64,000 nt of DNA from Pseudomonadota bacterium (GTDB lineage: Bacteria; Pseudomonadota; Gammaproteobacteria; Steroidobacterales; Steroidobacteraceae). The notes under the pieces were generated by a model, which saw nothing but the letters and a program-made list of their open reading frames with translations, made no database searches and had not been told where the DNA came from. Where the stretch lies: positions 186,001 through 250,000 of the forward strand of contig JANYAE010000052.1 of NCBI GenBank assembly GCA_025355105.1, written 5' to 3'. How positions within the stretch are numbered: the first letter of the stretch is position 1; each line of letters opens with the position of its first letter. Below, in pieces: positions 1 to 64,000 of this stretch. Made by a program: the position numbers and the translations under genes.

Positions 1-401
1 GCCAGCTGCGCGATGCAGACCTGCGCGCCGGCGCCGTCGGTGACGGCGATTTCCCACAACTGATTTCTCGGCTGCACCCAGAGCGGGCGAGCCCGGCCCC
101 GCAGCGGTCCATGGCCGACCGGGCCCGCGTGCTGCAGGTGCAGCACCTGGCCGAGACAGGCCTGGCGGGTCAAGTCGACGCACATGGTGGCACCGACGCT
201 GGCAAGCGTCTCGGCGAGGATCGCGATCGCGCCCGGATCGAGCGTCCCCTCAGGTGTGCGCGTCCGCTGGTCGAGCGGCAGCGATCCTTCGAGCCAGTCC
301 TCGCCGATGGCGGTGAAGGTGACGCCGATGTGCCCCGGCGCCGTCGGCTGGCTGAACGCGGCCATCTCGGCGAGCGTGATCGGCGAAACCCAGGCAGGCA
401 T
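1..401 (-). CDS. PaaI-family hotdog thioesterase, 3' end outside window
   Basis: The frame is open from an ATG at 401 to the left edge, so about 133 residues are visible and the C-terminus is missing. The order of elements fits a PaaI-type acyl-CoA thioesterase: an early GHIGVTFTAIGEDWLEGSLP strand pair, then RTPEGTLDPGAIAILAET (the helix region that in PaaI proteins carries the catalytic acid, here Asp or Glu), then a late strand QLWEIAVTDGAGAQVCIAQL. Such enzymes hydrolyse acyl-CoA thioesters in the cytoplasm. The usual family length is about 130-150 residues, so only a few residues are lost. It follows the alpha/beta hydrolase at 445-1233 on the same strand by 43 nt and could be its operon partner. 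The substrate cannot be read from the sequence. Confidence 0.75.
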   Translation of the reverse strand, partial: MPAWVSPITLAEMAAFSQPTAPGHIGVTFTAIGEDWLEGSLPLDQRTRTPEGTLDPGAIAILAETLASVGATMCVDLTRQACLGQVLHLQHAGPVGHGPLRGRARPLWVQPRNQLWEIAVTDGAGAQVCIAQL

Positions 402-444
402 CGGTGACCGCTCCGCGGGAGGAGTGCCGACGATATCTCAATTC

Positions 445-1233
445 TCAGGCAGGTGCCGGCCGCAGCCTGAGGCGCGCGACGAGGCGTTGCGATGCGGCCA
501 GCACGGCAGCCGGCTGGTCGCGATGAGGCGAGTGGCGGCAGGCGTTCAGTACCAGCAGCTCGGTGGTCGGCACGGCGCGCGCGATGCTCTTGATCTGCTC
601 GAGTGTCGCGTATTCGTCATCGGTGCCCTGGATCGCCAGCACCGGCGCCGTGATCGCGGGGAGGAGTTGCTCGATGTTCCAGCCACGAAAGGCGGGATCC
701 AGCCAGGTGCGGTTCCAGCCCCAGAAGACCGCATCCACGTCGTCGTGATAGCCCGCGAGCAGGCTGCGCAGGCCTGCGTTCAGGTACGCGCTCCTGGCGT
801 TCGCGAGACCGGCGATGGTGACGTCTTCCACCTTGACGTGCGGCGCGATCGCGACCACGCCGGCGACAGCCGCGGGACGTTGCGCGGCGTGAATGAGCGC
901 GATCGTCGCGCCGTCGCTGTGTCCGTAGAGCAGCGGCCTCTCGATCCGGAATTCGTCGAGCAACGCCGGCAGCCAGCGGCGCGATTCCTCGAAGTGGTAG
1001 TCCGCCGTCGGCGGCGTATCGCGAGGCGATGAGCGTCCGTGACCGATGCGCGAGTAGGCGAGAACCCGGCAGCCGGTCGCAGCGGCGAGGCGCTCCGGGA
1101 AGTCCTTCCACATCGCGATCGAACCGAGGCCCTCGTGCAGCAAGACGATGTCCGGCCCGGTGCCGGCCGGCGGTCCCGCGAAGCGGCATTCGATACGCCG
1201 ACCGTCGATGACGATGAATTCGGGCCCGTTCAT
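445..1233 (-). CDS. Alpha/beta hydrolase
   Basis: This 262-residue protein has a complete alpha/beta-hydrolase layout: oxyanion region LLHEGLGS near residue 31, nucleophile elbow GHSDG with Ser106, acid in GTDDEY near 205, and a C-terminal CRHSPHRD with the probable catalytic His at 234 or 237. It has no signal peptide, so it is likely cytoplasmic. A GTG at 1275 would extend it by 14 residues; I prefer the ATG at 1233 because the conserved fold begins just after it. It lies 59 nt downstream of the amidohydrolase at 1293-2927 and 43 nt upstream of the thioesterase, all on the minus strand. The specificity (ester, lactone or C-C bond) cannot be assigned. Confidence 0.8.
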   Translation of the reverse strand: MNGPEFIVIDGRRIECRFAGPPAGTGPDIVLLHEGLGSIAMWKDFPERLAAATGCRVLAYSRIGHGRSSPRDTPPTADYHFEESRRWLPALLDEFRIERPLLYGHSDGATIALIHAAQRPAAVAGVVAIAPHVKVEDVTIAGLANARSAYLNAGLRSLLAGYHDDVDAVFWGWNRTWLDPAFRGWNIEQLLPAITAPVLAIQGTDDEYATLEQIKSIARAVPTTELLVLNACRHSPHRDQPAAVLAASQRLVARLRLRPAPA

Positions 1234-1292
1234 CAGCTGCTCAGGCACCGGTCCCGGCGCTGATCGCCACGCCACGGGCCGGCACCCGGAGA

Positions 1293-2927
1293 TCAGCGCT
1301 TGGCACAGCGCTCCTCCGGCGGTCGCCTGACGATCGGGCGTCCCGCCGCGATGCCCGTCGCTTGGCCGCGATCGACCGCCAGGCGTCCGTTGACCAGCAG
1401 GGCCACGACGCCCGTCGCGAGCCGCCTCGGATGCAGGTAGTCCGCCCTCGCGCGGAAACGCGCCGGGTCGAGGATGACCACGTCGGCGAAGTCCCCCGCA
1501 CGCAAGTGTCCCCGCCGGGCGATGCCGAGCAGGTCCGCGGTTCGACCCGTGCTGCCGTTGATGAACTCGGCAACCGAGAGCGTGTGCTTCTCGAGGACGT
1601 AGGTGGCGTACTTGCGTGGGTAGGTGCCGTACATGCGCGGATGGCCGGTGCTGCCATCGCTGCTGGTGACTACCCAGGGCTGTCGCATGAAAAGCTCGAT
1701 ATCCCGGTCCGCCATGTTGAAGGAAATGGCCGGTGTGTCGTCGGGTTGCCCGCGCATGATCCGCAGCGCCGCGTCAACCGGGTCCAGGCCCCAGTCGGCG
1801 GCGATCGCCGCGAGCCGCCTGCCGGACCACGGCTGGCCTGCCGCCACCGGCATCAGCGACTCCGCACCGCCGCGGCGGCGGAGGTTGTCGGCCATTTCGC
1901 CCCGCAGTCGGTCCGCGAGGGCGGCGTCGGCCAAGCGGGCGAGCATCCGCCGGCGTCCGCCCTCGAACGCCCAGCGTGGCACGAGCGACGCCTCGAGCGA
2001 GCTTCCGGAGGCATCCCACGGATACTGGTCCGCGGTTACGTCCTGCCCGCGCGCGCGTGCCGCGTCGATGAGCGCGGTCACCTCCGGCGCCTTCCCCTGC
2101 ACGTCGACGCCGAGCGCCTTGATGTGGGCGATATGCACTGGTAGCCGGCCCTCCTGCCCGATCCGAATCGCCTCCTCGACGGCGGCGATCAGGCCGACGC
2201 CGTAGGAGGACTCGTCGCGCAGATGCGAATCGTAGATTCCGCCGCGGATCGCCGCCTCGCCTGCCAGGGCGATGATCTCCTCGGTGGTCGCGAAGCTCTG
2301 CGGCGGATAGAAGAGGCCCGTCGACAGGCCCATCGCGCCATCACAAAGGCCCCGCGCCACCAGTGTCTGCATGCGGCCGAGCTCGGCTGGTGTCGGCGCA
2401 CGCGCCGCCGCCCCGAGTACGCGCTCGCGGACGGCGCCGAAGCCGACGTAGGCGCCGACGTTCACGCCGGCCGGCCGTCGCTCGAGCGCGCGGAAGAAAC
2501 GCGCGACGTCGGTCGGCGCGCCGGGCGGACCGGCGCCGTCGACGCCGACGAGCACCGTCGACACGCCTTGCATCAGCCACGGCAGCACGAGCCGCGCGCG
2601 GGCGTCGACGGCCCTGATGAACTCGTCGGGGTGTCCGTGCGGGTCGATGAAGCCGGGTGCGACGATCAGGCCCGCCGCGTCGAGCACGCGGCCTGCGCGG
2701 AAGCGCCGGTCACCGCCAGCGCCGACGTAGACGATCCGCTCACCGGCGATGACGACATCGCCGGCGAGCGGCTCGGCGGACGCGCCGTCGTAGACCGTGC
2801 CGCCGCGAATGAGCAGGTCGGCAGCGGGCGTGACGGCCTGGCCTGGCTGAGCGCCGAGGATCAGCGACGCGGCGGCGATTGCAGCGAGGCGCAGGGCCGG
2901 GACCGCGCGGCCGTCGTGCCACGGCAT
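1293..2927 (-). CDS. N-acyl-D-amino-acid deacylase family amidohydrolase, exported
   Basis: The product is 544 residues and begins with a basic segment and a hydrophobic stretch (ALRLAAIAAASLIL, about 11-24), consistent with a signal peptide. The mature part starts ADLLIRGGTVYDG, typical of the amidohydrolase/urease-like fold. The metal-binding HxH is in GFIDPHGHPDEF (His97, His99). A later HIAHIKALG segment and the general plan match the D-aminoacylase (N-acyl-D-amino-acid deacylase) family, which releases fatty acid or acetate from N-acyl-D-amino acids. The ATG overlaps the stop of the upstream SDR (TGATG), so the two are probably translated together. A GTG codon directly precedes the ATG. 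The exact substrate is not predictable. Confidence 0.8.
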   Translation of the reverse strand: MPWHDGRAVPALRLAAIAAASLILGAQPGQAVTPAADLLIRGGTVYDGASAEPLAGDVVIAGERIVYVGAGGDRRFRAGRVLDAAGLIVAPGFIDPHGHPDEFIRAVDARARLVLPWLMQGVSTVLVGVDGAGPPGAPTDVARFFRALERRPAGVNVGAYVGFGAVRERVLGAAARAPTPAELGRMQTLVARGLCDGAMGLSTGLFYPPQSFATTEEIIALAGEAAIRGGIYDSHLRDESSYGVGLIAAVEEAIRIGQEGRLPVHIAHIKALGVDVQGKAPEVTALIDAARARGQDVTADQYPWDASGSSLEASLVPRWAFEGGRRRMLARLADAALADRLRGEMADNLRRRGGAESLMPVAAGQPWSGRRLAAIAADWGLDPVDAALRIMRGQPDDTPAISFNMADRDIELFMRQPWVVTSSDGSTGHPRMYGTYPRKYATYVLEKHTLSVAEFINGSTGRTADLLGIARRGHLRAGDFADVVILDPARFRARADYLHPRRLATGVVALLVNGRLAVDRGQATGIAAGRPIVRRPPEERCAKR

Positions 2928-3745
2928 CACTTGAGCCCGTAGGTGTCGCGGATCAGGAACTCGGCAAGCGCCTGCGGCAGGAACGGGCGGGCGGCAACGA
3001 AGCCCCGTTGCACTAGCGTCGCCCGCGGGTAGTGCAGTGCCGGCCGGCGCGCCGCCAGAATCGTCCGGACGGCATCGACGACCGGCGACAGCTGGTCGTT
3101 CGCCTGCTCGTCCCGCGCCATCCGCGCGATCGCCGTCGCGCAGATTGCGTGGTAGGGCGACGAGGCCGTCGAGGCGACTGTCATGCGCCGGTTGGCCGTG
3201 AAGCCGGTCGCGAAGTCACCGGGCTCGATCATCGACACCGAAATTCCGAACGGTCTCAGCTCCATTCGCAGCGACTCGCTGTAGGCCTCGATCGCGAACT
3301 TAGTGGCGCTGTAGAAGCCCTGAAACGGCAGCGGCACGTGACCGGCCAGCGAACTCATGTTGATGATGTGGCCGCTGCGCTGTGCGCGCAGCTGCGGCAG
3401 GACCGCCCGACACACGCGATGCGTACCGAAGAAGTTCGTCTCGAACTGCAGTCGAGCCTCCTCGACCGTCGTGTCCTCGATCGCCCCTGCGATCCCCATG
3501 CCGGCGTTGTTCACGACGGCGTCGATCCTGCCGGCCGCCTGCATGACGTTCGCGACCCCCGTGGCCACGGAATCATCGCGCGTGACGTCGAGTTCGATCG
3601 TCGCGAAGGTCGGTGGCGGGCCTGGCCGCGGCGCACGGATCGTGCCGAACACTCGGTGCCCGTCCGCAGCGAGTGCCCCGCAGATCGCCTTGCCGAAGCC
3701 CGAGCTTGCGCCGGTGACGAGCACGACCAGCGGATCAGCCTTCAT
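2927..3745 (-). CDS. SDR family oxidoreductase
   Basis: A classical short-chain dehydrogenase of 272 residues. It has the nucleotide-binding TGASSGFGKA (11-20), the NNAG motif (79-82), catalytic Ser near 131 (INMSS), and YSATK with Tyr145 and Lys149, so the catalytic set is complete. The hydrophobic Phe/Met-rich region after NNAG resembles the retinol dehydrogenase/17-beta-HSD-like classical SDRs. It ends in a TGATG overlap with the deacylase gene and begins 59 nt after the HD-domain gene. It probably reduces or oxidises a hydrophobic alcohol/ketone with NAD(P)H. The substrate is unknown. Confidence 0.8.
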   Translation of the reverse strand: MKADPLVVLVTGASSGFGKAICGALAADGHRVFGTIRAPRPGPPPTFATIELDVTRDDSVATGVANVMQAAGRIDAVVNNAGMGIAGAIEDTTVEEARLQFETNFFGTHRVCRAVLPQLRAQRSGHIINMSSLAGHVPLPFQGFYSATKFAIEAYSESLRMELRPFGISVSMIEPGDFATGFTANRRMTVASTASSPYHAICATAIARMARDEQANDQLSPVVDAVRTILAARRPALHYPRATLVQRGFVAARPFLPQALAEFLIRDTYGLK

Positions 3746-3804
3746 GATCAGGTCCTCGCGGTTGCCGCGCGCCAGCCGCCCGCCCGCTGCCGAGCGTCGC
3801 GCGC

Positions 3805-4491
3805 TTACAGTTCCTTGACGTCGGCGGATTCGCGGCGCAGCTGCCTCAGAAACCGACGAAGCTCGTCGGCGAGCGGGCCGGCGCGGCTGCGGCCCGCCTT
3901 CGAGAGCACGCGCGACGGGACCTGCGCGAGGTTGTCATCCAGCATCTTGACTGCCGCCGGTCCGTTCGGATCGCCGCCGTTGGCGTCGACGAGGCCGAAG
4001 ATCCGCGCCACGCCAATGGCGCCAAGCCAGTCGAGCGCGTCCGCGTCGTGCAGGTACAGCGCCTCGGCGCCGGCCGGGTCGCGGTCGAACATGTGCGTGC
4101 GGATGGCGCCGCGCACTGCCTCGATCTTCGCCATCGGGAAGCCGGTGCCGGCGAGAACGCTGTCGACGATGCGCGCGGCCTCGTCGGCGTGGTCGACCTC
4201 GGGCTTCTCGTAGGGCGCAAAGGCCGCCATGTCGTGCAGGAACGCGGCCGCGTAGAGCACGTCGTCGTCGAACTCCACGCCGTCGTCGTGCGCAAGGCGA
4301 CGTGCCAGCCGGTAGTCGCGCAGCGAGTGGGAGTACCCCCACGCGGGGTTCTTGAAGTGCTGCGCGGCGAACTGGCGCACGGTCTCGTGCCAGTCCCCGG
4401 CCGGCCGGTCCGCAGCCGTCGCTTCGCCGGCCTGCAGCAACACGGCCAGCGCGGTGGCCAGCGCCGTCAAAGATCCGCGAAAGTATCCCAT
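3805..4491 (-). CDS. HD-domain phosphohydrolase-like protein with signal peptide
   Basis: This 228-residue protein starts with MGYFRGSLTALATALAVLLQ followed by an AxA-type site (EATAADR), a convincing signal peptide. The mature part has an HD-type metal site: His55 (YSHSLRDY), the His86-Asp87 pair (AFLHDM) and a distal Asp at 149 or 151 (LHDADALDW). HD enzymes are usually cytoplasmic phosphohydrolases for nucleotides or phosphorylated metabolites, so a periplasmic location is unusual. The gene sits between the MEST-like hydrolase and the SDR, all on the minus strand. The motif assignment is firm; the substrate is not. Confidence 0.75.
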   Translation of the reverse strand: MGYFRGSLTALATALAVLLQAGEATAADRPAGDWHETVRQFAAQHFKNPAWGYSHSLRDYRLARRLAHDDGVEFDDDVLYAAAFLHDMAAFAPYEKPEVDHADEAARIVDSVLAGTGFPMAKIEAVRGAIRTHMFDRDPAGAEALYLHDADALDWLGAIGVARIFGLVDANGGDPNGPAAVKMLDDNLAQVPSRVLSKAGRSRAGPLADELRRFLRQLRRESADVKEL

Positions 4492-4573
4492 CAGATGTTC
4501 TCCATCGGCCGGCTGGCGAGGGCCGCCATTCTGACGAGCGCCGCCGTCCGAGGCAATTTCTGAGCCGCGCGCA

Positions 4574-5464
4574 TCAGGTCGGCGCGGGGCGAGCGGAGGC
4601 GGCGCAGAACGCCCGCAGCGCCGCCGCGAGGACGTCGGCCGGCGCTTCGAGCTGGGGGTAGTGGCCGATGCCCGGCAGTTCCAGCACCGACGCCGCCGGT
4701 ACGAGCTCGCGGAAGCGCACCACCATGTGGCCGCCGGAAATCGGATCCGCGGTGCCGTCGATCAGCAGGATCGGCACCGGCGTTCGCTGCAATGCGCCGA
4801 CCCAGCGCGTGCGCTGCGCGCGGCGTTCGTCGATGTAGCGGATCAGGCGCGGCATCGCGCGCCGGCCGTGGTCGCGCGCCAGGAGGTACCAGAACGCGTC
4901 GATCTCGACCTCATCCGGCGGCGTCCGGCCGCCAAAGATCCGGCGCATCGTCCTGCCGATGCCCTCGCGGCTCATCGCGCGCGCGATGAGCGGGCCGAGT
5001 GGCGAGCGCAGCAGTCGCTGTGCGAGGACCGGCCGGTGAGTCTCCGGGAACAGGCCGCCGTTCAGCAGCACGACGGACCGCAGCTGCACCGGGCATTGCT
5101 CCTCGATCGCCCGTGCCAGAAGCTCCTGCGCCACCGTGTCGCCGTAGTCGTGCGCCAGCACGAACGTCTCGCGCGTGCCGGTCTCGGCCAGTGCTGCGAG
5201 GCACAGGTCCGCCTGCTCGGCGATCCGGTAGTCGTGGTGCTGTGGCTTGGCCGAGAAGCCGAAGCCGAGCAGGTCCGGCGCGACGAGCGTGAAGTGTCGC
5301 GCGAGCTCGGGCCACAGCTTGCACCAGTCCCAGCCCGCGGTCGGGAAGCCGTGTATCAGCAGCAGTGCCGGGCCGTGGCCTCCGATCCGCACGAACACCT
5401 CGTGGCCACGGAAGCGCAGCGTCCGTCCAGTCGCGCGCCATTCGTCCGGCGAGGGCAGTGGCAT
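4574..5464 (-). CDS. MEST-like alpha/beta hydrolase (Asp nucleophile)
   Basis: The 296-residue product has the alpha/beta-hydrolase oxyanion motif [13 protein letters not shown] (near 36-48), [14 protein letters not shown], and a nucleophile elbow [13 protein letters not shown] with Asp106 instead of Ser. The HDYGD elbow is typical of the MEST/PEG1 branch close to haloalkane dehalogenases and epoxide hydrolases. The distal acid is likely in [12 protein letters not shown] and the catalytic His in [11 protein letters not shown]. Upstream of the ATG at 5464 the frame stays open for more than 1 kb, but that extension lies antisense to the enolase-superfamily gene and has no family match. Epoxide, haloalkane or ester substrates are possible. 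Confidence 0.82.
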
Positions 5465-5617
5465 CGCGGGTCCTGTCTGGAGCGCCAAGGGCGGAGCGTG
5501 GCCGGGGCTGCAAGCCGGCCGGTCCGGTGCGACACGAGGCCCCGCGCCACGGTGCCCGGCTTGCCGGCCGCGCGCAAGCCTGCCATGGTGCGGCGAGCTC
5601 AGCGGAGTGTCGTCACG

Positions 5618-6721
5618 ATGCGGATCACGCGGATCAGGGCCTACCAGGTGGACCTGCCGCTGCGGGAGGGCAGTTACAACTGGTCCGGCGGCAACGCCGT
5701 GAGCCTGTTCGACTCCACAGTCGTCGCCATCGACACCGACGGCGGGCTGACGGGCTACGGCGAGGTCTGCCCGCTCGGGCCGGCATACCTGCCGGCCTAC
5801 GCCGCGGGTGCTCGCGCCGGCATCGCGGCACTCGCGCCCCGGCTCATCGGTGAGGACCCGCGCGAGCTCGCGCGCATCAACCAGACGATGGACGCCGCGA
5901 TGCGCGGCCACCCGTACGTCAAGTCGGCGCTCGACATGGCCTGCTGGGACCTGCTCGGCAAGGCGGCGGCGCTGCCGGTCTGCACGCTGCTCGGCGGGCG
6001 CTACGGCGAGAGCTTCGCGCTTTACCGGGCGATCTCGCAGCAGTCGCCCGCGGACATGGCGCGCAGCGTTGCAGGCTACCGCGCCGAGGGCTACACCAAG
6101 TTCCAGCTCAAGGTCGGCGGTGATCCTGATACCGACATCGATCGGGTGCACGCCGTGCGCGGCTGCCTTGCGCGCGGCGACGTGCTGATCGCGGACGCCA
6201 ACACGGGCTGGCGGCAGCATGAGGCGGTGCGCATTTGCCAGGCGCTGCGTGACGTAGACGTCTACATCGAGCAGCCCTGCGCGACCTATGAGGAGTGCCT
6301 CGCGGTCCGGCGGCTCTGCACCCGGCCGTTCGTGCTCGACGAGGTCATCGACTCGCTCGGCGTCGTCGTGCGAGGCGTCGCCGACCTCGCGATGGACGTC
6401 GTCAACCTCAAGATCTCGAAGGTCGGCGGGCTGACGAAGGCGCGGCAGATCCGCGACCTGTGCGTCTCGCTGGGCATCGCGATGACGATCGAAGACACGT
6501 GGGGCGGCGATATCGTGACCGCGGCGATCGCCCATCTCGCACACAGCACGCCGCCGGAGTTCCTGTTCTCATCGACCGACTTCAACAGCTATCTGACCGT
6601 GAGCATCGCGGACGGAAGCCCGCAGCGGGTGAACGGCCGGCTCTCCGCGTCCACCGCCCCGGGCCTCGGCATCACGCCGAGGCACTCGGTGCTCGGCGCC
6701 GCCGTCCTCGACGTCCGCTAG
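5618..6721 (+). CDS. Mandelate racemase / muconate-lactonizing enzyme family protein
   Basis: This enolase-superfamily enzyme of 367 residues has the N-terminal capping domain ([31 protein letters not shown]) and the barrel with metal ligands Asp193 (ADANTGW), Glu218 (IEQPC) and Asp241 (LDEV). Lys165 (FQLKVGG) and Lys265 (NLKISKVGG) face each other as acid/base residues; the first Lys of the usual KxK is replaced by Gln163. The [10 protein letters not shown] style fits the branch containing hydroxyproline-betaine epimerases and cis-3-hydroxyproline dehydratases. The ATG at 5618 is chosen because the family domain begins there. It is transcribed divergently from the MEST-like hydrolase with a 153-nt gap. 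Confidence 0.85.
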
Positions 6722-7385
6722 CCAGCCGCCACCCACGCGATCAGGAGCTCGACCAGCCCGCGGCCGCGATATTCCTGGATCAACTGGTGGCCGGCCGGAA
6801 CAGCAGGGCCCGCGTCCGGTGGTCGAGCGCGATCGCCCGCTGTATTCGATCCTTTGCGTACCGACCGGCGGCGGGGCGTCGCCGGCCGGTTGACGCCGAT
6901 GCGGTCGCTGCACGGTGGCCGCTGCGCCAGCGGGGAACGCCTGGGTGTCCCCCACGCTGCCTGTGATGTAGACCTGCGCCGGCGCACGCTCGGCGTGCGC
7001 CGCGGCATCGCTGGCGCCCAGCTTGATCGCCCGTTGATGGCGCCAGTGGTGCGGCGAACGGTATCGTCGGTGAAGCGGCTGCAGAACTCACGGCCGAGCG
7101 GCCATCGGCCCAAAATCGCTGCGCTTGATGGCGGCTGTGCGCTCGCGGCCGCGCCAGTGCGAGCTTTGGCTGCAACGCTGAAGCGACGTCGTGATCGCCG
7201 ATGGGCAGTCTCTGCGTCTCGACGCCGGCGATGGTCGCGGAGCGCTTCGCGCGTGGCAACCGACTCACGCCGCCCAGGCCTGCCGGGGCTCCCGGAGACG
7301 CCAGCACCGCGCTCGGCGCTGCCGTTCACCGCTCACCCCGCCATCGGCGGCCGTGCGAGTCGATCTCGGTTGGCCGCGGGCGTGA
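6722..7385. other. 664-nt stretch with no convincing gene
   Basis: Both strands carry open frames of 100-200 codons here, but none has a recognisable domain, and all are Arg/Ala/Pro-rich in the way of GC-driven chance frames. The stretch lies between two convergent genes. It contains a short GC-rich inverted repeat around 6980-7005. It could be the remains of a decayed gene, but I could not reconstruct one. Confidence 0.5.
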
Positions 7386-7739
7386 CTACTTCGTGACTCT
7401 GGTCGCGAACCAGATCTGCGGTGCGCCCTTGACGCCGGCCTTCTCCATCGCGGCCTTCAGCTCCGGCGAGGCGACGAACGCCTTGGCCTGATCGAGGCTG
7501 TGGAAGACGTGCGTCACGGTGACGTCGTTGGGGCTGTCGGCGGACTGATAGACCGCCTGCGACACGACACCCAGCTTCTTCTGCGTGGTGCGGAAGCCGT
7601 CGTAGGATTTCTTCCACGTGGCGTAGTCCGCGACCTCGTGGCGGACGAACAGCTGGACATCCGCGGCGAGCGCCGGAGTCGCGGCACACAGCATTCCGAA
7701 TCCGAGCAGACCCGCAGCCAGCACTGATTTCGCGTTCAT
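7386..7739 (-). CDS. Exported dimeric alpha/beta-barrel (ABM-like) protein
   Basis: A 117-residue protein with a clear signal peptide (MNAKSVLAAGLLGFGMLCAA, ending ALA-A near residue 25). The mature part resembles a ferredoxin-like dimeric barrel: VQLFVRHEVADYATWKKSYD, then VSQAVYQSADSPNDVTVTHV and FHSLDQAKAFVASPELKAAM. That pattern is typical of small antibiotic-biosynthesis-monooxygenase-like or DUF3764-like proteins. No cofactor motif is visible. It has its own short upstream region (7740-7847) and is probably monocistronic. The function is unknown. Confidence 0.75.
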   Translation of the reverse strand: MNAKSVLAAGLLGFGMLCAATPALAADVQLFVRHEVADYATWKKSYDGFRTTQKKLGVVSQAVYQSADSPNDVTVTHVFHSLDQAKAFVASPELKAAMEKAGVKGAPQIWFATRVTK

Positions 7740-7847
7740 GGGTTTCCTTGTATTTGGTGATCTGCGCCGGCCCGTGGCCGGCGTCGACGAGAGGGGAGCG
7801 CCGGGACTATAGCATCGCGCACAGGCGACCTCGCAGTCGACTCGAGA

Positions 7848-8459
7848 TCAGGCGCCGCGTCGCCCGAGCATCTGCACGACCGCGCTGCGGCCGCCGTGGC
7901 CGCGACCTTCGCACACGTCGCGTTGCCGCTCGACGGCGATAGCGAACTCCAGGCCGACGAGTTCCGCGCGCAGTGCCGCGAGCGACGGCAGCAGGTCGAG
8001 GGTCTTCGGGCCGCCGGTGTCGAGGCGCAGCTGCTCCGGCGTGTAGGCCTCGAGCAGGAAGACGCCGCCCGGCCGAAGCGCCGCGGCCACGTCGCGGTAC
8101 ACGCGGGCACGCAACGGCAGCGCGAGGTGGCACCAGATCGAGATGATCCCGTCCCACGCGCCACGGCCGAGCTCGAAGTCTGCCAGATCCGCGTGCAGGG
8201 TCTCGATCCGAACGCCGTGCCGCGTCGCGAGCCGCTCGGCCTTCGCAAGGCCGACGGCGGACGCATCGAGCGCGACGACATCGTGGCCCAAGCCGGCGAG
8301 AAATACGGCGTTGCGACCCTCGCCCTCGCCAACGCAGAGCACCCGCCCACCTGACGGCAGTGCGGCGGCCTGCTCGCGCAGGAAATCGTTTGGCTGCGTG
8401 CCGTACACGTAGTCGGCGCCACCGTAGCGCTGGTCCCAGTGATTGCCCGCCGAGCGCAC
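7848..8459 (-). CDS. Class I SAM-dependent methyltransferase (TehB-like)
   Basis: The 203-residue protein starts NHWDQRYGGADYVYGTQPND, an N-terminus seen in small TehB/thiol-methyltransferase-like enzymes. Motif I is RVLCVGEGEGRNAVFLAGLG (about 39-58), followed by VVALDASAVGLAKAERLA and a motif IV-like DGIISIWCHLALPLR, then the post-motif ALRPGGVFLLEAY. It probably methylates a small molecule in the cytoplasm. The ATG at 8459 is 10 nt after the OsmC stop, which implies a joint transcript with osmC. Confidence 0.85.
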   Translation of the reverse strand: MRSAGNHWDQRYGGADYVYGTQPNDFLREQAAALPSGGRVLCVGEGEGRNAVFLAGLGHDVVALDASAVGLAKAERLATRHGVRIETLHADLADFELGRGAWDGIISIWCHLALPLRARVYRDVAAALRPGGVFLLEAYTPEQLRLDTGGPKTLDLLPSLAALRAELVGLEFAIAVERQRDVCEGRGHGGRSAVVQMLGRRGA

Positions 8460-8469
8460 CTGGACGCGC

Positions 8470-8916
8470 TCAGGCGCGGGCCGCGGCGGCCACGACCTTG
8501 GTGTGCAGGCTGCGCTCGCCGCGCAGCGAGTTGGCGATCAGGCAGAAGTGCTCGGCCTTCTCGAGCAGCTGCCGCGCCTTGGCATCGTCGGTACCGGGCG
8601 CGACGGTCAGCGTTGCCTGGGTCTCGAACCGCGAGAACTGCGTGACGCCGTCCACCTTGTCGAGCGTCGCCGTCACCTCGCACTCGAGGCGGACCCAGTC
8701 GAGCCTTGCCGGGCGGCTGATCGCCCTGAATGTCAGGATGAAGCAGTTCGCGACCGCGGCGGTCAGCAACGTTTCGGGCGACCAGTAGCCCTCCGGCCCA
8801 TCAAACTGCGGTGGCGGCGTGGTGGCGATGGCCGGCGCGGTCGGCGAGGTGACCGGCACCGGGCCCGCCGGCTCGCCGCTCGCGCCGGCGGTGTAGACGT
8901 GGGGGTAGGGATGCAT
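8470..8916 (-). CDS. OsmC family protein
   Basis: This 148-residue protein has the OsmC fold signature: GYWSPETLLTAAVANCFILTF with the peroxidatic Cys58, and HFCLIANSL with the second Cys125. OsmC/Ohr proteins reduce organic hydroperoxides with thiol help. The N-terminal piece (YTAGASGEPAGPVPVTS) resembles the OsmC-like branch that binds other ligands more than Ohr itself. It is followed 10 nt later by the methyltransferase and preceded by a GC-rich inverted-repeat region at 8955-9006. Confidence 0.85.
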   Translation of the reverse strand: MHPYPHVYTAGASGEPAGPVPVTSPTAPAIATTPPPQFDGPEGYWSPETLLTAAVANCFILTFRAISRPARLDWVRLECEVTATLDKVDGVTQFSRFETQATLTVAPGTDDAKARQLLEKAEHFCLIANSLRGERSLHTKVVAAAARA

Positions 8917-8954
8917 GAGCGATTCTCCCGATGGCGTCTGCCGCCCGAATGGGG

Positions 8955-9006
8955 CCTCCGGACGCCGGCTTCAACGGCAGATGCGGACGCGCTTCGCGTC
9001 CGGAGG
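8955..9006 (-). promoter_or_regulatory. Mutually exclusive inverted repeats upstream of the OsmC gene
   Basis: CCTCCGGACGC (8955-8965) is an exact inverted copy of GCGTCCGGAGG (8996-9006). The latter arm overlaps a tighter hairpin, CGGACGCG-CTT-CGCGTCCG (8984-9002). Read as minus-strand RNA, the first segment can pair with either partner, like an attenuator or riboregulator. It lies between the YeiH stop and the OsmC start. No U-tract follows either hairpin, so a terminator role is unproven. Confidence 0.35.
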
Positions 9007-9096
9007 TAGTGCGACCATTGTGGCGCGCGGAACAGGCCGCGACCCCGTGGCTAACACCGATAGGCGCGGCGCATTGGCGGCGCGGCACGCCCGGGC

Positions 9097-10134
9097 TCAG
9101 CCAGGCAGGCTGACGGCGACCCCGAAGGCGCGCTGGATCAGCAAGTTGGCGATCCCGCCGCCGATGATCAGGTAGACGAACAGGATGGCGCCGAGCAGTA
9201 CGGCCTCGCGTCCGGCGACCTTGAGCTTCTGGATCGTCGTGTCGAGCCCGAGCGCGGCCATGGCCGCGGCGAGCAGGTAGATGTCCACCGCGCGCAGCAC
9301 CTTGATCACCGGCTCCGGGATCCCGAGGTAGGGGTGGACGAGCGCGATGACGATGAACCAGATCGCGAACGCTGGCAGCCCCGGGCGCGCAGCCGTGCTG
9401 GCCGCGTCGTCGCTGCGTCGCACGAAGCGCCCGAGCACGATCAGAAACGGCGCGAGCAGCATCACCCGGATCATCTTGACGATGACCGCGTTCTCGGCCG
9501 TGACGCCGCCGATGGTCTTGCCGATCGCGACCACCTGCGCGACCTCGTGCACGGTCGAGCCGACGTAGATCCCGAACGGCTCGCGATCGACGCCGAGCGC
9601 GCCGAACAGCAGCGGATAGACCAGCATTGCGAGGCTGCCGAACAGCACAACCTGACCCACCGCTGCCGAGGTCTTGTCGGGTGCCGCGCCGATGACGGTC
9701 TCGGTGGCGATCACCGCCGCGGCACCGCAAATCGCGCTGCCGGAGGAGGCGAGCAGGACAGTGTCGCGGTCCATGCGCAGCCAGCGGTGTCCGACCCACC
9801 AGCCCACCAACACCGTCGAGGTCACGATGAAGAGGTCGACGACGACCGCCGCGGGCCCGACGTGCAGGATTTGCGCGAGGCTGAGGTTGAGCCCGTAGAG
9901 CGCGACGCCAATCCGCAGCAGCGTCTTCTGCGCGAAGTGCAGTCCCGGCAGCGTCAGCGGACCGGTGAGCCGGTGATGGGCGAGGTTGCCGAGCGCCGCG
10001 CCGAGGATGATCGCGAGCGTCAAAGCGCTCAGGCCCGCGGCGGCGAGCGCCGGCAGCTTTGCCAGGAGGAAGGCGGCAACCGCTACGGTGATGACGATCG
10101 CGAGGCCTGGCGCGAGCCTCCGGAGAGTGTGCAT
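9097..10134 (-). CDS. YeiH/UPF0324 family putative sulfate exporter
   Basis: A 345-residue membrane protein with about ten hydrophobic segments. The family marks are LHFAQKTLLRIGVALYGLNLSL, GSAICGAAAVIATETVI (a re-entrant-like GSAICG motif), and GIYVGSTVHEVAQVVAIG. PF03601-type proteins are annotated as putative sulfate exporters; direct proof is scarce. Its neighbour across the fpr gene is a sulfite dehydrogenase pair, which supports a role in exporting sulfate or sulfite made from organosulfur compounds. It is transcribed divergently from fpr across a 263-nt region. Confidence 0.85.
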   Translation of the reverse strand: MHTLRRLAPGLAIVITVAVAAFLLAKLPALAAAGLSALTLAIILGAALGNLAHHRLTGPLTLPGLHFAQKTLLRIGVALYGLNLSLAQILHVGPAAVVVDLFIVTSTVLVGWWVGHRWLRMDRDTVLLASSGSAICGAAAVIATETVIGAAPDKTSAAVGQVVLFGSLAMLVYPLLFGALGVDREPFGIYVGSTVHEVAQVVAIGKTIGGVTAENAVIVKMIRVMLLAPFLIVLGRFVRRSDDAASTAARPGLPAFAIWFIVIALVHPYLGIPEPVIKVLRAVDIYLLAAAMAALGLDTTIQKLKVAGREAVLLGAILFVYLIIGGGIANLLIQRAFGVAVSLPG

Positions 10135-10344
10135 TCGATCTGCTCAGCGCCGCGCTTCGGCGGCTTCGACGTGAAAACCAGTCATCGTGGGCTCAGGCGT
10201 CCGGAGGGCGCCGATTGTACTAGCGCCGCGATCGCGCCGGGTCGCGACGCGTCACGCGGCGCGGAGGCGGAAGCGGGCCGCCGGGGGGCGCCGAGCCGTT
10301 GGGGACGATTCGCGCGATCTACGCACTTCTACGTACAGCGCCCG

Positions 10345-10372
10345 TTGCACTGCAACATTAGGCTCGTCTAAT
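10345..10372 (+). promoter_or_regulatory. Candidate sigma-70 promoter of fpr
   Basis: TTGCAC at 10345-10350 and TCTAAT at 10367-10372 are separated by 16 nt, a good match to -35/-10 elements in an otherwise GC-rich region. Transcription would begin near 10379. That favours the ATG at 10398, preceded by AGAGG, as the real start of fpr rather than the GTG at 10377. Confidence 0.45.
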
Positions 10373-10397
10373 CCCCGTGATGGTCCAGAGGCCTGAA

Positions 10398-11174
10398 ATG
10401 GCGACGTATGTGCCCGCGCGCGTGACTCACGTGCACCACTGGAGCGACAAGCTCTTCAGCTTCACGACGACCCGCGAGCCGTCGCTGCGCTTCGAGAACG
10501 GCCAGTTCATCATGGTGGCGCTCGAGGTGGCAGGGCGCAAGCTCGCCCGCGCCTACAGCATTGCGAGCGCCAACTACGAGGACCAGCTCGAGTTCTACAG
10601 CATCAAGGTGCCGAACGGCCCGCTGACGTCGCGGCTGCAGAATATCCGCGAGGGCGACACCGTGCTGCTGAGCTCCAAGCCCACCGGCACGCTCGTCATG
10701 CGCGACCTCCGGCCGGGCCGGCGCCTGTTTCTGCTGTCGACCGGCACGGGGTTCGCGCCCTTCGCGAGCCTGATCAAAGATCCTGACCTCTACCAGCGCT
10801 TCGAGGAGGTCATCGTCGTGCGCGGTGCCCGGGCGGTCCGTGATCTCGCCTACGGCGAAGCGGTGATCCGGCGGCTGCGCGAGGACCCGGACCTCGGCGA
10901 ACTCGTCGCTGCCCAGTTGACCGACTATCCGACCGTGACCCGCGAGCCGTTCGTCCATCAGGGACGAATCACAACGCTGCTCGAGGGCGGCGCGCTGTTC
11001 GATGACCTCGGGATCCCGCCGCTCGATCCGGCGACGGACCGCGTTATGGTCTGCGGCGGGATGGGAATGCTGAAGGACCTGCGCGCACTGCTCGACCAGC
11101 GCGGCTTCGTCGTCTCACCGGGTGTCGGCGAACCCGGCGACTACGTCATCGAGCGCGCGTTCGTCGACGCTTGA
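10398..11174 (+). CDS. fpr: Ferredoxin--NADP(+) reductase
   Basis: The 258-residue product matches bacterial Fpr length. The N-terminus (VTHVHHWSDKLFSFTTTREP, FENGQFIMVAL) begins the FAD barrel. RAYSIAS is the FAD-binding RxYS motif, STGTGFAPFASLIKD is the NADP-binding region, and VMVCGGMGMLKDL precedes the C-terminus. It moves electrons between NADPH and ferredoxin or flavodoxin in the cytoplasm, often in oxidative-stress defence. The start at 10398 gives the family-like N-terminus and has AGAGG at a good distance. It converges with sorB, leaving only 8 nt between the stop codons. Confidence 0.9.
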   Translation: MATYVPARVTHVHHWSDKLFSFTTTREPSLRFENGQFIMVALEVAGRKLARAYSIASANYEDQLEFYSIKVPNGPLTSRLQNIREGDTVLLSSKPTGTLVMRDLRPGRRLFLLSTGTGFAPFASLIKDPDLYQRFEEVIVVRGARAVRDLAYGEAVIRRLREDPDLGELVAAQLTDYPTVTREPFVHQGRITTLLEGGALFDDLGIPPLDPATDRVMVCGGMGMLKDLRALLDQRGFVVSPGVGEPGDYVIERAFVDA

Positions 11175-11182
11175 GCGCGCGG

Positions 11183-11518
11183 CTATTCCACGCCGTAGTT
11201 CGCGGCGAGGTAGTTCACGATCCGCGCGACCTCTTCGTCGGGAACCGGCGCGCCCATGACCTTGATCATCTTGCGCACCTCGGCATCCCAGCCGGCTTTC
11301 TTCATGAACGGCGCGTTCATCTGGATGTAGTCGACGCTGTGGCAGCTCGAACAGTAGGCGCGCACGGTCGTCAGCTCCGGCGCGTCCTTGAGGCGCAGTG
11401 CACTCTCGTCGGCCCGCGCCGCAAGGGAAAGCGTGAGTGCCGCGGCCACCGCTGCCGCGCCGAGCGACCGGCCACGCCGGCGGTCAGGCGATGTCGATGA
11501 CGACTTTCTGGATAACAT
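11183..11518 (-). CDS. sorB: Sulfite dehydrogenase cytochrome c subunit SorB
   Basis: This 111-residue monohaem cytochrome c has the haem site CSSCH (Cys56, Cys59, His60). The axial Met is probably one of those in KMIKVMGAP near 80-90. The N-terminus has a basic stretch followed by LGAAAVAAALTLSLAARA, a signal peptide. In SorAB, electrons from sulfite oxidation at the molybdenum site of SorA pass to SorB. The start overlaps the end of sorA by 35 nt in another frame, so translation is probably coupled. A later in-frame start is possible, but the signal peptide would be shortened. Confidence 0.85.
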   Translation of the reverse strand: MLSRKSSSTSPDRRRGRSLGAAAVAAALTLSLAARADESALRLKDAPELTTVRAYCSSCHSVDYIQMNAPFMKKAGWDAEVRKMIKVMGAPVPDEEVARIVNYLAANYGVE

Positions 11519-12692
11519 TGTTGTGGTAGCCCGGGCCGTTGAAGATCAGCTGGTCGGTCTGCGTAGATCCCTGCGCGTTGCTGGCGCGCGCGAGCACCGC
11601 GACGCGACCCGGGCCGCGCGGTCTGAAGTTGAAACTCCACGGCCGGAACGAGTAGCGACCGAGGTCGGTGCCGAGTTCGGTGCGTTCCCACGTCCGGCCT
11701 TCGTCGATGGAAACCTCGACGCGGCGGATGCCGTAGCCGCCGTCCCATGCGAGTCCCTTGACGACGACCGCTGAGCCGCTCGCAACGCGCTGTCCATCGC
11801 TGAGGTTGGTGATCAGCGAGTTGACGACCATTTCGGTAATCGGCGTCGTCGTGTCCGATTCCTGCGAGACGAAGCGATCGATTAGCGGGAACTTGCCCTT
11901 GGGAATCCGGTAGGCGGTGTTCATCCAGAAGCTGCTGAGTGGCTGCGTCAGCGCGCGGATGCTGATGACCTGCTTCATCCAGTAGGTCGCCGTCCAACCG
12001 GGGACCACGATCCGTGCCGGAAACCCGTTCCAGTGCGGCAGCGGCGCGCCGTTCATCTCGTAGGCCACGAGCGTGTTCTCGTCGAGCGCCTTCCACGCGG
12101 GGATGCTCTTGACGAAGTCCGGCGTGGCCTCAAGCGGCGGGCTGTCGGCGCCATTGAAGGCGATCTCGACGGATTCCTTGCGAAGGCCGGCGCGCGCCAG
12201 GATGTCCTTGAGGCGCGCCCCCTTCCAGCGCGCGTTGCCCATCGCCCCGTGGCCCCACTCGACCCCGGGTACGTGCGGATCCGAGAACCCGCGGCGGTTG
12301 CCCGAGCACTGGCAGACGGCGACCACCTCGACCGGCTCGAACTCCTGCCGGAGCTGCTCGAAGCTGAGTACGAACTCCTGCGTCGCGCCCTCGCCGCCGA
12401 CGGCCAGTCGCCAGTCGGCCGCCGCGACCTGCGGGATGTTCATCAGGTGCCAGCGCACGAAGAAGCGCTCGTTCGGCGTGATGACGTCGTTGAAGTAGGC
12501 CACCGGTGTTTCGAAGTTGGGCGGTCGGAACGAGCGCTTGAGAAGCGGCTGCTTGCCGGGCAACGTCTCGAGCGTGCCCGACTCGATCGTGCCGGCCGGC
12601 AGGTCGGCGCGCGCCAAGCGTCCGATCAAGCCGCCGCCTGCGAGTGCGAGGCCGCCGATCGCCGTCTTCAGGATCGAGCGTCGCGTCGTCAT
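11484..12692 (-). CDS. sorA: Sulfite dehydrogenase molybdopterin subunit SorA
   Basis: A 402-residue sulfite oxidase family protein. The N-terminus MTTRRSILKTAIGGLALAGG carries a Tat-type RRSILK motif, as expected for export of a folded molybdoenzyme. The Mo ligand Cys is in VCQCSGNRRG (Cys129, directly before SGNRR). Substrate-pocket segments include GVEWGHGAMGNARWKG and the arginine-rich FPARIVVPGW. The C-terminal Mo-co dimerisation domain follows (VKGLAWDGGYGIRRVEVSIDEG in part). It oxidises sulfite to sulfate in the periplasm and hands electrons to SorB. It is divergent from the DUF2189 gene. Confidence 0.92.
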   Translation of the reverse strand: MTTRRSILKTAIGGLALAGGGLIGRLARADLPAGTIESGTLETLPGKQPLLKRSFRPPNFETPVAYFNDVITPNERFFVRWHLMNIPQVAAADWRLAVGGEGATQEFVLSFEQLRQEFEPVEVVAVCQCSGNRRGFSDPHVPGVEWGHGAMGNARWKGARLKDILARAGLRKESVEIAFNGADSPPLEATPDFVKSIPAWKALDENTLVAYEMNGAPLPHWNGFPARIVVPGWTATYWMKQVISIRALTQPLSSFWMNTAYRIPKGKFPLIDRFVSQESDTTTPITEMVVNSLITNLSDGQRVASGSAVVVKGLAWDGGYGIRRVEVSIDEGRTWERTELGTDLGRYSFRPWSFNFRPRGPGRVAVLARASNAQGSTQTDQLIFNGPGYHNNVIQKVVIDIA

Positions 12693-12710
12693 CGGCCGGT
12701 CTCCGCAAGC

Positions 12711-12774
12711 ATGTGTCGGCAGGTGCTGCGGCCCGATCTGACCGCCTGCGGGCCCATACTAATGTGTCGGCAGG
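12711..12774. promoter_or_regulatory. 13-bp direct repeat in the sorA/DUF2189 divergent region
   Basis: ATGTGTCGGCAGG occurs at 12711-12723 and again at 12762-12774, a spacing of 51 bp start to start (about five helical turns). The first copy lies 19 nt upstream of the sorA ATG. Such spacing suits a regulator bound at two sites on one DNA face. No regulator gene adjoins it. Confidence 0.35.
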
Positions 12775-12889
12775 CCCGGCGGTGAGCCCGCGGGAGGCAC
12801 GCCGTACCATTGGTCCTCGGTCTGGCGGGGCACGTGCTCGATCGGGCACGACGGCCGATGCCACGCGCCTGCGGCGCGAGGAGGCACCG

Positions 12890-13591
12890 ATGCAGGCGGT
12901 GATCGAGGGCGCGGCCTCGCGGCCGCTTGCCGTCCAGGTCCGGCCGGTGCCGGTGCTGCGGCCTTTCGTCTGGGTGGCTCGCGGACTGACCGATCTGGTC
13001 CGCTGCCGGCGACCCGACTTCGCGCACGCGCTGCTGATCGTGGTCTTCTGCTCGATGCTGCTGCTGCTCGGCGCGCACCCGTATTTCCTGGCCGCGGCGC
13101 TGTCCGGCTTTCTGCTCGGCGCCCCGGTGATGACGACGGGACTCGTCGAGCTGTCGCGGCGGCGCGAGTCCGGCGAGCCCACGACGTTCAATGATTCAAT
13201 GGCGCCGCTCGAGCGCAACGGCCCGGCACTGGTCCGGTTCGGGGTCATCCTGGCCGGCTTCGCGGCCGGTTGGTTCGTCGTCGTCGACGCCGCGACGCGC
13301 GTCCAGCTGTTTTCGTACCTTGTCATGGGCGCGGTGCTCGCGCTGCTGGTAATCGTGCTGTTCGTGGTCACGGTGCCGGCGATCATCGACCTGCATGCCT
13401 CGGTGGGCCAGGCCATGTCGCTCAGCATCGATGTGATCCGGGCAAGTCCGCTCGCGATGGTCGTGTGGGCCGCGTTGCTCGCGACCTGCACCGCGATCGG
13501 TATCACGACGCTGCTGCTCGGCATGGTGGCGATCATTCCGCTGCTCGCACATGCCACCTGGCACGCGTACCGCGATCTGGTGCACCGCTAG
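12890..13591 (+). CDS. DUF2189-like integral membrane protein
   Basis: The 233-residue protein has a cytoplasmic N-terminus (VRPVPVLRPFVWVARGLTDL) and about six hydrophobic segments, including a C-terminal GITTLLLGMVAIIPLLAHATW. The repeated short amphipathic pieces and the HATWHAYRDLV end fit DUF2189 proteins, whose function is unknown. The frame is open farther upstream, but GAGGAGGC just before 12890 marks this ATG as the start. It is transcribed divergently from sorA. Confidence 0.75.
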   Translation: MQAVIEGAASRPLAVQVRPVPVLRPFVWVARGLTDLVRCRRPDFAHALLIVVFCSMLLLLGAHPYFLAAALSGFLLGAPVMTTGLVELSRRRESGEPTTFNDSMAPLERNGPALVRFGVILAGFAAGWFVVVDAATRVQLFSYLVMGAVLALLVIVLFVVTVPAIIDLHASVGQAMSLSIDVIRASPLAMVVWAALLATCTAIGITTLLLGMVAIIPLLAHATWHAYRDLVHR

Positions 13592-13654
13592 CGGGATGTC
13601 GCGCCGTACGGCAACGTGGCCGAGCGGCGGAATCGCGGACCTCGCGCCGCCGAA

Positions 13655-14071
13655 CTAGGACTTGCGGCGGCCTGAGGCCTTGGCGGCCGGCGCCACCAGG
13701 ATCCGCGAGAAATCCACGACGAATCGGTCGCCGTCGAACTCCGTGACCTTGCCGACCAGATCCGGGCGGACGCTGATCATGCGCGGAAACGGCCCCTTCG
13801 CCGGAGTCACGATCACGAGGTGTACGGCGAGGCCGCCGTCGCGGGCCAGCACTAGGTGCTGGCCGAGTAGGGTCTTGTGCCGCTCACCCGACGCATCGGT
13901 CGAGATTGCGTCTTCGTAGCGCAGCAGGTCGCGCCGTGTACGCGCGAACTTGGCCGCCTGGCAGCTGATCACGACCGTGCCGTCGTTCGCGATCGCCGAT
14001 AGCGCCGGCTGGCCGCGCGGAATCTTTGCTCCGTAGCGTGCGTAGGCATCGGCCAATTTGAGATTTTCCAC
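13655..14071 (-). CDS. Conserved hypothetical protein
   Basis: A 138-residue soluble protein beginning ENLKLADAYARYGAKIPRGQ, with a middle segment LGQHLVLARDGGLAVHLVIV and a basic C-terminus (AKASGRRKS). I do not recognise a named domain; the sequence reads like a compact mixed alpha/beta protein, and codon use is like its neighbours. It begins about 170 nt after the repaired end of the RRM gene. The unbroken RRM reading frame would overlap the first 190 nt of this gene in another frame, one reason to suspect a frameshift there. Confidence 0.6.
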   Translation of the reverse strand: MENLKLADAYARYGAKIPRGQPALSAIANDGTVVISCQAAKFARTRRDLLRYEDAISTDASGERHKTLLGQHLVLARDGGLAVHLVIVTPAKGPFPRMISVRPDLVGKVTEFDGDRFVVDFSRILVAPAAKASGRRKS

Positions 14072-14244
14072 GGCCGTCGGCCCTCGCTCGGACGATGAAT
14101 GGCGACCGCGGGGCTGCCGCAGGCGCTCGAGGAGGGCGGTGCGCAGATTGCGCTGCCGCTCGTGATGCGGGGGCGCCGCCTCGCGGCGACGCCCCCTTCA
14201 ACAGGTCATGAACCGACCGCGGAGACCGCTGCCGGCCTCCACGA

Positions 14245-14591
14245 TCAGGTCCAGCGACGACCGCGTAGTAGCGGTTGCCGCCGCGGAAGCCCCCGCCGCC
14301 GCCGCCGCCGCCGCCGCCGCCAGAGCGACCGCCGCCGCCGCCGCCGGGAGGACGGTCCTGCGCCTCGTTGACGCGCAGAGCACGACCTTCCATCGAGTGG
14401 CCGTTCAGCGCGCCAATGGCCGCTGCGGCATCAGTGCTCGACATCTCGACGAAGCCAAAGCCGCGCGGGCGGCCGGTCTCGCGATCCGTCGGAAGGGCGA
14501 CCGACTGGACGACGCCGAGGGCGCTGAACAGCGTGCGGACCGCGTCCTCGGTGGCAGTGAAAGGGAGGTTACCAACGTAAATCTTAGCCAT
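14245..14591 (-). CDS. RRM-domain RNA-binding protein, apparent 3' frameshift
   Basis: The N-terminal 80 residues are a standard RNA recognition motif: RNP2 IYVGNLPF (4-11) and RNP1 RPRGFGFVEM (41-50). A glycine-rich tail follows (coded by the GCC/CCG tract at 14285-14345). Bacterial RRM proteins of this kind are about 90-130 residues, often cold-induced, and bind RNA. As written, the frame runs past the tail to 13884 with unrelated sequence. Adding one base near 14265 would give the ending NRYYRGRRWT and a stop at 14245. I give the repaired extent, whose length is one base short of a whole number of codons. A sequencing error in this GC tract or a real frameshift would look the same. Confidence 0.7.
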
Positions 14592-14864
14592 GATGATGAA
14601 GTATCCAGATAATAAAAGGGTCAACAACGCGCGCCATGCATGCAAAGCCATGCGCGGCACGCGCCAAGACACGGGCGGTAAAGTCAAAGACCTGAAGGGG
14701 TGGCCCCCGGAGGCCATCGACCAGTGCGTCGTGTCACCTGATCGAGGTCAATTCGGCTGCTGACAGAGCGCAGGGGGCGCCTGATTCATACAAACGGGCA
14801 ACGATCAAGGGGAACTATAGCACGCCCCTGACGACGCCGCAGGACAATCGCCGTGGGGAGTGCG

Positions 14865-14969
14865 CTAGGGGCGCTGCGCCTGCTTTTCCTTCTTGGCGGC
14901 GCGCTTTTCTTCCTTGCTCTTGGCCGGCTTTTTCTTGCCTTCCTTCTTGCGGTCCATTCCCTTGCTCAT
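14865..14969 (-). CDS. Tiny lysine-rich protein (34 aa)
   Basis: ATG at 14969, stop at 14865. The 34-residue product starts MSKGMDRKKEGKKKPAKSKE and is about 40% Lys, so it is strongly basic and probably disordered. Similar very small Lys-rich proteins occur widely in Proteobacteria with no known role; nucleic-acid or ribosome binding is a guess. GGAGAC precedes the start. Its ATG overlaps the stop of the upstream tiny gene (ATGA), a sign of translational coupling. Confidence 0.6.
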   Translation of the reverse strand: MSKGMDRKKEGKKKPAKSKEEKRAAKKEKQAQRP

Positions 14970-15094
14970 GGTGTCTCCTTGGGCTCGGTCTCAGCGGGCT
15001 TCGGCGGTTGGCGCTTCATCAGGCGCTCCTGCTGCTCGCGCTTCTTCGCGGCTTCGCGCTGCTTTTTCATGTGCCGATAGTTTGGCTTCGGCAT
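14966..15094 (-). CDS. Tiny basic protein (42 aa) coupled to the Lys-rich gene
   Basis: ATG at 15094 and TGA at 14966-14968, giving 42 residues that start MPKPNYRHMKKQREAAKKRE and continue with QQERLMKRQPPKPAETEP. The charged helix followed by a Pro-rich tail suggests a small RNA- or ribosome-associated protein, but there is no proof. GGGGGC lies shortly upstream. The 4-nt ATGA overlap with the downstream 34-residue gene supports that both are real. Confidence 0.55.
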   Translation of the reverse strand: MPKPNYRHMKKQREAAKKREQQERLMKRQPPKPAETEPKETP

Positions 15095-15156
15095 GCTGCC
15101 CCCGGTGCTCTAGGAAGGAAGGGTGGAGTGCGAATCTGCGGGGGACCGTGCGGCCC

Positions 15157-15378
15157 TCAGCCGCCGGACGACCAGTCGGACGTCGACACGGTTCCCGGAA
15201 TCCGGGACCGGGCCAGCCAAGCGGGTACCGGCTTGCTGAGCGCGAGTGCCTGGCGGATTTCCATCAGCAGTGGTCCCGGGCGGTGCGTGAACATCTGCAG
15301 CACCTCCGCCGGGACGTTGTGCCCGAAGGCCTGCCGGTAGGCGGCGATCGCAGTCGTAAGGTTGTCGGGCTCCGTCAC
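15157..15378 (-). CDS. Small conserved hypothetical protein
   Basis: A 73-residue protein from a GTG start at 15378, with GGAG upstream. The core reads NLTTAIAAYRQAFGHNVPAE, then a segment with MFTHRPGPLLMEIRQALAL and KPVPAWLARSR. This looks like a compact helical protein with a Pro-Gly turn. I recall similar short proteins in other proteobacteria but no function. It sits 62 nt upstream of the tiny basic gene on the same strand. Confidence 0.55.
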   Translation of the reverse strand: MTEPDNLTTAIAAYRQAFGHNVPAEVLQMFTHRPGPLLMEIRQALALSKPVPAWLARSRIPGTVSTSDWSSGG

Positions 15379-15599
15379 GTGAGGGCACTCCAGCGGATGG
15401 ACCGGCCAGTGAGCGGCGGCCGGGAATGGCGCGCATTGCGGGCCATCAGGATCATTGCAGCGGTGGCGTCCGTTCTACGCGTTTCCGGCGCGTTCTGCCC
15501 GGGTTTCGCACCGGAACCGACCGCGGTTCAGAGCGCCAAACGCGGGCCACACCACGGCGTGCACCCGCGTGGCGGCACCGCAACGACGCAGGCCGCGCG

Positions 15600-16025
15600 T
15601 CAGGCAACCGCGGCCAGCTTCAGGCTCTTCGGCAGCAGCAATCCGTCGATCGCGTGAACGAAGCCGTTCGAAGCGACGATGTCGGCCTGCACGATCTTGG
15701 TACCGTTCATCGACACCTGCGCGCCGTTCACCTCGGCCGCCAGGGAGTTGCCTTCGACGGTCCGCAGTTCGCCGGGCTTCACGTTCTTCGTCGCGAGTGC
15801 GCCGGAGACGACGTGATAAGTCACCACCGTCTTGAGGCGGCGGATGTCTTTCAGCAGCAGCTTGTACGGGCCGGGTCCGAGGCGCTCGAGGGCCTCGTCG
15901 GTCGGCGCGAACAAGGTGTACGGGCCGGGCGTGCGCAGCGTATCGATGAATGCCGCAGCCTTCAGCAGGCTGAGCAGCATCTTGAAATTACCAGCCGCCG
16001 TGATCGTGTCGGTGATCGTCTTCAT
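15600..16025 (-). CDS. Fasciclin (FAS1) domain protein
   Basis: A single FAS1 domain fills the 141 residues: the H1-like box TLRTPGPYTLFAPTDEAL near 29-46, the YH motif in TVVTYHVVSGAL near 67-78, and the final box NGFVHAIDGLLLP near 119-131. FAS1 proteins mediate adhesion or extracellular interactions. No signal peptide is visible here, so it may be cytoplasmic or exported by a non-classical route. It is monocistronic as far as can be seen. Confidence 0.85.
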   Translation of the reverse strand: MKTITDTITAAGNFKMLLSLLKAAAFIDTLRTPGPYTLFAPTDEALERLGPGPYKLLLKDIRRLKTVVTYHVVSGALATKNVKPGELRTVEGNSLAAEVNGAQVSMNGTKIVQADIVASNGFVHAIDGLLLPKSLKLAAVA

Positions 16026-16139
16026 CAGGACCGCCCTTGCCGAGTATCGTCCGCGTGGTCGACCATTATGCGCGCGAAGCGCCTCTCGTGCCGAAATGAT
16101 CGGAAAAATAAGTCCCGGCGCCGGACTTGCGGGCCTCGG

Positions 16140-16751
16140 TCAGGCGCCGCTTCGGGCGATCGCGCGCTGATAGGCAGGTCGCGCCTCGATCCGTTCGGCG
16201 AAGCGCGTGAGATTCGGAAATGCCTCGCGGCCGCAGAAGCGGATGCCGAGCTGTGCCACGAAGGACAGCTGGACATCTGCCCCGGTCAGCGAATCGCCAA
16301 CGAAATAGTCGCGGCCGCCGAGTTCTGCATCGAGCCAGCCGAGGTGGTTCTGGATTTCGCTCTGGATCCGCGGGTGCAGCGGCGCGCCGGCCTCGCCGAG
16401 CCTGCCGACGTAGAGCTTGAGCAGCAGCGGCAGCATCGCCGAGCCCTCGGCGTAGTGCAGCAACTCGACGTAGCGGTCGTAGTCGGGAGACGCGAGCGGC
16501 GGTGCCAACCGGCCCTTGCCGTAGTGGCGGATGAGGTAGTCGACGATCGCCCCGGACTCGATCACGACGCGGCCGTCATCGCGGATCGCCGGCGCCTTGC
16601 CGAGCGGATGGATCGCCCTGAGCGCCGCTGGTGCGAGGCGGGTGGCCGGGTCGCGCTTGTACGATACGACGGTGTACTCGACGCCGAGTTCCTCGAGCAG
16701 CCACGTGATGCGACGCGAGCGCGACTCGTTGAGATGATGAACTTCGATCAT
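16140..16751 (-). CDS. Glutathione S-transferase family protein
   Basis: This 203-residue protein has an N-terminal thioredoxin-like domain (MIEVHHLNESRSRRITWLLE, with Ser10/Ser12 near the usual catalytic position; PLGKAPAIRDDGRVVIESGA is the glutathione-binding cis-Pro and ES site) and a helical C-terminal domain (FVGDSLTGADVQLSFV contains the N-capping box). It conjugates or otherwise uses glutathione in the cytoplasm. The ATG at 16751 is chosen because the GST fold begins immediately after it, although the frame stays open upstream. Confidence 0.85.
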   Translation of the reverse strand: MIEVHHLNESRSRRITWLLEELGVEYTVVSYKRDPATRLAPAALRAIHPLGKAPAIRDDGRVVIESGAIVDYLIRHYGKGRLAPPLASPDYDRYVELLHYAEGSAMLPLLLKLYVGRLGEAGAPLHPRIQSEIQNHLGWLDAELGGRDYFVGDSLTGADVQLSFVAQLGIRFCGREAFPNLTRFAERIEARPAYQRAIARSGA

Positions 16752-16918
16752 GGCGGCGGCCTCGTGAGTGCTGCAGGTGACTGTAACCGGATCAGCGGCA
16801 CGCTGCGCTGGTCTCGACGGTGGACTGATGCGAACATTGGCGGCCGCCGGCGGCACTGGACCCAGCGAAGGGCAGAGGGCGCGCGGCGGCTGATACCGGG
16901 GGGTTGTACGTGCGTCCG

Positions 16919-18940
16919 ATGATCCGACCGTCTATTGGCCTGCTCGGCGCGCCGCTCGCCGGGGTCCTACTCGCCTTCGCCGCGGCGGCCGCGCCGGTGG
17001 CGCCCGAGGCCGCCGACCTCGTGCTCACCGACGCCCGGATCTACACCGCCGCGGGGCCGTCGCTGGCCGAGGCGCTCGCCGTCCGCCGCGGCCGGCTCGT
17101 CTATGTCGGCGACGCGAAGGGTGTCGCGGCGCTGATCGGCCCGCACACCACCTTGAAGCACGGCGGCGGCCGCCTCGTCATTCCCGGCCTCGTCGACGCG
17201 CACATCCATCCGATCGACATCGTCGACCTCGACGTCTGCGATCTCGCCAGCGCCGCGAAGTCATTGCGCGAGCTGAGCGCCTTCGTGCGCACCTGCGTCA
17301 AACGCTACCACCCGGCTCCCGGCCAGTGGCTGCGCGTGCACCAGTGGAACATGTCGGGTAACGCCCCCGATGCGGTCTTGCCGACCCTGCGCGCGGCGCT
17401 CGATGCGGCCGCGCCGAAGATCGCGGTCGAGCTGCTGGGCAACGATGGCCACAAGGGCGCGTACAACAGCGCCGCGCTCGCGCGTGCGCGCGATTCGGCC
17501 GGTCGCCAGGTCGGACTTTCGGCCGCGACGCTGGCCAGCGACTTCGCCCGTTTCCGCAAGCTCGTCGGCGTCGACGAGCGCGGCGAGCCAAACGGCGAGG
17601 TCAACGAGGAAGCCCGCGCGATCATGACTGGCGAGGTGACTTTCGAGGATCTCGACAAGGTGCTGGCGGCGCCGGAGCGCATCACTCAGCGCCTGAACAG
17701 CGTCGGCATCACCGCCGTGCTCGACGCCGCGGTGTACCCGAGCGGGCTTGCGGTCTACGACAAGCTGCTGCGGACCGGACACATGACCGTGCGCGCGACG
17801 CTCGCGCAATTCTACGATCCCACGGCCACACGAAGCGGCGACGGCCGGGTAGACTACGACGCGATGGTCGCGAACGCGATCGCGATCCGCGCCAAGTACG
17901 CCGACAACGCCCTCATCCGCGCCGACTTCATCAAGCTGTTCGCCGACGGCGTCGTGGAGGGCAACCCCTTCGGCGTGCCGCCCACGCTCGGTAACGCGGC
18001 GCTGCTCGAGCCCTACCTGCAGCCGATTTTCGCGACCGATCCCGGCGGCCACGCGACGGTGACCGGTTACGTCGACACGGCGTCGCCGGACTGCGTGGCG
18101 GTGCGCGCCGAGCCGGCGAAGTATGCCGCTGCCGTCGACGTTGCCGGCTTCGCGCAATCCCACGGCTTCCATCCCGGGCAATGTCAGATCTCGACCGGCC
18201 AGCTGCAGCACGCGCGCGACATCGAGCTGGAGTACGTGCGGCGCATGCACCTCGCCGGTTTCAACATGCACATCCACGTAATCGGCGATCGCGCGCTTCG
18301 CACGGCGCTTGATGCGATCGAGGCGGCGCGGGCGGCGGACGGCGTCACGACGACGCACGACGGCCTGGCGCACGTGCAACTGACTCGCCCCGAAGACGTC
18401 GCGCGCATGGGTCGCGATCACCTCTATCTCGCCTACACGTACTCCTGGGCGAACGACGAACTGGACTACGACATGACGATCGTCCCGTTCCTGAACAAGA
18501 TGGCAGGCAATAGCGATGCGGCACGCCACGTCGCCGGCAGCTGGTACGAGGAGAGCACCTACCCGTTCCGCGCCTCCAAAGACGCGGGCGCGATCTTGGT
18601 CGGAGGATCCGACGCGCCGGTCGGCACGCGCGACCCGCAGCCGTTCGTCAACATGGCGGTCGCGGTGACCCGGCGCACGCCCGGGCAACCGGCATTCAAT
18701 CCGCGCCAGGCGGTGACGATCCGCGAGGTTCTCGACGCCTACACGATCAACGGCGCGCGCATGCTCGGCCGCGATCAGGAATTCGGCTCGCTCGAGGTCG
18801 GCAAATCGGCCGATTTCTTGCTACTCGACCGCGACATCCTGTCGCTGCCGGAAGCCGGCCAAGCGGACGACATCGCCGCAACGCGCGTGCTCGAAACGTG
18901 GTTTCGGGGCAAGCGTGTCTACCGGTCCGCGAGCCGTTGA
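16919..18940 (+). CDS. Exported amidohydrolase family protein (YtcJ/amidohydro_3-like)
   Basis: A protein of about 673 residues with an N-terminal signal-like segment (IGLLGAPLAGVLLAFAAAAA). It then has ADLVLTDARIYTAAG, the HxH metal motif in GLVDAHIHPIDIVD, a long lid region, and GGSDAPVGTRDPQP plus SLEVGKSADFLLLDRDI at the C-terminus. This is the YtcJ-like amidohydrolase branch. A TTG at 16904 could add five residues; the ATG at 16919 follows GGGGGG with better spacing. It is divergent from the GST gene. The substrate is unknown. Confidence 0.82.
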   Translation: MIRPSIGLLGAPLAGVLLAFAAAAAPVAPEAADLVLTDARIYTAAGPSLAEALAVRRGRLVYVGDAKGVAALIGPHTTLKHGGGRLVIPGLVDAHIHPIDIVDLDVCDLASAAKSLRELSAFVRTCVKRYHPAPGQWLRVHQWNMSGNAPDAVLPTLRAALDAAAPKIAVELLGNDGHKGAYNSAALARARDSAGRQVGLSAATLASDFARFRKLVGVDERGEPNGEVNEEARAIMTGEVTFEDLDKVLAAPERITQRLNSVGITAVLDAAVYPSGLAVYDKLLRTGHMTVRATLAQFYDPTATRSGDGRVDYDAMVANAIAIRAKYADNALIRADFIKLFADGVVEGNPFGVPPTLGNAALLEPYLQPIFATDPGGHATVTGYVDTASPDCVAVRAEPAKYAAAVDVAGFAQSHGFHPGQCQISTGQLQHARDIELEYVRRMHLAGFNMHIHVIGDRALRTALDAIEAARAADGVTTTHDGLAHVQLTRPEDVARMGRDHLYLAYTYSWANDELDYDMTIVPFLNKMAGNSDAARHVAGSWYEESTYPFRASKDAGAILVGGSDAPVGTRDPQPFVNMAVAVTRRTPGQPAFNPRQAVTIREVLDAYTINGARMLGRDQEFGSLEVGKSADFLLLDRDILSLPEAGQADDIAATRVLETWFRGKRVYRSASR

Positions 18941-19024
18941 CGCGCGAGGCCGCGGCGCCCGAGGGTGCGGTGGATCTGCATGGCACCTGGCGTGGTGCGT
19001 GACGTCATGAGGGGAGTGCGCTGA

Positions 19025-19414
19025 ATGGGAACGCAGCCGGTCATCGTCGATGAGCTGAGCATCGGGGTCGAGAGCGGGGAGGACCCCGGAGTCAGCTGGC
19101 GGACGCTGACGAGCGCCGACCGGACGCCGACCAAGGCGTTGACCACCGGCGTCTGCGAGATCGCACCCGGCGGCGAGCTCCTGTACCATCGCCACGCGCC
19201 GCTCGAGCTCTACTACTTCCTCGAGGGCACCGGCGTGGTCACCCTCGGCGCAGTCGACCGCCCAGTGCGGGCGGGATCGACGGTCTACATTCCGGGCGAC
19301 ACGCCGCACCGCATTCGCAATGGCGGATCGGTGCCGCTCAAGCTGTTCTACGTCTTCCCCGTCGATTCGTTCGCCGAGGTGGAGTACGTCATGCTTGACC
19401 CCGCCGCCGCCTAG
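19025..19414 (+). CDS. Cupin-domain protein
   Basis: The 129-residue single-domain cupin has motif 1 as ELLYHRHAPLELYYFLEGTG (two His and a Glu positioned to bind metal) and motif 2 as GSTVYIPGDTPHRIRNGG. It ends VEYVMLDPAAA. Such small cupins act as isomerases, dioxygenases or ligand binders. GAGGGGAG lies just upstream of the ATG. It is followed 59 nt later by the PhnA-like gene on the same strand. Confidence 0.8.
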   Translation: MGTQPVIVDELSIGVESGEDPGVSWRTLTSADRTPTKALTTGVCEIAPGGELLYHRHAPLELYYFLEGTGVVTLGAVDRPVRAGSTVYIPGDTPHRIRNGGSVPLKLFYVFPVDSFAEVEYVMLDPAAA

Positions 19415-19473
19415 GCACCCCACGATCCGCGCCGGAGTGCACCGCGCCGGCGCCCGCACTGGAGCAAATACAC

Positions 19474-19689
19474 GTGACCGAGGTCAGGGACAGCAACGGC
19501 AATGCGCTCGCCGACGGCGACTCGGTGATGGTCATCAAGGACCTGAAGGTGAAGGGGTCATCCGTGACCTTGAAGCGCGGGACGGTGATCAAGAACATCC
19601 GGCTCACCGACGACGCCGAGGAGATCGAGTGCAACGCCGACAAGGTGAAGGGTCTGGTGCTTAAGACCTGCTTTCTGAAGAAGTCCTGA
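19474..19689 (+). CDS. PhnA/YjdM C-terminal domain protein
   Basis: From a GTG start, the 71 residues (VRDSNGNALADGDSVMVIKD, KVKGSSVTLKRGTVIKNIRL) are the C-terminal SH3-like domain of PhnA/YjdM proteins. The N-terminal zinc-ribbon of the ~110-residue E. coli type is absent; stand-alone forms like this exist. Despite the alkylphosphonate label, the domain has no proven role in phosphonate breakdown, and no phn genes are near. Confidence 0.75.
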   Translation: MTEVRDSNGNALADGDSVMVIKDLKVKGSSVTLKRGTVIKNIRLTDDAEEIECNADKVKGLVLKTCFLKKS

Positions 19690-19711
19690 CGCCGGCCCGG
19701 TGCCCGGCGCG

Positions 19712-20941
19712 CTATGGCGTCGGACAGCTGCTCGGCGCCGGTGTTCCCGCAAAGCGCGCACCGATCCATTCGAGCTGGTCGGTCACGGTAGCGACCATGC
19801 TCGGGTCGTGGTCGAAGCCGGGGTAGCTGCGAAAGCTGAGCTGGCTGCTGCCGCTGCTGCAGGCGCGCTCGACCGTTTGCCGGGCGCCCTCGATTGGCAC
19901 GGTGAGGTCGGCCTCGCCGGCGATCACCAGCAGCGGTCCGGCGACGGCGCTCTCGCCGAGTTCGTTCTCCTTGAAGTAGCGGCGGGCCCAGGGGTTCCGG
20001 TTCCAGCCCGGCTTCAGCATCGCGGTGCTGGTCAGGTCCGCGTACAGCGCGAAGCCGTGGTACCAGCAGCCGTCCGCGGCGGCGGCCGGATAGCGCTGCA
20101 TTGCGACCGGCGTCAGCATGTCCGTCACCGCGAAGGACGGGAATCGCGCGTGGATACCGTAGGCCATGAACGCGAGGTAGAAGCCGACCCCCGGCGTATC
20201 CCCAAGGTGAGTCAGCAGCTCCTCGGGACGCGCAGCACCGGCGACCGATACCGCCCCGAGGTAGTCGCGATCGCGCAGGCCGGACTCGCGCTCCGCGACG
20301 CCCCACGCCGCCATCCCGCCCTGCGAGTGGCCGTCGGCCACCCAGCGGCGCCCGAGGGCCGGAACCGCCGTGCGCGCCGCCGGAACTGAATAGATCACGT
20401 CGTTGACCTGTGCGATCTTGCTGACGTACTGGTGGAGTCCGGGCGTACCGAGGCCGTGGTAGTCGGTGGCGACGATCGCGTAGCCCGCGCGCAGCATGTC
20501 GTTGAGGCCGAGCTCGCCGTAATAGGTGTCCTTCATCAGGGACGGGGCGCATTGGCGCCCGACACCGCTCGTGCCGTGGGCAAACGCGATCACCGGCCAG
20601 CCGCCCTGCGGGGCAACGCCTGCTGGCACGAGGACGAAGCCGGACGTCGCGACGTCACGGCCATCGGCGTCCAGCGAGTGGTACAGGATCCGGGTCGCGG
20701 TGGCGCCTGGCGGGAGCTGGTAGCCGTCGAACGGCTGCTTCCAGAGCAGGCCGCCCGGCCGGGTCTTCGACAGTGCCCGCGGGCTCGAGTAGGAAGCAGG
20801 TGCCGGGAGCGCGTTGGCCTGCTCCATCTGTCGGGCCTCGACTACCGTCTTCGGCATCTCCTCCGCGCGTGCGCCAGGCGCCTCGAGCAGCGCTCCGGCC
20901 GCAGCCGCGACGATCGCCAGGTGATCCCAAATCCGCGGCAT
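19712..20941 (-). CDS. Secreted lipase/esterase, alpha/beta hydrolase
   Basis: The 409-residue product begins MPRIWDHLAIVAAAAGALLE with an AxA site, consistent with a signal peptide. It has the secretory-lipase (LIP) plan: VIAFAHGTSGVGRQCAPS, IVATDYHGLGTPG, nucleophile elbow DGHSQGGMAAWG, a distal acid in VIAGEADLTVP, and His in PGFDHDPS. It should hydrolyse esters outside the cytoplasmic membrane. The ATG at 20941 is preferred over an upstream frame opening that has no signal peptide. It is divergent from the RND operon. Confidence 0.85.
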   Translation of the reverse strand: MPRIWDHLAIVAAAAGALLEAPGARAEEMPKTVVEARQMEQANALPAPASYSSPRALSKTRPGGLLWKQPFDGYQLPPGATATRILYHSLDADGRDVATSGFVLVPAGVAPQGGWPVIAFAHGTSGVGRQCAPSLMKDTYYGELGLNDMLRAGYAIVATDYHGLGTPGLHQYVSKIAQVNDVIYSVPAARTAVPALGRRWVADGHSQGGMAAWGVAERESGLRDRDYLGAVSVAGAARPEELLTHLGDTPGVGFYLAFMAYGIHARFPSFAVTDMLTPVAMQRYPAAAADGCWYHGFALYADLTSTAMLKPGWNRNPWARRYFKENELGESAVAGPLLVIAGEADLTVPIEGARQTVERACSSGSSQLSFRSYPGFDHDPSMVATVTDQLEWIGARFAGTPAPSSCPTP

Positions 20942-21213
20942 GTAGATCCCCTCGTCGGCCCGTCTTTCTGGATGGTCAGATCGCGGCGTCGATTCTATCG
21001 GGATACAGCGCCGCCGGGCTCCCGTGGGCGGCCCGGGGAATGGCGGGCCGGGCAGGGTGGTCCCGTGCGGCACGGCTCGGGAATTGTCGGCTTGTGTCAA
21101 TCTGGTACCGCAAGCGGCCCGCCTTCGGCTAGATTCCAGCGTTCCGTCGACCGCCTGACGACCGGCCCGCGAATGGTGGCCGCCGCGGGCCGGCCGGGGT
21201 TAACAGGGTCCCG

Positions 21214-22359
21214 ATGCACACTCTCGCCTCCACTATCCGGCCCGCCGCCGCGCTGCTCGCCCTCGCGGTGCTCGGTGCGGCCTGTGGTCGCGCCGGGCCG
21301 CCGCCCGCGCGCGGCGTGCCTGTTAACGCCGTCCTGATCACGCCGCACCCGGTGTCGATTCCGCTGGAGTACCCCGCGCAGCTGGAGGCCTCCAACACCG
21401 TCGAGATCCGGCCGCGGGTCGGCGGCGTGCTCGAGCGCCAGGAGGCCGTCGAAGGCCAGCGGGTCAAGACCGGTCAGGTGCTGTTTGTCATCGACCGCCA
21501 GCCCTACGAGGCGGCGCTCGCTCAGGCCAGGGCCACCCTCGCGCAGGCGCAGGCGGCGAAGGCACAGGCCGAGCGTGACCTCGAGCGTGCCCGGCCGCTG
21601 TCGCAGCTCGACGCACTGAGCCAGCGCGAGCTGGACGCCGCCATCGCGGCGGGGGCGGCGACTACGGCGCAGGTGCAGTCGGCCGAGGCCACGGTGCGCA
21701 CGGCCCAGCTCAACCTCGACTACACGATCGTGCGCGCACCGCTCGACGGAGTCATGAGCCGGGCGCTGATTCGCCTCGGCGGCCTTGTCTCGGCCTACAG
21801 CACGCTGCTGACCACCGTCTACAAGACCGATCCGATGTACGTCAACTTCAGCATCAGCGAACAGCGGCTGCTGGAGCTGCAGCGCGAGCTCGGGCACGCG
21901 CCTGACCAGCGCAATCCGAGCAAGACGAGCTTCCGCGTCTTTCTCGCGGACGGCGTCGAAGTGGACACGCCGGCTGAGCTCAACTTCGTCGACGCGGCAG
22001 TGGACCTGCGGACCGACACTCTGCCGGTCCGGCTCGGCGTGCCGAACCCCAAGCAGATGCTGCGTGCCGGGCAGTTCGTCAAGGTCACCGTCGAGAGTCC
22101 GGTCCGCGGCGACGCGATTGTGATCCCACAGCGCGCGGTCCAGGAGCTGCAGGACAAGCGCTTCGTCTGGACCATCGACAAGGACCACAAGGCCTCACCG
22201 CGGGATGTGACGCTCGGCCCTCGCATCGGCCAGGAGACGCTGGTCACGAAGGGACTCGTGGCCGGCGACCTGGTGGTCGTCGACGGCACGCAGAAGCTCA
22301 AGGAGGGCACGCTGGTAGATTCCGAGCCGACGCCGGCGGCGGACAAGCGCAGCCCGTGA
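21214..22359 (+). CDS. RND efflux periplasmic adaptor (MFP) lipoprotein
   Basis: A 381-residue AcrA/MexA-type adaptor. The lipobox LGAAC places the lipidated Cys at about residue 24. Then come the lipoyl half-motifs ([35 protein letters not shown]), the coiled-coil hairpin ([20 protein letters not shown]), the beta-barrel and the membrane-proximal domain. It bridges the inner-membrane pump and the outer-membrane channel. Its stop overlaps the GTG of the pump gene by 4 nt. No local TetR/MarR regulator adjoins it. Confidence 0.92.
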
Positions 22360-25300
22360 GCAACTTCTTCATCGACCGGCCGATCTTCGCGACGGTGATC
22401 GCGATCCTGATCACCCTGGCCGGTTCCATCGCCTTCTTCCTGCTGCCGGTCGCGCGCTTCCCGCAGATTACGCCGCCGAGCGTCGTCGTCTCGACGTCGT
22501 TCCCCGGCGCTGACGCGCAGACCATCGAGCAATCGGTGGCGGCGCCGATCGAGACGCAGGTCAACGGCGTCCCGAACATGCTTTACATGGACTCGAAGAG
22601 CTCGAGCGACGGCACGTACACGCTCAACATCACCTTCGAAGTCGGATCCGACCAGGACATCGCCGCCGTCGACGTCCAGAACCAGGTCGCGATCGCGCAA
22701 CGGCAGCTGCCGGCCGACGTGCTGCGCCAGGGCATCACGATCACCAAGAAGGCGCCGCAGGCGCTGATGTACATCGCCATCAAGGCCACCGACCCGCGCT
22801 ACGACTACCTGTTCCTCAGCAACTTCACGGCACTGCAGGTGGTCGACTCGCTGGCCCGGATTCGCGGCATCGGCCAGGTGCAGCAGTTCGGCGCCCGCGA
22901 CTACGGCATGCGCATCTGGCTCGACCCCGGGCGCATGGCGCGCCTCGGCGTGACCACTCAGGACATCACCGCTGCGCTCAACGAGCAAAACGTCGTCGCG
23001 CCGGCCGGCGTCGTCGGCGCGGAGCCCGCGCCGCCGGGACAGCAGATGACCTATTCGGTAACCGTCCACGGGCGCCTCGGGTCGGTGCGGGAGTACGAAA
23101 ACATCGTGCTGCGCACCGGTGCCAATCGCGCCATCGTCCGGCTTCGCGACGTGGCGCGCATCGAACTCGCGGCAACCGACTACAGTCGCTCGACGCGCCT
23201 CAAGGGCCAGTCGGTGGCGTCACTCGGTGTCTTCCAGCTGCCGGACGCCAATGCGCTGGAGGTCGCCAAGCAGGTGCGCGCGACGCTCAAGCAGCTGTCC
23301 GCACGCTTTCCGCCGGGCATCACCTACGACATCGTGCTCGACACGACGGAATTCGTCGCGGAATCGATCAAGGAAGTCGAGATCACGCTATTCATCGCGG
23401 CGGGACTCGTGCTGCTGGTCGTGTTTCTGTTCCTCGAGAGCTGGCGCGCGACGCTGATCCCGATGCTCGCCGTGCCGGTGTCGCTGCTCGGCACCTTCAC
23501 GCTGTTCGTCGGCCTCGGCTTTTCGATCAATACGCTGACCCTTTTCGCGCTCGTGCTCGCCATCGGCCTGGTGGTCGACGACGCGATCGTCGTGGTAGAG
23601 GCGGTCACGGAAAAAATGGAGACGCACCACCTCGGTCCGCGCGACGCGACGCGCGCCGCGATGGCCGACGTCTCGAGCCCGGTGATCGCGATAGCGCTGG
23701 TGCTGACCGCGGTGTTCGTGCCGGTGGCGTTCCTCGGCGGCCTCACCGGGCAGTTCTACCGGCAGTTCGCGCTGACGCTGTCGGCCTCGGTGCTGATCTC
23801 GGCGTTCATCGCACTGAGCTTCACACCGGCGATGTGCACGCTGCTGTTGCGGCCGCGCTCGGCCGAGCCGCCGCGCTCGCCGATCGGGCGATTCTTCGCC
23901 TGGTTCAACCGCGGCTTCAGCGTCGCGACGCAGCGTTACACGGATACCGTCCGCCGGGCGATCGGCCGCTCGGCGATCGCGCTCGGCGTGTTCGTCGCGA
24001 TCGTGGTCGCGGTCGTGGCGCTCGTCTACGAGCGGCCGGGCGGATTCCTGCCGGAGGACGACCAGGGCTTCATGCTGCTCGTCGCGCAGCTGCCGCCGGG
24101 CGCCGCGTTTCAGCGCAGCGAGGCGGCGCTCGAGAAGGTCGCGGCCATCGTCGACGCCAAGCCCGAGGTCGCGCGCATGCTTGCGATCACGGGCCTCAAC
24201 CTGCTGGCCGGCGTGACGACGCCGTATACCGGCACGGGCTTCATCGCGCTGAAGTCCTGGTCGGAGCGGCCAGGCGAGCAGGGCTCGGTCGCCGGATTGA
24301 TTCCGCGACTCTCGAAGGAACTCGCCGGCATCAAGGAGGCGAACATCGTCGTGGTCGCGCCGCCGGCGATCCCCGGCATCGGCCAGGCGGGCGGCTTCGA
24401 GCTCATCCTGTCCGACACCTCCGGTGGCAGCCTCGAGCGCTTCAGCGCCGGCATTCAGGACTTCGTCACTAGCGCGTCTAAGCGGCCTGAACTCGCGCGG
24501 GTGTCGACTCAGTTCAACCTGCGCGTGCCGCAGATCGAATATGTGGTCGATCGCGACCGCGCCAAGTCACTCGGCATCCCGATATCGGACGTGTTTTCGT
24601 CGTTGCAGACCTTCCTCGGCGGCAGCTACATCAACGACTTCAATCTGTTCGGCCGGACCTATCGCGTCACCGCGGAGGCCGAGGGTAGCGCGCGGCGCGT
24701 GCCGGAGGCCGTCAACGGCTTGTACGTCCGCACTCAGGCGGGCGACATGGTGCCGTTGTCGTCGCTGGTCGGCATCAAGCCGTCGCTCGGGCCGTCCTAC
24801 ATCGAGCGCTACAACGTCTATCGCGCGGTGACCGTCAACGGCTCGCCCGCGCCCGGCTACAGCCAGGCGGACGCGCTGAATGCGCTGGAGGACGTCGCGC
24901 GCGCACTGCCCGACTACATGAGCTACACGTGGACGGGCTCGGTGCTGCAGCAGAAGCGGACCGGGGGTCAGGCGCCGTACATCTTCGTCATGGCGATGGT
25001 GTTCGTGTTCCTGGTGCTCGCGGCGCAGTACGAGAGCTGGGGCGTGCCGTTTGCAGTCATCCTCGGCATCCCGTTCGCAGTGTTCGGCGCCTTTCTGGGC
25101 CTCGCGATGCGCGGCATGGCCAACGACATCTATGCGCAGGTCGGACTGGTGATGCTGATCGGGCTCGCGGCCAAGAACGCGATCCTGATCGTCGAGTTCG
25201 CGAAGTTGTCGCACGAGCGCGGCCTGTCGGTCGTCGACGCGGCCATCGCCGGCGCACGGCTGCGGCTGCGGCCGATCCTGATGACTTCCGCGGCGTTCAT

Positions 25301-25535
25301 CTTCGGTGCCCTGCCGCTCGCGATCGCGAGCGGCGCGGGTTCGACGTCGCGGCAGGTGCTCGGCACGACCGTCGTGTTCGGCATGACGGCGGCCACGATC
25401 ATCGGCATCTTCATCGTCCCGGTGTTCTACGTCGTCATCCAGGGCGCGACCGATCGCTGGCGCCCGCGCCGACCGGCAGCCGAGAAGGCGGCGCAGCCGG
25501 GCACGCCGGTGCCGGGCGAGGAGCCGCGGCCGTGA
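22356..25535 (+). CDS. RND multidrug efflux permease (HAE-1 family)
   Basis: The 1059-residue pump starts at a GTG ([20 protein letters not shown]). Family marks include [18 protein letters not shown], the TM4 segment [20 protein letters not shown] with the paired Asp of the proton relay, [15 protein letters not shown], and [15 protein letters not shown] in the second half. The length is normal for AcrB/MexB proteins. It exports hydrophobic compounds using the proton gradient. It overlaps both neighbours by 4 nt, so the operon is tightly coupled. Confidence 0.95.
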
Positions 25536-26920
25536 AGCGCACCCTGCTCGCCGGCCTCGCGCTGCTCGCCGGCTGCGCCGTCGGGCCGGACTACCGTCGC
25601 CCCGCGGTCGCCGTGCCGGAGGGCTATCGCGCCGCGACTACCGTCCCTGCCGGCACGTCGGTCGGTGACCTGCGGTGGGAGGACGTCTATACGGACCCGA
25701 GGCTCCGCGAGCTCATCGCCGCGGCGCTGCGCAGCAATCTCGACCTACGAGTTGCGGTCGCCCGCGTCGACGAGGCGCATGCGGCGCTCGGCGCAACCCG
25801 GCTGCGCTACCTGCCGATCGTCGACGCCAGCGGCCAGGTGACGCGCTCGAAGGCCTCGCTCGAGGCGCTGCTGCCCGGCGCGGCGCGCTTCCAGGACAGC
25901 GAGCAGGCGGTGGTGATGGCGTCCTTCGAGCTTGACCTGTGGGGCCGGCTGCGCCGCTCGGGCGAGGCGGCGCGGGCGACGCTGCTGTCGACTGAGTACG
26001 CGAAGCGGACCGTCGCAAGCTCGGTCGTGGCGAGCGTCGCCAACGCTTACTTCACGCTGCTGTCGCTCGACGCACAGCTCGAGATCACGCGCCGCACGGC
26101 CGGCACGCGCGAGAAGTTCGTCGAGCTGACGCGCGCGCAGCATGAGCGCGGCTACGCGACCGGCCTGGACGTCGCGACTGCGGAATCGCAGGCCGCGAGC
26201 GCGCGCGCCAACGTGCCTGATCTCGAGCGGCGGATCGCGCAGGCCGAGGACCTGATCTGCGCCCTGCTTGGCGAGAACCCGCACGCGGTGGTGCGCACGC
26301 AGCTCGGTGAGGTGATGCCGGAGGCGCCGCCGATGCCGCCGCCCGGTTTGCCGTCGCTGTTGCTCGAGCGGCGGCCGGACGTGCGTGCTGCCGAGGAGGC
26401 GTTGCGCGCCGCCAATGCCAACGTCGGCGTCGCGAAGGCGGCGCTGTTCCCGACGATCTCGCTGACCGGGCTCGCCGGCTCATTGAGCAACCCGCTCGGC
26501 AACCTCTTCAAGGCGCAGACCGCCGAATGGAGCGTCGCCGCGGGTATCGTCCAGCCGCTGCTTGATCCGCAGCGCTCGCTGTACCAACTTGACCTCGCGA
26601 ACGCGCAGAAGCGCGAGGTGCTCTACCAGTACGAGAAGTCGGTGCAAGGCGCGTTCCGTGACGTCGCCGATGCGCTGGTCGCGTATGCGAAGTACGGCGA
26701 ATTCGCGGTGGAGCAGGCCAGGCAGGTTGACGCGCTGCAGCGCGCCGAGCAGATCGCGCTCGCGCGCTACCGGGTCGGCTACGCGTCCTACTTCGACGTC
26801 ATCAACGCGGATCGCGACCTGTTCGCGGCCGAGCTCGCACTGACCCAGGCGCACGCGAACAGCCTGACGGCGCTCGTGCAGCTCTACCAGGTGCTCGGCG
26901 GCGGCTGGCAGGAACGCTGA
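25532..26920 (+). CDS. Outer-membrane efflux lipoprotein (NodT/OprM family)
   Basis: From the GTG at 25532 the product is 462 residues and begins with a lipoprotein signal ([11 protein letters not shown]) followed by [14 protein letters not shown], the usual mature N-terminus of OprM-type channels. The two TolC repeats are visible ([56 protein letters not shown]). It forms the trimeric outer-membrane exit duct for the pump encoded just upstream, and its start overlaps the pump stop by 4 nt. Confidence 0.93.
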
Positions 26921-26958
26921 GGGTGAACGCGCGGGCGTCAGCTCGCGCGACCGGGGCG

Positions 26959-28281
26959 TCAGCCCTTCGGCGCCGGCGCCGGCGCGGCCTCGGGGCGCGC
27001 GAGCGACGGGCCGCGCGTGGTGCGCAGCCGGGCGGCGACGCGCTCGGCCTCGGCGAACACCCGCAGCAGATTGCCGCCCGCAAGCTTGGCGACGTCCGCG
27101 TCGCTCCAGCCGCGACGCATCAGCTCGGCCAGCAACGCCGGAAACCTGTCGACCGCCTCGAGGCCGGTCGGCGTCTGCTCGATGCCGTCGAAGTCCGAGC
27201 CGATGCCGACCTGATCGATCCCGGCGGTCCGGCGGATGTGCTCGATGTGATCGGCAACCTGCTCGAGCGTCGCGTGCGGGCGGGGATGGCTGCTCACCCA
27301 GGCGGCGAGCGCCGCCTTGGCGCGCTCCGGCTGGCCGATGTACAGACCGTCATAGGGCGGCGCGTTGTAGCGGGCCTGCTCGGCGGCCTGATCCGCTTCC
27401 CAGCGGTTGACCGCGTCGGACACGTAGCCGGGGTTGAAGTTGACCATGACGACGCCACCGTGCGCCGCGACCAGCTGCAGAACGTCGTCCGGCACGTCGC
27501 GCGGATGATCGACGAGCGCACGCGCCGATGAGTGCGAGTAGATCACCGGCGCCTCGCTGATCGCGAGCGCGGCGCGCATCGCGTCCGGCGAGACATGGCT
27601 GAGATCGACGAGCATGCCGAGCCGGTTCATCTCCCGGACCACCTCGCCGCCGAACGGCGTGAGCCCGTGGTGCGCCGGTGCGTCGGTCGCTGAATCTGCC
27701 CACGCAGTGTTGCGTGTGTGGGTCAGGGTCATGTAGCGCGCGCCGAGCTCGTACAGCTGCCGCAGCACCGCGAGCGAGTCGTTGATCTGGTGGCCGCCCT
27801 CGATGCCGATCAGCGAGGCGATGCGGTGGGCCTTGTGGATGCGACGGATGTCGGCCGCCGAATAGGCCATCTCGAAGTCGCCCGGATAGCGGGCCGCCAT
27901 GCGCTTGACGATGTCGATCTGCTCGAGCGTGGTCTGCACCGCCTCGAATCCCTTGATATCCACCGGCACCCAGACCGACCAGAACTGCGCGCCGACGCGC
28001 CCGGCGCGCAGGCGCGGGATGTCGGTCATGAGTGCCGCGCCGTTCGCCGGCGGCGGGATCCTGGAAGTGTCGGTGCTGAGGTCCAACGCGCCCGGGTCGC
28101 TCTTGAAGCGCTCGCGGATCTCCCACGGCAGGTCGTTGTGCCCGTCGATCAGCGGTGTCTCGGCGAGCACCCGGTCAACGCGCGCACCGAAGTCGGAACT
28201 CGCCGCCCGCGCGGCGACCGGCAGGCAGACACCGGCGAGCGTCAGGAGCAGGACAGTCAGGCGGCGCAGCGTTCGGGTCAC
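26959..28281 (-). CDS. Membrane dipeptidase (peptidase M19)
   Basis: A 440-residue renal-dipeptidase-like protein. A signal peptide (LTVLLLTLAGVCLPVAARAA) leads into LIDGHNDLPWEIRERF with the HxD zinc site. IGIEGGHQINDSL supplies the bridging Glu and a His, LTHTRNTAWADSATD follows, and LVDLSHVSPDAM and IYSHSSARAL provide later His ligands. It hydrolyses dipeptides, probably in the periplasm; some relatives act on D-amino-acid dipeptides. It converges with the efflux operon and is followed on the same strand by nothing obvious. Confidence 0.9.
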   Translation of the reverse strand: MTRTLRRLTVLLLTLAGVCLPVAARAASSDFGARVDRVLAETPLIDGHNDLPWEIRERFKSDPGALDLSTDTSRIPPPANGAALMTDIPRLRAGRVGAQFWSVWVPVDIKGFEAVQTTLEQIDIVKRMAARYPGDFEMAYSAADIRRIHKAHRIASLIGIEGGHQINDSLAVLRQLYELGARYMTLTHTRNTAWADSATDAPAHHGLTPFGGEVVREMNRLGMLVDLSHVSPDAMRAALAISEAPVIYSHSSARALVDHPRDVPDDVLQLVAAHGGVVMVNFNPGYVSDAVNRWEADQAAEQARYNAPPYDGLYIGQPERAKAALAAWVSSHPRPHATLEQVADHIEHIRRTAGIDQVGIGSDFDGIEQTPTGLEAVDRFPALLAELMRRGWSDADVAKLAGGNLLRVFAEAERVAARLRTTRGPSLARPEAAPAPAPKG

Positions 28282-28338
28282 GGTCGGCTCACTTGTGGTT
28301 GTTCGCCGGATGGCTGCGGGAGTATAGGCGGGATTCGC

Positions 28339-29463
28339 TCAGCGGCCGATCGCCGCTGTCGGCAGCGCGCCGAACGCGCCGGCACTCAGGCTCTGGATGT
28401 AGAGCATGCCGCCGTGCTCGGTGACGCCGCTCGTCTCCGGAATCCGGCCGGCCGGATCCTGCAGATCCGCGACCACACGACCGGATTCGTCGAACGCCAC
28501 GACGTGCCCGTAGGCCGGCGGCACCGGCCACAGCGCCCGCGGCAGGCGCAGGCTCATCGCGCGGACGAACGGCTGATCCGCGAGCGCGTCGACGAGCGCG
28601 CTGCGCGGCTTGGTGAAGCCCGTCCAGAGGCGGCCGGAGAGGCCGCGGGTCAGGTTGTCCGGAAAGCCCGGCAGGTTGGAGACGAACACGCGCGCCTGGC
28701 GCTGCGCCAGCTCGCCGTGCAGTTGCCGCGCGTCGAGGCCGTCGGCCGCGAGGTCCACGGTCCAGATGCGGTAGGCGCCGGTCTCGGAGACGAATGCGCG
28801 TGATTCGTCGGTCGACAGCGCGACGCCGTTGGCGAAGCAGAGCCCGCCGATGACGATCCGCAGCGCCCGCGTCGCCGGGCGGTACTCGAGCACGCGCCCG
28901 GTGCACGAGTGTTCCATGATGTCGAGCAGTGCCGCATCGAAGGTGCCCCAGGTGCGGGCGACCAGTCGTTGTGTGGCGTCGGTGAACAGGATCCGGCCGT
29001 CCTGCGCGACCGCGACCGCGTCGGCATAGCCGATCGGCTCCGCGCCGAGATGGTCGGCGAGCACGGTCATGGAGCGGTCGACACCGATGGCCAGCAGCCC
29101 GCGAAACGCATCCGCCACGATCAGCTGTCCGGCGGCGTCGAACGCCATGCCGAGCGGGCGCCCGCCGGTGTTTACCAGCGTCTCGAGGCCTGTGCCGTCA
29201 GGGTTCATCCGCAGGATCTTGCCGGACAGCGTGCCGGTATAGAGCTTGCCATCCGGCCCGAACGCGATGTGCTCGGGTCCGACCTCCGGCGCGATCGAAA
29301 TGAGCTGCAGTGCCGCAAGACGCTCGTTGCGGGCGTGCGGCCCGACATAGCCGGCAGAGCGGGGCGCCTGCCACGCGAGCGGCCGGATCGGCACGGGCCA
29401 CAGCAGGAAATACGCCGCGGCGAGCAGGGCGATGATTGCCAGCCACGGCAGCAGCCGTTTCAT
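28339..29463 (-). CDS. SMP-30 / strictosidine synthase-like beta-propeller protein
   Basis: The 374-residue protein has one N-terminal membrane anchor or signal (LLPWLAIIALLAAAYFLLWP) and then a six-bladed propeller: PEHIAFGPDGKLYTGTLSGK, RPLGMAFDAAGQLIVADAFR, ILFTDATQ, and GGLCFANGVALSTDESRAFV. These are SGL (SMP-30/gluconolactonase) repeats in the strictosidine-synthase-like arrangement, with predicted calcium-site residues. Likely a periplasm-facing lactonase or esterase. It ends 57 nt before the dipeptidase start on the same strand, so the two may be cotranscribed. Confidence 0.82.
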   Translation of the reverse strand: MKRLLPWLAIIALLAAAYFLLWPVPIRPLAWQAPRSAGYVGPHARNERLAALQLISIAPEVGPEHIAFGPDGKLYTGTLSGKILRMNPDGTGLETLVNTGGRPLGMAFDAAGQLIVADAFRGLLAIGVDRSMTVLADHLGAEPIGYADAVAVAQDGRILFTDATQRLVARTWGTFDAALLDIMEHSCTGRVLEYRPATRALRIVIGGLCFANGVALSTDESRAFVSETGAYRIWTVDLAADGLDARQLHGELAQRQARVFVSNLPGFPDNLTRGLSGRLWTGFTKPRSALVDALADQPFVRAMSLRLPRALWPVPPAYGHVVAFDESGRVVADLQDPAGRIPETSGVTEHGGMLYIQSLSAGAFGALPTAAIGR

Positions 29464-29654
29464 GTCATTCCCCTCACCGCTGCGACCACGGCGCGGCCGC
29501 GAAGGCCGATCTTACCCGCCTGGGCCCATCCGGCCATCTGGCCGGCCAGCAGCGCCGCGCCGCCGGCAGATGATTCGCTATGCTGCAGGGCCGCGGGCTC
29601 GCCAGAGGTGAACCTGCGGTCCCGCTCAACCAACCTGCCGACGGAGACCACGAC

Positions 29655-30116
29655 GTGAAGATCCTCATCGCAGCGGCGCTTGCCACCCTGCTCGCCGTCG
29701 GCGCCTCGGCCGCCGCGGATGCCCCAAAGGCGCCGCCGTCGCCAGCCGTGAGGCCGGTCAAGGTGACAGCGGCAGATGCCGCAGGCCCGGCCTTCCGGAG
29801 CCCGGCCGCAGTCCATGAGACGAGTGCCACCGACGGTCCGACGACGGACGTCTCGCTGCTCAAGTCTCGCGACCACCGCTTCGAAGCCGGCCTCTACGAA
29901 GCCGGCGCGTCCGACGTCGCCGTGGAGTCGTACGAAGAGGACGAATTCATGTTCTTCCTCGAGGGCAGCGTGACGCTGACCTCGGCGGACGGCACGGTGC
30001 TCGAGGCGAAGGCCGGCGAGGGGGTCGCGATTCCCAAAGGTTGGAAGGGCCGCTGGACCACGAAAGGCTATCGCAAGTACTACGTGACGTACTCGAGCGG
30101 CAAGAAGCCGAAGTAG
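29655..30116 (+). CDS. Exported cupin-domain protein (DUF861-like)
   Basis: The start is the GTG at 29655, because it opens a clean signal peptide (KILIAAALATLLAVGASAAA) with GGAGA upstream. The 153-residue product carries a cupin: FEAGLYEAGASDVAVESYEE, then EDEFMFFLEGSVTLTSADG, then VAIPKGWKGRWTTKGYRKYY. This is close to the cupin_3/(S)-ureidoglycine aminohydrolase type, but periplasmic. The metal-binding His pair is not obvious, so it may be a ligand-binding protein rather than an enzyme. It converges with the AMACR-like gene. Confidence 0.75.
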   Translation: MKILIAAALATLLAVGASAAADAPKAPPSPAVRPVKVTAADAAGPAFRSPAAVHETSATDGPTTDVSLLKSRDHRFEAGLYEAGASDVAVESYEEDEFMFFLEGSVTLTSADGTVLEAKAGEGVAIPKGWKGRWTTKGYRKYYVTYSSGKKPK

Positions 30117-30149
30117 CTCCTGGCGCGCCGTTGCCGGGCCGGCCGCACC

Positions 30150-31316
<1,167 letters not shown>

Positions 31317-31632
31317 GCATGCCTCGGTGGGCCGTTGCCGGCTCTGACGGACGTCCGCGCAGGCGACGATCGGGTGCGCCCGGTGCGGCATTCTGCCATC
31401 GCGCTTCTACGCCTGCGTCGGCCGTCGCTCAATCCGGGGACGCCGTGGTGCGCGGCCGGTGCCTCATAACCCTTCCGCAGGCCGAGATAACCGCTTTAGA
31501 ATTGCGGCCTGCCGGCCCGTCCGCCAGACTTCGAAACCGGCTGCGAACGGACGGCGCCGCGGCCCGCCGGCCCGCAGCCGCGCCTGACACGGCCGAGCGA
31601 CTGACGTCATCAACAACACAAGAGCCTCCATC
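31317..31632 (+). other. Divergent intergenic region before the TonB receptor
   Basis: These 316 nt separate the AMACR-like gene from the TonB receptor. TAGAAT at 31497-31502 could be a -10 element, but the sequence 18 nt upstream (TTCCGC) is a poor -35. No open frame with a recognisable product and no riboswitch-like conserved box was seen. Confidence 0.4.
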
Positions 31633-34113
31633 GTGACCATCCAGATCCCGAACGCCCGCCGCGCGACGCTGCGCCTCGGCGCCACAGCCAGCCTGCTGGC
31701 GTTTTCCGTCTCGATCGCCGCCGCCGAGGAGCCGGGCGTCGCGCCGGCCGAGTCGCTCGAGGCTGTCACGGTGTTCGGTTCACGGCTGCAGAACCGCACC
31801 GTCTTCGATAGTGCCGTGCCGATCGACATCTTCGTCGCCGCCGAGTTGCAGCGGGCCCTCAATTCCGGCGAGCTTGGCGCGGCGCTGCAGAGCCTGTCGC
31901 CGTCGATCAATATGCCGCGTGCGTCCTCGAGCGGCACCGCCGACTCGGTGCGGGCCATCCAGCTGCGCGGCCTTGCGCCGGACCAGGTCCTCGTGCTCGT
32001 GAACGGCAAGCGGCGCCACAGCAACGCCGTGATGGACCAGGAAGGCCTGTTTCCCGGCACGGTGGCGGTGGACCTCAACACGATCCCACCCGGCGCCATC
32101 GATCACATCGAGGTGCTGCGCGACGGTGCTGGCGCCGTGTACGGCAGTGATGCGATCGCCGGAGTCGTCAACGTTGTGCTGAAGTCGGGTGCCGGCGGCA
32201 GCGCCTCCGCCGGCTTCGGCGAGAACCGCACGCACTTCGCGCCGACCGGTGCCACGATCACCGACGGCCAGAACCGCACGCTGGGCTTCGACGAGGGCCT
32301 CGCGATCGGCGAGCACGGCGCAATCCACTTCGGCGCCGACTACCAGAGACGCGACGGCACCAATCGCGCGGGTCCGAGCAGCGCCGGCTGGACGTCCTAC
32401 AACCTGACGCCCGCCGACCTCGCGCTCGACAACCAGGTGCTGTTCAAGTCGGGGGACCCCGACCTCGAGAACAAGAACGTCTTCTACAATGCGACGCTGC
32501 CGCTCGGCTCGGGCCCTGAGCTCTACTCGTTCTCGACGTTCAACTCCCGCAACACCAAGGGCGGCGCGTTCTTCCGCTTCCCGGGCGACCCGACCAACGT
32601 GCCGGCGATCTATCCGAACGGGTTTCGCCCGGTGTCCACCGGCGACAGCAAGGATTTCGCGCTCGTGGCGGGTGCGCGCGGACACGCCGGATCCTGGGAC
32701 CTCGATCTCAGCGCACGCGAGGGCTACAACACCTTCAGCTACGGTCTGACGAACTCGCTCAACGCCTCGCTCGGCCCGATCAGCCCGACCGCCTTCCACG
32801 TTGCCGACTTCAGCTACGACCAGAAGGGCCTGAACTTCGATGCGACGAGTCGCTTCGTGACGTCGACGACGCACATCCCGGTGAACGTCGCCGCTGGCGC
32901 CGAGCTGATCGGCGAGAAATACCACACCTCGCCCGGAGACCCGGCCTCGTACGCCGCCGGCCCTTTCACCTCGGCGCCGCCCGGCGCGCAGGGTGACAGC
33001 GGACTGCGACCGCAGGACACCGTGGATCTCAGCCGGCACGTCTGGTCCGCGTACCTCGACGCCGACGCCGAATTCGGCGCTTCGGTGCTTGTCGGCGGCG
33101 CGGTGCGGTACTCAAACTACAGTGACTACGGCAGTTCGACGACCGGCAAGCTGACGGCGCGCGTCAAGTTCAGCGACAGCTTCCTCGTGCGCGGCGCGAT
33201 CTCGAGCAGCTTTCGTGCGCCGGCGCTCGCCCAGACCGGAATCCGCTTCGCGACCCTCAACTTCAACGCCGATGGCACCGGCCTGCAGAATAACGCCTGG
33301 CTGCCCCCCGGCGACCCGCTGGCGCAGCAGTTCGGCGCCGCGCCGCTCAAGCCCGAGCGCTCGGTCAACGCGACGCTCGGCCTCGTGTACCGGCTGTCGC
33401 GCCGCACCTCGGCGACGCTCGACGTCTACCAGATCCGGATTCGCGATCGCATCACGCCGACCGGGCAGCTGGACGCGGCCCTCGTGCAGCCGTACCTCGA
33501 CGCGCACGCGATCACCGATGTCGCCTCGGTCACGTTCCTGACCAACGCGCTCGATACGACCAATCGTGGCCTCGACCTCGTACTGAGCCACGACCAGGAC
33601 CTCGCCGGCGGCGTGCTCAGGCTGACCGCGTCCTTCAACCGCAACTACGTGCACCAGGACGGCGTGCGCGACACGAACCCGGCGCTGAGCGCGCTCGACC
33701 CGACGGCGACCCTGACCAGCCCGATCGTACTGGTACCGCTCGAGTACGGGTCGCCCGGCAGCAAGCTCGTGCTGGCGAGCGACTGGTCGAACGAGCTCTG
33801 GGGTGCGCACCTCGACGCCACCCGCTTCGGCCGCATGTACGCGTTCTCGTACGACTCGGCCGAGCCGGCGCTGCTCGGTGCCAACGCCCACCCGTACGAC
33901 CCGGCCTGGTCCTTCGACGTCGAGGGACACGTCAACCTCGGCAAGAGCCTCACGGTGGCGCTCGGCGGCACCAATATCTTCAACCGCTATCCGGACCGAA
34001 CGAACTCCCTCGACGGCAGCTATGGCGGCGCGTTTCCGTACAACTACGCGAATCCGCTGGGCATCAACGGCGCCTATTTCTATGGGCGCGTGACACTGCG
34101 GTTCGGTCGCTGA
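31633..34113 (+). CDS. TonB-dependent outer-membrane receptor
   Basis: The 826-residue protein starts at a GTG and has a signal peptide (LGATASLLAFSVSIAAAEEP). A TonB-box-like SLEAVTVFGSR precedes the plug domain (LGAALQSLSPSINMPRASSS; LRGLAPDQVLVLVNGKRRH; DHIEVLRDGAGAVYGSDAIA, GVVNVVLKSG). The beta-barrel follows and ends in the aromatic-terminated YGRVTLRFGR. It imports a scarce ligand across the outer membrane with TonB energy. The GVVNVVLK plug style is common to receptors for plant-derived or hydrophobic compounds, but the ligand cannot be named. The SAM-hydrolase-like gene follows 35 nt downstream. Confidence 0.92.
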   Translation: MTIQIPNARRATLRLGATASLLAFSVSIAAAEEPGVAPAESLEAVTVFGSRLQNRTVFDSAVPIDIFVAAELQRALNSGELGAALQSLSPSINMPRASSSGTADSVRAIQLRGLAPDQVLVLVNGKRRHSNAVMDQEGLFPGTVAVDLNTIPPGAIDHIEVLRDGAGAVYGSDAIAGVVNVVLKSGAGGSASAGFGENRTHFAPTGATITDGQNRTLGFDEGLAIGEHGAIHFGADYQRRDGTNRAGPSSAGWTSYNLTPADLALDNQVLFKSGDPDLENKNVFYNATLPLGSGPELYSFSTFNSRNTKGGAFFRFPGDPTNVPAIYPNGFRPVSTGDSKDFALVAGARGHAGSWDLDLSAREGYNTFSYGLTNSLNASLGPISPTAFHVADFSYDQKGLNFDATSRFVTSTTHIPVNVAAGAELIGEKYHTSPGDPASYAAGPFTSAPPGAQGDSGLRPQDTVDLSRHVWSAYLDADAEFGASVLVGGAVRYSNYSDYGSSTTGKLTARVKFSDSFLVRGAISSSFRAPALAQTGIRFATLNFNADGTGLQNNAWLPPGDPLAQQFGAAPLKPERSVNATLGLVYRLSRRTSATLDVYQIRIRDRITPTGQLDAALVQPYLDAHAITDVASVTFLTNALDTTNRGLDLVLSHDQDLAGGVLRLTASFNRNYVHQDGVRDTNPALSALDPTATLTSPIVLVPLEYGSPGSKLVLASDWSNELWGAHLDATRFGRMYAFSYDSAEPALLGANAHPYDPAWSFDVEGHVNLGKSLTVALGGTNIFNRYPDRTNSLDGSYGGAFPYNYANPLGINGAYFYGRVTLRFGR

Positions 34114-34148
34114 AGCCCCCCGCGCCGACCGGCCAGAGGAAGTCCCGC

Positions 34149-35060
34149 ATGTCACCGGCACCGCTCACTCGACGCCTCGCGGCCGGCCTGATCGGCGGGC
34201 TGCTGTCGATGGTCCCGCTCGCCGGCATTGCGGCGGCCGCCGCCACGCAGCCGAAGCGGCCGGTCATCGTGTTCCTGTCCGACTTCGGCACGCTCGACGA
34301 CGCGGTGGCGATCTGCAAGGGCGTCATGATCGGCGTCGCGCCGGACGCCGAGATCATCGATCTCACGCACCAGGTGACGCCGTTCTCGATCGCGGAGGGG
34401 GCGCGGCTGCTCGCCCGGACGGCGCAGTACTATCCGCCCGGCACGGTGTTCGTGACGGTCATCGATCCGGGCGTCGGCACCAGCCGCAAGTCGGTGGTCG
34501 TCAAGTCCAGGCGCGGCCAGTACTTCGTGCTGCCGGACAACGGCCTCGTGACGCCGCTGCTCGACCGGGACGGCCTCGCCGGCGCCCGCGAGATCCGGAA
34601 TCCCGCCTGGCTGATCGGCGGCAAGCTGTCCTCGACCTTCCACGGCCGGGACGTATTCTCGCCGGTCGCCGCCCATCTCGCGCGCGGTGACGACTGGCGG
34701 CACGTCGGGCCCGCGGTGTCGACGCTGACGCGGCTCGAGGTGCCGAAGTCCGTGATCGACGAGCGCGGCATCAGTGGCAGCGTCGTGGCCCTGGATGGCC
34801 CGTACGGCAACCTCGTGACCAATATTCCCGGCGAAGAGCTGCGGCGGCTCGGCTACGCGCCCGGCGACGCGGTGCGCGTAACGGTGGGCGCCGAGGAGCT
34901 GAGCGTGCCCTACGCGGCGACCTTCGGTGACGTAGCGGTCGGCAAGGAACTGCTGTTCGTGGACTCCCGCGGCCTCGTCAGCCTCGCGGTCAACCAGGGA
35001 AACTTCGCCCGCAGCCACGGCGTCAACCCGCCGGTCAGGATGCTCATCGTCCGCAAGTGA
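34149..35060 (+). CDS. SAM hydroxide adenosyltransferase family protein (DUF62), with signal peptide
   Basis: The 303-residue product belongs to the fluorinase/duf62 family: VFLSDFGTLDDAVAICKGVM (Asp45), VFVTVIDPGVGTSRKSVVV with Asp106 and Arg113, and SSTFHGRDVFSPVAAHLA with His165. That Asp-Arg-His set is the water-activating triad of SAM hydroxide adenosyltransferases, which split SAM into adenosine and methionine. Unusually the N-terminus (LAAGLIGGLLSMVPLAGIAA, then AAA-TQ) is a signal peptide, so it should act in the periplasm where SAM is not expected. It probably shares a transcript with the TonB receptor 35 nt upstream. Confidence 0.85.
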   Translation: MSPAPLTRRLAAGLIGGLLSMVPLAGIAAAAATQPKRPVIVFLSDFGTLDDAVAICKGVMIGVAPDAEIIDLTHQVTPFSIAEGARLLARTAQYYPPGTVFVTVIDPGVGTSRKSVVVKSRRGQYFVLPDNGLVTPLLDRDGLAGAREIRNPAWLIGGKLSSTFHGRDVFSPVAAHLARGDDWRHVGPAVSTLTRLEVPKSVIDERGISGSVVALDGPYGNLVTNIPGEELRRLGYAPGDAVRVTVGAEELSVPYAATFGDVAVGKELLFVDSRGLVSLAVNQGNFARSHGVNPPVRMLIVRK

Positions 35061-35081
35061 CCGGTCGCGACGAGTTCGCGG

Positions 35082-35657
35082 CTAGCGCGGGCCGCCGGCC
35101 GGCTGGCGGCCGCGAACGAAGGCGACGAAGCCGCCGACGAACTTCTCGATCGCCTGCCGCGTCGCCGCATCGGCGACTTCGCCGTCCGCACCGATCGTGC
35201 TCTGCGCGTGCGAGACCAGCAGGCGGCCACCGGGCCAGAGTTCGGCTCCAAGCGTGCGGAACACCGGCAGCCATGCATTCTGCGCGAGCACCGTGCCGAA
35301 GCCGCCGGGAGATGCGCCGGCGATCGCGACCGGCCGGCCGCGGAACACGCGTGCCACGTCGCTTGAGGGCCGCGACAGCCAGTCGATGGCGTTCTTGGCT
35401 ACCCCGGGCAGGCTGTTGTTGTACTCGGGGCTGACGAGCAGCAGCCCGTTCGCGCCGGCGATCAGGTCCTTGAGGCGCGCCACCGGAGCCGGCACCCCGC
35501 CCGCGGTCTCCTGGTCGCCGTCGTACAGCGGGATGGCGGCGATCGATTCCAATTCGAGCACGCTGTCCGGCGGCATCAGCGCGGCGGCGGCGCGCAGCAC
35601 CGCCGAGTTGAAGGAGCCGCGGCGCAGGCTGCCGGAGAGCCCGATGATTCTGAGCAT
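35082..35657 (-). CDS. NADPH-dependent FMN reductase family protein
   Basis: A 191-residue flavodoxin-fold reductase: IIGLSGSLRRGSFNSAVLRA is the phosphate-binding loop for FMN (GSLRxxSFN), and LLLVSPEYNNSLPGVAKNAI is the SPEYN motif of NAD(P)H:FMN or quinone/azo reductases. It transfers electrons from NADPH to FMN or small electron acceptors in the cytoplasm. The ATG at 35657 matches the family N-terminus. It converges with the DUF62 gene. Confidence 0.88.
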   Translation of the reverse strand: MLRIIGLSGSLRRGSFNSAVLRAAAALMPPDSVLELESIAAIPLYDGDQETAGGVPAPVARLKDLIAGANGLLLVSPEYNNSLPGVAKNAIDWLSRPSSDVARVFRGRPVAIAGASPGGFGTVLAQNAWLPVFRTLGAELWPGGRLLVSHAQSTIGADGEVADAATRQAIEKFVGGFVAFVRGRQPAGGPR

Positions 35658-35839
35658 GGCGTCGGGTCCGTCTGGCCGATGTCGACGCGACGATACGGCT
35701 GGGTGGCCGTCGCCGCAACACCGGGTCGCGCGCCCGCCTGCCGCCAGCAACGCGCTCGTGCGTGAGCGGCCCGGGCGCAAAACCGCCGCCGAAGGGTATT
35801 GGACCCCGCGGCGGCGGCTGAGTCGTCAGGCTCTGCAGG

Positions 35840-37591
35840 TCAGAACTTGTAGTTCACGCCCGTCGAGACGCCGCTCGGCCGGCAGCCACCCCAGGTGGTA
35901 TTGCCTGCGCTCGAGTAGTCGATGTACGTCGCGTTCGTACCGTCGTGGCAGTCGGTCGTGAGCCCGCGACCACCCGCGCCGACGTCGTAGTGCGCGTTGC
36001 CGTGGTTGATCGTCGCGGCCCAGTCCAAGTACCAGTACACCTGCTTGTCGAACCGGTGTTTCCAGGCCAGCGTGTACATGTTGGCGCTGTTGTCGGTCTT
36101 CGACGGGTCATAGTTGTGCTGGCCACCCGGATCGCCCGGGGTCCGGCCGGCATGCGCCCAGCCGGCGCTGACGTTGTCGCTCGGCGTCACGTCCTGCGAA
36201 ACCGCCAGCCACGTCGCATTGTCGCGGGTGCGCTCGTTCTGAAATTCGAGCACGGCAGGCAGGTCGTGATGCAGGCGTTCCCAGGCCGCGCTGACCGTCA
36301 GGCCGAAGCCGAATTTGTACTGCGCGCCGATCTTGAACGCCGTCTCGTCACCGATGCTGGTCAGGTACGGCGGTGACGCGTTCGCCGCGAAGCTCGGCGC
36401 CACCGGCGAGATCGCCTGCCAGGTCGCGCAGTCGATCGGGCCCCAGGTCGCCGGGTCGGAGCCCGCGGCGCAGTTGCCGGCCGCCCCGAGCAGGTTGCCG
36501 TACTGCGGGTGGTTCGCGCCGATGCCGTCACTATTGCGGTTGACGTTCTTGTGGATCTCGTACGCCGCGGTCGCGTAGAAGCCGCCGGTCTCGATCTCGA
36601 CATCGGCGCTAAAGGCGTTGTCGAAGCCGCCATCGTCGCAGTTGAGCAGCAGGTTGCCGCTGCCCGGCATGTTGCCGCCGTTGCAGTCCGGCGAACCGCT
36701 TGACTGCACGACGTTGTTGTACGTGCGGTTCTGGCCGGGCGAGTACAGCACGTTGAAGCTCCACATGCCGCCGAATTTCGGCGACTCGTAGGCGAACGCG
36801 TGGTCGAGGCGCGTGCCGAACTCGACGCGGTTGTCGCCGCCCGAGTTGCCCATGACAACCGCGTAATCGCCGAGCATGCCGGAGAACGGGTTCAGGCGAT
36901 CGGTCGACTTCTTGTACGGCGAGTAGAACGTGCCGAATTTGACGCGGCCCCATTCCTTGCCCTTGAGGCCGATGAACGTGTCGCCCAGGCCGACGGCGCC
37001 GTTGACGACGTTCGACTGTTGGTACTGGGAGGTCTTGAGCCCCGGCGAAGCGCTGATCGCGAGTGCCGTTTCGACCTGGTAGACCAGGCTGACGTTGGAT
37101 GAGCCGATCTTGTGCTCGCCGCGGTAGCCGATCTGCGACTTGTTGGTCGACAGCGCCGGCATGTAGCCAACCCGGCCGACCGGGTTCGCGCCGCCGGCTT
37201 TCGGGTTCGTGTAGTCGAGCCCCGAGCCGTCCGGCAGCAGGTGGTACGCCACGTTGCCGGCCATGCCTTTGGTGGTGTCATCGAACGACACGTCGAGCGT
37301 GCCGTAGAAGCCCTTCATGAACTCGTCGAACTTGGGCTCCGCGGACGCCGGCTTGGCGGCAGGCGCAGCTGCGGTCTGCGCAGGAGCCTGCGCCGGCGGC
37401 TGGGCCGAACCCTTTTTGAGGGTCTGTACCTCCTTGGTGAGGTCTTCGACTCGCTGCATCAGGATCTTGACCTGATCGGCGAGCGCCTTGTCGTCGGCGA
37501 GCGCCGCGCCGGCGAATCCGACGCCGGCCAGGATCGTCGCCATCGCCGCCAGAGCCGCAAGCATTGGCTTGGCCTTGCTTCGGATGAGCAT
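35840..37591 (-). CDS. Outer-membrane porin with N-terminal coiled coil
   Basis: The 583-residue protein has a signal peptide (MLIRSKAKPMLAALAAMATI, cleavage after ALA), then a short coiled coil (LADQVKILMQRVEDLTKEVQ) and an Ala/Pro-rich linker. A Gram-negative porin barrel follows (KFDEFMKGFYGTLDVSFDDT; TFIGLKGKEWGRVKFGTFYS is the porin PEFGG-like region) and it ends with GVNYKF, a C-terminal Phe as needed for barrel insertion. AGGGGG precedes the ATG. It lies 114 nt downstream of frc on the same strand and may serve organic-acid uptake for that cluster. Confidence 0.85.
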   Translation of the reverse strand: MLIRSKAKPMLAALAAMATILAGVGFAGAALADDKALADQVKILMQRVEDLTKEVQTLKKGSAQPPAQAPAQTAAAPAAKPASAEPKFDEFMKGFYGTLDVSFDDTTKGMAGNVAYHLLPDGSGLDYTNPKAGGANPVGRVGYMPALSTNKSQIGYRGEHKIGSSNVSLVYQVETALAISASPGLKTSQYQQSNVVNGAVGLGDTFIGLKGKEWGRVKFGTFYSPYKKSTDRLNPFSGMLGDYAVVMGNSGGDNRVEFGTRLDHAFAYESPKFGGMWSFNVLYSPGQNRTYNNVVQSSGSPDCNGGNMPGSGNLLLNCDDGGFDNAFSADVEIETGGFYATAAYEIHKNVNRNSDGIGANHPQYGNLLGAAGNCAAGSDPATWGPIDCATWQAISPVAPSFAANASPPYLTSIGDETAFKIGAQYKFGFGLTVSAAWERLHHDLPAVLEFQNERTRDNATWLAVSQDVTPSDNVSAGWAHAGRTPGDPGGQHNYDPSKTDNSANMYTLAWKHRFDKQVYWYLDWAATINHGNAHYDVGAGGRGLTTDCHDGTNATYIDYSSAGNTTWGGCRPSGVSTGVNYKF

Positions 37592-37705
37592 CGTGATACC
37601 CCCTCGTGAATTAATTGGACTGAGCGTTCTCAGATCGTCCGCATCATCTCGTTCCAAAGATTCCCTGCCGTCGTGCCGGAAGCGCGCCGCGGGGCGCGCG
37701 CTTCC

Positions 37706-38953
37706 TCAGATGACTTTCTCGGCGCGCAGCGCGTCGATCTCGGCCGCCGCGAGCCCGAGTTCGCCGAGTACCTCGATTGTGTGTTCGCCGAGCAGCGGCG
37801 AGCGCGTGACGACCGTCGGGCTGTCCGACATCTTGATCGGATTGCCGACCGACAGGTACTTGCCGCGGGTCGGGTGGTCGACCTCGACGATCGTGCCGGT
37901 GTCGCGCAGCGACTGTTCCGACGCCAGCTCCTCCATCGACAGGATGGGGCCGCACGGAATGTCGTGTTCGTTGAGCTCGGCCATGGCCTCGAACTTGGTC
38001 TTGGTCATTGTCCACGACTCGACCGCCGCGAATACCTGCTTGAGGTGCGGCAGGCGCGCTTCCGGCGTCGCGTAGTCAGGGTCGGTGATCCACGACTCCT
38101 GGCCGATGACCTTGCAGATCTCCTTCCAGACCGGCGCCTGGGTGATGAAGTACAGGTACGCGTTCGGGTCGGTTTCCCAGCCCTTGCACTTGACGATCGA
38201 GCCCGGCTGTCCGCCGCCCGACGCGTTGCCGGCGCGCGGCACGGAGCTGCCGAACTTGCCGTTCGGGTACTGCGGAAATTCCTTCATGACTCCGGTGCGC
38301 GCGAGGCGCTGCTGGTCGCGGAGCTTGACGCGGCACAGGTTGAGGACGCCGTCCTGCATAGCGGCGAGCACTTTCTGGCCGCGGCCGGTCGTATTGCGCT
38401 GGTAGAGGGCCGCGACGATGCCGAGCGCGAGATGCAGGCCCGTGCCGCTATCGCCGATCTGTGCGCCGGTCACCATTGGCGGGCCGTCATCGAAGCCGGT
38501 CGTGGAGGCGGAGCCGCCGGCGCACTGCGCGACGTTCTCGTAGACTTTGCAGTCCTCGTACGGGCCGGGCCCGAAGCCCTTGACCGAGGCGACGATCATC
38601 CGCGGGTTCAGCTCCTGGATCCGCTCCCAGGTGAAGCCCATGCGATCGAGTGCGCCGGGCGCGAAGTTCTCGACCAGCACGTCGCAATGCTTGACCAGCC
38701 GCTCGAGCACCGCCTTGCCACGCGGCATCTTGGTGTCGAGCGTGATCGAGCGCTTGTTGTGATTGAGCATCGTGAAGTAGAGGCTGTCCACGCCGGGGAT
38801 GTCGCGCAGCTGTTCGCGCGTGACATCCCCGGCGCCGGCGCGCTCGACCTTGATGACGTCTGCGCCAAACCACGCCAGCAGCTGAGTGCACGTCGGTCCC
38901 GACTGCACGTGGGTGAAGTCGAGAATCCGGACGCCGTCGAGAGCCTTGCCCAT
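37706..38953 (-). CDS. frc: Formyl-CoA:oxalate CoA-transferase (YfdW type)
   Basis: The 415-residue protein is close in length and sequence style to E. coli YfdW. It has [20 protein letters not shown], Gln48 in TREQLRD where the Oxalobacter enzyme has Trp48, the catalytic Asp168 in [13 protein letters not shown], and the Gly loop [10 protein letters not shown] (YfdW has NAGGGGQPG as I recall it). The enzyme moves CoA from formyl-CoA to oxalate or another acid. It starts 17 nt after the ThDP enzyme gene, so both are cotranscribed. The acceptor is not fixed by the sequence; oxalate is the family default. Confidence 0.9.
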
Positions 38954-38970
38954 TCGAGTTCCCCGATCGC

Positions 38971-40725
38971 CTACTTGTACATTGTCTGATTCTTGGTACC
39001 CGGCGCGTACTCACGCGGGTCCACCCAGATGTTGATCACCGCGCAGCGCCGCAGCCGGTGCACAGATTCGCGCGCCCGCCGCAGCGCCGGGGCGATTTGC
39101 GCCGGGTCGCGCACTTCCTCGCCATAGCCGCCGAGCATCTCGGCGAACTTGCCGAACGGCACGTCGCCGAGCAAGTTACCGACGGCGCCGCGCTCCTCGC
39201 CGTACTTGGCGAGCTGCCCGTAGCGGATCTGGTTCATCGCCGAATTGTTGCCGATTACCGCCACGTACGGCACGCCGAAGCGGTTGGCCGTCTCCATGTC
39301 GAACGCGGTCATGCCGAAGGAGCCGTCGCCGTAATAGCAGAGCACCTCCTTGTCCGGATTGGCGAGGCCGGCGGCGATCGCGAAGCCGGTGCCGACGCCG
39401 AGCGAGCCGAGCGCGCCGGGATCCATCCACTGACCTGGGCCGCGCGGCCGGACCGCCTGGGCGGAGATCGTGACGACGTCGCCGCCGTCGCCGATGTAGA
39501 TGGTGTTGTCGGCAAGGAACTCGTTCAATTCGTAGGCGACACGATACGGGTGGATCGGCGTGTTGTTCGACTTGAACAGTGGCATCAGCTTCTCGGTGGC
39601 CGCGTCCTCAGCGGCGGTAAGCTTCTTCATCCAGTCGCGGCGCGACTGGCGCTTGTCCGCCTTGAGGCGGCCGCTCGCCGCCTGCAGTACGGCGGCGAGG
39701 ATCGCGCCCGGGTCCCCGCAGAGGCCGAGCGAGATGTCGCGGTTCTTGCCTACGGTGCGGTAGTCTATGTCTATCTGCACCAGCGTCAGCTTCGAGCTGA
39801 TGCGCTTGCCGTAGCCCATGCGAAAGTCGAACGGCGTGCCGACGATCAGGATGACGTCGGCCTCGGCGAAGGCGTTGCTGCGCGTCCGGTCGAAGTGGTG
39901 CGGATCGCCCGGCGGCAGGAGGCCGCGGCTCGCGCCATTGAAGTAGCCCGGGACGTCGAGGCCGCGCAGCAGCGCGATCGCCTCGTTGTGGCCGCGCGCC
40001 GTCCAGACCTGCTGGCCGTAGAGCACCGCGGGACGCTCGGAGTTCACGAGTATGTCGGCGAGCTTTTCGATGTCGCGCGGATCGCCGATCGACTTCGTCG
40101 AGGCGCGGTAGTGGCCGGGCTTCGGGATCACGGCCTTGGTGAGGTCTACTTCGCGGTCGAGCACGTCGCGCGGGATCTCGAGATAGCAGGGGCCGGGAGC
40201 TCCGTTGAATGCCTCGCGCACGGCCATCGAGACCATGTCGGCGACGCGCTCGGTGCTCGGCACAGTGGCCGCAAACTTGGTGATCGGCGTCATCATGTCG
40301 ACGTGGGGGAGGTCCTGCAGCGAGCCCATCTTGTGCTGGCTCAGCGCGCCCTGGCCGCCGATGTGCAGCACCGGGCTCTCGGAGCGGAACGCGGTCGCGA
40401 TGCCGGTGACGGCGTTCGTGCAGCCCGGGCCGGCGGTCGTCACGACGCAGCCAAGCTTGCCGGTCTGGCGCGCATAGCCGTCGGCCGCGTGGGCAGCGAC
40501 CTGTTCGTGGCGCACGTCGATGATGCGGATGCCTTCGTCGATGCAACCGTCGTAGATGTCGATGATGTGGCCGCCGCACAGCGTGAAGATCGTGTCGACG
40601 CCCTCGTTCTTCAGCGCCTTGGCGACCAAGTGGCCACCGGAGATGACGTTGGCGTCGCGGGTCTTCTGCTTCAGCGTGTCTTCGGCCGTCGTGGTGCTGC
40701 GGACATCTGCCGCCTTGGTGGACAT
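38971..40725 (-). CDS. ThDP-dependent 2-hydroxyacyl-CoA lyase-like enzyme
   Basis: A 584-residue three-domain ThDP enzyme. Glu74 ([17 protein letters not shown]) activates the cofactor; [19 protein letters not shown] (from 466) with NN at 493-494 is the ThDP/Mg motif. In oxalyl-CoA decarboxylases the loop after the first domain reads GDYEE, with catalytic Tyr-Glu. Here the same place reads [10 protein letters not shown] (134-143), like the FQE/LQD of acetolactate synthases and HACL1/HACL2-type lyases. The closing [14 protein letters not shown] is a C-terminal tail as in CoA-acting members. I therefore favour 2-hydroxyacyl-CoA lyase, making or using formyl-CoA, over oxalyl-CoA decarboxylase. 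It is flanked by frc and an OxlT-like gene. Confidence 0.75.
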
Positions 40726-40750
40726 GGGTGCCTCCGATCGTGGATCCGTG

Positions 40751-40810
40751 GGTGAGCGCCGCGTCAGGCGGCGCTCACCCGCAAAGGACGCGCGGCCCTC
40801 CGGCCGCGCG
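40751..40810 (-). terminator. Two strong tandem hairpins between oxlT-like and ThDP-enzyme genes
   Basis: GGTGAGCGCCGC (40751-40762) pairs exactly with GCGGCGCTCACC (40768-40779) over a 5-nt loop. CGCGCGGCC (40789-40797) pairs with GGCCGCGCG (40802-40810) over a 4-nt loop. They lie in the 147-nt gap just upstream of the ThDP enzyme. Without U-tracts they are more likely transcript-processing or partial attenuation elements than full terminators. Confidence 0.45.
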
Positions 40811-40872
40811 AAGAATCAGGACGCGGACCCGCTGATCCGCGCCGCCGGCGCGGCGATCGGTGCGCGCTCCCC

Positions 40873-42174
40873 TCAAGCGGCGGCCTTGGCCGTAATGGTC
40901 ACCGCCGGTGGCGCGCTTGCTGCGTACTTGGCCCGCAACGGCTTCAGCGCCAGCAGCGCGAGCGCCGCCGCCGTGAAGTTCGCGATTGCCGCGGCGACGA
41001 ACACGGCGTGCCAGCCGCCGGCGCTCGCTGCCCATACGCTCGCGAACGGCACGACGATGGCCGCGGTGCCCTTCGCGGTGTACAGCAGGCCGGTGTTTGC
41101 GGTCGCGAACTTGGTGCCGAAGGTGTCGGCGGCGGTGGCCGGGAAGAGGCTATATATTTCGCCCCACGCGAAGAACACGATGCCGCTCAACAGCACGAAC
41201 ATCACCGGGTCGGTCCCGAAGTTCGCCAGCGCAATGATGCCCGAGCCCTCGATGGCGAAGGCGAGGCCCATGGTGTTTTCCCGGCCGATGTGGTCGGAAA
41301 CCCAGCCGAAGAACGGCCGGCACAGGCCGTTCAGCACGCGGTCGATCGTCAACGCGAAGGTCAGCGCCGGCAGCGTCAGGCCGATGAGGCTGACCGGCAC
41401 CTCGGCAACCTTGAAGTCCTTGGCGATCGGCGCGAGCTGCGCGACCGCCATCAGGCCGCCGGCGGCCATCATCACGAACATCGCGTACATGAGCCAGAAC
41501 ACCGGCGTCTTGATCATCTCCGTCGGCGATACCTGGCGGCGGCCGGCACTAGGCGAGAACTTCGGCGCGGCGCCGAGCACCTCAGGCGGCGGCACGAGGA
41601 TCAGGAAGCCGAGCACGAAGACGACGAGACCCTGGACGATACCGAAGGTCAAAAACGTCTGTTGGTAACCCGCGGACTTGATCATGTTCGCGATCGGGAT
41701 GACGGTCAGCGCCGAACCGGCGCCGAAGCCCGCAGCGGTGAGGCCCGCGGCGAGACCGCGGCGGCCCGGGAACCAGCGCACCGCGTTGCCGATGCAGGTG
41801 CCGTACACGCCGCCCGCGCCGACGCCGCCGAGCGCCGCCGCGAAGTACAGCATCGGCAGCGTGTCAGCGATGGAATTCAACGCCCAGGCGATGCCACACA
41901 GAGCGCCGCCGATCACGATGATCCAGCGCGGACCGAAGCGGTCGACCAGATAGCCCTCGACCGGTACCAGCCAGGTCTCTAGGAGCACGAAGACGGTGAA
42001 GGCCACTTGGATGGACGCCTTGCCCCAGTGGAACTTGGCGTCGATGGGACCGACGAACAGCGTCCAGCCGTACTGCAAGTTGGCGATCATCACCATGCAG
42101 AGGATGCCGATGATCAGCTGCAGCCACGGGTTGCCGAATGCGGATTTCCCACGCTGCTCCGTTGTCGAAGTCAT
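40873..42174 (-). CDS. oxlT: Oxalate/formate antiporter-like MFS transporter
   Basis: A 433-residue MFS protein with 12 hydrophobic segments. NPWLQLIIGILCMVMIANLQ then YGWTLFVGPID fits the OxlT family start. The second half has LNGLCRPFFGWVSDHIGREN, and the eleventh segment NTGLLYTAKGTAAI keeps the lysine that in OxlT (Lys355) binds oxalate. It would exchange oxalate, formate or similar carboxylates. The ATG at 42174 is preferred to an open upstream frame; it lies about 200 nt downstream of a (G/C)ATAT-N5-ATATC site. Formally it could carry another mono- or dicarboxylate. Confidence 0.8.
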   Translation of the reverse strand: MTSTTEQRGKSAFGNPWLQLIIGILCMVMIANLQYGWTLFVGPIDAKFHWGKASIQVAFTVFVLLETWLVPVEGYLVDRFGPRWIIVIGGALCGIAWALNSIADTLPMLYFAAALGGVGAGGVYGTCIGNAVRWFPGRRGLAAGLTAAGFGAGSALTVIPIANMIKSAGYQQTFLTFGIVQGLVVFVLGFLILVPPPEVLGAAPKFSPSAGRRQVSPTEMIKTPVFWLMYAMFVMMAAGGLMAVAQLAPIAKDFKVAEVPVSLIGLTLPALTFALTIDRVLNGLCRPFFGWVSDHIGRENTMGLAFAIEGSGIIALANFGTDPVMFVLLSGIVFFAWGEIYSLFPATAADTFGTKFATANTGLLYTAKGTAAIVVPFASVWAASAGGWHAVFVAAAIANFTAAALALLALKPLRAKYAASAPPAVTITAKAAA

Positions 42175-42374
42175 AGATGCTCCCCCTCGTACTGTGGCGC
42201 CATCGACTCTGGCGGCCTGTGTGATCCGCGAACTGTGGCGCACGCTCCGCGCGTTCAGCTGCGGCCGGGGTCGAGAAGAAGCAGCCGGGACGATGCCCCG
42301 CCCGTGCGATTGCTCGCGTGCTGCCCCCTCGACACATTCCTAAATCAGGTTTCGTATTTCTCGAACGCTCTGGA

Positions 42375-42395
42375 CCATATGTGATATATCAATGG
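42375..42395. promoter_or_regulatory. Operator-like site A
   Basis: CATAT-GTGAT-ATATC (42376-42390) within a longer CCAT...ATGG frame, in an AT-rich patch of the 542-nt oxlT/small-ORF intergenic region. It matches sites B and C at half-site level, with one half-site mismatch (CATAT for GATAT). It is probably the operator for oxlT. Confidence 0.5.
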
Positions 42396-42639
42396 GGTGT
42401 CAACAAGCGACACGCGAGGTTCAATTTGCGCCGCAACATGACGCGGCCGAGGCGATCAGCGTCGGCGCCGGGCGGCGACGAGAGTTGACGGCGACTTGCA
42501 GCGGTCGCAGCCACCGACTCGCCACTGCTTGCCCGGGCGTGAGCAGAAAACGTAGGCTCTTGCCCGTCGACTTGACCAGCAGCCGGGATGGAGCCGGCTC
42601 CGAGACATTAAGGGTGCTGCTGAAGTCTGGCTGAGTTCT

Positions 42640-42654
42640 GATATGTAATATATC
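42640..42654. promoter_or_regulatory. Operator-like site B
   Basis: GATAT-GTAAT-ATATC is a perfect 5+5 inverted repeat flanked by TTC and GAA. It lies 62 nt upstream of the small-ORF ATG at 42717 and in the only strongly AT-rich patch of the region, consistent with a promoter/operator for the gntR unit. Confidence 0.55.
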
Positions 42655-42716
42655 TTGAAATATAATGCGGTGCAGCATAAAATCAGCTGCCCGATGGGTA
42701 TTTCGAGGATATCGCT

Positions 42717-42938
42717 ATGGAAGTCTTTGTTTATTCTATCTATTTGATCGGCATTCTGGCGACGTTCGCGGCACTGATCGTCAACCTCTACGCCTTGGTT
42801 CCCACCGCTGTGCTGATGCGCGGCGAGCACGCCGGCCGCTACGCGGACCTCGGCGCGTCGCAGGCGACGAAGGCACCGGTAAGCTGGATCGGGCGACGGG
42901 CGGCAACGGTCGACGTGCTGAGGGCGCGCGCGGCCTGA
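42717..42938 (+). CDS. Small one-helix membrane protein
   Basis: A 73-residue ORF with GAGGA 9 nt before the ATG. It has one clear transmembrane helix near residues 5-25 (VYSIYLIGILATFAALIVNL) and a polar, Arg-rich C-terminus. No family is recognised. It lies between operator B and gntR on the same strand, so it may be a small partner of the transporter or a leader ORF. The C-terminal third reads less like conserved protein, leaving some doubt. Confidence 0.45.
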   Translation: MEVFVYSIYLIGILATFAALIVNLYALVPTAVLMRGEHAGRYADLGASQATKAPVSWIGRRAATVDVLRARAA

Positions 42939-43056
42939 GGCCGGTGTCGCCGGACCGGAGGGCTGCGGTGGGGATCCCCGCCGCGGCCGATCCGGCCGAA
43001 CGGTCGATGCGGTAAGACGTCGCGACCGCCTGAGACAGGGCGGCGAGGGGGGGCGG

Positions 43057-43776
43057 ATGAGTGTCATCAGCAAGGTCCTGCGTCGCGCGGGGGCGCAGGC
43101 GCCGCTCCCGTTGGCGCCGCTAAACGCCGTCAGCCTTCGCGACCAGGCGTATGTGCTGCTCAAGGACGCGATTGCCGCGACCGATATCTACGGCCAGCGG
43201 CAGGACCTTCGACTCGACGAGCGCCAGCTGACCGAGGCGCTCGGCGTAAGCCGCACGCCGGTCCGCGAGGCCCTGCAGATTCTCGAACAGGAGGGGTTCC
43301 TGCGCACCGTGCCGCGTCGCGGGATCTTCATAGTCCGCAAGACCAAGCGGCAGATCATCGAGATGATCCAGATGTGGGCGGCACTCGAGAGCATGTCCGC
43401 CCGGCTCGCAACACTGCACGCACCGGACGCAGAGATCCAGAAGCTCCGCCATCTGTTCGACGAGTTCCTCAATTCGCCACCCGCGGCGCACATTGGCGAG
43501 TACTCCGACGCCAACATCGCGTTTCACCAGATGATCATCCGCTTGGGCGGCTCCCAGCTGATCGACGACGCGACGAAGAACCTGTTCATCCATGTGCGGG
43601 CCATCCGCAAGGCGGCGATCTCGCAGGATGATCGCGCCGCGCGCTCGATCATCGATCATCTGAGAATCATCGAGGCGCTCGAGCGGCGCGACACGGAAGC
43701 CGCGGAGCGGCTGACGCGCGAGCACACTCTCGACCTCGCGGCGCACGTCGAGCGCCACGGCGAACTGCTCGACTGA
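43057..43776 (+). CDS. GntR family transcriptional regulator (FCD type)
   Basis: The 239-residue protein has an N-terminal winged helix (LRDQAYVLLKDAIAATDIYG; ERQLTEALGVSRTPVREALQ with the recognition helix; FLRTVPRRGIFIV wing) and an all-helical FCD ligand domain with a metal-type His set (NIAFHQMIIRLGG, LRIIEALERRD). FCD GntR proteins bind small carboxylic acids and usually repress. A run of G before the ATG gives a strong ribosome site. It is the best candidate to bind the (G/C)ATAT-N5-ATATC sites found at 42376, 42640 and 49700. Confidence 0.88.
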   Translation: MSVISKVLRRAGAQAPLPLAPLNAVSLRDQAYVLLKDAIAATDIYGQRQDLRLDERQLTEALGVSRTPVREALQILEQEGFLRTVPRRGIFIVRKTKRQIIEMIQMWAALESMSARLATLHAPDAEIQKLRHLFDEFLNSPPAAHIGEYSDANIAFHQMIIRLGGSQLIDDATKNLFIHVRAIRKAAISQDDRAARSIIDHLRIIEALERRDTEAAERLTREHTLDLAAHVERHGELLD

Positions 43777-43801
43777 CGGGCCCACGGGTCTTGCGGACTC
43801 G

Positions 43802-44821
43802 CTAGTCCTTCATCGTCGGCGACGCTGACCGAGGCCGCGCCCGTTGGCTCGTCTTCGGCCGCGCCAGCGACGCACCGCGCCCGGGCCGCGCAACGCCCTC
43901 GAAGTCGAAGTGCACGAGGCGTCCGATCAGCGCCGCGCCCTCGCGCATCAGGAACTCCTTGAACGCGAGTGCGACCGGCGGCAGGCGCTTTGAGCGGTGG
44001 TGCACGAGATACCAGTTCAGCATCGCCGGGAAGCCCTCGACGTCTAGGACCGTCAGCATGCGCGACTTCAGCTCGAGCCCGATGGTGTGCGCCGAGAGGA
44101 ACGCGATGCCCATGCCGGCGACCACCATTTGCTTGATCGTCTCGGTGCTGCGGATCTCCATCGTCGTGCTCAGCCGGGCGAAGCGACGGCCGAAGACCTC
44201 GCGCATCGAGTTCCAGGTGTCCGAGCCACGCTCGCGCTGAATGAAGTGTTCCCGGACCAGCGCCGCGCGCGGAATCCGTCGCGCGGCCGCGAGCGGGTGA
44301 TCCGGGGCGGCCACGATCACGTACGGGTGCGGCGCGAACGGCACCGCGACCGTGTCCGGGTCGGTCGGCGGCCGAACCATGACGGCGAGGTCGGTCAGGT
44401 TGTCGGCGATCTCGCGCAACAGTCCCTCACGGTTGTGGACCGTAAGGTTGAAGCTGACGCCGGGGTGCCGTCGGGCAAACTCGGCCAGCACGCGCGGAAA
44501 GAAGTAGTCGCCGGCGCTGATCACGGCGACATTGAGGCGGCCGCCGGTGACGCCTTTCAGCTGCGCGACCGCATCGTCGGCCTCGCGCAGCCGCTGCGCG
44601 ATCGCGCGCGCGCAGTGCCGCATTTCGTCGCCGGCCGGCGTGAGGTATGTGCGGCGTCCGAGCCGCTCGATCAGCGGCAGGCCGACTTCGGCCGTCAGCT
44701 CCTTGACCTGGATCGAGACCGCCGGCTGCGACAGGTGCAATTCCTCGGCGGCACGCGAGAAGTTCATGTGGCGCGCGACCGCCTCGAAGACCCTGAGCTG
44801 CCGCAGCGTGATGTGGGCCAT
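43802..44821 (-). CDS. LysR family transcriptional regulator (CbbR-like)
   Basis: A 339-residue LysR protein: HITLRQLRVFEAVARHMNFS then RAAEELHLSQPAVSIQVKEL is the helix-turn-helix, and VTGGRLNVAVISAGDYFFPR begins the CbbR-like ligand domain. The C-terminal ~40 residues are Arg/Pro-rich and extend beyond the usual ~300-residue fold. CbbR-type regulators respond to sugar phosphates or NADPH and control C1/CO2 genes. None of the RuBisCO genes is here, so a role in glyoxylate/C1 genes next door (45.4-48.6 kb) is more plausible. It is convergent with gntR. Confidence 0.85.
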   Translation of the reverse strand: MAHITLRQLRVFEAVARHMNFSRAAEELHLSQPAVSIQVKELTAEVGLPLIERLGRRTYLTPAGDEMRHCARAIAQRLREADDAVAQLKGVTGGRLNVAVISAGDYFFPRVLAEFARRHPGVSFNLTVHNREGLLREIADNLTDLAVMVRPPTDPDTVAVPFAPHPYVIVAAPDHPLAAARRIPRAALVREHFIQRERGSDTWNSMREVFGRRFARLSTTMEIRSTETIKQMVVAGMGIAFLSAHTIGLELKSRMLTVLDVEGFPAMLNWYLVHHRSKRLPPVALAFKEFLMREGAALIGRLVHFDFEGVARPGRGASLARPKTSQRARPRSASPTMKD

Positions 44822-44973
44822 GGCCGCAGCGTAGCCGCTTCTATGTATTCTGTAAATCGAATGGTTGCGATAGAAAACTTTCGTTTTTGTTTCGTGCCGT
44901 GCCGGCTTAGGCTGACTCCCGGCAGAAGCGCTTGGCCGGTCCCCGGCAGCGCGCGCCGATCGAGGAGCCCGCC

Positions 44974-45255
44974 ATGTCGATCGTCATCAGCGAGATTCCG
45001 CCCGAGAGCGACGCCAGCGACGCGCTGACCGCCGAGCTGCAGGCCTACAACAGCGCGTTCCTCGAGCTCGAACTACCTTGGCAGTGGGATGCCGAGACCT
45101 TCCGTCGCCTGCGCACCCTCGCCGCCGGCACGGACTGCGTCAGCGCCTACGTCGAGCGTAACCAGGCGCACTTGCTCCGGGTCTACGACAAGTCGTTCCT
45201 GCGGGACCTCATTCTGTCAACCAAGGCGCGGCACTGCGGCCTGCCGATCGCGTGA
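44974..45255 (+). CDS. Hypothetical protein
   Basis: A 93-residue soluble protein from the ATG at 44974, with GAGGAG upstream. It reads DALTAELQAYNSAFLELELP then WQWDAETFRRLRTLAAGTDC and ends with KSFLRDLILSTKARHCGL. It looks like a compact helical protein of unknown function; small proteins of this kind are often found beside glyoxylate or serine-cycle genes, though I cannot name the family. It is divergent from the LysR gene and may start the panE-sgaA-hprA direction. Confidence 0.55.
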   Translation: MSIVISEIPPESDASDALTAELQAYNSAFLELELPWQWDAETFRRLRTLAAGTDCVSAYVERNQAHLLRVYDKSFLRDLILSTKARHCGLPIA

Positions 45256-45362
45256 GCTCGCGGTGCGGGACGACCTGCGGTAGCACCTGACGTCCGCGCT
45301 GCACTCGGACGTCCATAATTCACAACGATAGCGGTGCGCGCGGGCCCTCGAGGGGAGTGTCG

Positions 45363-46385
45363 ATGAAGATTGCGGTGGTCGGGGCAGGCGCGATCGGCGC
45401 CTATGTCGGCGTCCGGCTCGCGCTCGCGGGCGAACAGGTCACCTTCATCGCGCGTGGCGCCAACCTCGAGGCGCTGCGCGCCCGCGGCGCGCGGCTCGTG
45501 CTGCCGGACGGCAGCGAGCAGGTCGCCGCCAACGTGGCCGCGACCAGCGACTACGCCGCCGCCGGTCCTCAGGATCTCGTCATCCTCGCGGTCAAGGCCC
45601 ACCAGCTTGGCGCCGTCGCGCGCGAGGTACCGAAGCTCGTCGGTCCGGACACGATCGTGGTGCCGATGCAAAACGGCATTCCCTACTGGTATTTCCACCG
45701 CCACGGCGGCGCCTTCGCGGGCCGGCAAGTTCAGGCGGTCGATCCGGGCGGACATATCAGCGTGCACATTCCGGCCGAGCGCGTCATCGGATGCGTCGTG
45801 TATCCGGCCACCGAGCTGATCGCGCCCGGCGTCGTCAAGCTGATCGAGGGTGACCGCTTTCCGGTCGGCGAGCCGGACGGCGCGCGCAGCGCGCGCGTCA
45901 CCAGGGTGGCGGAGTGCTTCACGCGCGCCGGCTTCAAGGCGCCGGTGCTCGACGAGATCCGCGCCGAGATCTGGCTGAAACTGTGGGGCAACCTGACCTT
46001 CAATCCGATCAGCGCGCTGACCCGCGCGACGCTCGTCGACCTGTGCGAGGACGGCGGCACCCGCCAGCTCGCGGTCGAGATGATGACCGAGGCGCAGGAC
46101 GTGGCGCGAGCCTACGGCATCACGATGCGCGTGTCGCTCGCGAAGCGAATCGCCGGCGCCGCTAAGGTCGGCAAGCACAAGACCTCGATGCTGCAGGACG
46201 TCGAGGCAGGCCGCACGCTGGAGATTGACGCGCTGCTCGGCGCGGTGGTCGAGCTGGCGCGGGTCGCGAGCGTCGCGACACCGCACCTCGACGCCGTCTA
46301 CGCTCTCACGCGTCTGCTCGCGGCGGTCACCGAGGCCGAGCGCCAGGGCACGGCCGTGGCGCTTCACCCGCTCGGCACGGCATGA
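45363..46385 (+). CDS. panE: 2-dehydropantoate 2-reductase family protein
   Basis: The 340-residue protein has the ketopantoate-reductase layout: KIAVVGAGAIGAYVGVRLAL Rossmann motif, DLVILAVKAHQLGAVAREVP, VVPMQNGIPYW with the NG pair, and the C-terminal helical domain (EIWLKLWGNLTFNPISALTR with the catalytic Lys, then HKTSMLQDVEAGRTLEIDAL). AGGGGAG sits before the ATG at 45363; a GTG at 45357 would overlap it. In this context it may reduce another 2-oxo acid rather than ketopantoate. Confidence 0.8.
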   Translation: MKIAVVGAGAIGAYVGVRLALAGEQVTFIARGANLEALRARGARLVLPDGSEQVAANVAATSDYAAAGPQDLVILAVKAHQLGAVAREVPKLVGPDTIVVPMQNGIPYWYFHRHGGAFAGRQVQAVDPGGHISVHIPAERVIGCVVYPATELIAPGVVKLIEGDRFPVGEPDGARSARVTRVAECFTRAGFKAPVLDEIRAEIWLKLWGNLTFNPISALTRATLVDLCEDGGTRQLAVEMMTEAQDVARAYGITMRVSLAKRIAGAAKVGKHKTSMLQDVEAGRTLEIDALLGAVVELARVASVATPHLDAVYALTRLLAAVTEAERQGTAVALHPLGTA

Positions 46386-46466
46386 TCACTTCCCCGCGGG
46401 CGCGCCATCGACGCCCGCGACCCTTCCGACGCGCCGTCGGCGCGTTCAACTGAGCTGAGGCATCGC

Positions 46467-47657
46467 ATGGCTGGCAGAAACTTTCTCTTCGTTCCCGGGC
46501 CGTCCAATGTCCCGGACCGCATCCAGCGGGCGATGATGGTCGCGATGGAGGACCATCGCTCGGCGCGCTTCCCGGAACTCTCGCTCGCCTGCCTGAAGGG
46601 CCTGCAGCGGCTGTTCCGCACCGAGAACGGCACGCCGATGATCTTTCCGTCGTCCGGCACGGGTTGCTGGGAGGCGGCGCTCAGCAACTGCCTTAGCCCG
46701 GGCGACCGGATGCTCGCAGCGCGCTTCGGCCAGTTCAGTCACCTCTGGATCGACATGTGCCAGCGGCTCGGCTTCGAGGTCGACGTGCTCGACGAGGAAT
46801 GGGGCGCCGGAGCCTCTCCCGAGCGCTACCGCGCCGCGCTCGCCGCCGACAGGGGGCACCGCATCAAGGCCGTGCTCGTCTGTCAGAACGAGACGGCGAC
46901 CGGCGTGACCAGCGACGTCGCGGCGATCCGTGCGGCGATCGACGAGACGCGCCATCCGGCGCTGCTCTTCGTCGATTCGGTGAGCGCACTCGCCAGCATC
47001 GACTTCCGAATGGACGAGTGGGGTGTCGACGTCTGCGTCAGCGGCTCGCAGAAGGGGCTGATGCTGCCGGCCGGTCTCGGCATCACCTGCGTCAGCGTGC
47101 GCGCGCTCGAGGCCGCCAAGAGCGCGACCAGCCGGCGCTGCTATTTCGACTACGCCGACATGGCGCAGGCGGCACACAGCGGCTACTTCCCGTACACGCC
47201 GTCGATCCCGCTGCTGCACGGCCTGCGCGAGTCGCTCGCGATGCTGTTCGAGGAAGGCCTCGAGCAGGTGTACGCGCGGCACGCGTTCCTTGCCGGCGGC
47301 GTGCGCGCCGCGGTCCGCGAGGGCTGGCAGCTCGAGCTCTGCGCGCGCGAACCGAAGTGGTACTCGGACACAGTCTCCGCGGTGATGCTGCCCGCCGGCG
47401 TCGACGGCGCCAAGATCATCGGCCACGCGTTCCGTCGCTACAACCTCGCACTCGGAGCCGGGCTGTCGAAAGTCGCGGGGCGCTTGTTCCGGATCGGCCA
47501 CCTCGGCGACCTCAACGAGCTGATGCTAATGGGCGCGATTGCCGGTGCCGAGATGGCAATGCTCGATGCAGGCGTCAAGGTCGTGCCGGGCAGCGGCGTG
47601 GCCGCGGCGAGCGCCTACTGGCGCGGCCAGCCGGCGCCGAGGGGCCTGCTGGCATGA
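46467..47657 (+). CDS. sgaA: Serine--glyoxylate aminotransferase
   Basis: A 396-residue class V aminotransferase. NFLFVPGPSNVPDRIQRAMM, FPSSGTGCWEAALSNCLSPG and QNETATGVTSD are family segments, and Lys196 in CVSGSQKGLMLPAG binds pyridoxal phosphate. It converts serine plus glyoxylate to hydroxypyruvate plus glycine, the key step of the serine cycle and of glyoxylate assimilation. Its stop overlaps the hprA start (ATGA), so both enzymes of the route are made together. Confidence 0.85.
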   Translation: MAGRNFLFVPGPSNVPDRIQRAMMVAMEDHRSARFPELSLACLKGLQRLFRTENGTPMIFPSSGTGCWEAALSNCLSPGDRMLAARFGQFSHLWIDMCQRLGFEVDVLDEEWGAGASPERYRAALAADRGHRIKAVLVCQNETATGVTSDVAAIRAAIDETRHPALLFVDSVSALASIDFRMDEWGVDVCVSGSQKGLMLPAGLGITCVSVRALEAAKSATSRRCYFDYADMAQAAHSGYFPYTPSIPLLHGLRESLAMLFEEGLEQVYARHAFLAGGVRAAVREGWQLELCAREPKWYSDTVSAVMLPAGVDGAKIIGHAFRRYNLALGAGLSKVAGRLFRIGHLGDLNELMLMGAIAGAEMAMLDAGVKVVPGSGVAAASAYWRGQPAPRGLLA

Positions 47658-48604
47658 GCGAGCGAATCGTATTCCTCGATCGGGCGTCGCTGCCGGTGCG
47701 TTTCACGGCGCCGCGCTGCACCGGCGAGTACGTGGAGTACGTCGAGACCGGCGCCGACGAGCTCGTCGCGCGCCTCGCGGGCGCATCGGTCGCGATCACC
47801 AATAAGGTGCCGCTCAGGGCTGCGGTGCTCGCGCAACTGCCGGCGCTCAAGCTGATCGCGGTGGCCGCTACCGGCTACGATTGCGTCGACGTCGCCGCGT
47901 GCCGCGAGCGCGGAATCGTCGTCGTGAACATCCGCCAGTACGCCGTGCACACCGTTCCGGAGCACGTGTTCGCGCTGCTGCTGGCGCTCAGGCGCAATCT
48001 GGTCGGCTACCGTCAGGCAGTCGCCGCCGGCGAATGGCAGAAGGCCCGGCAGTTCTGCGTGTTCGACGGCGAGATCCGCGACCTGCACGGCTCGCTGCTC
48101 GGTATCGTCGGTCACGGCTCGATCGGCAGCGCCGTCGCGACGATCGGTGCGGCCTTCGGCATGCAGGTGCGCTACTCGACGGATCCCGAGCATCCGACGG
48201 TCGACGAGCAGCACCGGCCGCTTGCCGAGCTGGTCGCGACGGCCGATGTCCTGACGCTGCATTGTCCGCTGACGGCGCAGACCCGCGGCCTGATCGGTGA
48301 GCGGGAGCTGCGCGCGATGAAGCGCGGCGCGATCCTGATCAACACGGCGCGCGGTGGCCTCGTCGACGAGCCGGCGCTGCGGCGCGCGCTGACCGAGGGC
48401 TGGATCGGCGGCGCGGGTTTCGACGTGCTGACGGTCGAGCCGCCGCGCGACGGTCACCCGCTGCTTGATCTCAACCTGCCGAACTTCATCGTCACGCCGC
48501 ACGTCGCTTGGGCCTCCGTCGAGGCGATGGAAGGCCTAGCGGACCAACTGACCGGCAACATCGACGCCTGGGCGGATGGTTCGCCGCGCAACGTCGTCAG
48601 CTGA
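47654..48604 (+). CDS. hprA: Hydroxypyruvate reductase (D-2-hydroxyacid dehydrogenase)
   Basis: The 316-residue protein has a D-2-hydroxyacid dehydrogenase fold: VAATGYDCVDVAACRERGIV, the NAD site GIVGHGSIGSAVATIG, Arg in INTARGGLVDEPAL, Glu in LTVEPPRDGHPLL, and the catalytic His in TPHVAWASVEAM. It reduces hydroxypyruvate (or glyoxylate) to glycerate, directly after the aminotransferase step of sgaA. The 4-nt overlap with sgaA supports the assignment. Confidence 0.85.
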   Translation: MSERIVFLDRASLPVRFTAPRCTGEYVEYVETGADELVARLAGASVAITNKVPLRAAVLAQLPALKLIAVAATGYDCVDVAACRERGIVVVNIRQYAVHTVPEHVFALLLALRRNLVGYRQAVAAGEWQKARQFCVFDGEIRDLHGSLLGIVGHGSIGSAVATIGAAFGMQVRYSTDPEHPTVDEQHRPLAELVATADVLTLHCPLTAQTRGLIGERELRAMKRGAILINTARGGLVDEPALRRALTEGWIGGAGFDVLTVEPPRDGHPLLDLNLPNFIVTPHVAWASVEAMEGLADQLTGNIDAWADGSPRNVVS

Positions 48605-48608
48605 GCGC

Positions 48609-48631
48609 GGCGTCCGGCCTGGCCGGACGCC
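48609..48631. terminator. Hairpin between convergent hprA and formyl-THF genes
   Basis: GGCGTCCGGCC (48609-48619) is followed almost at once by its complement GGCCGGACGCC (48621-48631). The realistic loop is CCTGG, leaving about nine G-C-rich pairs. It could end transcription in both directions for the two convergent genes. There is no U-tract. Confidence 0.5.
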
Positions 48632-48648
48632 GGCCGCGCTGCGCGGCC

Positions 48649-49581
48649 TCAGGTGCCGAGGGTCGTTCCGACCGTCACGCCTGCCTCGGCGCAGAACTGT
48701 GCGGCGGCCATCTTCTTGCCGTCCTCGTGCTTGAGCTTGAGCACTTCGATCTGGCCGCCCTGGCCGGTGATGACGATGCTCTCGGCGCCGATTGCGGTGA
48801 CCGCGCCGATCTTGCCCTTCACCTGACCGAAGGTCCGCACGAGGTGCCGGCGCGCATCGAAGATCTGCAACCTCTTGCCGCCGATCGTGGTCCAGGCGCC
48901 GGGAGCCGGATTGCAGCCGCGGATCAGGTTGTAGGTGTGCTCGATAAGCGTGTGCCAGTTGATGCGCGCTTCGCCTGACTGGCACCAGCCCTCGTAGCTT
49001 GCCTGCGACTCGTCCTGCACGGTCGCGGTCGCGCGGCCGGAAGCCACGAGGTCTGCAGCCTCCTGCAGCGCGGCGACGCCCATCGGGAACAGCCGGTCGA
49101 AGTACACGCTGCCGAGCGTGTCGTCGGGGCCGATCGGGGTCTCCTTCTGCAGGATGACCGGACCCTCGTCGAGCCCGTCGGTCGGCCTGAAGATCGTCAG
49201 GCCCGTGCGCGTGTCGCCGCGGATGATCGGCCAGTTGATGGAACTCGGCCCGCGGTAGCGCGGTAGCAGCGACGGGTGATACTGGATCATGCCGTGGCGC
49301 GGGATCGCGACGAAATCCTGCGGCACGAACTGCAGCACGTACGCCATCACGCCGACGTCGACGTTGAGGCCACGCAGCGCGGCCTGGGCTTCCGGCGTCT
49401 TAAGCGACGGCAGCTGTACGAGCGTGATCTTGCGTTCCTCGGCCGCGACGCGCAAAGCATCCGGCCGCGCACCCGGCTTCTCGGGCGCGCAGAAGACGCC
49501 GGCGACCGTGTCGCCGCGCGCGATGAAGGCTTCAAGGGCCGCCTTGCCGAAGTCCTGCTGTCCGATGATGGCAATGCGCAT
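48649..49581 (-). CDS. Stand-alone 10-formyl-THF hydrolase / formyltransferase-domain protein
   Basis: This 310-residue protein resembles the N-terminal hydrolase domain of eukaryotic ALDH1L1 more than methionyl-tRNA formyltransferase. It has MRIAIIGQQDFGKAALEAFI, then the catalytic region GMIQYHPSLLPRYRGPSSIN with His102, and TDGLDEGPV with Asp138, offset by four from the human His106/Asp142 as I recall them. The C-terminal oligonucleotide-binding-like domain follows (GCNPAPGAWTTIGG). It would release formate from 10-formyl-THF or move formyl groups. An operator-like repeat lies about 120 nt upstream. Confidence 0.75.
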   Translation of the reverse strand: MRIAIIGQQDFGKAALEAFIARGDTVAGVFCAPEKPGARPDALRVAAEERKITLVQLPSLKTPEAQAALRGLNVDVGVMAYVLQFVPQDFVAIPRHGMIQYHPSLLPRYRGPSSINWPIIRGDTRTGLTIFRPTDGLDEGPVILQKETPIGPDDTLGSVYFDRLFPMGVAALQEAADLVASGRATATVQDESQASYEGWCQSGEARINWHTLIEHTYNLIRGCNPAPGAWTTIGGKRLQIFDARRHLVRTFGQVKGKIGAVTAIGAESIVITGQGGQIEVLKLKHEDGKKMAAAQFCAEAGVTVGTTLGT

Positions 49582-49699
49582 CGCTCACACTCCTGCGGTG
49601 CGGCCGGTCGCCGCGCGTGTCGTAAACGGGTCCGGGGACTTCGCCGGCCGCTCCGGCTGCACGCCGAACGCCGGTGGAGTTGCATCGGTGATGCGCTCT

Positions 49700-49714
49700 G
49701 ATATTTAGCATATC
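49700..49714. promoter_or_regulatory. Operator-like site C
   Basis: GATAT-TTAGC-ATATC is a perfect 5+5 inverted repeat in the intergenic region upstream of the formyl-THF gene. It is the same pattern as site B. It is more than 7 kb from gntR, which suggests a scattered regulon. Confidence 0.55.
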
Positions 49715-49760
49715 TGAACGGAGCCAGGCGACAAATCACCGGCCGGAGAAGACCGCTGGG

Positions 49761-50660
49761 CTAGGATGCGCCCGCCAGCTCGCGCTGCGACTCGAACACT
49801 CGGGCCGCGCCTGACAGGGGGTCGTCGAATTCCAGCGCCCGCGCGAGCAGCGCCAGCGGCCGCGTGAAATCGTCGGCGGCGTCGGTTGACAGCGCCGGGT
49901 ACCAGGGATCGTTCGCGATCGGTGCGCCGAGCGCGGCCATGTGCACGCGCAGCTGGTGCTTTCGTCCCGTGGCCGGGCGCAGCTCGTAGCGCCAGAGTGG
50001 CGCGCCGCGTGCCAGGATCCCGATCCGCGTCTCACTGTTCGCGGGCCCGACCGCCTCACGTGTCCGGAAGAAGGGCTCGCCGCGCACCAGCCGGCTGCGA
50101 TGCAGCAGCGGGAAGCGGTGCCGAGGTAGCGGTGCTGCCAGCGCCTCGTAGACTTTGGTGATGCGCCGTTCGCGAAACAGCGCCTGGTAGCTGGCGCGGG
50201 TCGCGGGATTGGCGGAGAACAGCACGAGGCCGGCGGTCGCGCGGTCGATGCGGTGCAGCGGGACCAGTTGCGGGTTCGCGAGTCGCCGCATCAGCCGCAC
50301 CAGCAGCGTCTGCTCGACCCATTCGCCGACCGGCGCCACGGGGAGGAAATGTGGCTTGTCGGCGACGACCAAATTCGCATCCGCGTAGACGACCGTTTCC
50401 GTGAACGGGATCGGCGTCTCCGTCTCCACCTCGCGAAAATAGCGGACTTCGAGTTGTGCGCGGAACGGTGTCGTCGCCGTGAGCACATGGCCGGTGGCGT
50501 CCTGCACTAGGCCGCGCTCAAATCGGCTGAGCCAGCGCTGCCGCGAGATGGCGGCGAAATGCTCGCACAGGCAGTCGAGCACGGTCGACCAGCGGCCGTC
50601 CGGCAGGCTCACGGTGCTCGCGGGCCGGCTCGTCGCGACGGTGCTCGGCAGCTCGGTCAA
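49761..50660 (-). CDS. Pseudouridine synthase, RluA family
   Basis: The 299-residue protein has an RluA catalytic domain: VVYADANLVVADKPHFLPVA, VPLHRIDRATAGLVLFS with the catalytic Asp139, and ELRPATGRKHQLRVHMAALG with the C-terminal Arg/Gln-His motif. It makes pseudouridine in rRNA or tRNA; the exact position cannot be told. The N-terminal 70 residues resemble the short stem seen in some RluA-like proteins rather than a full S4 domain. Confidence 0.88.
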   Translation of the reverse strand: MTELPSTVATSRPASTVSLPDGRWSTVLDCLCEHFAAISRQRWLSRFERGLVQDATGHVLTATTPFRAQLEVRYFREVETETPIPFTETVVYADANLVVADKPHFLPVAPVGEWVEQTLLVRLMRRLANPQLVPLHRIDRATAGLVLFSANPATRASYQALFRERRITKVYEALAAPLPRHRFPLLHRSRLVRGEPFFRTREAVGPANSETRIGILARGAPLWRYELRPATGRKHQLRVHMAALGAPIANDPWYPALSTDAADDFTRPLALLARALEFDDPLSGAARVFESQRELAGAS

Positions 50661-50765
50661 TCCGGCGCTCTGGCAGGGCCTCGCCGGCCGTCCCCCGTGA
50701 CGGTGGCCGGCCTGCTGCCGCGGCCGGCGCTCAGCGCGAGCGGCCGGCGCGGGATGCGGCGGTCC

Positions 50766-50969
50766 TCAGCCCGACGCGGCTTCCTTATTCTGCTCGATCC
50801 AGAGCAACGCTGCTTCGACGTCGGCGAGCTCCGCGGCGTTGAAGCCAGGGACCTTGGTGTTCGTGCTCGACGCCTTCAGACGCGCCATTTCGGCGTTCGC
50901 CTGCGCGTGGACCCAGACGAGCCCGCGGCGAACCTTGGACGTGAATTTCTGCTGCTTGTCATCGCTCAT
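50766..50969 (-). CDS. Small conserved hypothetical protein
   Basis: From the ATG at 50969 (GGGGA upstream) the product is 67 residues: SDDKQQKFTSKVRRGLVWVH, AQANAEMARLKASSTNTKVP and VEAALLWIEQNKEAASG. Two amphipathic helices suggest a compact cytosolic protein. A GTG 12 nt upstream is also possible. No function is recognised. Confidence 0.55.
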   Translation of the reverse strand: MSDDKQQKFTSKVRRGLVWVHAQANAEMARLKASSTNTKVPGFNAAELADVEAALLWIEQNKEAASG

Positions 50970-51098
50970 GATCGTCCCCACTCGTTGGTTCTGGAAAGTC
51001 TGCCGGCACGGGGGCCAGAACAGGAGTGTACCGCTGGCCGGGGCCGGGAAGCGGCCAATCGTCGGCCGAGGCTTCCGGGCACCCCGTCCAGGGCCGCG

Positions 51099-52112
51099 TT
51101 ACGGTTCGTCGACTATGTAGCCGCGGGTCCGAAGGCGGGCAGGCCAGCCGTCAGCCTCGAGCAGCTGCCCGATCGGGAGCACGGCGAAGCTCGTTTGGTT
51201 GGTGGCGAGCGCAAGCTGCGCGGCCGAGAGCCAGTGGTCGACGAGCTGGTCCCGCAACGTCAACACTCGGTCGCGCAGCTCGGGCACGGCCGTGATTGCG
51301 TCGAGGCAGGTGGCTCGCTGGTCCGTGAACGGCAACGTTCGCAGCCCCTCGACATCGCCGATCGCCCACAGCGTCGCACGCCGTCGCATCGGTTGCAGCG
51401 CCGACTCGAGTGTCAGCAGGGTGCTCGCGAGGCAGGCGACGTCCTGGTCGTGCGGAATCTTGCCGAGCTGACGGATCGTGCCCCGCGGGTCATCGAGCAC
51501 GATCTCGATCGTCATGGCGGTGACGGGCACCTTGTGCCGCCGGGCGAGCTTCTCGACGATCCTCCAAACCGTGTCGCCAGACACAAGTCCGGAGCGCTCG
51601 ATCGCGCGCTTATAGAGCTCGTGGGCGGCGACGCTCGGTCGGAGCCGCTCGAGATCCTCGTCGTCGTCGAGATACGCCTCGCGCAGCGCGAGCCAGCGCT
51701 CGTAGACAGTCTCAGGCAATTCGTCCCTGAGCGTGCGGCCGTTGCGATTGGTGCGCGCGCCCAGCAGCGCCGGCAGTGCGGCGAGCCCCTTGAAGAAGCC
51801 GACGGACACGTCGACGCCGGGCGGCGCGATCACGGCCTGGGACCGCGCGATGACCTCGTCGGCGTCGCGCGAGCGCCATGTCATGTGCTTCGGCAGCGGA
51901 TCGAGAGTGCCGAGAATCCAGAGTTCGTGGCCATCCTTCGAAACGTGCCACATTCCGGGCCCCGACTGCTCGCCGGTGACCAGCACCTCCTGGATCGCTG
52001 CCGCGGCAGGCTCGGCTGAAGTCGGCCCCGGCGCGTCGCCGGCGCCGGTGGCCGAGGACCCGATGCTCGCGCAGGCCATGGCCGCGAGCAGGTGTCGGCG
52101 AACAGCGCTCAC
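51099..52112 (-). CDS. TraB/GumN family protein
   Basis: A 337-residue protein with a signal-like N-terminus (RRHLLAAMACASIGSSATGA). PGMWHVSKDGHELWILGTLD and PLPKHMTWRSRDADEVIARS are TraB/GumN signature segments. The later QDVACLASTLLTLESALQPM and ATLWAIGDVEGLRTLP fit the family plan. TraB/GumN proteins are thought to be metalloprotease-like or involved in polysaccharide or pheromone functions; the role here is unknown. Confidence 0.75.
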   Translation of the reverse strand: MSAVRRHLLAAMACASIGSSATGAGDAPGPTSAEPAAAAIQEVLVTGEQSGPGMWHVSKDGHELWILGTLDPLPKHMTWRSRDADEVIARSQAVIAPPGVDVSVGFFKGLAALPALLGARTNRNGRTLRDELPETVYERWLALREAYLDDDEDLERLRPSVAAHELYKRAIERSGLVSGDTVWRIVEKLARRHKVPVTAMTIEIVLDDPRGTIRQLGKIPHDQDVACLASTLLTLESALQPMRRRATLWAIGDVEGLRTLPFTDQRATCLDAITAVPELRDRVLTLRDQLVDHWLSAAQLALATNQTSFAVLPIGQLLEADGWPARLRTRGYIVDEP

Positions 52113-52269
52113 GCCGACCCTGACGGTCGCGGGATCGTGCCGGTCGCGGCGAAGGACCGCATCGTTGTAGCGCAGTGCATCCTGCCGCGATGATCAGCGG
52201 CCAGGTGAACGCAGTCAAAGCTGCCGTCAAGCCGGCGGTGGCGCCGCCGGCGCCGTGCGACGATCGCCG

Positions 52270-52479
52270 CTAGAGGAGGCCGAGCTGCGGCGCCTCGTCG
52301 TCGTCGAGGCCGGATCGCACATCAGCCAGTGCTTCGAAGTGGCGCGCGCCGGTCGAGCGCGACCGGTGGTCGAAGCGCTCGCTGTGGATGAACGCCCGAA
52401 AGGTGTCGTCGCTCGCCGTGCCGGTCGGCGGCAGCTCGGCCCAGGCGGGTGTCGGCAGCGGATGACGAGACGGAACCAT
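52270..52479 (-). CDS. Hypothetical protein
   Basis: A 69-residue ORF from the ATG at 52479, with GGGAGG eight nt upstream, reading VPSRHPLPTPAWAELPPTGT then DDTFRAFIHSERFDHRSRST and ending EAPQLGLL. The good ribosome site favours a real gene. Pro-rich and acidic segments suggest a small flexible protein. No family is recognised. Confidence 0.4.
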   Translation of the reverse strand: MVPSRHPLPTPAWAELPPTGTASDDTFRAFIHSERFDHRSRSTGARHFEALADVRSGLDDDEAPQLGLL

Positions 52480-52800
52480 GGAGAAAGCCTCCCAATGGCA
52501 GCGCAGAAGCTGGTGCCGGCAGGCGAGAGTTCGGCCAGGGCTCACCCGTTCAGAGCCTACGCTTCCGGGGAGAACCAGCCGCCTCGCCACCTGCCCGCGA
52601 CCAAGACTCTACGACGACCGCCGTCCGACCGGAAGAATCGACGCGCCCCGAGGGCGTGACGTGTTCACCAGTTCGCGCAAGATCCGACTTATGCCCGTGC
52701 CGGGAACGCCCGCGACCGCAGGGCGTCCACTGATCGTTGCGAACGAGACGCGTTGGATCACGCGACGGCGGCCCGGTTGAGGCCGTCGGCCGGCGCCGCG
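52480..52800. other. 321-nt stretch without a recognisable gene
   Basis: Several frames are open on both strands, but they are Arg/Pro-rich and show no known domain. It separates the small ORF at 52270 from the RidA gene, both on the minus strand. No hairpin terminator or promoter-like box stood out. Confidence 0.4.
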
Positions 52801-53295
52801 TCAGCCGTTGCGGCCCGCGAGCTCGACCTCGGCTTCGATCTCGACCGGAATGTCGAACGGCAATTCCGCCATGCCGACGGCGCTGCGGCTGTGCGCTCCC
52901 ACCTGCGGGCCGAACACGTCGAGGATCAGGTCGGAAAAGCCGTTGATGACGCTCGGCTGCCGATTGAAGCCGGGCGCGGAGTTCACCATGCCGAATACAC
53001 GGGACCACGCCGCGATGCGATCGAGGTTGCCGAGCGCGCGCTGCAGGCTGCCGAGGATCGACAGCGCCGTGAGGCGTGCGGCGGTGTAGCCCTGCTCGAC
53101 GTCGAGTTCGCGGCCGAGCTTGCCGAGCGGCGCAGCGAAGGAGCCATCGGGGTTCTGGGGCCCGTGCCCGGAGATCAGGGCGCGCGAACCGACGATGTGC
53201 ACGAACTGGAAGGGCAGGACAACACCTGCCGGCGGCTGAGTCGGAGGGGGCAGTGCGAGCCCGAGGCTGCGCAGACGATCGTCGATCCTGGACAT
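52801..53295 (-). CDS. RidA/YjgF family protein
   Basis: A 164-residue protein of the YjgF/YER057c/UK114 fold. VVLPFQFVHIVGSRALISGH then GPQNPDGSFAAPLGKLGREL carry the early strand and the family GH/G positions. The C-terminal IPVEIEAEVELA is the usual conserved end, although the Arg of RidA (IARVE, Arg105) is replaced, so deamination of enamines is uncertain. Small-molecule binding or an unrelated activity is possible. Confidence 0.78.
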   Translation of the reverse strand: MSRIDDRLRSLGLALPPPTQPPAGVVLPFQFVHIVGSRALISGHGPQNPDGSFAAPLGKLGRELDVEQGYTAARLTALSILGSLQRALGNLDRIAAWSRVFGMVNSAPGFNRQPSVINGFSDLILDVFGPQVGAHSRSAVGMAELPFDIPVEIEAEVELAGRNG

Positions 53296-53476
53296 CGGGT
53301 TCCCCGGTGGCTAGCGCGGCGCTTCGCGCGCCGCGCTAGCCTGCGGCATCGAACGTCGCCGTGGCAATCCCCGCGCACACCGCGGCGCGATGGCGGGACC
53401 GCTGGTCGTCCGCGCGGGGGACGCCGTCGCCGACCGCAGCCGCTACAATGGGTCACCGCACACCGGGAGCGCCGCG

Positions 53477-54301
53477 ATGGAAAAGGACCTGACCGCACTC
53501 AACCACGCGAAAAACGTGCTGCTCGAGATGGCGCTCAAGTTCGGCCCGAAGCTGATCGTCGCGCTGCTCATCCTGACGGCCGGCGCGCTGGTCGGCCGCT
53601 GGTTGGCGCGGGCCACGCAACGCGGCCTGCGGCGGCTCGAGTTCGAGCCGCCGGTCGTCCTCCTGTTCGTCCGGCTGGTGCGCGTCGCGGTGTTCGGATT
53701 GTTCGCGATCCTCGCGCTGCAGAACCTCGGCGTCGAACTCCTGCCGCTGATCGCCGGTCTCAGCGTCGCGGGCGCCGGTGTCGCACTCGCCACGCAAGGC
53801 GTGCTCAGCAACGTCGTCGCCGGGCTGACGATCATCTTCACGAAGCCGTACCGCGTCGGCGACTACATCGAGATCGTCGGTGTCCAGGGACTGGTGGACA
53901 CGATCAACCTGTTCAGCACGACGCTGCTGCACGCCGATCGATCGAAGGTCGTCGTGCCGAACCGCAAGATCGTCGGCGAAATCCTCCACAACTACGGCAG
54001 CATCCGCCAGGCGGAGCTGCAGGTTGGCGTTGGCTACGACGTCGATCTCACGCAGGCCATCGCCGTGATCCGGGAACTCGTGCTCGCCAACCCGCGGGTG
54101 CTGCGCGACCCGGCTCCGGCGGTCGGCGTGGCGGTGCTCGGTGATTCCGCGATCCAGATCGCGGTCAGGCCTTGGGTCTCGGTCGAGAACTACGGCGACG
54201 TCTGCGGCGAACTCAATGTCGCGATCGTCGAAGCCTGCCGTCGCCGCGGCATCTCGATACCTTTCCCGCAGCGCGACGTGCGCCTGGTCGGCGGTAGCTG
54301 A
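53477..54301 (+). CDS. Small-conductance mechanosensitive channel (MscS family)
   Basis: The 274-residue protein has three transmembrane helices (GPKLIVALLILTAGALVGRW; VRVAVFGLFAILALQNLGVE; the pore-lining AGLSVAGAGVALATQGVLSN with Gly/Ala packing), then the beta domain FTKPYRVGDYIEIVGVQGLV and a C-terminal alpha/beta vestibule (VPNRKIVGEILHNYG; VSVENYGDVCGELNVAI). It opens under membrane tension to release solutes. The ATG at 53477 has GGGAG upstream and starts the first helix cleanly. It converges with the FAD-oxidoreductase gene. Confidence 0.9.
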   Translation: MEKDLTALNHAKNVLLEMALKFGPKLIVALLILTAGALVGRWLARATQRGLRRLEFEPPVVLLFVRLVRVAVFGLFAILALQNLGVELLPLIAGLSVAGAGVALATQGVLSNVVAGLTIIFTKPYRVGDYIEIVGVQGLVDTINLFSTTLLHADRSKVVVPNRKIVGEILHNYGSIRQAELQVGVGYDVDLTQAIAVIRELVLANPRVLRDPAPAVGVAVLGDSAIQIAVRPWVSVENYGDVCGELNVAIVEACRRRGISIPFPQRDVRLVGGS

Positions 54302-54313
54302 CCTGCCGCACCC

Positions 54314-55528
54314 TCAGTCGGCCACGAAGCGCGCCTGACGGTATGGCGCGAGCAGTCCGACCTCGACGCCATCGAGGATTTCCAGCGATGCGAGTTCGCC
54401 GAGGAGCGGCGCCAGCGTCACGCCGCTGTGGGTGACGGCGACGTAGGCGTTCGGGCAGCCACGGAGGGCGCCGACGATAGGGTAGCCGTCCTTCGGCATC
54501 GGGCGCCACCCGATCGTGATGCGCTCGACCGCAGCGTCCGCGAGTTGCGGCAGGTACTGCGCCGCCGCGGCGAGTAGTCGCCGCCGGTGCAGCTCGCCAT
54601 GGCCCTCGTCCGGGAAATCGGCCGGCTGCTGCTTCAGGTAGTCGTGTGCCGGCGTGCTCGGCGGCCCGAGATCATCGCCGATGACCATCCGTCCATCGCG
54701 GTACTGCTTGACGTGGGCGGCAGGGCCTACCGCGACGCGGTGGACAAGTGGAGGCAGCGGCGCCGTGTGGACAAGGAGCCCCGGCGCCGGCACGAGCGGC
54801 ACAGCGACGCCGGCCAGCGCCGCGAGGGCCGGCGTCTGCACGCCGGCGGCGACGACGAGCACCTCGCAGGCGTAGTCGCCGCGAGTGGTCCGCACCGCCG
54901 CGACGTGCCCGGCGCGGACGTCGAGCCCAGTGACCTCGCACGGCGCAACGAGCTCGGCTCCGGCCGCCGCTGCATGCGCGAGCAGCAGCTGGGTCGTTGC
55001 GGCGGGGTCTGCGAATCCCTCCTGCTCCGCGAACGTCGCGGCGAGGACCTTGCCCGGCCGCAGCCCGCTCTCGAGCGCGCCGAGCTGGTCGGCGTCGATC
55101 AGCCGGACGGGGTAGCCCCATTCCTGTTGCTGTCGCACCTGCCGTCGCACGGTCTCCGCTTCCCGCGGGTCCGAGAACCATTGCAGCGCGCCGCCCCAAT
55201 GCACCGGCAGCCCCGGCAGTTCCTGCTCGAGCTGCCGGTAGGACGCGAGCGCCAGGCGGTGCAACAAGTGGTAGTGGAGCGGCTGCTTCGAGAACTCCGC
55301 GTTCAGCCAGGCGAACGAACGGCCGGTCGCGCCGGCGGCTGGCCCTGCGCGGTCGATAATCGTGACCCGCGCACCACGCTTGGCCAGCCGGTAGGCCGTC
55401 GCGGCACCGATGATGCCGGCGCCGATGACGACGATCCGGCCGGCACGCCCACCGGCGACCAGGCGGCGCGGCACAGCGGCGCCCGCCGCAAGGCCCGCGA
55501 GCTGCGTGAGGAATCGCCGACGTTGCAT
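54314..55528 (-). CDS. FAD-dependent oxidoreductase (DAO family) with Tat-like signal
   Basis: The 404-residue protein begins MQRRRFLTQLAGLAAGAAVP, a Tat-like twin-arginine signal. The FAD-binding Rossmann motif VVIGAGIIGAATAYRLAKRG follows, then D-amino-acid-oxidase-type features: GRSFAWLNAEF, EVLVVAAGVQTPAL, and the C-terminal IGWRPMPKDGYPIVGALRGC then VAVTHSGVTLAPLLGELAS. It oxidises an amine or amino acid, perhaps in the periplasm. It is the last gene of the minus-strand catabolic run and starts 65 nt after the BKACE stop. Confidence 0.82.
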   Translation of the reverse strand: MQRRRFLTQLAGLAAGAAVPRRLVAGGRAGRIVVIGAGIIGAATAYRLAKRGARVTIIDRAGPAAGATGRSFAWLNAEFSKQPLHYHLLHRLALASYRQLEQELPGLPVHWGGALQWFSDPREAETVRRQVRQQQEWGYPVRLIDADQLGALESGLRPGKVLAATFAEQEGFADPAATTQLLLAHAAAAGAELVAPCEVTGLDVRAGHVAAVRTTRGDYACEVLVVAAGVQTPALAALAGVAVPLVPAPGLLVHTAPLPPLVHRVAVGPAAHVKQYRDGRMVIGDDLGPPSTPAHDYLKQQPADFPDEGHGELHRRRLLAAAAQYLPQLADAAVERITIGWRPMPKDGYPIVGALRGCPNAYVAVTHSGVTLAPLLGELASLEILDGVEVGLLAPYRQARFVAD

Positions 55529-55593
55529 CGTGGTTGGCCTCGCCCGGCGCGATGGGATCCGGCCGTTCGCGACGCCACCCGGCGGTCGCCGCG

Positions 55594-56451
55594 TCACACG
55601 CCGAGGATCTTACGCGCCTCGGCCGGACTCGCAATCTCGCGGCCGGCCTGACGCGCGACGGCGACCAGTGCCTGGATCAACGGGCCGTTGCTCTCGGCCT
55701 TCGAGCCGTCCGGCAGGTAGAACGTGTCCTCGAGACCCGTGCGCAGGTTGCCGCCAAGCTCGGCGGCGCGGCGGTGTAGCGCCCAGATCGGCGCGCGACC
55801 GATCGCGGTGACCTGCCAGGTTGCGCCAGGCACCGCGAGCCGCGCGAGGATCGGCAGCAGCTCCGGGTCCGCGGGCATGCCGGATTCGACGCCCATGACG
55901 AAGTTGTAGTCGAGGTGGCCGCTGTAGAGCCGCGTCCGCGCATACATCTCGACGCAGCGGACGATGCCGACGTCGAAGCACTCGAACTCCGGCAGTGCGC
56001 CGGTCTCGGCCATCACGGCGAGAAACGCCTCGACCTTTTCAACCGGGTTGTCGAACAGCATCGGCCGCCAGGCCCAGCTCCCGTCGCTGCGAACCTTGAG
56101 GTAGTTGAGCGAGCCTGCGTTGCAGGCGGCGATCTCCGGCCGGACTGCACGCATGCACGCGAGCGGGCCGCTGATGTCTGGCCCTATCACGCCGGTGGAT
56201 TGGTTGAAGATCACACCCGGGCAGCTTGCGCGGATCGCCTCTGCGATCTCGAGCGCCACGGTCGGCTCCCACGACGGCAGGTGTCCCCGGCCGGGCGCCT
56301 GCTGCCGGAAGTGGACGTGCACGACCGAGGCGCCGGCGTCGCAGGCCGCGCGTGCCTCGCGCGCCATCTGCTGCGGCGTCACGGGAACGTGGTGTTGGCC
56401 TGGATCGGTGAGCACGCCGGTGAGCGCGCAGGTGACAATGGCTTTGGACAT
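55594..56451 (-). CDS. Beta-keto acid cleavage enzyme (BKACE family)
   Basis: A 285-residue DUF849-type protein. The N-terminus KAIVTCALTGVLTDPGQHHV leads to the metal motif VVHVHFRQQAPG (His45, His47), then EIAEAIRASCPGVIFNQSTG and SGHLDYNFVMGVESGMPADP. BKACE enzymes use acetyl-CoA and a beta-keto acid to give acetoacetate and an acyl-CoA. Its start overlaps the biotin carboxylase stop (TGATG), so it belongs to the atu-like operon and may provide a chain-cleavage step. Confidence 0.85.
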   Translation of the reverse strand: MSKAIVTCALTGVLTDPGQHHVPVTPQQMAREARAACDAGASVVHVHFRQQAPGRGHLPSWEPTVALEIAEAIRASCPGVIFNQSTGVIGPDISGPLACMRAVRPEIAACNAGSLNYLKVRSDGSWAWRPMLFDNPVEKVEAFLAVMAETGALPEFECFDVGIVRCVEMYARTRLYSGHLDYNFVMGVESGMPADPELLPILARLAVPGATWQVTAIGRAPIWALHRRAAELGGNLRTGLEDTFYLPDGSKAESNGPLIQALVAVARQAGREIASPAEARKILGV

Positions 56452-58451
56452 CACGCACCTCGCTCGAAGCGCACCAGCAGCTGGCCGGGAGCCACCTGAT
56501 CGCCGACCCGGACCGCGACTGAGCTCACCCGGCCGGCGCGGGTCGCGCGCAGCTCGTGTTCCATCTTCATCGCCTCGAGCACCAGCAGCCGCTGCCCGGC
56601 GACCACGGCGGTGCCGGCGGTCACCGCGACCTCGAGCACGCGCCCGTTGATCGTGGCGCGTGCATCGTCGGCGGTCGCGACTGTCGGATCCGTTGGCCCG
56701 CGCGCCTCGCGGCGCCGGCAGTGGAAACGGTAGTCGCCCCGGCGAGTGTGCAGCCAGAGCGTGCGCCCGCGCCAGACGTAGCGGTAGGCGATCGCCACGC
56801 CGCCGATTTCGGCCTCGCCATCCTCGCGTGGCATCGCGGGCTGGCCGCGCACCTGAACCGGTTCGGCGCCGGCATCGAGCACGGCACCGTCCGGCGTCAG
56901 CACGACGCGCCCGGAGCGCAGCCGCGGCAAGAGTTGCTGCGACTGCGGCGCTTCCCATTCAAGCCGCCATGGCGCTGGCAGCGGCCGGCCGGGATTCCAG
57001 GCGCGCCAGTTCGTGTCGATGGCGGCGGCCTCCGGAGCAGCGGCCACCGACAACCACGCGGCCAGCGACCAGATGGTCGCGTCCGGTCCGTCGGCGCGCG
57101 CGGCGGGTTCGCCGAAGTGCTGCGCGATGAAGGCGGTCGAGACCGTGGTGCCTGCGGCAAAGGCTGGATGACGCAGCAGCCGGGCAAGGAATGCACGGTT
57201 GGACGGGACGCCGAGCAGAACCGTTCGATCGAGGGCGCGGGCTAGGCGCCCGATCGCCTCGGCGCGAGTCGCGCCGTGCGCGATCACCTTAGCCAGCATC
57301 GAATCGTAGAACGGCGACACCAGGAGACCCGGCGCCAGCGCGTGATCGCAGCGCGTCAGCTCATCGCAGCGCCAGTCGAGCACCTCGCCGCTACGCGGCA
57401 GGAAGTCATCGGCCGGCTCCTCGGCGCACAGTCGCACTTCGACCGCGTGCCCGCTGATGCGGACCTCAGCCTGGGTCAGCGGCAGCGGCTCGCCACGCGC
57501 GATCTTGAGCTGCAGCTCGACCAGGTCCAAACCGGTCACCAACTCGGTCACCGGATGTTCCACCTGCAGGCGGGTGTTCATCTCCATGAAGTAGAAGCGG
57601 CCGTCGCCGTCGAGCAGGAACTCGACCGTGCCCGCGCCCGCGTAGCCGACGGCCCGGGCCACCGCGACCGCCGCCTCGCCCATACGCTCGCGCAGTGCCG
57701 GCGTGACCGCTGGCGACGGCGCCTCCTCGACGATCTTCTGGTGACGGCGCTGCACCGAGCAGTCGCGCTCGCCGAGGTGAATCACCGCACCCGCTGCATC
57801 GGCCAGCACCTGGATCTCGACGTGCCGGGGCGCGTCGATCGCGCGCTCAAGGATCAACCGGCCGTCACCGAAGGCCTTGGCCGATTCCGCGGCGGCAGCC
57901 CGAACAGCCGCGGGCAGCCCCTCCGGTGTGGCCACCAGGCGCATGCCGCGACCGCCGCCGCCGGCCGCCGCCTTGACCATGATCGGATAGCCGATGTGGC
58001 GCGCCGCGGCGACGAGCGTCGCCTCGTCCTGGGCATCGCCGTCGTAGCCGGGCACGACTGCGACGCCGGCGGCGGCCATGCGCTGTCGTGCGCGCGCCTT
58101 GTCGCCCATGGCGGCGATGGCGGCAGGCGGCGGACCGATGAATCGGAAGCCGGCCGCCTCGGTCGCGGCGGCGAAGGCCGCATTCTCGGCGAGAAAGCCG
58201 TAGCCGGGGTGCACGCCGTCGGCCTGCGCGGCACGCCCGGCGGCGATGATCCGCTCGATCGAGAGATACGACTCGGCCGGCGTCATGCCGCCGATCGCCA
58301 CGGACTCATCGCACGCGGCGACGTGCGGATTGCTTCGATCCGCGTCGGAGTAGACGGCAATCGTCGTCATCCCCAGGCGCCGCGCGCTGCGCGCAATGCG
58401 CACCGCGATCTCGCCGCGGTTGGCAATCAGCAGGCGCGTCAGCGTCGTCAC
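56451..58451 (-). CDS. atuF: Acyl-CoA carboxylase alpha subunit (geranyl-CoA carboxylase-like)
   Basis: From the GTG at 58451 (overlapping the upstream stop as GTGA) the product is 666 residues. The biotin carboxylase domain is complete (LLIANRGEIAVRIARSARRL; IMVKAAAGGGGRGMRLV ATP loop; VEIQVLADAAGAVIHLGERD; FYFMEMNTRLQVEHPVTELV). The C-terminal biotinyl site is LVLEAMKMEHELRA, with the biotin Lys near residue 630. It carboxylates its own biotin for transfer by the beta subunit encoded in the same operon. The gene order favours geranyl-CoA over 3-methylcrotonyl-CoA as substrate. Confidence 0.85.
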   Translation of the reverse strand: MTTLTRLLIANRGEIAVRIARSARRLGMTTIAVYSDADRSNPHVAACDESVAIGGMTPAESYLSIERIIAAGRAAQADGVHPGYGFLAENAAFAAATEAAGFRFIGPPPAAIAAMGDKARARQRMAAAGVAVVPGYDGDAQDEATLVAAARHIGYPIMVKAAAGGGGRGMRLVATPEGLPAAVRAAAAESAKAFGDGRLILERAIDAPRHVEIQVLADAAGAVIHLGERDCSVQRRHQKIVEEAPSPAVTPALRERMGEAAVAVARAVGYAGAGTVEFLLDGDGRFYFMEMNTRLQVEHPVTELVTGLDLVELQLKIARGEPLPLTQAEVRISGHAVEVRLCAEEPADDFLPRSGEVLDWRCDELTRCDHALAPGLLVSPFYDSMLAKVIAHGATRAEAIGRLARALDRTVLLGVPSNRAFLARLLRHPAFAAGTTVSTAFIAQHFGEPAARADGPDATIWSLAAWLSVAAAPEAAAIDTNWRAWNPGRPLPAPWRLEWEAPQSQQLLPRLRSGRVVLTPDGAVLDAGAEPVQVRGQPAMPREDGEAEIGGVAIAYRYVWRGRTLWLHTRRGDYRFHCRRREARGPTDPTVATADDARATINGRVLEVAVTAGTAVVAGQRLLVLEAMKMEHELRATRAGRVSSVAVRVGDQVAPGQLLVRFERGA

Positions 58452-59287
58452 AGGAACGCCGGCAGCGGCGGGACGTCGACCTGCCACGCAGGCGGACGCT
58501 TCTGCTGCGCCGCGGCGATGCCCTCGAGGACGGCGCCGCGGCGCAGCAGGCCCGCAAACTCCAGTGCGGCGGCATCGAGGACGTCGCCGAGCGGCGCGTC
58601 GTCGCCGCGGCGGACGATGCGCTTCGTCGCGCGCAGCGCCAGGGGTTCGGCCGCGGCGAGCAGCGTGAGGTCCGCGCGGACTGCTGCGGCCAGCGCTGCC
58701 GCGGGCGCGACGACATCAGCCAGCCGGGCATCGCGCGCCGCCGCTGCGGTCAGGCGCGAGCCCGACAGCATCAGCCAGCGTCCGAGCGTCGGTCCCGCGC
58801 GGCGAGCGACGAACGGGGCGATCTGCGCCGGCGCAACCCCGAGCGTGACCTCGGGCATCGCGAACATCGCGTCATCGGCCGCGACCACGCGGTCGCAGGC
58901 CGCGGCGATGCCGCAACCGCCCCCCATCGCTGCGCCGGTGACCGCGGCGATGGTAGGCACGGGCAGCGCCGCGAGCTGCTCGAGCAGTCTGCCGAAGCGC
59001 CGGTTGTGGCGCGCAACGGGATCCTCGCCTTCGGGCGGTGCCGAGGCCAGGAGTTCCTGGAGACCGGCGAAATCGGCACCGGCGCAGAAGTTGCCACCTG
59101 CACCGCAGAGGACGAGCGCGCGGGCCGCGGTGTCTGCGGCCACCTGCGCCAAGACCTCCCCGAGCGCGCTGACGAGGTCCTCGCTCAGCGCATTACGCTT
59201 GGCCGGCCGGTTGAGGCAGGCAAACCAAAAGCCTGACGACCGCTCGACGAGGATGACGGCGGCAGGTCCTTGGGGCGTTGACTGCAT
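58448..59287 (-). CDS. atuE: Enoyl-CoA hydratase family protein (AtuE-like)
   Basis: A 279-residue crotonase-fold enzyme: FWFACLNRPAKRNALSEDL, the oxyanion segment GAGGNFCAGADFAGLQ, and GGGCGIAAACDRVVAADDAM then FAMPEVTLGVAPAQIAPFVA with the conserved Glu. The LGVAPAQIAPFV stretch resembles the isohexenylglutaconyl-CoA hydratase AtuE more than leucine-pathway LiuC, as I recall them. It would hydrate the carboxylated product of the geranyl-CoA carboxylase. The gene overlaps the biotin carboxylase start and begins 13 nt after the acyl-CoA dehydrogenase. Confidence 0.75.
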   Translation of the reverse strand: MQSTPQGPAAVILVERSSGFWFACLNRPAKRNALSEDLVSALGEVLAQVAADTAARALVLCGAGGNFCAGADFAGLQELLASAPPEGEDPVARHNRRFGRLLEQLAALPVPTIAAVTGAAMGGGCGIAAACDRVVAADDAMFAMPEVTLGVAPAQIAPFVARRAGPTLGRWLMLSGSRLTAAAARDARLADVVAPAAALAAAVRADLTLLAAAEPLALRATKRIVRRGDDAPLGDVLDAAALEFAGLLRRGAVLEGIAAAQQKRPPAWQVDVPPLPAFL

Positions 59288-59300
59288 CGGCTCGATCCGC

Positions 59301-60452
59301 TCAGGGCCGCGGCAGCGTGCCCATCAATTTACAGAGGATCGCCAGCATCACCTCGTCAGCGCCGCCACCGATCGAGGTGAGCCGGCCGTCGCGATACAGC
59401 CTGGAGACGCTGTTGTCCCAGGTGAATCCCATGCCGCCCCAGAACTGCAGGCACTTGTCGGCGACCTCGCGGGTCAGGCGGCCGGCCTTGAGCTTCGCCA
59501 TCGACGCGAGCGCGGTGACATCCTCTCCCCCGACGTACAGTTCCGTGGCGCGGTAGACCAGAGCGCGTAACGCCTCAACCTCGGTCTGGAGCTCCGCGAG
59601 CGTGAAGTGGACGACCTGGTTGTCGAGCACCGGCCGGCCGAAGATCTGACGCCCGCGCGTGTACTCGACCGTATCCTGGATCACGCCGTCGAGCGCCCGG
59701 AGCGTGTTGGCACCGGCCCATAGGCGTTCCTCCTGGAACTGCAGCATCTGGTAGGTGAATCCCTTGCCTTCGTCGCCGATGCGGTGCCGCACGGGCACGC
59801 GGACGCCGTCGAAATGGATCTGCGCAGTGTCCGACGAGTGCATGCCGATCTTGCGCAGCCGCCGCTCGACGGTGACGCCCGGGGTCTTCATCGGCACGAT
59901 GATCAACGACTTGTTGCGGTGTGACGCGTCGGCCGAGGTGTTGGCGAGGCAGCACATCCAGTCCGCCTGGCTGCCGTTGGTGTTCCACAGCTTGCCGCCG
60001 TCGATAACGTAGTCGTCGCCATCGCGGCGCGCGGTGGTGCGGATCGCCGCGACGTCCGATCCTGCACCCGGTTCCGACACGCCGACACACGCGACCGCGG
60101 TGCCGTCGATCGCGGGGGCGAGGAACTCGGCGCGCAACGCGTCGGAGCCGAAGCGCGCGAGCGCGGGGGTCGCCATGTCGGTCTGCACGCCGATCGCCAT
60201 CGGCACGCCGCCGCAGCGACAGCTACCGAGCGCCTCGGCCATCACCACCGAGTAGCTGTAGTCGAGAGCTGCGCCGCCGAACGCCTCCGGCTTCGTGAGG
60301 CCGAGGAGACCGAGCTCGCCGAGCCTGCGAAAGACCTCGTGTGCCGGGAACATTCCGGCCTCCTCCCACTCGTCGACATGCGGGTTCAGCTCCTGCGCGA
60401 CAAAGCGTTCGACGGTGCGCTTCAGTTCCTGATGTTCGTGCGTGAACTGCAT
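59301..60452 (-). CDS. atuD: Acyl-CoA dehydrogenase (citronellyl-CoA dehydrogenase-like)
   Basis: The 383-residue flavoenzyme has the acyl-CoA dehydrogenase domains in order: helical start (FTHEHQELKRTVERFVAQEL), VGVSEPGAGSDVAAIRTTAR for FAD and substrate, QFQEERLWAGANTLRALDGV, and the end LTSIGGGADEVMLAILCKLM. The EWEEAGMFPAHEVFRRLGEL start and the C-terminal style are like AtuD citronellyl-CoA dehydrogenase. It desaturates the acyl-CoA before carboxylation. It starts 14 nt after the carboxyltransferase stop. Confidence 0.8.
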   Translation of the reverse strand: MQFTHEHQELKRTVERFVAQELNPHVDEWEEAGMFPAHEVFRRLGELGLLGLTKPEAFGGAALDYSYSVVMAEALGSCRCGGVPMAIGVQTDMATPALARFGSDALRAEFLAPAIDGTAVACVGVSEPGAGSDVAAIRTTARRDGDDYVIDGGKLWNTNGSQADWMCCLANTSADASHRNKSLIIVPMKTPGVTVERRLRKIGMHSSDTAQIHFDGVRVPVRHRIGDEGKGFTYQMLQFQEERLWAGANTLRALDGVIQDTVEYTRGRQIFGRPVLDNQVVHFTLAELQTEVEALRALVYRATELYVGGEDVTALASMAKLKAGRLTREVADKCLQFWGGMGFTWDNSVSRLYRDGRLTSIGGGADEVMLAILCKLMGTLPRP

Positions 60453-60466
60453 GCAGCATCTCCCGA

Positions 60467-62083
60467 TCAGGGCCGGGCCACGCCGAACGTGACCGGCCGG
60501 GTCGTCACGCGCTCGGAGCGGCGGAATAGCGTGAGGACGTAGCCAAGGACACGACGCGTGTCGCGCGGGTCGATGACCCCGTCGTCGAGCATCCGCCCGG
60601 ACGTGTAGAAAGCCGAGGTCTGCCGCTCGAAGCTCTCGATGATCCTTGCGCGCATCGCATCGATCTGGCTGCGGTCCGGCTCGCTACCGCGTGCGCGCGC
60701 CGATTCCTCCATGACGATCGCCATGGTGGTGGCGGCCTGCTCGGCCCCCATCACTGCGGTTCGCGCGTTCGGCCAGGTGAACAGGAAGCGCGGCGCGAAG
60801 CCGCGGCCGCACATGCCGTAGTTGCCGGCACCGAACGACGCCCCGCACTGCACCGTGACCTGCGGCACGGTCGCGTTGGCGACGGCCTGAAGCATCTTGG
60901 AGCCGTGTTTGATCATGCCAGCGCGCTCTGGCTCAGCGCCAACCAGGTAGCCGGTCGTGTTCTGCAGGTAGATGAGCGGCAGCGCGCTTTGGCAGCAGGC
61001 CTGGACGAAGTGCGTGGCCTTCGTCGCGCCCGCCGGGTCCAGCGGGCCGTTGTTCGTCAGGATGCCTAGCGGTATGCCGTACAGGTCAGCGTGCACGCAG
61101 ACGGTTTCCGGGCCGTAGGCTGACTTGAATTCGAGGAATTCGGATCGGTCGACCAGTCGTGCGATCACCTCGCGCATGTCGACCGCCTTGCGGCCGTCCC
61201 GCGGCATGATGCCGAGCAGGTCCTCGGCGGAATGGCGCGGCTCGGGACCGTCAGGCAACGGGACCTCAAGGTCGCGCCAGCCGAGCCGGCTGACGAGCTC
61301 GCGCAAGATGCCGAGCCCCTCGGCGTCATCCTCGGCGACGTACTCGGCGAGCCCGGAAACGGTGGCGTGCATCGCGGCGCCGCCGAGATCCTCCTCGGTA
61401 GCGATCTCGCCGGTGGCGGCCTTGAGCAGCGGCGGCCCGGCGAGGAACGCACGGGCACGATTGCGCACCATCACCACGTAGTCCGACAGCCCAGGCATGT
61501 AGGCACCGCCGGCGGTCGAGCTGCCGTGCACGAGCGTCAGCACAGGGATGCCGGCGGCAGAAAGGCGGGCGAGACGACAGTAGTGCGAGCCGCCGCTGAT
61601 GAAGTCCTCGACCCGGTAGCGCAGTAGATTGGCACCTGCCGACTCGACCAAATGCACAAACGGCAGCCGGTTGTCGAGCGCGAGCTGCTGCGCGCGCTGG
61701 AACTTCTCAAGGCCCATGGGCTGCAGCGCGCCGGCCTCGATTCCGGAGTCGTCGGCCACGACCATGCACTTTGTCCCGGAGATGCTGCCGATGCCCGCGA
61801 TGCAGCCGCCGCCGGGCACCGACCGCGCCGGGTCGTCGACGTCGAGCAGGTAGCCGGCGAGCGGTGACAGCGCGAGGAACGGCGCGCCGGCGTCAAGCAG
61901 CAGCCCGAGCCGCTCGCGGGGCAACAGTTGATTGCGCTTGGTGAAGCGGGGGCCTGACCGCGCGGACGCTGCCTCGGTCCGCGCCTGCAGCGCCTCGAGC
62001 TCGGCGAGCAGCGCCAGCATGTGCGCGCGGTTCTCGGCAAACGCCGCGTCGCCGGTTGCCACTGCGCTCTCGTAAAACGGCAT
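60467..62083 (-). CDS. atuC: Acyl-CoA carboxylase beta (carboxyltransferase) subunit, AtuC-like
   Basis: The 538-residue subunit has both carboxyltransferase halves: GTKCMVVADDSGIEAGALQP, LVHGSSTAGGAYMPGLSDYV, then YLQNTTGYLVGAEPERAG and GASFGAGNYGMCGRGFAPRF. The NTTGY at the acyl site is what I recall from geranyl-CoA carboxylases; methylcrotonyl-CoA carboxylases usually have NITGF. It transfers CO2 from biotin to the acyl-CoA. The ATG at 62083 follows the SDR stop by 2 nt; a longer upstream frame overlaps the SDR and is unlikely. Confidence 0.85.
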   Translation of the reverse strand: MPFYESAVATGDAAFAENRAHMLALLAELEALQARTEAASARSGPRFTKRNQLLPRERLGLLLDAGAPFLALSPLAGYLLDVDDPARSVPGGGCIAGIGSISGTKCMVVADDSGIEAGALQPMGLEKFQRAQQLALDNRLPFVHLVESAGANLLRYRVEDFISGGSHYCRLARLSAAGIPVLTLVHGSSTAGGAYMPGLSDYVVMVRNRARAFLAGPPLLKAATGEIATEEDLGGAAMHATVSGLAEYVAEDDAEGLGILRELVSRLGWRDLEVPLPDGPEPRHSAEDLLGIMPRDGRKAVDMREVIARLVDRSEFLEFKSAYGPETVCVHADLYGIPLGILTNNGPLDPAGATKATHFVQACCQSALPLIYLQNTTGYLVGAEPERAGMIKHGSKMLQAVANATVPQVTVQCGASFGAGNYGMCGRGFAPRFLFTWPNARTAVMGAEQAATTMAIVMEESARARGSEPDRSQIDAMRARIIESFERQTSAFYTSGRMLDDGVIDPRDTRRVLGYVLTLFRRSERVTTRPVTFGVARP

Positions 62084-62085
62084 CG

Positions 62086-62943
62086 TCAGTCGCCGAGCAC
62101 GCGCGGCCGATGAACGCGGTGGAAACCGTTGAAGGCCGGCGAAGGCGCACCGCCACTCAGTGGCCAGTGCCGTCGCGCATTTGGCGCTGCGCCGTCGATG
62201 CGCAGGCACGTTCCCGAGATGAACGCCGCGGCCTCCGAGAGCAGAAACGCGATCGCGGCCGAAACCTCGGACTCGGTCCCGAGTCGACGTGCCGGCGTGT
62301 GCCGCGGCAGGCCGCGGATCATGGCCTGCGCCGCCTCCGGGTAGGTGTCGAGGCCGCTCGAGGCGATCCAGCCCGGCGCCACGCAGTTAACCCGGACCGG
62401 CGCCCACTCGCAGGCGGCGGTCTCGGTGAAATTCACCATGCCGGCACGCGCCGCGCCGCTATGGCCCATGCCCGGCATGCCATTCCACATGTCGGCGGTC
62501 ATGTTGACGATCGCGCCGCCGCCGGCGCGCATGCATTGCAGGTAGCACTCGCGGGCCATCAGGAAACCGCCGGTCAGATTGGTGCCGACGACCGCCTGCC
62601 AGCCCTTGGCCGAGATCTCGGCGAGCGGCGAGGGGAATTGGCCGCCGGCGTTGTTGACGAGGCCATGGATCCGGCCGTGCGTCGCGGTGACGGCGGCCAC
62701 GACTGTCCGGACGGCGGCCTCGTCGCGGACGTCGCAGACCGCGTGCTCGCAGGCGCCCGCGTCGGCGCGGATTTCGGCCTCGACCACGCTCAGCTTGTCG
62801 ACTTTGCGGCCGACGAGCACGACGTGGGCGCCGAGCGCTGCGAGCTCGTGCGCGGTGCAGCGACCGATGCCGCTGCCGGCGCCCGTGACGATCACCACCT
62901 GGTCCCGGAACAGGCCCGGGCGGAACACGCTCTGGTACGGCAT
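62086..62943 (-). CDS. Atypical SDR, enoyl-CoA reductase-like (lacks YxxxK)
   Basis: A 285-residue SDR with the NAD(P) motif VVIVTGAGSGIGRCTAHELA, LVNNAGGQFPSPLAEIS, and a C-terminal IDGAAPNARRHWPLSGGAPS. In place of the catalytic YxxxK it reads GMGHSGAARAGMVNFTET, like the HSGAARAG loop of peroxisomal trans-2-enoyl-CoA reductase, but both the Tyr and the Lys of that enzyme's shifted YNLTK are absent. A reductase acting on unsaturated acyl-CoA, or a structural SDR, is likely. It is the first gene of the minus-strand operon; its start lies just left of the palindrome at 62956. Confidence 0.82.
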   Translation of the reverse strand: MPYQSVFRPGLFRDQVVIVTGAGSGIGRCTAHELAALGAHVVLVGRKVDKLSVVEAEIRADAGACEHAVCDVRDEAAVRTVVAAVTATHGRIHGLVNNAGGQFPSPLAEISAKGWQAVVGTNLTGGFLMARECYLQCMRAGGGAIVNMTADMWNGMPGMGHSGAARAGMVNFTETAACEWAPVRVNCVAPGWIASSGLDTYPEAAQAMIRGLPRHTPARRLGTESEVSAAIAFLLSEAAAFISGTCLRIDGAAPNARRHWPLSGGAPSPAFNGFHRVHRPRVLGD

Positions 62944-62955
62944 GGGGCCAGTCTA

Positions 62956-62971
62956 AAGCAAGCGCTTGCTT
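62956..62971. promoter_or_regulatory. Perfect 16-bp palindrome, likely TetR-type operator
   Basis: AAGCAAGCGCTTGCTT is a flawless palindrome centred in the 59-nt gap between the divergent SDR operon and the right-hand acyl-CoA dehydrogenase. Its length and symmetry fit TetR-family operators that control acyl-CoA or terpene catabolism and would let one dimer control both directions. No TetR gene is visible in the window. Confidence 0.65.
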
Positions 62972-63002
62972 GATAATAGAGGGTGGCCTACGATCGAGCC
63001 CC

Positions 63003-64000
63003 GTGCAGGAACTGCGTCTCAACCCCTTGTACTACCGCGCGGAGCACGTCGCCCTCCGCGACACCGTGCGGCGCTTCGTGGCGCGCGAGATCACGCCCTA
63101 CGTCCGCGAATGGGACGAGGCCGGATCCTTTCCGCGCGCCCTCTACGGGCAGGCCGCGGAGGTCGGACTGCTGGGGCTCGGATTCCCGGAGGAGTACGGC
63201 GGGATTGCCGCCACCGACGCCTTTCACCAGCTGGTGGCGGGCCTCGAACTCGCGTTGTGCGGCTCCGGCGGGTTGGTGGCCTCGCTGCTGTCGCATACGA
63301 TCGGGACGCCGCCCGTGCTCGCGCTGGGCAGCGCCGAGCTCAAGGCACGCGTGCTGCCGCCGGTACTTCGCGGCGAGAAGATCGCGGCGCTCGCCATCAC
63401 CGAGCCGTCCGGCGGCTCGGATGTGGCGGCGCTACGGACGACCGCGGTTCGCGACGGCGACCACTACGTGATCGACGGCGAGAAGACCTTCATCACGTCG
63501 GGGATGCGAGCCGACTACCTCACCGTCGCGGTACGGACCGACCCGGGCGCCGCCGGAGCGCGCGGCATCTCGCTCGTGCTCGTCGACGGCGGCGCGCCGG
63601 GCCTGGTGCGATCGCCGCTGCAGAAGATGGGCTGGTGGGCGTCCGATACGGCCCACCTGCGCTTCGACGGTTGCCGCGTGCCGGCCGGCAATCTGCTCGG
63701 CGCGCCCGGCACGGGCTTTCGCGCCATCATGCAGAACTTCAACGCCGAGCGATTCGCCATGGCGACCGGCGCGCTGGGCTTCGCGTGGGTCTGCTACCAG
63801 GAGGCGCTCGACTGGGCGCGCCAGCGCCAGACCTTCGGGCAACGGCTCGCCGACCACCAGGTCGTGCGCCACCGCCTGGTCGACATGCGGGCGCGCATCG
63901 AGGCAACGCGTGCGTTGGTCGAGGACACCGCCTGGCGCCTGGACCACACGGTCGCCGGTGACGCCGAACTCGTCGCCTCGGTGTGCATGTTGAAGAACCT
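63003..64000 (+). CDS. Acyl-CoA dehydrogenase, 3' end outside window
   Basis: From the GTG at 63003 the frame is open to the right edge, giving about 332 residues of a usual ~380. It has the helical start (EHVALRDTVRRFVAREITPY then VREWDEAGSFPRALYGQAAE), ALAITEPSGGSDVAALRTTA, KMGWWASDTAHLRFDGCRVP and MQNFNAERFAMATGALGFAW, so it is a standard acyl-CoA dehydrogenase. No in-frame start exists farther upstream before the palindrome. It is divergent from the atu-like operon and probably coregulated with it. Confidence 0.85.
   Translation, partial: MQELRLNPLYYRAEHVALRDTVRRFVAREITPYVREWDEAGSFPRALYGQAAEVGLLGLGFPEEYGGIAATDAFHQLVAGLELALCGSGGLVASLLSHTIGTPPVLALGSAELKARVLPPVLRGEKIAALAITEPSGGSDVAALRTTAVRDGDHYVIDGEKTFITSGMRADYLTVAVRTDPGAAGARGISLVLVDGGAPGLVRSPLQKMGWWASDTAHLRFDGCRVPAGNLLGAPGTGFRAIMQNFNAERFAMATGALGFAWVCYQEALDWARQRQTFGQRLADHQVVRHRLVDMRARIEATRALVEDTAWRLDHTVAGDAELVASVCMLKN

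Follow-up and report, generated by a model that had tools for sequence, protein, structure and literature searches.

The closest described systems to the locus analysed here are the oxalyl-CoA decarboxylases (OXC; model TIGR03254, O. formigenes Oxc, E. coli YfdU), the actinobacterial 2-hydroxyacyl-CoA lyases (HACL) represented by AcHACL, and the frc-oxc-apbA2 locus of C. necator. Tyr120-Glu121, Tyr483 and Ser553 are given as key residues of OXC (PMC10192776), and its decarboxylation step is described as requiring no HACL-like proton transfer (PMC8760513, excerpt). The original prediction for this locus had called the Tyr-Glu pair essential. The pair is important but not strictly essential, as alanine mutants of the Tyr and Glu in one OXC retain about 10% of the activity (PMC7190790, excerpt). 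Two surveys of oxalate degraders recognise OXC by IPR017660 or by annotation together with key residues like Tyr120-Glu121 (parts of PMC7190790 and PMC10192776). AcHACL has no ADP site, and the ApbHACL counterparts of the ADP-binding arginines of OXC are given in the same source (PMC11271303, excerpt). The HACL families are mechanistically non-uniform, so that a missing Glu493 is no veto against lyase activity, and human HACL2 also carries Ile at the Glu493 position (PMC13327070, excerpt). C. necator no longer grew on oxalate when frc-oxc had been deleted, and grew more slowly without the PanE-like apbA2 (PMC7486775, excerpt). These deletions support the pathway; the oxc of C. necator H16 could be of either family.

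The window, that is the whole stretch of 64,000 nucleotides that was analysed, contains a gene for a ThDP-dependent enzyme of 584 aa (Table 1). The open reading frame is real and intact, the reading as a decayed gene was rejected, and three TPP-enzyme domains were found in the product with Pfam. As had been predicted, the gene is situated between a YfdW-type frc with Gln48 and Asp168 and a gene for an OxlT-like transporter. The window Frc shares 61% identity with E. coli Frc/YfdW and contains Q17, Q48, and the catalytic D168, and both neighbours score well above the cut-offs of their models. Two further assignments of the original prediction had to be changed. The aminotransferase named SgaA is here called BhcA/SgaA-like; the closest model is that of BhcA, an aspartate-glyoxylate aminotransferase, and its score is below the cut-off; the supposed formyl-THF hydrolase instead matched Fmt-type formyltransferase models, likewise below cut-off. 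Some alphaproteobacterial loci, whether with OXC or with the family of the ThDP enzyme, likewise have an Fmt-like gene following Frc.

Table 1. Features of the window, with the evidence for each assignment
Feature	Position	Strand	Evidence and remarks
Frc, formyl-CoA:oxalate CoA-transferase	37706..38953	-	TIGR03253, 710 bits (cut-off 504); 17 bp downstream of the ThDP gene
ThDP-dependent enzyme, proposed non-orthologous oxalyl-CoA decarboxylase	38971..40725	-	Models, Pfam, tree, alignment, swaps with OXC
Residues 495-504; Ile500 at the place of the AcHACL acid/base Glu493	39214..39243	-	Alignment
Active-site loop, residues 134-143; Leu136-Gln137 replace the OXC Tyr-Glu	40297..40326	-	Alignment
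Glu74, conserved ThDP-activating glutamate (RHEQ)	40504..40506	-	Alignment
OxlT-type oxalate/formate antiporter	40873..42243	-	TIGR04259, 614 bits (cut-off 335); upstream of the ThDP gene, same strand
GntR/FCD regulator, divergent	43057..43776	+	Relative in 60/80 related loci
LysR regulator	43802..44821	-	Relative in 42/80 related loci
PanE/ApbA-type reductase; candidate oxalyl-CoA reductase (ApbA2/PanE2 type)	45357..46385	+	Relative in 35/80 related loci; PMC7486775 (excerpt)
Class V aminotransferase, BhcA/SgaA-like (glyoxylate to glycine)	46467..47657	+	BhcA, 563 bits (below cut-off 650)
D-2-hydroxyacid dehydrogenase (HprA/glyoxylate reductase type)	47654..48604	+	Profile matches
Fmt-like formyltransferase	48649..49581	-	Fmt-type models, 155.5 bits (below cut-off 201.5); relative in 12/80 related loci

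The window resembles the C. necator frc-oxc-apbA2 locus (PMC7486775, excerpt) in that Frc, a decarboxylase, and a nearby PanE/ApbA reductase occur together; among 21 stretches of Cupriavidus with OXC, 13 also contained a PanE relative. The window differs from the Cupriavidus OXC loci compared here in that a true OXC is encoded there and a member of another family in the window.

Further genes on the far side of Frc were noted. A 605-aa protein (35840-37657), encoded just downstream of Frc and with relatives in 7 of the 80 related loci, had no Pfam or NCBIfam match; our guess is that it is probably a porin. A protein of the SAM hydrolase/fluorinase fold with an N-terminal leader (34149-35060) scored 169 bits against the (R)-SAM hydrolase model, below the cut-off of 350. 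A second CaiB-type CoA transferase (30150-31391), about 6.3 kb from Frc, is nearest to the CoA:oxalate CoA-transferase YfdE and far below its cut-off (164 versus 522 bits).

In the original prediction the ThDP enzyme was taken for a lyase (or synthase) acting on 2-hydroxyacyl-CoA, with formyl-CoA as product or substrate and with Frc recycling the CoA, possibly in the service of 2-hydroxyacid oxidation or C1/C2 assimilation. Placement inside the OXC clade, which would have refuted it, did not occur. Against the OXC model TIGR03254 the window enzyme scored 228 bits (cut-off 739.4), and its identity to the E. coli OXC amounts to 25%. In a tree of 47 rows the enzyme and its relatives, below called the ThDP family (27 rows), formed a clade of their own with a support of 98/97, and seven OXCs formed a separate clade (100/100). 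The lyase reading gains from the nearest solved structure, which is AcHACL by both phmmer and profile searches. However, the enzyme reached only 365 of the required 600 bits with the actinobacterial HACL model NF058623, and the three HACL-type references, which scored 742 (L138), 959 (L139), and 544 bits (L136, itself below the cut-off), grouped apart with 100/100. The best NCBIfam score was 448 bits for PRK05858, "acetolactate synthase", which is again below the cut-off (587). Several outgroup rows of the tree are long-branched, so that its deeper order is unsure, and E. coli Gcl was left out. A further ThDP clade (Bosea, Variibacter; L134 3995-5644, and L105) is sister to OXC in this tree (98/96). 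Its gene is adjoined by a CaiB-type CoA transferase, perhaps a third pair of a ThDP enzyme and a CoA transferase.

The window enzyme shares with OXC the ThDP fold, the conserved ThDP glutamate, the Frc partner, the OxlT and GntR neighbours and, in part of the loci, the same operon slot. The active sites are different. The motif region comprises residues 123-143 by alignment. At the place of the loop, the aligned OXC rows (that of E. coli and two others, from genomes of the Cupriavidus/Paraburkholderia type) contain GDYEE, which is absent from the window enzyme, as had been predicted; LQ stands there for YE, and L136 and Q137 are invariant in all 88 members of the ThDP family, as is the motif MNQIR. 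Counterparts of the OXC residues Tyr483 and Ser553 were not found in the alignment. OXC positions 158 and 280, which we take to be the ADP-binding arginines of the R domain, are aligned with Ala and Pro in the window enzyme, so that both arginines of the ADP site are absent. In this respect the enzyme is like AcHACL, with which it also shares the GGHI and LQD motifs and Gln137 as the counterpart of the active-site Gln128 (88/88 members). In contrast to AcHACL, it has no counterpart of Glu493, where all 88 members carry Ile500, its gene neighbourhood is a different one, and its chain stops where the HACL rows L138 and L139 continue, so that the long C-terminal lid is absent. Since human HACL2 likewise has Ile at this position, Ile500 alone is a weak mark and cannot separate a decarboxylase from a lyase.

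Related loci were taken as the best 80 among the matches listed, with 78-91% identity to the window ThDP enzyme. Of these loci, 77 have a Frc on the same strand, downstream of the ThDP gene, and the remaining three end at contig edges. Measured after the final sense codon, the two genes lie 5-206 bp apart in 68 of 76 pairs; the called open reading frames overlap by 34-40 bp in three pairs, and the Frc frame was uncalled in five. The commonest neighbours besides Frc were, in this order, GntR, OxlT (48 loci), LysR, and PanE, which speaks against a lyase. The pair extends to a Streptomyces plasmid, where it has 66% identity and is accompanied by an OFA antiporter; the next matches of that collection are at about 35%. 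Thirty-seven recurring neighbour clusters were obtained, ten of which were scanned for families (C11, C12, C16, C18, C22, and rarer ones left out). No mutase or AMP-binding ligase was among these ten, unlike at the HACL-type loci L136, L138, and L139. On the other side, an aldehyde dehydrogenase (cluster C10; 21 of 84 compared loci) could be a gene usable by a lyase, and an ADP-forming acyl-CoA ligase, also in favour of a lyase, recurs in 42 of the 84. Succinyl-CoA-ligase-like genes recur in 33 and 27 loci. Genes of these two ligase types surround the pair at, for example, L130, L131, and L129, and might serve to prime the formation of oxalyl-CoA, or else produce a different CoA ester.

Eight genomes of only 1.0-1.5 Mb from the Rhizobiales order also carry the ThDP gene (67-70% identity) with Frc, and in the three of them that were examined (G105, G156, G319; loci L140, L141, L142) an Fmt-like gene adjoins Frc. 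It would be odd for oxalate degradation to be kept in bacteria with reduced genomes.

The distribution of the two enzymes was then compared, OXC being counted at E <= 1e-150. In the window's genome (91% complete) no OXC above the cut-off was found, and the only Frc above the cut-off is that of the window. The Cupriavidus genus (that of a C. pauculus genome) comprised 60 genomes, 14 with the ThDP family, 42 with OXC (40 above the cut-off, two fragments) and one with both. Frc was present in 55 of these, divided into 41 with OXC only, 13 with the ThDP family only, one with both and none with neither; the five genomes lacking Frc contained neither enzyme. In the Rhizobiales order (that of Phyllobacterium; 249 genomes, the best five or six candidates per genome scored) the ThDP family was found in 22 genomes, OXC in 48 (46 above the cut-off) and both in none. 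Here 72 genomes were Frc-positive, 47 of them with OXC only (one a fragment below the cut-off), 22 with the ThDP family only, none with both and three with neither; the 177 Frc-negative genomes had neither enzyme, save for one OXC fragment at a contig edge. Taken together, 127 of 309 genomes carry Frc, 88 with OXC only, 35 with the ThDP family only, one with both and three with neither (Fisher p about 1e-26 in the Frc-positive set, kinship being ignored). The Frc-positive genomes counted on OXC fragments below the cut-off are G090, G093, and G294, and draft genomes could miss an OXC. Two of the genomes with neither enzyme (G173, G329) had no match to the ThDP family or OXC within about 7-8 kb of Frc, and in the third (G245) the contig starts inside Frc.

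Among 49 genomes with the ThDP family, hand-chosen from the 80 related loci (50 picked, L034 left out) and mostly isolates and long contigs, six also had an OXC above the cut-off, namely five Paraburkholderia and one of the Cupriavidus group, so that the roles of the two enzymes may not be identical everywhere. These six genomes contain at least two Frc genes each; two Frc genes are also present in genomes with the ThDP family only (Collimonas G041 and G042, and G101).

A history of exchange between the two enzymes is indicated by Frc and by the operon slot. In a tree built from 64 Frc proteins (38 of them from pairs with the ThDP family, 26 from pairs with OXC) the upstream partner changes nine times (bootstrap range 8-10; mean of shuffled assignments about 20), and seven of the changes are forced by well-supported branches. 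The rows of this tree were hand-chosen, and the OXC loci L177, L183, and L188 were dropped, Frc not being within 800 bp. In alphaproteobacterial-type loci the order GntR-X-Frc was found with the ThDP family as X in 14 of 26 loci and with OXC as X in 12 of 21. The 26 loci were hand-picked (L074 is titled only Proteobacteria), with at least 1.6 kb upstream in 21 of them. The OXC loci compared came from 21 of the 48 OXC-positive Rhizobiales-order genomes and from 41 of the 42 OXC-positive Cupriavidus-group genomes, G018 with both enzymes being left out.

In 40 of these 41 OXC-bearing Cupriavidus loci, GntR stands no more than some 224-961 bp away from a Frc that is 84-89% identical to the Frc paired with the ThDP family; the remaining locus (L147) is cut off before GntR. 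Remnants of a ThDP gene were identified just before the retained Frc in six of the 41, with differing deletion ends; one of them is weak (L156, E 0.002). In L147 residues 1-51 are fused in frame to residues 568-584. A control with shuffled queries gave 0 of 205. A broader remnant count was rejected, as several query frames had been over-extended N-terminally and matched the 5' leader; with the proper start the count is six. The remnants in the emptied slot show that the ThDP gene was formerly there and was lost in these six Cupriavidus where OXC is present, and the short gap in the other 35, which contains no remnant, fits the same history of loss. The genome pattern, the partner swaps and the remnants, all shown here, indicate that bacteria mostly carry either OXC or the ThDP-family enzyme and that the two were swapped repeatedly.

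Published growth phenotypes were matched to the genomes. B. kururiensis LMG19447, B. phenoliruptrix LMG22037, B. tuberum LMG21444, and B. graminis LMG18924 grew on calcium oxalate (Kost, PMC3886118, excerpt). Genomes with the same strain numbers were available for P. kururiensis (G004, locus L025), P. phenoliruptrix (G029, L055), and P. tuberum (G025, L050). The fourth grower was represented by P. graminis C4D1M (G023, L048), presumably the same type strain as LMG 18924. Each of the four genomes contains the ThDP-family enzyme and exactly one Frc above the cut-off. Two routes were searched for, and neither an OXC above the cut-off nor a match to the model of the bicupin oxalate decarboxylase (OxdC) was found in them.

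In B. phytofirmans PsJN, interruption of oxc led to loss of oxalotrophy, and frc is not single copy (PMC3886118, excerpt). We considered that this oxc might belong to the ThDP family and dropped the idea, because the primers given in that excerpt encode OXC-type ends (LNDIKT..., and ...AAMKK followed by the stop); on the sequence of these primers the interrupted gene would be a true OXC. PsJN may carry both enzymes, in which case the ThDP-family enzyme would be insufficient there under those conditions. The two frc copies were not kept as proof of both enzymes, as genomes with the ThDP family only (G041, G042, G101) have two as well.

Near-exclusivity with OXC, partner swaps, remnants and growth on oxalate with no OXC detected together argue for plain oxalate degradation by a non-orthologous decarboxylase. 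As judged from comparative genomics, the ThDP enzyme is most likely a second, separately derived oxalyl-CoA decarboxylase that replaces OXC and is by descent not an OXC. We infer the reaction, the residue roles and a reductase branch as follows. OxlT would import oxalate and export formate, and Frc would transfer CoA from formyl-CoA to oxalate, yielding oxalyl-CoA and formate. The ThDP ylide of the window enzyme would then attack the oxalyl carbonyl, CO2 would leave, and the carbanion would take up a proton; the formyl-CoA so released would go back to Frc. Catalysis would proceed without the Tyr-Glu loop, Tyr483/Ser553 and the ADP-site arginines of OXC; the invariant LQ...MNQIRYGQ pocket and the short C-terminal tail would be used instead. 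The nearby PanE-type reductase probably diverts some of the oxalyl-CoA into assimilation by reducing it to glyoxylate. It is quite improbable that the carbanion also reacts in the cell with glyoxylate or another aldehyde, so that carboligation of formyl-CoA (or oxalyl-CoA) would form a natural branch of oxalate assimilation in these bacteria.

Several points speak against a decarboxylase: the PsJN knock-out, if that strain also carries the ThDP family, the six genomes with both enzymes, the three Frc-positive Rhizobiales-order genomes with neither, the lyase as nearest solved structure, and the recurring aldehyde dehydrogenase. The last of these, together with the genomes that have two Frc genes and only the ThDP family, slightly lowered our confidence. 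The lyase reading nevertheless is quite unlikely. Its positive evidence (AcHACL as nearest structure, Q137 and the LQD motif, the aldehyde dehydrogenase and ligase neighbours, and the permissible loss of Glu493) meets a failed HACL model, a separate clade, the differing residues, and the oxalate-type context, on which grounds HACL identity was rejected for the window enzyme. The near-exclusive occurrence with OXC and the partner swaps also speak against a lyase, and the alpha-oxidation or C1-assimilation module of the original prediction found no support.

A bifunctional enzyme was considered as well, which would decarboxylate oxalyl-CoA and whose carbanion could also be trapped by an aldehyde (glyoxylate or formaldehyde, for instance), so that a natural formyl-CoA carboligation branch would result. 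Carboligations of this type have been carried out in vitro with HACL-type enzymes and with OXC (PMC11271303, PMC13327070, excerpts), and glyoxylate-handling genes are close by in the window. Nothing in the data requires carboligation, however, and OXC occupies the same slot in sister operons; we regard this alternative as very improbable. That an enzyme of the acetolactate synthase type, as its best NCBIfam score would have it, stands beside frc by chance is hardly credible and was rejected, as that score is below the cut-off and the adjacency was not lost in the genomes examined, up to Streptomyces.

For the decarboxylase itself, a full-text literature search, covering the accessible parts of the papers, nowhere found the ThDP family named as an oxalyl-CoA decarboxylase, and in both RefSeq records examined its members are annotated only as "thiamine pyrophosphate-binding protein". 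Single genome papers may have hand-annotated a member as OXC, for example C. pratensis NKI69446.1, which could be of either family. The ThDP family lies outside the OXC model. If its members are oxalyl-CoA decarboxylases, many soil- and plant-associated Paraburkholderia, Caballeronia, Cupriavidus, and Rhizobiales, as well as some Streptomyces, would be oxalotrophs that have gone uncounted or have been explained wrongly. One superfamily would then have arrived at two solutions for the oxalyl-CoA step, with differing residues in the active site, and the ThDP family would offer a scaffold without the ADP site of OXC for formyl-CoA chemistry.
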